DNA of 21,351 nucleotides from a virus: positions 1-21,351 of IMG/VR virus record IMGVR_UViG_3300050033_000350; one strand, written 5' to 3'. The position numbers and the translations under genes were made by a program. Shown here in pieces: positions 1-21,351 of this stretch. Under the pieces are notes generated by a model. That model searched no databases. It was not told where the DNA came from and was given only the letters and a program-made list of their open reading frames with translations. Positions within the stretch are counted from its first letter, which is position 1. Each line of letters begins with the position of its first letter.

Positions 1-14
1 TGGATAGTATCCAT
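1..14 (-). CDS. Start of a leftward gene cut by the window edge
   Basis: An ATG reads leftward from position 14 and only about five codons (M-D-T-I...) lie in the window. It is preceded on the minus strand by GGAAGG about ten bases upstream, a plausible ribosome binding site, and by the terminator hairpin of the previous leftward gene at 64-100. The product cannot be judged from five codons. The start is inferred from spacing and SD only. Confidence 0.35.
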
Positions 15-63
15 ATGACATACCTTCCATGTGATTTGTCAACTAAAAATTTATAACTCATCC

Positions 64-100
64 AGAAGATGATATCTCCGAAATGGAGATATCATCTTCT
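64..100 (-). terminator. 16-bp perfect hairpin ending the polymerase unit
   Basis: A 16-base arm (64-79) is followed by a 5-base loop (gaaat, 80-84) and a perfectly complementary arm (85-100). It lies 12 bases beyond the stop of the leftward ORF that ends at 112, and the minus strand after it is AT-rich (ATAAATTTTT). This fits an intrinsic terminator for the leftward polymerase unit, although the U-run is not immediately adjacent to the stem. Confidence 0.7.
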
Positions 101-111
101 ACGATGCTTTG

Positions 112-477
112 TCATCGCATACCAAGTATATTACAAATCAGTTCTGTGTGATCGGACTGATTTGTAATACGCCAATAATATCCAACAGATATCATACATG
201 ACCCAATTTTTAATGCCGTGATAATATCATGTTGAAATTGATATGCAAGCAACATTCCACAACTTGCAGAAAGAATGCTATTGATAATACCGTTGATAAT
301 TGATAAACTATTCTGAATTCGAAAGAGTATGGTATAATCACTATCTGGTAATATATATTCAAACTGAATGCCGGCATACTGTCGACTAATTAGATCACAA
401 TCCAGTACAACTATATAGTATTGAAAATACCAAATCAGGAGTTGAATGCACCATCTACGGAATCCGATAGCGAACAT
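112..477 (-). CDS. Small multi-span membrane protein, unknown
   Basis: This 121-residue ORF follows the DNA polymerase gene on the same strand and overlaps its 3' end by 43 bases. The ATG at 477 has an AAGGA element about nine bases upstream (inside the polymerase ORF), which supports translation from there. The protein has three hydrophobic stretches: roughly residues 10-27, 58-82 and 85-102. It looks like a small integral membrane protein. I see no family motif, and nothing ties it functionally to replication beyond co-transcription. A later non-ATG start cannot be excluded. The hairpin at 64-100 directly after its stop supports it as the last gene of the unit. Confidence 0.45.
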   Translation of the reverse strand: MFAIGFRRWCIQLLIWYFQYYIVVLDCDLISRQYAGIQFEYILPDSDYTILFRIQNSLSIINGIINSILSASCGMLLAYQFQHDIITALKIGSCMISVGYYWRITNQSDHTELICNILGMR

Positions 478-2594
478 CCAAATTCGTCCTTCGTGTAGAT
501 ATCGCTTAGTAGCGTTTGATCTTTGGCTGAAGTATATGCAATTCCTAAACTTCTCATGGTAACACTAAATGGAGTCGAATTGGAAAACACAATGCCACGA
601 ATATCAATTATCGGACGCAATATCACCGGTATTTGTTTCAGGGTCATTGGGATTACCAATCGCGTGATCGCACGTTTGTTTCCATCAAGAAATTCCACGA
701 GTCTCTCATATAATGATGAATCGAATGTGCGCACTCTAGCTAGATATCGTTCATCTCGAAGTACTTTACCGTCACTCAGCAGTGGAATAACATAACCTTT
801 ATTGGGGATAATAAATTCACCAAAGGTCGGTTTAAATACGGTATCCCAAAGTTTCCAATAATAATAATTGGAAATTGCCGGATCTTTATAGTCGTCTTCA
901 TTTTTAACAGGAGATGTAGTCAGAAAGGATCGTTCTCCGGCTTCGAGTGACCGAATGACTCGTTTTTCATGATCAAGGACTTTTTCTAAACAATCAGCAA
1001 CTTGTAGATGCCCGTTGGTGGTTACATTATCAAAAATCCAATTGACAAATGCTTTCCCGGCCTTGACAGTTTCTTGACACATCGTACTCGATCTGAATGA
1101 TAGACCTTTGATATCTTCCTTTGTCTTTGGTAGAACAAACCCTTCTTGTATTGTAGCCAATCCGGCATATTGTTTTGGAAGTGGGGTGCGTAACATTAGT
1201 GGATAATGAAACTCATTTTTCATCGAGATCCGACGAACATCTTCGCCTACTGATCCGATATTGGCACTAAGTCTGGCAAATACTTGTTCGAGCGTCATGA
1301 CAATCAAAAATACAACAAATCCATTAATGGCACTCGCTTCTGGAGTAAATGCAATTTTACCCAGATACCACTCAACCCATGACTGTGTCGAAAAGATCAC
1401 ACTATCTGTATCTGAAATAATGACAGCTTTACGAATCATGTGTGGATGAGACATTGCATCGGCCACATCACAATCGACCCGTAAAAAAGCAGCTATCAAT
1501 CGACCAATACTATCGAGTTTAGATTGCATATGACTACCGATAGCGATCAAATGACTAATACCAGGTAGTTTTTCAATGACGGCTTCTGATACCGATTTGC
1601 GATCAATGACATCAGCATTCAGTCCGGAAACCATTGCTAATAAATCGCTGTTGAATTTAAAGATGTCACCCAATGGAATTGTAGAATCGATGATAACATC
1701 CGTACGAAAAAACTCAGTTAAGAATGGACGAAAGATGTGGTCATTATGCATAATTAGCGTTTTTAAACAATAGGCATAAAATACAAAAGTTCGTTCATTC
1801 GTCGATAGTGATGTTAAAAATGATATCAGTGCACTACGCAGTTTTTCAGTGATACGTTGATAAAAACGAAGACTGTTAATGAAATGATCGGCAACTTCAA
1901 TAACACTTGGTGTTTTGATGGTATAATCGACAACAACTGAAGCTAGATCTTTAGGACAATGTCTTACCAATTGCATGCAGTAATTAATACAGTGATCTAG
2001 TGTTGGAAAGTAGAAATTCCCTTCTAACATCTTCTCTACATGAGAATAGGCACACATAATACTGTGTCTACCTACAGATGTTACTGCATTATAACCAGGT
2101 TTGTCATAAAGACAATTATGAGCAGAACCAAATGCTCCTGGAATAGAATTGTTTTCAATCTTAATTTGAGATTGAAGATAATTAGCTCGTTGTTCTAATC
2201 CAAGATCACCAGCAACAGCTGCAGCCAACATCTTCTTCTTTTGTACTTTACGAGCAACACCGTTGTCAAGAATTTTACGTTTAAGAAAACTTTCTTTAAC
2301 GGAAGGCGGCATGTATGTCACACCGGCCGGTGTTATGATATTTGCTCTTAATGTTTCGGTATAATTGAGCAAATCTGTTGTTTCGATATTGGCATTACCG
2401 TAAGATGGATAGTTGATCATCTTAAGGACAGGACGTTTTAGTGAACGAGCTATCTCAGAAGAAACGAATGATTGGATTGTTGAAGTTGGAACATTTGGAT
2501 GTTGTCTGCGTAAGAAGGCCATTGTGTTCTCGGTATAAGCCCGAATTATACCAATCGATTCCCGCTGGTGATCCGGAAACTTAAAGTATTCCAT
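435..2594 (-). CDS. Family B DNA polymerase, C-terminal part (fingers, palm motif C, thumb)
   Basis: The protein (719 residues from the ATG at 2594) carries the C-terminal signatures of family B replicative polymerases. These are, in order: a TPAGVTYM/KESFLKRK fingers region near residues 88-106; motif B of the form KxxxNSxxG at K145-G153 (KIENNSIPG, with proline where tyrosine is usual); a TSVGR segment near 172; motif C as DTDS at 395-398 with the catalytic aspartates; a KNEFHYP...LPKQYAG segment at about 459-478 equivalent to the KKRY region; and FRSSTMCQE near the thumb. No exonuclease domain and no motif A (DxxSLYPS) is present. The N-terminal half must therefore be encoded elsewhere, as in the split polymerases of phiKZ/EL-type phages. 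About 180 extra residues lie between motifs B and C. The ATG at 2594 has GGAA about seven bases upstream; an in-frame GTG at 2606 would add four residues. Confidence 0.85.
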   Translation of the reverse strand: MEYFKFPDHQRESIGIIRAYTENTMAFLRRQHPNVPTSTIQSFVSSEIARSLKRPVLKMINYPSYGNANIETTDLLNYTETLRANIITPAGVTYMPPSVKESFLKRKILDNGVARKVQKKKMLAAAVAGDLGLEQRANYLQSQIKIENNSIPGAFGSAHNCLYDKPGYNAVTSVGRHSIMCAYSHVEKMLEGNFYFPTLDHCINYCMQLVRHCPKDLASVVVDYTIKTPSVIEVADHFINSLRFYQRITEKLRSALISFLTSLSTNERTFVFYAYCLKTLIMHNDHIFRPFLTEFFRTDVIIDSTIPLGDIFKFNSDLLAMVSGLNADVIDRKSVSEAVIEKLPGISHLIAIGSHMQSKLDSIGRLIAAFLRVDCDVADAMSHPHMIRKAVIISDTDSVIFSTQSWVEWYLGKIAFTPEASAINGFVVFLIVMTLEQVFARLSANIGSVGEDVRRISMKNEFHYPLMLRTPLPKQYAGLATIQEGFVLPKTKEDIKGLSFRSSTMCQETVKAGKAFVNWIFDNVTTNGHLQVADCLEKVLDHEKRVIRSLEAGERSFLTTSPVKNEDDYKDPAISNYYYWKLWDTVFKPTFGEFIIPNKGYVIPLLSDGKVLRDERYLARVRTFDSSLYERLVEFLDGNKRAITRLVIPMTLKQIPVILRPIIDIRGIVFSNSTPFSVTMRSLGIAYTSAKDQTLLSDIYTKDEFGCSLSDSVDGAFNS

Positions 2595-2764
2595 GAGCAT
2601 TTCCACTTAAGTTCGTTTATTCTGTTCTATTGAATGGCTGTGTCGAGTATTGAATAACCACGATCTACTCAGATCGTGGTTGAATATATGTAATTTTGAA
2701 TATGGTATGACCATTGCATGAGGCAAACCTCTTTTAACCACACATACATTTAGGAAATTATTTC
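2595..2764. promoter_or_regulatory. Divergent control region between polymerase and rightward unit
   Basis: The two transcription units start outward from this 170-base gap, so it should hold promoters for both. It contains four copies of TTGAAT on the plus strand (starting at 2630, 2650, 2680 and 2696) and the 11-bp hairpin at 2656-2681. The first two copies sit in an 8-base repeat (tattgaat) exactly 20 bases apart. There is also a small GAGG-caaa-CCTC hairpin followed by four T just before the rightward gene. No clear sigma70 promoter with a good -35 and -10 pair was found, which would be expected if the phage uses its own RNA polymerase (inference). Confidence 0.45.
2656..2681. repeat. 11-bp perfect hairpin inside the divergent region
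   Basis: The arms aaccacgatct (2656-2666) and agatcgtggtt (2671-2681) pair perfectly around a 4-base loop. Because the flanking genes diverge, it cannot terminate either of them. It may be an operator, a 5' UTR structure of either transcript, or a terminator for an unseen small transcript. Confidence 0.6.
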
Positions 2765-3052
2765 ATGTCCGATGACACGAAACAAGAATTGGCTGATTAT
2801 CAGAAAGAGTTATATGCTGCAAAGCAAAAACTTATTGATCAGCGCAATCCACATGACGGAGCGCGCCCACATACCTCACAAGATGAGGTTTTGATTATTG
2901 CTATTGATGGTCTGTTGATGAGACTTGATAATACTAATCCAAGTGAAATTACCTTGACTGTTCTTGTTGAACTTGTTGATAATATTCAAGAAGTATTAAA
3001 ATCAACAGAACATTTTCTGCAACACAAGCCGCAATCCATTAGAGCTCAATAG
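2765..3052 (+). CDS. Small unknown protein, first gene of rightward unit
   Basis: This 95-residue soluble, mostly helical and charged protein starts at an ATG with AGGA eight bases upstream. It begins MSDDTKQELADYQKELYAA and has predicted amphipathic helices throughout, with no cysteines, no membrane segment and no recognised motif. It heads the rightward unit that leads into the hub-like frameshift gene and the chaperonin, about 60 bases upstream of the next gene. By position it could be a small virion or assembly factor, but this is only inference. The neighbouring genes 3113 and 3917 also begin with MSD, a short shared start that carries little weight. Confidence 0.75.
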   Translation: MSDDTKQELADYQKELYAAKQKLIDQRNPHDGARPHTSQDEVLIIAIDGLLMRLDNTNPSEITLTVLVELVDNIQEVLKSTEHFLQHKPQSIRAQ

Positions 3053-3112
3053 ATCTTTGATTGGATTATCAGAAGCCGACATTCTACAATAATAACATAA
3101 AGGATATTGATA

Positions 3113-3910
3113 ATGTCAGATTTTGATGGTAAAGCCCTTGAAAACTATTGTAAAGATAAATTGTATCGTCCGTTTTTAAGAAAGATGCAATATTTATATT
3201 TCAATCCTGAGTATAAAGAAAATATCTTGGTTTTTAGTAATACTGAAGATATTGATTTTAAATATTGTGAATCGTTACAGACAACCGGTCTTGTTAAGAT
3301 TATTAATAGACAACACCTTGCTATGTTTTATAACTGGTTTGATCGCTGTGGAATAACCCGAGCAATTCCAATGTTGATATACTTTGGAACTTTCATGACT
3401 TTATTAAGTAAAGTATCGTGGGGGACACCTACCTATACGATCAAACGGACTTCCGATGGGTGCGTATTTTTTTCCATTAAAGAGTCCATTGATATATTAA
3501 TTGCCCGACCTTGTGATACACATTTTACTTTAACTAAATTACAAAGCTATGTTGAAAAATATAGTGATGTCTTTTTTACTCCCAAACAACCAAGTTATCA
3601 ATTGCAGATTCCAGAAACATCAACTCCCAATAAGATGCAAAGAGTACCACTTTCTTGTGAAGAACTTAGGGCTAGAGGATTTTTAAATACAACATGTCGT
3701 GACATCAATCTTCTTCTCCTTCCAGGACAAGATGTGTTGTTGATTAAATCCTTATTGCAAAAAAATATACCCTTTGAAAGTGGAGTTCGTATCTGGTCAG
3801 ATACCAGTCTGAAATGTCTGAATTATGGTGGATATTATACAGATGCTGACATCTCACTCTGTGTTGTTCGCGATAATGTCTTTTTATTTCCCAAAACAAA
3901 ACCGGAGTAA
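3113..3910 (+). CDS. Unknown protein in the rightward virion unit
   Basis: The protein has 265 residues when started at the ATG at 3113, which is preceded by AAAGGA with a good eight-base spacing. An in-frame TTG at 3107 lies too close to that SD. The sequence is a mixed alpha/beta soluble protein with many aromatics and one hydrophobic stretch near residues 84-99 (IPMLIYFGTFMTLLSK), which could be a buried helix rather than a membrane span. No motif was recognised. It is followed six bases later by the GTG of the hub-like gene, so translation is probably coupled. A tail or baseplate role is suggested by context only. Confidence 0.75.
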   Translation: MSDFDGKALENYCKDKLYRPFLRKMQYLYFNPEYKENILVFSNTEDIDFKYCESLQTTGLVKIINRQHLAMFYNWFDRCGITRAIPMLIYFGTFMTLLSKVSWGTPTYTIKRTSDGCVFFSIKESIDILIARPCDTHFTLTKLQSYVEKYSDVFFTPKQPSYQLQIPETSTPNKMQRVPLSCEELRARGFLNTTCRDINLLLLPGQDVLLIKSLLQKNIPFESGVRIWSDTSLKCLNYGGYYTDADISLCVVRDNVFLFPKTKPE

Positions 3911-3916
3911 AATATT

Positions 3917-5341
3917 GTGTCTGACGATAGCATTCCAGTAACAGATATCGAAGCCGCTCATGTTGTCATCGAAGATGAAGATGTTGAACATGAAGAATCT
4001 GAAGATGCCATTCAAACAGCAGACAATCCTGTTGTTATGAAAAAGATGAGGGTATTTCTAGAATCACTCAATGTTGAGGAATTAGAAATTCTACTTGAGG
4101 CGCGAAAGAAATCATTAGGAGAAGTTGCTTACGCCATTACAGCAGGAACTGAGGGGAGCTATGATGCGATATTATCCGAACTCAGCGTTGCTCACAGTGT
4201 CGACGCCGATCGCAGTCGGGCAGCCATCGGAGAAATCAAAAATACTGAATTGTTCAAGAACCGATTGGTTGTTGATGGAAAGACAATTCTTGGCACTCCA
4301 AAACTCAACCGTGCGTCTGGAAATGGAGCAGTACTGGTTGGTGCGGATGCTCTGGCTGCTTTCGCAATTCGCGATGGGTGGTTAAAGCGTGTCGTCCTCT
4401 ATAACAGCGGATTTTCTATTGATATCATCGCACCATCTTTGTTGGCACTAAATACTTTTTTCAACAAGGCCTATGATGCGACAAATTCATATGGTAGACA
4501 GTACGGCGGATTGTTCTTTTATTTTCATGATCTGATGATCAAAGAAGCCATTGTCGAATTGGTACTTCCCTTGATTATCAATTCTACTCTACGTGATGCC
4601 AATCGCCACAATACTTTGATTCGCAATATCAAACTTGTCGATCTCAAACTGATTCTCAATGCCATCGGCGCATTGATGTTTCCCGATGGGTTTGCCTTCA
4701 CTCATGTTTGTTCTAATCCAGATGGGACATGTAATCACTTCGAAGAAGTTTTGATTGATATTAACAAACTTGCTTTCTATGATTTCAACAAGATGTCGAC
4801 TGACTGCAGACAACATATGGCTCGGAAGTCTGATATCACGCAAGAATTGTTGGCAACGTATCAACATAATCTTGGTTTTGATGGAACTGAGATTCGTTAC
4901 TTGCAGTACGGATTTACTATGCAACAACCGAGTTTGTCAGACCATCTCGATTACGGTCGCCGTTACAATGGTGAATTGTTAAGTACTGTATTTGTTGATA
5001 AGCCAGATGTTGTTTCTCGGGCTGTGCTATATTCATACTATCAAATCTATACACCATTTATTACAAAACTTACACTCTATAATGCAGATGGTAGTGTTGA
5101 TATTATTACAGAAGATCGTGATGTCATCACTCACATGTTGTTGCGGTTGCAGATAGAGGATACTGAAGGTACGCTGATTAAAGAATTTGATGCCTTTGTT
5201 GCTAAGTCAGAAATCAGTTATATTTGCTATCCTGCAGTTGCATGCCCGTCTTGCAAATACGTACCAAGGAGTGGCTATTATACGGTCGATCCGATTCTGA
5301 CTTTTTTTATGCTATCACTAACGAAATTAAACCTGAATTAA
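3917..5341 (+). CDS. Baseplate-hub/tail-chaperone-like protein with Cys zinc motifs (zero-frame product)
   Basis: This 474-residue protein starts at a GTG with GGAG nine bases upstream. It begins with a very acidic segment (residues 1-35), then a helical region, and ends in a likely zinc-binding domain. That domain contains FTHVCSNPDGTCNH (about residues 257-270) and YICYPAVACPSC near 435-446, four or more cysteines plus histidine, arranged like the Cys-rich part of T4 gp26-type baseplate hub/assembly proteins. This resemblance is from memory and is tentative. A run of seven T at 5302-5308, ten codons before the stop, allows a -1 shift into a 133-codon extension in a frame that has no convincing start of its own. 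Normal termination adds only a short tail (MLSLTKLNLN). Confidence 0.8.
   Translation: MSDDSIPVTDIEAAHVVIEDEDVEHEESEDAIQTADNPVVMKKMRVFLESLNVEELEILLEARKKSLGEVAYAITAGTEGSYDAILSELSVAHSVDADRSRAAIGEIKNTELFKNRLVVDGKTILGTPKLNRASGNGAVLVGADALAAFAIRDGWLKRVVLYNSGFSIDIIAPSLLALNTFFNKAYDATNSYGRQYGGLFFYFHDLMIKEAIVELVLPLIINSTLRDANRHNTLIRNIKLVDLKLILNAIGALMFPDGFAFTHVCSNPDGTCNHFEEVLIDINKLAFYDFNKMSTDCRQHMARKSDITQELLATYQHNLGFDGTEIRYLQYGFTMQQPSLSDHLDYGRRYNGELLSTVFVDKPDVVSRAVLYSYYQIYTPFITKLTLYNADGSVDIITEDRDVITHMLLRLQIEDTEGTLIKEFDAFVAKSEISYICYPAVACPSCKYVPRSGYYTVDPILTFFMLSLTKLNLN
5302..5308 (+). other. Probable programmed -1 ribosomal frameshift site (T TTT TTT)
   Basis: The seven T are read ACT-TTT-TTT-ATG in the zero frame, which is a perfect X-XXY-YYZ slippery heptamer (T-TTT-TTT). 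After a -1 slip the message reads TTT-TTT-TAT-GCT and stays open for 133 codons to 5709. The zero-frame stop lies 31 bases downstream. An SD-like AAGGAG sits at 5266-5271, about 30 bases upstream, which is farther than the spacing known to stimulate slippage. I see no strong downstream stem-loop. A homopolymer sequencing error (one T missing) would give the same picture. Confidence 0.6.
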
Positions 5342-5709
5342 TTACAGAAGACAAATTTAGAGATTACATCGCTAGATTTCGTTTACTCCAGGATAAAATT
5401 CTAACCAAAATCGACAACGGTCGAGATCGATATTCTGCAATTATTGCTTTCAATGAAGCATTTTATAAACTTCGTACTGACACACCATCTATGCTAAGTG
5501 CGGTTGCATATGTTCCACGACTAGGTCGCAATAATGTTTCAAATGAAGCTAATTCATTAGCAAAAATTGTTATACAATATTTAGTTTCCACTAACTGGGT
5601 ACAGTTGTATGGTCTTTCGTATGAAGCCACGATGAAACTTACTTATGCAGAATGGATACGAATGCAAACAGCCCTCAATACGCTACCGCCGCCAGAACCA
5701 TCAGAATAA
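5308..5709 (+). CDS. -1 frame extension of the hub/tail-chaperone-like protein
   Basis: These 133 codons continue the 3917 gene after a -1 shift, giving a fused product of about 597 residues. The frame is open upstream to about 5224, but the only in-frame starts there (TTG 5224, ATG 5242, TTG 5254) lack an SD. After the slip site no start codon occurs until an ATG deep inside, near 5491. The encoded sequence looks genuine: a helical segment (ITEDKFRDYIARFRLLQDKI), a central region, and a C-terminus containing LYGLSYEATMKLTYAEWIRM and ending in PPPEPSE. Frameshift-extended proteins of this kind are established for phage tail assembly chaperones; assignment here is inference. It ends 19 bases before the chaperonin start. 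Confidence 0.6.
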   Translation, partial: YAITNEIKPELITEDKFRDYIARFRLLQDKILTKIDNGRDRYSAIIAFNEAFYKLRTDTPSMLSAVAYVPRLGRNNVSNEANSLAKIVIQYLVSTNWVQLYGLSYEATMKLTYAEWIRMQTALNTLPPPEPSE

Positions 5710-5728
5710 TCAAAGGTTAGTGTTAAAC

Positions 5729-7567
5729 ATGTTAGATGGATATCAGACAATCACAGGCAATCACAACGTGACCAATACATTGAGTGGTAGTGCATTTTAC
5801 ACTCATGTTATTGACACTTGTCAGCAGATCCGCAATATCTTGGTTGATCATTGTGGTCCACATGCAACAGATGCATTGATCATCAAAGACAATGATGGTA
5901 GAAATCTAAAAGATCCCACTTATGCCATTTTCACTAAAGATGGTATTAACATTATCCAATCTATAGAATTTGTGAGTCCTATTCAGAAACATATTCAAAA
6001 CTTAGTTGTCTATGTTGGTAGTCGGGTTGATGCCAAAAGTCATGATGGTACCACAACAGCAATGTTGTTTTTTGTTTCTCTCGTTATACACTATTTCACC
6101 CAACTCAACAAAGATTTAATTGAAGGGAAATTATCCAATTATCGACAATTGCGAAAAGAACTATTGTCAACATTTCATACTTTGACAGACGGCTTAGAAA
6201 AATCCGTAGTGACTGTCGATAGTTTTGCTGCTGATAAATCAATCTCTCGAAAAGAAGCTATTCGTTATGTCGCCTATCATCAGGCGATGTTGTCCAGTAA
6301 GGGCGATACCGAACTTGCGGATGCCATCGTCGAAGTTGTTGAGACACTACCAACTGAATTGTATGGATTGTTTTCAGTTTCCCAATCAAAAATTGAAACA
6401 GATCAGAGATTTACGGTAACGCGAGATGACTTCGATTTTGTCATGTCGGTCATTACAAATCTCGACGATATGAATCATCGGATGAATACCGAATATCTAG
6501 CTGAGTCTTGTGATTTGATTGTCTCGGAAGACGATCTCGTTCGTGGTAATCCTGCACTCAAATTGATCGAACAACAGATCAATGTTCCGACACGCACTTG
6601 TGATCTTGTCATTATAACCAAGTCAATGGATGCCACACTTCAAGGCATAATTGCTGCTTATAATCAAGCCAATCAATATAAGATCATTGTATTTCCATTC
6701 AGCACCCACAAGCCGTATAGTAGTCGGGTTACCATGCTGAGTGCTATTTCTGCAGTAGCAAGTGTCTATCCATTGCGCGAACATGTCATTGACAATTCGC
6801 TTCCCTATCTTATTCGCAATGCCAAAGTGCATTATAAAAATAGACGTCTCTTTGTCAGTAACATCTATACCAAAGACGATACTGCCTATCATCCATCATT
6901 CACAGATCCGACTCGATTTGAACCTTATACTCTTATGGTAACTTCTATTCGTGAAGAGCTTGAAGGATTTACATCCGGACGTCGTCGTGTTGAAACTGCA
7001 GCAGATGAAGCTATGTATACCGACTATGTTGAAATCTATCGACGGATGATCAGTTCAGACATTCGCAATCTACAGATCTCCGGTATGCGCCATGATACAC
7101 TGGCAGATCGAGATGTGTTACAAGATGCTTTTGGAGCGGTACTCTCTTCTCTGGAAAATGGATTTGTGTTTGATGGTTATCTCAAACTCTATCTCACACT
7201 CCATAAAACAGAACGTCCTACCAAATCGATCGTCGAAGTTAAGAATATTGTCGTCGATATTCTTAAGAGTGTTCATAAGCGAGATGTCGCGTCTAATGAT
7301 TCAACAACGTTTACCGAACGACTTCAATCGACTCTTTCTGCAGAATGGCATCCTGACGACTTGATCTATCTCTATTATCCAGTCGACAATTCTCCGACAA
7401 TTTATCTAGATGAATTCCAAGAAGTTGGATATGACGAATCACCGACAGTTACCCCCGTCCTTCAACCAGCAGATAGTTATCGTGAATTGTTTACACGCGT
7501 TGAAGATCTGTTACCAAAATTACTGAACACAAGTCGTGCTATCATTCCAAATACAGTCAATACCTGA
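5729..7567 (+). CDS. Phage-encoded GroEL-like group I chaperonin
   Basis: The protein (612 residues from the ATG at 5729; AAAGG lies about 12 bases upstream) is a divergent chaperonin that should form a ring folding other proteins with ATP. Conserved nucleotide-site elements are visible: GP at 43-44, TKDG at 69-72, and HDGTTTA, whose D106 matches GroEL D87. QDAFG carries D466, matching the catalytic GroEL D398, followed by ENGFVFDG, where the GGG segment is reduced to one glycine. An apical-domain stretch (CDLVIITKSMDATLQGII...) lies near 291-345. The residue equivalent to GroEL D495 appears to be Q579 (VLQP). No GGM tail and no GroES gene are seen. Phage chaperonins are established in EL, OBP and AR9. 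The ORF is open upstream to 5645, but the 5729 start avoids overlap with the frameshift extension; a GTG at 5720 is an alternative. Neighbouring tail genes suggest virion clients (inference). Confidence 0.9.
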   Translation: MLDGYQTITGNHNVTNTLSGSAFYTHVIDTCQQIRNILVDHCGPHATDALIIKDNDGRNLKDPTYAIFTKDGINIIQSIEFVSPIQKHIQNLVVYVGSRVDAKSHDGTTTAMLFFVSLVIHYFTQLNKDLIEGKLSNYRQLRKELLSTFHTLTDGLEKSVVTVDSFAADKSISRKEAIRYVAYHQAMLSSKGDTELADAIVEVVETLPTELYGLFSVSQSKIETDQRFTVTRDDFDFVMSVITNLDDMNHRMNTEYLAESCDLIVSEDDLVRGNPALKLIEQQINVPTRTCDLVIITKSMDATLQGIIAAYNQANQYKIIVFPFSTHKPYSSRVTMLSAISAVASVYPLREHVIDNSLPYLIRNAKVHYKNRRLFVSNIYTKDDTAYHPSFTDPTRFEPYTLMVTSIREELEGFTSGRRRVETAADEAMYTDYVEIYRRMISSDIRNLQISGMRHDTLADRDVLQDAFGAVLSSLENGFVFDGYLKLYLTLHKTERPTKSIVEVKNIVVDILKSVHKRDVASNDSTTFTERLQSTLSAEWHPDDLIYLYYPVDNSPTIYLDEFQEVGYDESPTVTPVLQPADSYRELFTRVEDLLPKLLNTSRAIIPNTVNT

Positions 7568-7604
7568 TTGTCCATCATATGGGCACATTACATAGGGAAC
7601 CATT

Positions 7605-8069
7605 ATGAGCGGCAGCAGTCTGTTGGTAACTGAAGCTATCATTGGTCAAACTGTAACATTTACATCAAAGAATCCAGTCGATCCAACCATCTATAAAGGT
7701 ATCGTCACTGGTATCATCACATACGCTTTATCTGGTTCTTTCGGATTTGATCAAGTTTCATACAACGCAGCGGTACAACGAGCCGATCCAACCGTTGGTG
7801 CCATCACAACACTTAACTATTTCATTGTCACACTAACCAATAACCAACCTGCTCCAGCAAATAGATTGTTTGCTAATGAGTGGATTTCAACAGCCAGCTT
7901 CAGTGTTATTACAAGTGCAACGATCTTCAATCTAAATGTCTATGATATACCAGCACACGGACTTCCTGCAATTCTAGCCATTCTACAAAATGCTGGTTAT
8001 AATGCAGTGCAAGTGACGGCACCATCGGCAGCAGCATTACTCCAAGGTCAAACTTCAACAGCGCCTTGA
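7605..8069 (+). CDS. Small beta-rich virion-like protein, unknown
   Basis: This 154-residue protein starts at an ATG with AGGG seven bases upstream, 37 bases after the chaperonin stop. It is rich in Ser, Thr, Ala, Val and Gly, has no cysteine and almost no lysine, and alternates polar and hydrophobic residues as in beta-strand virion proteins. The C-terminus is Ala/Ser/Pro/Gln-rich (PSAAALLQGQTSTAP). No family was recognised. It is the last gene of the rightward unit and ends just before the palindromic terminator at 8089-8118. Being directly downstream of the chaperonin, it is a candidate client or an abundant tail or head decoration protein, but that is inference. Confidence 0.75.
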   Translation: MSGSSLLVTEAIIGQTVTFTSKNPVDPTIYKGIVTGIITYALSGSFGFDQVSYNAAVQRADPTVGAITTLNYFIVTLTNNQPAPANRLFANEWISTASFSVITSATIFNLNVYDIPAHGLPAILAILQNAGYNAVQVTAPSAAALLQGQTSTAP

Positions 8070-8088
8070 TATAACAAAAAATAAGAAG

Positions 8089-8118
8089 AGTAGGATGCGA
8101 CATATGTCGCATCCTACT
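8089..8118. terminator. 30-bp perfect palindrome, bidirectional terminator between convergent genes
   Basis: Bases 8089-8103 and 8104-8118 are perfect reverse complements (arm agtaggatgcgacat). The palindrome sits between the rightward gene ending at 8069 and the leftward gene ending at 8139. On the minus strand it is followed by TCTTCTTATTTTTTG and on the plus strand by ATTTCTATC, so both readings carry a T-rich tail. A shared bidirectional terminator is the simplest reading. Confidence 0.8.
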
Positions 8119-8138
8119 ATTTCTATCATGGCCTGAGA

Positions 8139-8378
8139 TTAGAGTAGTGGAAGTGCAGTCCAACCCTCGATCTTCATTGCTTCAGCAACAATCGGATCGA
8201 GATTTGCATATGGCGCACAACAATACCAATCCATATAGTCTCCATGCCCAACAATAGCCGCAATCAAATCTCCAGCGGAACGAAAGCTATAACCAGCAGT
8301 ATCGCCGTTGGTGTGCGTCCACTCCATATTGGCAAGAGAACCCCACACGGCTTTGCAAAGATTATCATCGACTCGCAT
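8139..8378 (-). CDS. Conserved-looking small phage protein (79 aa), unknown
   Basis: From the ATG at 8378 the product is 79 residues and contains a compact aromatic/Gly motif series: AVWGSL, MEWTHTNGDTAGYSFRSAGDL, GHGDYMDWYCC and GWT near the end. From memory this pattern (W-x-H-x-x-G-x-x-x-x-YSFR-x-AGDLIA ... G-YMDWYC) recurs in small uncharacterised phage proteins, but the function is unknown to me. The ATG overlaps the end of the upstream 42-residue ORF by 14 bases, which suggests translational coupling. The frame is open further up to an ATGATG at 8423-8418, but those starts have no SD at proper distance and would overlap the upstream ORF by 59 bases. It is the last gene of the leftward block, before the shared palindrome. 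Confidence 0.65.
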   Translation of the reverse strand: MRVDDNLCKAVWGSLANMEWTHTNGDTAGYSFRSAGDLIAAIVGHGDYMDWYCCAPYANLDPIVAEAMKIEGWTALPLL

Positions 8379-8493
8379 TCGTTTCGCCGAGGGCGAGATT
8401 GACAGTGGCTTCAAATGCATCATGTGGATCTAAAGCGCGACCTCCAGAAACACCACCAAGGCCACCAAATCTCTTTGGTACAGAATTAAGCAT
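8365..8493 (-). CDS. Small ORF of 42 codons coupled to the 79-aa gene
   Basis: An ATG at 8493 has a strong SD (AGAAGGAAG, about eight bases upstream) and opens 42 codons beginning MLNSVPKRFGGLGGVSGGRA and ending ETNASR. It stops at a TGA 14 bases inside the next ORF. The good SD and the overlap architecture favour a genuinely translated short gene, either a functional Gly-rich small protein or a leader that delivers ribosomes to the 79-residue gene. It is too short for the usual gene-finding cut-off. No family was recognised, and no membrane segment is seen. Confidence 0.5.
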   Translation of the reverse strand: MLNSVPKRFGGLGGVSGGRALDPHDAFEATVNLALGETNASR

Positions 8494-8622
8494 ATTCAAC
8501 TTCCTTCTATTAGAGACAACTAAGTATTTTACATTCCCAGCAAAATTGCAATCAACATAATACCCTCCTTTAAATGGTACCTGTTAATTAAATCAAATTA
8601 TATCTAAATCGTGCCAATTACG
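8494..8622. promoter_or_regulatory. Leader region between small leftward genes
   Basis: This 129-base gap is AT-rich (a TTAATTAAATCAAATTATATC stretch near 8584-8604) and could hold a promoter for the small genes to its left. It contains the nine-codon ORF at 8529-8558 with a strong SD. No hairpin terminator follows the 153-residue gene ending at 8623, so read-through into this region is likely. Confidence 0.3.
8529..8558 (-). CDS. Nine-codon peptide ORF with near-perfect SD
   Basis: The minus strand carries AAAGGAGGG, then five bases from the GGAGG core to ATG, and codons for MLIAILLGM before TAA. This is the best SD/start pair in the window, yet the peptide is only nine hydrophobic residues. 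It ends 35 bases before the start of the 42-codon ORF. It may be a leader peptide, a translational regulator, or the remnant of a decayed small gene. Translation is inferred from the SD only. Confidence 0.35.
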   Translation of the reverse strand: MLIAILLGM

Positions 8623-9084
8623 TCAGGCTTGGCTTAACAAGTATTCAAGTGATCTTTTTATAATGTCATTGAAAAGCCTTGTTGATATTGGTGTTTTAAT
8701 AGCGAGTTGGAGTTCTTTGTAAAATCGAGCTGTCACTTCAGCAATCAGAAGACCTCGATTATTATCGACAACTGCAGTTTGTTCCTCCATGACATAGGTG
8801 ATTGTGATCGTAGCCTCACGGTATCGAAGAGTGATCCGTCCAGAAATGTCGGGGTCGATTTCTGTAACAAAGATGAGATCTGTTGGATCTGGAACCGTTC
8901 CATCAAAGCATGGAATATGATTGGTTTCATCGCCATCAACAGCCACATGAAGATCACCGTAGATCGTATGAAAATCTTTAACCACGGCTACTTTCTTGTA
9001 GCGCTTAACTCCGTATACAGCGACGCCTCCGATCGCAACAACAGTAGTGATTATAGAAGCAACGGCGATGAATACTTTAGACAT
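8623..9084 (-). CDS. Membrane-anchored small protein, unknown
   Basis: This 153-residue protein starts at an ATG with GAAGAGG six bases upstream. Residues 4-26 (FIAVASIITTVVAIGGVAVYGV) form a single hydrophobic helix followed by KRYKK, which predicts an N-in signal anchor with the rest outside the cytoplasm. The remainder is a mixed domain of about 120 residues with acidic loops (VDGDETNHIPCFDGTVPDPTD) and one cysteine; it ends in an amphipathic helix. There is no lipobox. It belongs to a run of small leftward genes downstream of the M48-like peptidase. A secreted or periplasmic role, or membrane tethering of a phage structure, is possible but unsupported by any recognised motif. Confidence 0.7.
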   Translation of the reverse strand: MSKVFIAVASIITTVVAIGGVAVYGVKRYKKVAVVKDFHTIYGDLHVAVDGDETNHIPCFDGTVPDPTDLIFVTEIDPDISGRITLRYREATITITYVMEEQTAVVDNNRGLLIAEVTARFYKELQLAIKTPISTRLFNDIIKRSLEYLLSQA

Positions 9085-9114
9085 GACACACCTCTTCAGT
9101 TTGACATTTGAGTG

Positions 9115-9417
9115 TTATTTAATCAACGCGACGGCGGAACTGTATGTAATTGGTGAATCTGGTTTATATGCTTCTATCTCAATAGACACCGTGTGCATAA
9201 TTACATAAGCACTCTTTTTGTATGGATAGATTTTTGCAACACAACCATGAAAGTTTAGATAGCGCACAACTGCATGTGTAAATTTATTGTGCAAAATCTT
9301 ACGTTGACTTATGGTGCGCAATTCCAAAGAAGAAATAAGAATACAACGATGTACCTTTTTTACAACGAGAAATATCTTTTCTGCAACTTCACGTGGCGTT
9401 GGTAGTTTGTCCACCAC
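9115..9417 (-). CDS. Small basic protein, unknown
   Basis: The ORF encodes about 100 residues from tandem GTG codons (9417 and 9414), with AAAGGA about nine bases upstream of the first. The protein is basic (many Lys, Arg and His), with a short helical N-terminus (PREVAEKIFLVVKKVHR) and a beta-rich C-terminus (KKSAYVIMHTVSIEIEAYK). The fold could be a small alpha/beta nucleic-acid-binding or virion accessory domain, but no family was recognised. It lies 30 bases upstream of the membrane-anchored gene and 27 bases downstream of the 63-residue gene, so it is part of the same leftward run. Confidence 0.65.
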   Translation of the reverse strand: MVDKLPTPREVAEKIFLVVKKVHRCILISSLELRTISQRKILHNKFTHAVVRYLNFHGCVAKIYPYKKSAYVIMHTVSIEIEAYKPDSPITYSSAVALIK

Positions 9418-9444
9418 AACGATTTATCCTTTCGTGTATAATTG

Positions 9445-9636
9445 TTAAGCTACAAGTCGATACGAATTCATCCGCCACAACATGCTGTCGATGTCATCAC
9501 CGAGTCTCCATGGGGGAATATTGGTAACCGGTGTGGTATGAGTTCCTTCATTGGAATATTGTGAGATTCCATCCAGTGAAATTTGAATCGAAGGATGATC
9601 AATTGGAGGATGAAAGAATCCATTTTTGGTAAACAT
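9445..9636 (-). CDS. Small protein of 63 residues, unknown
   Basis: From the ATG at 9636, with TAGGAA about ten bases upstream, the ORF encodes a Pro/Ile/Asn-rich 63-residue peptide (MFTKNGFFHPPIDHPSIQIS...). It has two tryptophans and ends NSYRLVA. The same frame is open upstream for 28 further codons with protein-like content (FHTDIYYYNEVGVIVYRLVG) but contains no ATG, GTG or TTG. The gene may therefore have lost its original 5' end, or may start at an unusual codon. The YRLV coding sequence occurs both just before the start and at the C-terminus, producing the 13-bp direct repeat listed separately. No family was recognised. Confidence 0.55.
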   Translation of the reverse strand: MFTKNGFFHPPIDHPSIQISLDGISQYSNEGTHTTPVTNIPPWRLGDDIDSMLWRMNSYRLVA

Positions 9637-9660
9637 TAGGGTATTTCCTACAAGTCGATA
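9450..9660. repeat. 13-bp direct repeats flanking the 63-codon gene
   Basis: The sequence ctacaagtcgata occurs at 9450-9462 and again at 9648-9660. On the minus strand these are the last codons (YRLVA-stop) and the leader (YRLVG, in frame before the ATG) of the 63-codon gene. Allowing a 2-base gap the similarity extends to about 17 bases. It may reflect a local duplication or a recombination junction. Confidence 0.6.
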
Positions 9661-9678
9661 TACGATTACACCGACTTC

Positions 9679-9710
9679 ATTATAGTAATATATATCTGTA
9701 TGAAAATGAA
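9679..9710 (-). promoter_or_regulatory. Possible sigma70-like promoter for the small-gene run
   Basis: A perfect TATAAT is on the minus strand at 9684-9679, between the hairpin after the peptidase gene and the start at 9636. The best upstream -35 candidate is TTCATT at 9710-9705, with a spacing of 20, which is long. Its place right after a terminator makes a new transcription start sensible, but the -35 is weak. Confidence 0.35.
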
Positions 9711-9717
9711 CTACTTA

Positions 9718-9745
9718 CAGACCAGTCCCTTTAGGGACTGGTCTG
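9718..9745 (-). terminator. 12-bp perfect hairpin after the M48-like peptidase gene
   Basis: The arms cagaccagtccc (9718-9729) and gggactggtctg (9734-9745) pair perfectly around the tetraloop ttta. The hairpin begins 12 bases past the stop at 9757. The minus strand after it (TAAGTAGTTCATTTTC) is only moderately U-rich, so termination may be partial. Confidence 0.7.
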
Positions 9746-9756
9746 CTATTTGTACA

Positions 9757-11259
9757 TCAACGACTCTTTAGTCTGGCAGCATGTAGAAAAAGGGGGTTCT
9801 TGATTAACCCATTCGTGAGCTGCTGAAGGATGTCATATGATGAAGATAACCCGGCTGTGCGTAGTCCATCGGAGACCGATCCTCGAGACAATATACGCAT
9901 GATTGTTCCCCAGAATAGCTGGCGTATTTTATATCCTTTTGAATTTTTATACTCTTCCACTGTTTGAAGAAGCGTGGTGGTTTCTTTAATATAATAATTT
10001 CTTAATTCTGTACTTAATTTTGGATCTTTAAAAACAACCATGTTATTTTGTAGAAGTTTTTCTAATCGTAACAAAGGAGGATCGTAAGTGCCAATGTCAA
10101 CAAAAGTTAATGTGTGGAATGTTTGTATTATTGCATTAATTCCATACAACAATTCTCGTGCACCGCGTTGTTGACGCATTGCAATTATTGTATCAAGTCT
10201 AACATAAGCAGAAGATTCTGCGTCAAATAACTTTTTCAATCCAGAAGCAAATGCCGCACCAAGTCCATATCGCGAAACAAACTCATCAGCAATTGTTTCA
10301 TTATAACTTGCATTAGATTCGGTAATTACAGTATCTGATGATTTATGACTACCACTATTGATAGTACCATATCGAGCAGATTTTTCAATTTGTTCAATGC
10401 GACTTGTAAATACTTTCCAAAATTTAATACACAAATATAAACCAGCAAGACTGGCAGTTACAACTGCTATTGTAATACCGACTAGATTTTGCTTATTTTT
10501 ATCAATTTCACTTATGGCTTGGTCAAAAGCTTTTGTCCATTGACTATTGGTTGATTTTTTAATATCAGTTTTTATTTCAGATATTGCAATCTGAGACGTC
10601 TTGTCATCAGTCGTTTCACTGAGATAAGATATAGAATTACCTGCCGCATTTACTTTATGATAAAGATCATCGATGTGCTCACAAAGACTCAGGGCATGTC
10701 CACATTCGTGTAAAATAGCAGCCGCATGCTCTTCTGCTGTCAGTGGAACGATACCACCAAAGGCTTCTTCACAAAGATAAAATGCTGGAAATATCTGTAG
10801 TATCATAATAAAATTATGAACTATCTCCGCAAAACTACCCGTATCGAGAGAAATGGTATTATGGTCCAAATCAAAAATATTTGGATTAAACACATTATCA
10901 GTATTCAATCCGGAATACATTTGATTGACATTGCGTATTTTAGTGCCATCTGCTACATTTCTAAATATGGGCAGCGTGGCATATCCGGGTTCTAAATCTT
11001 TATAGCACAACACTAGAACATTCAGCTTTAATTCAGAAGCTAATAATTTTATCAATGCTGGAGCAAATGTATTATTGGTATAATTTGTAGCTTCTTGAAT
11101 ACGACTTGGGGTTATCGGAGATAATTGTTTATCTTCTGTAAATCGCTTAGTGGTTTCAACCCAAGTCAAAAATTCTCCACACAATATCACTAATTGTTTA
11201 GCCAATGTGCTATTGTGTTGAAAGGCAATTCGTTCTATAGCAGGAAGACCTTCAAACAT
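9757..11259 (-). CDS. M48-like membrane zinc metallopeptidase
   Basis: The protein has 500 residues from the ATG at 11259 (AAAGGGG nine bases upstream; a TTG at 11262 is one codon earlier). It shows the full order of landmarks of M48-type gluzincins. These are HECGH at 184-188 (two zinc histidines plus the catalytic Glu), a hydrophobic span at about 259-282 (LVGITIAVVTASLAGLYLCIKFW), ETIAD at 321-325 as the likely ExxxD third zinc-ligand motif, and TYDPPLLRLEKL near 391-402, recalling the THPPxxxRIxxL end motif of the family. A long helical N-terminus of about 150 residues and a C-terminus of about 100 residues are not recognised. The activity would be proteolysis near a membrane. The substrate is unknown: a virion protein, a neighbouring membrane protein or a host protein. 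It sits alone between two hairpins. Confidence 0.7.
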   Translation of the reverse strand: MFEGLPAIERIAFQHNSTLAKQLVILCGEFLTWVETTKRFTEDKQLSPITPSRIQEATNYTNNTFAPALIKLLASELKLNVLVLCYKDLEPGYATLPIFRNVADGTKIRNVNQMYSGLNTDNVFNPNIFDLDHNTISLDTGSFAEIVHNFIMILQIFPAFYLCEEAFGGIVPLTAEEHAAAILHECGHALSLCEHIDDLYHKVNAAGNSISYLSETTDDKTSQIAISEIKTDIKKSTNSQWTKAFDQAISEIDKNKQNLVGITIAVVTASLAGLYLCIKFWKVFTSRIEQIEKSARYGTINSGSHKSSDTVITESNASYNETIADEFVSRYGLGAAFASGLKKLFDAESSAYVRLDTIIAMRQQRGARELLYGINAIIQTFHTLTFVDIGTYDPPLLRLEKLLQNNMVVFKDPKLSTELRNYYIKETTTLLQTVEEYKNSKGYKIRQLFWGTIMRILSRGSVSDGLRTAGLSSSYDILQQLTNGLIKNPLFLHAARLKSR

Positions 11260-11277
11260 CAAATTATTCCCCTTTGT

Positions 11278-11313
11278 TAGGCGGTGGTCTCAAATAAACT
11301 AGACCACCGCCTA
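11278..11313 (-). terminator. 13-bp GC-rich hairpin upstream of the peptidase gene
   Basis: The arms taggcggtggtct (11278-11290) and agaccaccgccta (11301-11313) pair perfectly around a 10-base AT-rich loop. On the minus strand it is followed by ACAAAGGGG, so no U-run follows. It may act as a boundary or processing structure, or as a translation-control hairpin, rather than as a classical terminator. Confidence 0.5.
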
Positions 11314-11352
11314 TAACACAAGGTCATTGTCGGGGTGTGAGTCTCAGTTAAC

Positions 11353-11375
11353 CTTTATTTTCTATGAAAATAAAG
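11353..11375 (-). terminator. 10-bp AT-rich hairpin after the small membrane-protein pair
   Basis: The arms ctttattttc (11353-11362) and gaaaataaag (11366-11375) pair around a 3-base loop, 13 bases past the stop at 11389. It is a candidate 3' end for the membrane-protein transcript, although it is followed by GTTAACTG rather than a U-run. Confidence 0.45.
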
Positions 11376-11388
11376 TTCGAGCAAGATC

Positions 11389-11799
11389 CTATTGGGATCT
11401 CAGTTGATCGGACATACTCGTATCCGATTTGGGTTCATAATGAGTATATGGAAGATTACTGGATAGCACTCTACGTTTAATATCGAGACTTCCCGTATGT
11501 CGATGCAACATCATCCCAACAATAATGGTGAATATTTGCGAAATGATGGTAATAAACATTTCATATGACAATGGAACATTAGGAGTTGTATCATAAAAAT
11601 TATACATAACAAGTACACCGGAAATCAAGATTGTACTTCCAGTTGTTCGAAAATCCGCTTCTCGCCAAGAAACTATTCGACAAATCTGCTGGATATAGTG
11701 AATATTATCCACAATGATACAGGTAAATAGAGCTAAGATTATAATCGTTAACCCCACATTAAAAACGGAAATCATTAGAGATATCAAGCACACGTTCAT
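11389..11799 (-). CDS. Small membrane protein with about three transmembrane segments, unknown
   Basis: From the ATG at 11799 the product has 136 residues. That start has GGAGGG seven bases upstream, which is clearly better than the in-frame ATG at 11814 that would add five residues. Hydrophobic segments lie at about residues 5-32 (LISLMISVFNVGLTIIILALF...), 54-68 (GSTILISGVLVMYNF) and 81-97 (EMFITIISQIFTIIVGMML), followed by a polar tail (SLDIKRRVLSS...). The gene overlaps the end of the upstream membrane/coiled-coil gene by 41 bases, so the two products are probably made together. A holin-like role is conceivable from size and topology, but no lysis gene is recognised nearby. Confidence 0.65.
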   Translation of the reverse strand: MNVCLISLMISVFNVGLTIIILALFTCIIVDNIHYIQQICRIVSWREADFRTTGSTILISGVLVMYNFYDTTPNVPLSYEMFITIISQIFTIIVGMMLHRHTGSLDIKRRVLSSNLPYTHYEPKSDTSMSDQLRSQ

Positions 11800-12163
11800 C
11801 TTTTTTCCCTCCATCTATGACTGATGGTTGATTTACAACAAGATGTTGCATAAAATTTTCGATAATTTTATGCAACTCGATAATGGTCTGCTGATATGTG
11901 ATATTATCGGCAAGTAGTGCGTTTTTCTCAGCAACATGTGCAATAACTGCAGCATCTGCCAATTCTCTAAGTCGCTTCGTTTCTGCAAGATCTTCTGAAA
12001 TTCTAGCAATGTACTTGTTCTTTAATAACTCACGATAGTCTTCACGCCGATCTAGAACAAATCGACGATGATACGAGTAAAAAAATCCAAATAAAATAGC
12101 CCCATATCTAATCACGTCGATATGTGTTTGTACCCATTGAATGATAAGAGTCTCCATTTGCAT
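11759..12163 (-). CDS. Membrane-anchored coiled-coil protein, unknown
   Basis: This 134-residue protein starts at an ATG with AGGAG four bases upstream. A hydrophobic aromatic segment near residues 17-30 (VIRYGAILFGFFYSYHRR) probably anchors it. It is followed by a long charged helix (residues about 32-110, RREDYRELLKNKYIARISEDL...) with heptad-like spacing that predicts a coiled coil. The C-terminus is polar and overlaps the start of the following three-span membrane gene. Topology and overlap recall i-spanin/o-spanin pairs, but the partner has no lipobox and has several membrane spans, so I do not make that call. It could be a membrane scaffold working with its overlapped partner. Confidence 0.65.
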   Translation of the reverse strand: MQMETLIIQWVQTHIDVIRYGAILFGFFYSYHRRFVLDRREDYRELLKNKYIARISEDLAETKRLRELADAAVIAHVAEKNALLADNITYQQTIIELHKIIENFMQHLVVNQPSVIDGGKKDERVLDISNDFRF

Positions 12164-12211
12164 TTTACTCCTATCTTACCATCACCACGATCCTCATAAT
12201 TTATGAAATAA

Positions 12212-12239
12212 ATGGATCACGTTTTTATACGTGATCCAT
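12212..12239 (-). terminator. 11-bp hairpin ending the four-gene leftward unit
   Basis: The arms atggatcacgt (12212-12222) and acgtgatccat (12229-12239) pair perfectly around a 6-base loop, 39 bases past the stop at 12279. The minus strand after the stem reads TTATTTCATAAATTATG, which is U-rich. It is a good intrinsic-terminator candidate separating the large-protein unit from the membrane-protein pair. Confidence 0.7.
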
Positions 12240-12278
12240 CCGATGAAATGATTGTTGGATATCATTACCAGTGACTAA

Positions 12279-13430
12279 TTAGTCTTCTATTGGAGCCGCA
12301 GATGCTGTAAGACATCCAGCAACATCCAATGAGTTGTGTACAACCCGAACTGCTGTATCAAGTACTGCTGAAATACAGCAAAGTCCGGACGATACGTGAC
12401 AACGTACCATGTCGGCCTGTGTCATATTACCACCAGCAAGTGCTTCGATAGCATCGGTATTTTCATCAGAAATAGCATCATCGATTGCTGGAGGAACATC
12501 GTTGTCAATCAGTGATACGAATGTTGCAGTATCTTGCAATCGACTGACAAATTCGTCCTTGCGAGCAAGTAATTCGTTAACGACAACAAGTAAAGATTTT
12601 GTTTTCTGCAGAAGTTCGATGACATTTTCGTTGTTATAACCATGTTCACCAAGAGTAGCTACTTTTGGTTCAATAGTAACTTCATCCACACCCATCTGAA
12701 GATAATGTGGATTATTAGAATTGATGCAGAGACCAGTGTGTTCACCAAGTGCGATTGCAATATTGTTTAATTTCTCAGTGTAAGCATCCATAGCATCGCG
12801 ATCGGTCGGATCCGCCACTGCAACATCGAGTCCGGGAATCATGGCAATCAACGCATTGATACAGTCATTGGCACAATCATAACGAGCTGCTTCAACCGAA
12901 CCATTGAGTGAGGTTTCAGTCTCATCAAGATCGGTAATGACACCAAGATAATGTTCAACTTCATTATCAAGATTTTCGATTTGTTCAGTCGTTGTAACAA
13001 AGAGTTCGCCGACATTATCGGCACAGTTATTGACCCAGTCGGCGACAACGTTGAGCTCGGTATCCAACGCATCATCGATACCAGTTAGAGCTGTCGTGGT
13101 ACGAGGATCATTCTGATCGGCATCGACAAGATCGAGTGATTCATTGCTGGGCATGTTTGGAATGATAGTGGAAATGACATTGTTTCTTGGATTGACAAAT
13201 TCCATCAATGGTCGATTGAGACCATACGCACGAATCACCATGCGCAATTGGCGCATATCAGAAAAATCTTGTGTGGTATGATCCATCGTTGCAATACTTG
13301 CAGTAAGAGCAGCTCGTGCATTTGAATGCCGCATACCTGCCTGTAAAATCTGCCGAATTTCACTACGATGATTAATATCAACGGGTGTTTTGTTGACAAT
13401 AGTCGTGTTCATTGTAAGACCACTAAACAT
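12279..13430 (-). CDS. Acidic helical protein, unknown, last of four-gene unit
   Basis: From the ATG at 13430 the product has 383 residues. This start has AAAGGAG six bases upstream and overlaps the stop of the preceding gene by eight bases (ATGTTTAG). The frame is open to a further-upstream ATG at 13562, but using it would bury the start 140 bases inside the neighbour. The protein is acidic, Asp/Asn/Glu-rich and largely helical, with about nine cysteines scattered, including paired ones (RYDCANDCIN, SGLCCIS). No family was recognised. The length, composition and gene set would suit an internal or structural virion protein, but this is inference. Confidence 0.7.
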   Translation of the reverse strand: MFSGLTMNTTIVNKTPVDINHRSEIRQILQAGMRHSNARAALTASIATMDHTTQDFSDMRQLRMVIRAYGLNRPLMEFVNPRNNVISTIIPNMPSNESLDLVDADQNDPRTTTALTGIDDALDTELNVVADWVNNCADNVGELFVTTTEQIENLDNEVEHYLGVITDLDETETSLNGSVEAARYDCANDCINALIAMIPGLDVAVADPTDRDAMDAYTEKLNNIAIALGEHTGLCINSNNPHYLQMGVDEVTIEPKVATLGEHGYNNENVIELLQKTKSLLVVVNELLARKDEFVSRLQDTATFVSLIDNDVPPAIDDAISDENTDAIEALAGGNMTQADMVRCHVSSGLCCISAVLDTAVRVVHNSLDVAGCLTASAAPIED

Positions 13431-14346
13431 TACTAACTCCTTTATTTCCATTCGCTTCGACAGTAAATATGGCAGCATAACGAACGCCACCAAAGTAGAG
13501 AAGCACTGTTTCCAGACTCTGTAGATATTCGATTCCCCAACGAGAAACAGAACTCGTTTCATCGGAGCAAGCCTGGACCAAGGTCGGATCGAATGGTATG
13601 GCCGCTAGAGTAAAATCTGTAATGTCCAACGACCGGTCATATGATCGTTTGATAAGTTCGTCACTGAACCGCAGAAGATTGAGATGATAGTAACGACAAC
13701 CAATATAGAATACAATCTTCAATGCATTGAGGAGTCGCTTGCGACCTTCTCCATTGAATGGATTCATCAACGATTCTTCAAATATTCTATCGAGAACTGC
13801 AATGATACGAACAATGGCTTCAGAAGAAGATGTGCCATCTTTGCGTGCATAAGTGGCATTGTAATGACAAGTCTCAACCAAAGCATCCATACTGTCATAT
13901 CGTTTTACTTGTTGAGTATCGACACGACTCTGCAGTTTAGCAAATTGATTAAGAGCATGTACGACTTCAGTTGAAAGACACTTATCATCACCAAATCCAT
14001 CAATTATATTTTTTGATAAGGTATTGGTGATTAACTGATATAGTGCTTGAATGTTATACGCAATTGCACTGTTAGCAAAGATCTGCAACTGTGTCTGTTG
14101 CAGACGATTGGTGGCAACTTTTTCTCGATACGCCTGTTCCAAGACCGTCGTATCGAGATCCAGGACACCCATGCGATAGCTATAGAGTTTAACTAGTCCC
14201 TTGCCTGGAATGGCAAATTCAGATACATTATTGAGAAGTTGAATATAAGCATGTACCAGATGAAAAACATCATGAAAGTATTCGGGTTTCGGAGGATTAA
14301 TATCCTCCGGTAACTCAAGATAGGGTACAGTTGTTCCAGTTGTCAT
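13423..14346 (-). CDS. Helical unknown protein, third of four-gene unit
   Basis: This 307-residue protein starts at an ATG five bases after the stop of the upstream gene, with AAGG about 11 bases upstream lying across that stop. It opens with a Pro-rich segment (LELPEDINPPKPEYF) and is otherwise mainly amphipathic helix, e.g. HLVHAYIQLLNNVSEFAI and RLLNALKIVFYIGCRYYH. There is no membrane anchor or recognised motif. Tight spacing and overlap with both neighbours indicate one co-translated unit whose products may be needed together. A virion or assembly function is plausible but unproven. Confidence 0.7.
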   Translation of the reverse strand: MTTGTTVPYLELPEDINPPKPEYFHDVFHLVHAYIQLLNNVSEFAIPGKGLVKLYSYRMGVLDLDTTVLEQAYREKVATNRLQQTQLQIFANSAIAYNIQALYQLITNTLSKNIIDGFGDDKCLSTEVVHALNQFAKLQSRVDTQQVKRYDSMDALVETCHYNATYARKDGTSSSEAIVRIIAVLDRIFEESLMNPFNGEGRKRLLNALKIVFYIGCRYYHLNLLRFSDELIKRSYDRSLDITDFTLAAIPFDPTLVQACSDETSSVSRWGIEYLQSLETVLLYFGGVRYAAIFTVEANGNKGVSNV

Positions 14347-14351
14347 AGATC

Positions 14352-15332
14352 TTAACCTTGCTCATAGTGAGCGATCTTGGCATCGATCTTTGCCAACTCA
14401 TCACTATACCGTTGTAGAATTTGTTGTTGGTGTTGATATTCGGGAGATTGTGGATCAATACGATTGATATCCATTTGAAGGACCACAAGCTTAGCCTGGA
14501 TCCATTCACGCATTGCCAGATTGTGCTTGTATTGTAACCTGGGAATATAACTAAATGCTTCTCGTAAAAAGAGAATAGGTTGAAAGTGTGCGAACGGATT
14601 CATCAGTCGCATGATACCGGGATAGTCATTGATATTGGCATAGCTGTCGAGTGTGGTAGATTCTGTATAGATTGAAACATCGCCAGTTTTACGTACGTCC
14701 TGCACGAGCGAGACGATACCGCGAGAGGCGCCACGCTGCAATACATCACTGACAAAACTAGCTACTGTATCACTAGAATCGGCAACAACTTTCAAGCGAT
14801 ATGCCGGAACCCGTGGGGTGTCATCCGACTGACCAACAAACTGTCCGATGAAAAAACAAAACCAGTCAGCAAGCAGACTTGAAAGATTGATAAAGCCAAA
14901 GATAGCCGCATGAGACAATTTCATCTGCTCAAGTGTGATTTCACCATCATCGGTACCATCTTTGAACAACAGATCAAAATTGGTTCGCATTGCTTCGTGA
15001 TCGGCAAGAATGATCTTAGCTGCAGAATACATACTGCAAAGAAGATGAGATGATTCCAATCGAGTGGCGGTTGTATTGAGATTTTTCAAATATCGAGTAT
15101 AAAAAGTACTCAATACAGAATTATCTTTATTTGACCCATTGTCCGGAAATAGATCTTTCCGGATAGAATCAAACAGTGTCATATTGCCTTCATAGGTAGA
15201 AACAACCAGGCGAAGCGCAATGAGATTGTTATCAATTAGATCCAAGATGTCATTCTTATTGACAGGATCTGCACTCTTATGTTTCTTAAAAATATCAGCA
15301 ATTGAATTACTAATCGTTCTGAAAATATCCAT
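14352..15332 (-). CDS. Helical unknown protein, second of four-gene unit
   Basis: This 326-residue protein starts at an ATG with AAGGAG about nine bases upstream, 13 bases after the preceding gene. The N-terminus (MDIFRTISNSIADIFKKHKS) resembles a short amphipathic membrane-binding helix. A hydrophobic stretch near 167-188 (IFGFINLSSLLADWFCFFIGQF) may be membrane-associated, and the last 45 residues (DPQSPEYQHQQQILQRYSDE...) form a likely coiled coil. No family was recognised. It is co-transcribed with the long-helix protein upstream and two unknown proteins downstream. Confidence 0.7.
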   Translation of the reverse strand: MDIFRTISNSIADIFKKHKSADPVNKNDILDLIDNNLIALRLVVSTYEGNMTLFDSIRKDLFPDNGSNKDNSVLSTFYTRYLKNLNTTATRLESSHLLCSMYSAAKIILADHEAMRTNFDLLFKDGTDDGEITLEQMKLSHAAIFGFINLSSLLADWFCFFIGQFVGQSDDTPRVPAYRLKVVADSSDTVASFVSDVLQRGASRGIVSLVQDVRKTGDVSIYTESTTLDSYANINDYPGIMRLMNPFAHFQPILFLREAFSYIPRLQYKHNLAMREWIQAKLVVLQMDINRIDPQSPEYQHQQQILQRYSDELAKIDAKIAHYEQG

Positions 15333-15345
15333 TTACACATGCTCC

Positions 15346-16875
15346 TTAGAATTTAGGTGACCGGCCCTGGCCAAGAGCATTCATAACGGCTACAAGGTCA
15401 AGACCATTATCTCCCTTGTTCTTAAGTTTGATTTGATCAAATGAGAAAGTTGCTTCATCATCGAGACCATTGTAGTAAAAAGTAACCCGATCATAGAGCA
15501 GATCAACGACAACCATGATCATGACAAATGATGTTGCAAAATATTCTTGACGTACAATCGGATCTGTGATATCAATACCACAGTCAGCCTTAGCATGCTG
15601 TACTGTTTCTTTACTAAAGATTAATACAGAATTGGCAATATTACGAGAACGATTGGCTTTATCTTTATTGAGATTGTGGAGAACACCTGCACGACCTGCT
15701 GTTTGTTTATCAATCGCAGCTGAGACAACACCAGTCGGATCCATCCGACGAAGTCTTTCGCGACGATTATGAACATCGCTTAGTGCAACAACATCCCGCC
15801 AAAATGAAATCTCGCCGGTACGCCACTGCATGATCCGCTGAGAAAATGAAGGACTCGCATCTTTAGTAAGAAACTCTACTGCAATTTGCGCTGGAATCAA
15901 ATAAGGAGCTAGTTGAACGATAAGATTTATTGTAGTATTCGACAACGGATTATCAGGATTTGTGAGAGTAATTTCCAACATTTTGCCAGCAGGAATGTGA
16001 TTATTACCATCAAGTTCAACCACTTTGCCAGTGGTAGTAGCTGATGAAATACCATGTTCAGCAAGCGTTTTCACTGCAGCAAGCCCATTTTGCCGATTCG
16101 TCACAGGATCAGCTGCGTCGGCTTCTCGTTTAGCTTTTTCAGCATCGCGTATTTCTTTAGCAGCTTCTCGTGCGGCACGAGCTTCATCGAATTTTGCACG
16201 AATGGCGTCGCGTTCTGAATCCTTTGTAGCACGAGCCAATTCTGCAGCTTCGCGAATTGCATCGTGCTTATCGTCAGCGATCTTTTTTGCAGCATCCCGC
16301 GCATCTTCACGTCTGATGCGAATGGTATTTAACTTTTTCTGATAGATATCGCGTTTAATCTCACGCCGTTCACGACGAGCATCCCGCTGTTCGCGAGTGT
16401 CGGGTTCCGACATTTCATTTACTTTTTTACGCGCGTCTGCTATTCTATTTAATTTTTTGTTAAATCTATCGTCAGCAGCGCTGAATGTAACTTCAACTGA
16501 TTCATGTGGCAACATGGCTTCAGTTGCAATAACCTTCAGCATAGATTGAACGTCTCTGTCTTTTGTAACAAATCGATTCATCTGCAGCGCTGTTAGAATA
16601 AATCCCGCATATTGAGTATGAATTATTTTGAGGACATCAGTAACGACAGGATCTGCATAAACCAATTCGTCAATATAAACACGACTCGTAATGCACAATG
16701 GTTTGATGTAGGAAGTTAAACTAACCTTACCCGCATCCATGACATTTTCAACTTTAGTAGCAATCTTTTGTGCTCTTTCCTCATATGGTTTGAGGACTTC
16801 TTCAACTCTCTTATAGAGAGTATCCGCTGCCGTAATGGCAGCTCCGGCGGTTACAACTGCGGCTGCGAGACCCAT
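15346..16875 (-). CDS. Long charged-helix protein, unknown, first of four-gene unit
   Basis: This 509-residue protein starts at an ATG with AAAGG about ten bases upstream. It has four parts: an Ala-rich hydrophobic N-terminus (residues 2-19); a helical region to about 130; an extremely charged Arg/Lys/Asp/Glu/Ala region at about 135-255 with DARR, DARDAAKK and DAIREA-type repeats predicting a long single helix or coiled coil; and a globular C-terminal domain from about 290 to 509. The C-terminal domain contains WRTGEISFWRDVVALSDVHN and a beta-rich end (DRVTFYYNGLDDEATFSFDQI). I vaguely associate the WRTGEISFW region with uncharacterised jumbo-phage proteins but cannot name a family. It leads the leftward unit opposite the divergent control region. 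A structural or scaffold role is the most natural guess. Confidence 0.75.
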   Translation of the reverse strand: MGLAAAVVTAGAAITAADTLYKRVEEVLKPYEERAQKIATKVENVMDAGKVSLTSYIKPLCITSRVYIDELVYADPVVTDVLKIIHTQYAGFILTALQMNRFVTKDRDVQSMLKVIATEAMLPHESVEVTFSAADDRFNKKLNRIADARKKVNEMSEPDTREQRDARRERREIKRDIYQKKLNTIRIRREDARDAAKKIADDKHDAIREAAELARATKDSERDAIRAKFDEARAAREAAKEIRDAEKAKREADAADPVTNRQNGLAAVKTLAEHGISSATTTGKVVELDGNNHIPAGKMLEITLTNPDNPLSNTTINLIVQLAPYLIPAQIAVEFLTKDASPSFSQRIMQWRTGEISFWRDVVALSDVHNRRERLRRMDPTGVVSAAIDKQTAGRAGVLHNLNKDKANRSRNIANSVLIFSKETVQHAKADCGIDITDPIVRQEYFATSFVMIMVVVDLLYDRVTFYYNGLDDEATFSFDQIKLKNKGDNGLDLVAVMNALGQGRSPKF

Positions 16876-17056
16876 GACATGGTACCTTTCTTTCGATAAA
16901 TAACCAACCTGAAACTATATGAATGACAGAAATATACTATCAGCTCGATATTGTTTCATTTTAATATACACCCACGCCATTTTGTTAAATGGTCTTGGAC
17001 CATATTATGATTCGAGCCGTGCGTGCTCGCAGTATACATAAGAACGGAATAGAGAT
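16876..17056. promoter_or_regulatory. Divergent control region between leftward block and virion genes
   Basis: This 181-base gap feeds the leftward 509-residue gene and the rightward 375-residue gene. It holds AT-rich stretches (TATATG, ATATACTAT, TTTTAATATACA) and a weak sigma70-like pair on the plus strand (TTGTTA at 16982, TATTAT at 17003, spacing 15). Two overlapping 6-bp hairpins (16977-16992 and 16989-17003) share the bases atgg and so exclude each other. A third inverted repeat (cgagc...gctcg) follows at about 17013. No single convincing promoter can be named. Confidence 0.4.
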
Positions 17057-18184
17057 ATGGTAGCTGCCTCGGACCCAACGACTACTCCAAGTCTAACAAG
17101 CATTGCTGCGTCCGTTGCAACCACTGCCCAATTAGAAACATTGTTTTCACAAGCAACGCAGCAATCATTTCGAGCCGCCGGTACTGGTAGTTATCTGTCT
17201 CAGTATCAGTCGCTTTTATCGCAATTCGATCGGTATGGCATCAATGCCATGCTTCCAAATCACGAAGTGGTTGGGTATACTTTTATTACCAGACCAAAAT
17301 TAAACTTCTCAACAACGTCTCTACGACAAGATCGTATTCTATCTATGTTGGATACTGCAGACAATAGTTCATTACAATTTGCCATACGGTGTTATCTGGA
17401 TACGCGTTATGCTAAGTATGTTGACAATTTAGCATTAAAGTGCCCATTCTTTAATGCACAATCCCCCTTTCTGATTCCACTATCAAACAACCTCGTTTCA
17501 GTTTCGGGTTGGCCAGATCCAGTGCTTGATACCGAAACCACCGATGGTGGATTCTTTAGTGAAGATATGACTATGGTCAAAGGGTCGGATCGACTCAATC
17601 GTACGTATGATATAACACTAACATTTCGTGACATCCAAGGTGGATTTATCATTTCATTACTCTGGATGTGGATCCACTATATCGAACTTGTTGTGCGTGG
17701 CGACACCATGGCTTATCCTGAAGATATTGAAGCTAGACGAATTAACTATACCTGTTCGATTTATCGAATGGTATTAGATCCGTCTCGGCAATTTATTACC
17801 AAATGGTCAAAAGCCACCGGGTGTTTTCCAAGATCCCTTCCGATTGGTAATATTTTCAACTTTGGTGAAAAAGAAAACTTCATTCATAGCGCTGCACAAT
17901 ATTCAGTACCATTTACGGTAAACAAAGTAGAGATCATGGATCCTATTATTTTTAGAGATTTCAATACTATTGTTGCACGGTATGCTCCTTTTGTAAAACA
18001 AGTCGGCAATACAATATCCCCCGTAGCGAATGCCGGTAACAACTTTATGGGTACTCCTTATATAGATCTCCTTAATGGTTATAACCAATTGAACTTCCTA
18101 CTTCCATCTGGTACTATTATAAACGACCCCTTTATGGATCAGTTAAATTCCATGAAGTTGTTATTTAATACCCTTTCTACTTAA
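17057..18184 (+). CDS. Probable tail/baseplate structural protein
   Basis: This 375-residue protein starts at an ATG with GGA and AGAG elements upstream. The N-terminus is Ser/Thr/Ala-rich and flexible (residues 1-45). It is followed by a folded, aromatic-rich domain with VGYTFITRPKLNFS near 72-85, GGFIISLLWMWIHYIELVVRG near 195-215 and a Pro/Asn-rich C-terminus. The composition (few charges, many aromatics, no cysteine cluster) and the position directly upstream of the large wedge-like gene point to a virion structural protein. From memory, a protein with a FxTRPxLN segment occurs in the tail modules of large phages, but I cannot name it precisely. The transmembrane-looking stretch is more likely a buried strand/helix, given the rest of the protein. 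Confidence 0.65.
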   Translation: MVAASDPTTTPSLTSIAASVATTAQLETLFSQATQQSFRAAGTGSYLSQYQSLLSQFDRYGINAMLPNHEVVGYTFITRPKLNFSTTSLRQDRILSMLDTADNSSLQFAIRCYLDTRYAKYVDNLALKCPFFNAQSPFLIPLSNNLVSVSGWPDPVLDTETTDGGFFSEDMTMVKGSDRLNRTYDITLTFRDIQGGFIISLLWMWIHYIELVVRGDTMAYPEDIEARRINYTCSIYRMVLDPSRQFITKWSKATGCFPRSLPIGNIFNFGEKENFIHSAAQYSVPFTVNKVEIMDPIIFRDFNTIVARYAPFVKQVGNTISPVANAGNNFMGTPYIDLLNGYNQLNFLLPSGTIINDPFMDQLNSMKLLFNTLST

Positions 18185-18185
18185 C

Positions 18186-18241
18186 CTCTTTTTGATTGAG
18201 GATCAAAAAGAGCTCGAGTAAGAACAACCATGTTGTTCTTA
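18186..18241 (+). terminator. Two tandem hairpins between the virion genes
   Basis: Hairpin one pairs ctctttttgat (18186-18196) with atcaaaaagag (18202-18212) around a 5-base loop. Hairpin two pairs taagaacaac (18219-18228) with gttgttctta (18232-18241) around three bases. Both lie between the stop at 18184 and the SD of the next gene. Neither is followed by a clean T-run on the plus strand, so they may set relative expression, by partial termination or RNA processing, rather than end the transcript. Confidence 0.5.
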
Positions 18242-18266
18242 GTTAACATTAGGAGCATGAAATTCC

Positions 18267-21179
18267 ATGTTTGAAAATACAACTCTTGCAGCATCAGTTC
18301 TAGCAAATCCAGCTTCAGTGCAGAGTATGGTGTTGACTGAATTCCAAAATAGACTTGGTGGTACCTATTCCGTTGCGGATCCCAACAATAGTTTCAATCT
18401 ATTACTAGAAGCCAATTCATCAATCAATGCTCAATCTGTACGATTCATGGAATCGATGTTTGATGCTCAATATGCAGTACGAGCAACAACGAGTGCTGAA
18501 CTCTATAACAACATGTCTGATTTTGACTATCTCAGTATGGTGGCTGGACCATCGTCTACAACAATCAATCTTACTTTTAATGCCGATTATTTAATTGCCA
18601 ATGCTCGTTACTATGATGTTGTTTATAACCGTGTTGTCATTCCAGCCGGATCTCAATTCTACATTGGACCATTGACATTTGGTATCTACTATCCCATCAA
18701 CATAGACATCAATCGCACTACAGACAACATCAATGTTTTATGGGACACCACAATAAACAATCCACTACAGACATTGTCTACCAATATGGTACCATTCGTA
18801 CAATATAGCAATGGTGGTCTCAATCTAATAACCCTTACTATTCCAGTATCTCAATTTGCTATGTCCACCACAATATATCCAGTGGTGGCACAGCAGGGAT
18901 TTATTCAATCAATTAACTATCCAAATCAATTCTATGCTGCTAGAGTATTCACCAACTTACCCACTGGTAGTTGGACAGAATTAGCTTATACTCTATCGGA
19001 AACCGTCTACGATCCAACAACGCCAACTGCCAAACTCACTATTCAAAACGATACCAATATTCTAACTGTTAGTATTCCACAAATCTATTTTACCAATAGT
19101 CAAATTGGTAATCAGGTGATGGTCATGGTCTATACGACGGAAGGGGCGATTGCATTAGATTTAACCAGTGTTGAAGTATCTAGTTGTAATTGTGACTTCG
19201 GGCTTAGTCTTACTGAAGTTAGTCCATATGCACTGATTCTTGCTAACTTGGCAACTATTGATTTAACGCCAGCCGAGATGTCCATAACGGGTGGTTCGAG
19301 TGCTCTTAGTTTTACAGCATTACGAAATCTTGTTATCAATGGAGGTCTTTATACTTCTGTTCCAGTAACACCAGCTGAACTCACAGCATATGCCGCCAAA
19401 CAAGGTTTTGCTATTACTAAATATATTGACAATGTCACTGATAGAATTTACTATGCTTCTAACACCATCAGTGGTGGTCAGAATGGCTACGTCATGGTTA
19501 CGACTGCCACCATATCAGTTATACTTCCTCCAGTTGGATCTACCACTGGACTGCCATCAACCATTCTAAATTTCCCAACTGAAAATGCAGTTATGATTTT
19601 ACCAACAACTATTTATAGTTATAATACACAATCTGATCTTTGTACCCCACTCACAGATACAGCCGTTATAGTTTTGAACAATATGACTAAAGCGGAATTT
19701 GCCACAGAAGTCAATACCAATTCTTATACAAAATGCCCATTTCATATTGTTACTTATACAGCATCACAATATCCCATTACCAAGAGTTTTGATTTGATGA
19801 ATCCCACTGCAAGTACAATTCGGTATATTGCAGACAATGTTGAATTAACACCACAGATGTCACTTGTTAGTGCTGCTGTTATTCACAATAACAATGGTAC
19901 AGGCGGTTATACGCTACGACTTGGTGTGACAAAGACTTCTATGATGTCATTGATTGCAGAAAGCGACATTACTGTTTATTTGTCTGTCATTGGTAGCAAC
20001 AATGACACGTTCTATGGTATTGCAACATTAAGTGGTACGTCTGGTGTTCTTTACATATATGAACTTCAAATTCCAACGACTTATTATATTTCACAACAAG
20101 ACACATTCCGTTCCACCATGTTGTCAACAACACAAGGTATTGCTACAACTGTAGATATTCCATTAGCATCAACATTCACAGTAACCTTCTTACTTACACC
20201 ATCGCTTTATCCGGCTGCATTAACAACTCAAAATGTTAACATTGTAAATAATTTGGCAACTCCTTATAACCAACTCCTTGGCGTCTGTCAACAACAAGTT
20301 GATGTTGTGTTTGGAACAGATCTGTCTTCTCATCTTTATAACAGTACAAATGCATTATGGACATCAACCACCTATGCTGTCTGGCCAGAGACCATATATC
20401 AAACATATCCAACAGATGTTTATGAAACAGATGCACAGGGAGGTTTGGTTTATACAGTTGTTTCTGGTGTATTACATCTAAACAAAATACATAGTTTGGG
20501 CGACCAGGTCCTTGATAGTAGTGGTAATCCCATTGTATTACATGCTATTGGATCAAGTAAATTAGATTCTCTTGGTAATCCTATCACGATGGCAACGCGT
20601 CAACTCAACTACTATGTCAGTAGTATGATGTTCGACATGCGATTGTTTTATAGTACCAATCAGGCAGATGTAACTTTTGTTAGTAATCTTACAAATACCC
20701 TCATGTCATATTTTGCAACACTAACTACGATTCAAGGTAATCTCCTGGAACAAACAAGTCTATATTATCGACCAAACAATACCATGGGATTGGCTACTTT
20801 TAGTGCTGGTAATAACAAACCCATATCCCTCGATCTCGGTTTTAGTTTTTCTTTTATTGCTTATGTATCACAAGCAACACTTGATAATCCTACATTGACT
20901 TCGGCAATAGTTGCCGATATAACATCAATTACTCAAAGTGAGATGACCAAACCTATTATTTCATTAACTGAAATAGCTGATAATATCAAATCTCAATTAA
21001 GTGACACTATCATTAGTCTAGATATCGAAGGTATTGACAGCACAACGACTCTCCAAACAGTTATAGTTCCTGCAGGAACTATAAGTCCAATCATTGGTCA
21101 ACAACTTGTCTATAATTCAGCAACCGACTCACTGGCACTTGGTAGTATGATACAAGTAGCTTTTGAACTAGCCGCATAA
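18267..21179 (+). CDS. Large baseplate-wedge-like virion protein
   Basis: This 970-residue protein is Thr/Ser/Asn/Ile-rich, nearly free of Lys and Arg clusters, and dominated by beta strands, as in large baseplate proteins. The N-terminal part contains a helical segment (FNLLLEANSSINAQSVRFME near 46-65) then FNADYLIANARYYDVV...VVIPAGSQFYIG near 107-139, an order I associate with gp6-like baseplate wedge proteins of large myoviruses. Near 742-775 two tandem 17-residue repeats occur (HSLGDQVLDSSGNPIVL, HAIGSSKLDSLGNPITM). The C-terminus has ADITSITQSEMTKPIISL and ends in GSMIQVAFELAA. The SD AGGAG lies 11 bases before the ATG, and a five-codon ORF (MKFHV) overlaps the approach. The gene probably acts with the upstream structural gene in building the baseplate (inference). 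Confidence 0.6.
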   Translation: MFENTTLAASVLANPASVQSMVLTEFQNRLGGTYSVADPNNSFNLLLEANSSINAQSVRFMESMFDAQYAVRATTSAELYNNMSDFDYLSMVAGPSSTTINLTFNADYLIANARYYDVVYNRVVIPAGSQFYIGPLTFGIYYPINIDINRTTDNINVLWDTTINNPLQTLSTNMVPFVQYSNGGLNLITLTIPVSQFAMSTTIYPVVAQQGFIQSINYPNQFYAARVFTNLPTGSWTELAYTLSETVYDPTTPTAKLTIQNDTNILTVSIPQIYFTNSQIGNQVMVMVYTTEGAIALDLTSVEVSSCNCDFGLSLTEVSPYALILANLATIDLTPAEMSITGGSSALSFTALRNLVINGGLYTSVPVTPAELTAYAAKQGFAITKYIDNVTDRIYYASNTISGGQNGYVMVTTATISVILPPVGSTTGLPSTILNFPTENAVMILPTTIYSYNTQSDLCTPLTDTAVIVLNNMTKAEFATEVNTNSYTKCPFHIVTYTASQYPITKSFDLMNPTASTIRYIADNVELTPQMSLVSAAVIHNNNGTGGYTLRLGVTKTSMMSLIAESDITVYLSVIGSNNDTFYGIATLSGTSGVLYIYELQIPTTYYISQQDTFRSTMLSTTQGIATTVDIPLASTFTVTFLLTPSLYPAALTTQNVNIVNNLATPYNQLLGVCQQQVDVVFGTDLSSHLYNSTNALWTSTTYAVWPETIYQTYPTDVYETDAQGGLVYTVVSGVLHLNKIHSLGDQVLDSSGNPIVLHAIGSSKLDSLGNPITMATRQLNYYVSSMMFDMRLFYSTNQADVTFVSNLTNTLMSYFATLTTIQGNLLEQTSLYYRPNNTMGLATFSAGNNKPISLDLGFSFSFIAYVSQATLDNPTLTSAIVADITSITQSEMTKPIISLTEIADNIKSQLSDTIISLDIEGIDSTTTLQTVIVPAGTISPIIGQQLVYNSATDSLALGSMIQVAFELAA

Positions 21180-21188
21180 CAAAACTCG

Positions 21189-21222
21189 GTATACACCCAC
21201 CGTTTAAACGGTGGGTGTATAC
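21189..21222. terminator. 34-bp perfect palindrome between convergent genes
   Basis: Bases 21189-21205 and 21206-21222 are perfect reverse complements (arm gtatacacccaccgttt). It begins ten bases after the rightward stop at 21179 and ends eight bases before the leftward stop at 21230, so it serves both. It lacks clear T-runs outside the stem. The half-site tatacaccca also occurs at about 16965 in the divergent region. Confidence 0.7.
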
Positions 21223-21229
21223 TGATCAT

Positions 21230-21351
21230 TCAGGCTGCGATTGGCTTGGCAAATTTACTTGTCAAGGTATCCAAAAGAGTAGCTACAACTGCTGCACAAG
21301 TAGCTGTTGCTACTTCAACATTAGTGATTGTTGTATTTTGTTTTACAGCAG
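21230..21351 (-). CDS. C-terminal end of a leftward gene cut by the window edge
   Basis: The minus strand is open from the window edge to a TGA at 21230-21232 and encodes the last 39 or so residues of a protein, with VKQNTTITNVEVATATCAAV and ending TSKFAKPIAA. The Ala/Thr/Val-rich helical end resembles small phage virion or scaffold proteins, but nothing specific can be said. The convergent palindrome just beyond its stop supports a real gene end rather than a chance open frame. Confidence 0.5.
   Translation of the reverse strand, partial: AVKQNTTITNVEVATATCAAVVATLLDTLTSKFAKPIAA

Follow-up and report, generated by a model that had tools for sequence, protein, structure and literature searches.

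Probable programmed -1 frameshifting in a putative tail assembly chaperone gene of phiKZ-like jumbo phages

A gene of the phiKZ-like phages very probably uses programmed -1 ribosomal frameshifting to produce short and long tail assembly chaperones. We describe it at positions 3917–5709 of a virus fragment of 21,351 bases (the window, by which we mean the whole analyzed stretch of DNA). Frameshifting is a known mechanism, and its use in the phiKZ group is, provisionally, apparently unreported: a search of open PMC full text turned up no description of this frameshift for the phiKZ-like phages, and a jumbo phage review from 2026 is silent on frameshifting. The frameshifted tail chaperone is extended to the phiKZ group and tied by profile and structure to gp26 and gp51 of T4. 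The group is intensively studied for its phage nucleus and for therapy, and we propose a function for a conserved unnamed gene pair in it, gp77 of phiKZ and the mis-annotated PHIKZ076.4 region.

Slip site and -1 frame extension

In the window, the short form (TAC-N; 3917–5341, plus strand) has 474 amino acids, starts at a GTG with GGAG 5' of it, belongs to phrog_4585, and is a homologue of phiKZ gp77. It carries two conserved Cys pairs identified from the alignment: a zinc-ribbon-like pair in nearly invariant columns (C265/C272, 4709–4732), and a CPxC pair common to T4 gp26 (C443 and C446, 5243–5254). The zero frame ends CCG ATT CTG ACT TTT TTT ATG CTA ... TAA, with ACT-TTT-TTT-ATG at 5300–5311 and the TAA at 5339–5341, its last base lying 33 nt past the slippery heptamer. 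This heptamer, T_TTT_TTT at 5302–5308 on the same strand, coincides with the invariant Phe463-Phe464. No stop interrupts the -1 frame from 5206 up to the one at 5707–5709, and the extension (TAC-C; 5308–5709, plus strand) comprises 133 codons and the stop. The putative long form (TAC-NC; 3917–5709, plus strand), produced by a -1 frameshift at 5302–5308, would have 464 + 133 = 597 residues. Re-reading and recounting thus reproduced the zero-frame anatomy, the open -1 frame and the lengths of 474 and 597 residues given in the original prediction.

The -1 frame in the window has start codons in the region of overlap, e.g., TTG at 5224 and ATG at 5242, and these two are without a purine-rich Shine-Dalgarno sequence. 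Past the slip site, the first start codon is ATG at 5491, where it had been expected approximately, and it also has no Shine-Dalgarno sequence.

Relatives of the window gene are found throughout the phiKZ-like jumbo phages, with short forms of 474–626 amino acids and extensions of 131–181 amino acids. Two other IMG/VR contigs, L001 and L002, with the identical stretch in both, carry a homologue with 69% amino acid identity to the window protein, the slip site GCT TTT TTT ATT, the stop at the same position, and 131 codons of extension in the -1 frame. The run is of seven T in these contigs as well, not of the eight that the original prediction had named as the mark of a single uninterrupted gene.

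For a broader comparison, we assembled 70 non-redundant phiKZ-like loci, window included, from annotated phages and IMG/VR homologues, after near-duplicates (95% over the 700 nt surrounding the stop) had been excluded and EL had been added. The scan of the collection was seeded by sub-group alignments, because the sequences in the family-wide alignment A1 diverge too much for it to serve as a seed. The annotated loci were those of Noxifer, DT01, LucasX, phiKZ, 201phi2-1, PhiPA3, Goslar, Ea35-70, Yong XC31, SaP7 (SPN3US type), FLC8, MJ359, ParM-25, Miami, AH06, and EL. At the homologous Phe-Phe, every one of the 70 loci has an in-phase TTT and then TTT or TTC, and in all of them the -1 frame is open for 362–494 nt beyond the zero-frame stop; the +1 frame of the same loci has no comparable pattern. 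Both the conserved T-run and the open second frame that were to be looked for in homologues are present. The heptamers are T_TTT_TTT (37 loci), T_TTT_TTC (24), G_TTT_TTT (6), and G_TTT_TTC (3), that is, a legal T_TTT_TTT/C in 61 of the 70 and G_TTT_TTT/C in nine homologues, where re-pairing at the P site is imperfect. Two loci, L069 and L075, were read from the end of the match and have GTT TTT TTT and the extension. The slip-site Phe residues are two of the seven invariant columns in an alignment of 47 sequences.

Such a combination is rare elsewhere in the same loci. A TTTTT P/A site together with a -1 frame open for at least 300 nt was found at 2 of 353 control ORF ends (355 counted minus the target-gene copies of L069 and L075, which were also subtracted from the four cases). 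Among other Phe-Phe pairs, T_TTT_TTY occurs in 14 of 277, and the first Phe codon is TTT in 39 of 277 vs. 70 of 70 at the slip site. Since both control ORF ends and other Phe-Phe pairs so rarely match, the slip site is selected at the nucleotide level rather than being a by-product of coding for Phe-Phe, and the contrast with the control ends supports the reading of the seven-T site as a programmed -1 frameshift. No stimulatory element was universal. For a downstream RNA stem in 67 scored loci, the mean z was -0.45 vs. -0.27 in controls, a non-significant difference, and z fell below -2 in 10/67 loci vs. 10/268 controls. A Shine-Dalgarno-like stimulator upstream was present in 3/67 loci, with no conserved element.

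The extension evolves as a protein. The alignment of the window with L001 is gapless from the slip site to the first start. In the 49 codons between the zero-frame stop and that start, pS and pN in the -1 frame are 0.72 and 0.24, and the substitutions number 17, 9, and 26 at codon positions 1, 2, and 3, the third position accounting for 26 of 52; the remaining frames contain stops, and the contrast there is weaker or absent. In other close pairs, dN/dS of the extension is about 0.05–0.31 where it could be calculated (the saturated pair L015/L016 yields no ratio), and extensions from distant phages can be aligned with each other. The -1 frame overlap 5' of the slip site is free of start codons in 55 of the 67 scored loci, L001 being one example. 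The median distance from the slip site to the first start is 99 nt; it is 183 nt in the window and L001, and in phiKZ the first start comes only at 255 nt, at the annotated start of PHIKZ076.4. The -1 frame is therefore under protein-level selection where only frameshifting readily translates it. Where homologues are annotated with a separate downstream gene, starts usually lie tens to hundreds of nucleotides past the slip site, contrary to the outcome that the original prediction had named as refuting, an extension that is a gene with its own Shine-Dalgarno sequence and ATG.

Every record we examined annotates the frameshifted phiKZ-like gene as two separate genes, and the downstream member of each pair, a "hypothetical gene", is in all likelihood an incorrect annotation. 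Such mis-annotation affects proteomics searches and gene counts. In the phiKZ locus (L007), the extension spans 5425–5940 and PHIKZ076.4 is annotated from 5698, with the first 85 conserved codons omitted.

Relationship to known tail assembly chaperones

A Pfam search of the window gene yielded no family match, and the DT01 homologue has been labelled gp26-like by its depositors. We aligned a profile of the phiKZ-like short form with a profile of seven members of the gp26 family, and found the two to be colinear across both Cys pairs and up to the Phe-Phe at the end (score 41.7, P 8.7e-5, a moderate hhalign probability of 60%), with none of 60 column-shuffled decoy profiles scoring above 20.4. 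The gp26-family profile was required, as T4 gp26 and gp51 taken as single sequences had no convincing match to the family profile. The C-terminus of T4 gp26 reads CPECGK...EFFELL. An AlphaFold2 model of the short form (pLDDT 77.8, pTM 0.73) retrieved phiKZ-like proteins as top hits in a fold search, followed by T4-type gp26-like baseplate hub proteins (E 2e-5 to 6e-4, target TM 0.47–0.63); a fold search of the PDB returned no match. Judging from the profiles and the model, the short form is related to the T4 gp26 family.

The model of the extension has low confidence and yields no significant fold match. The C-terminal domain of T4 gp51 contains FTFYQINHTLVKSNYSLNS, and the phiKZ-like extension matches the gp51 C-terminus weakly (probability 10%); none of 60 decoys reached the score, the best of them coming close. 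At the sequence level this is suggestive only of a relationship between the two.

Two T4-like phages, Ah1 and DSL-LC02, whose proteins are divergent members of the gp26 family, provide a parallel. Their gp26 ends in ...SDFFx*, with GAT TTT TTC forming T_TTT_TTC at the corresponding Phe-Phe and with a gp51-like -1 extension. These extensions are about 58 codons long (2681–2863 in DSL-LC02, L107; 2702–2881 in Ah1, L108); the DSL-LC02 record lists its extension as a small gene of its own, and the Ah1 record leaves it unannotated. The gp26 ends of Cygsa01 and phiAS4 have no such slip site. The gp26-like gene of phage SP-15 has A_TTT_TTT, but its -1 frame stays open for just 83 nt beyond the stop, and the gene was not counted.

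Compared with T4, the phiKZ-like system shares an alignable short form, the two Cys pairs, and Phe-Phe near the C-terminus, but is encoded by one frameshifted gene rather than two separate genes 26 and 51. The short forms are 2–3 times longer than the 208 amino acids of T4 gp26, and the extensions have 131–181 amino acids vs. about 58 in T4-like phages. T4 gp26 and gp51 were reportedly identified as tail assembly chaperones by Vladimirov, Gautam and Davidson, in work of 2022 in Virology (566:9). The original prediction had found it unusual that the carrier of the frameshift looked like a baseplate-hub protein; the resemblance to the T4 "hub" protein gp26 stands, and the oddity disappears if gp26 itself is, as is said, a chaperone. 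For the same reason, the carrier and the frameshift point to one function. Two papers (PMC12846349, PMC10885494) refer to Vladimirov et al. 2022 for T4-like tail assembly chaperones, and the former, citing that work, places poly-T slip sites in T4-like TAC-N genes.

Unlike usual tail chaperone genes, the phiKZ-like gene does not adjoin a recognized tape measure gene: a chaperonin gene follows it in the window and L001, and other genes do so in phiKZ and EL. Such adjacency is a positional hallmark rather than a defining feature, because T4 departs from it too, genes 26/51 and 29 being non-adjacent. The slippery sequence of lambda is GGGAAAG, which differs from the phiKZ-like T-run. Lambda gpG/gpGT resembles the phiKZ-like pair in having short and long forms, which arise from a -1 slip close to the 3' end of the chaperone gene (Levin 1993; Xu 2004), but the lambda gene adjoins that of the tape measure protein. 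The two lambda proteins form a coat on the tape measure protein, and tube subunits are recruited by the T domain (PMC5009743). The chaperone genes of Vandenendeviridae and Andersonviridae have a GTTTTT poly-T site of the G_TTT_TT type, and the long part is routinely mis-annotated there as a separate gene; unlike in the phiKZ group, the tape measure gene follows directly (PMC12846349). In another jumbo phage, G, a tail frameshift of the G-T type has been predicted for gp181/gp182, but this phage has the canonical order of sheath, chaperone, and tape measure genes and lies outside the phiKZ group (PMC8570332).

Alternative readings

The extension could instead be a separate gene with its own start, as it appears in the records (Noxifer_72, PHIKZ076.4, PA10_00172, LUCX_95, EL gp48) and as the distinct T4 genes 26 and 51 may suggest. 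The extension is, however, a conserved protein 5' of its first start, in a frame open in every locus, which argues against this reading; moreover, annotated starts are placed inconsistently among the records, and a standalone gene would need no phased T-run in every homologue. We consider a separate gene very unlikely. About as improbable is transcriptional slippage, in which the RNA polymerase rather than the ribosome would join the frames by adding a T. It is favored by the homopolymeric T7 of the window and by the fact that phiKZ-like phages use their own RNA polymerases. Yet the T-run invariably stands in phase with a pair of Phe codons, and 24/67 scored loci have T_TTT_TTC with six T and 3/67 have G_TTT_TTC with five, too short for classical slippage. 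Since these 27 of the 67 scored sites have five or six T before C, slipping on the ribosome is the favored mechanism. As homopolymers are the usual place of such errors, one could also imagine a gene broken by the loss of one T, in a pseudogene or an assembly error, but the frame break is identical in all 70 loci, finished phage genomes included; this reading is already refuted and retains next to no probability.

The frameshift could also be real and programmed, but serve a protein with a different role, such as a genuine component of the hub or a regulator outside the virion. Some records name the short form a baseplate hub, and the gene lies apart from the tape measure gene. In addition, Churi gp256, a homologue of phiKZ gp77, is already detected 15 min into infection (PMC11849849). 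Against a different role stand the relationship to gp26/gp51 and the matching slip site in T4-like phages, as well as, indirectly, the apparent absence of the short form from virions. The latter is indicated by the listing of Churi gp256 among expressed non-structural proteins (PMC11849849, Table 1) and by annotation: the record of 201phi2-1 gp136 is without a mass-spectrometry note, with virion notes on its neighbours gp138 and gp139, and EL gp47 is "hypothetical", like several nearby genes, with some neighbours "virion structural". On balance, a different role seems unlikely.

Proposed mechanism and neighbouring genes

Under programmed frameshifting, most ribosomes would translate 3917–5341 into the short form TAC-N, with its gp26-like domain of two Cys pairs. 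A minority would slip back by one base with tRNA-Phe on TTT-TTT at 5303–5308, and read the -1 frame to 5709, yielding the long form TAC-NC, whose C-terminal domain would be helical. Slipping would occur on the ribosome and at a useful rate, and the two products may be made in a set ratio. By analogy with lambda gpG/gpGT and T4 gp26/gp51, both forms would act as chaperones: the tape measure protein would be covered by many short copies and a few long ones, whose extra domain would recruit tail tube subunits. Points that count against this model are the chaperonin gene in the place of a tape measure gene, the size of the short form relative to T4 gp26, the nine homologues with G_TTT_TTY, the lack of a conserved stimulatory element, and the weak match of the extension to the gp51 C-terminus.

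The gene at 5729–7567 (plus strand), 19 bp past the end of the extension, encodes a divergent GroEL/Cpn60-like chaperonin (Pfam Cpn60 4.1e-6, below the cut-off; phrog_5725 3.7e-17). It is kept in L001, and is missing from this place in phiKZ and EL. Its product retains the DGTTT motif, and in a tblastn search at 1e-3 the sole match to a phage record was GroL of Shewanella phage FishSpeaker. We regard this gene as context and not as a part of the system, and any role with the frameshifted pair would be a presumed one. Speculatively, the phiKZ-type chaperone may be an enlarged branch of the T4 type, unlinked from the tape measure gene, with the chaperonin of the window lineage helping the pair to fold or load a very long tape measure protein; we rate this scenario as rather improbable.

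Other genes of the window include a divergent family B polymerase gene (435–2606, PF20286). About 5 kb from it, on the opposite strand, the product of 7605–8069 (plus strand) has a weak, below-cut-off match to PF20287, a domain with an SH3 fold that reportedly occurs along with DNA polymerases of phages. A 501-aa protein encoded at 9757–11262 (minus strand) belongs to no Pfam family and has an HECGH motif, similar to HEXXH-type metalloproteases. Finally, 18267–21179 (plus strand) encodes a protein of 970 aa that matches phrog_3248 (unknown function) very strongly; it is encoded next to the Phage_TTP_15 tail tube gene (17057–18184) and is possibly a tail component.
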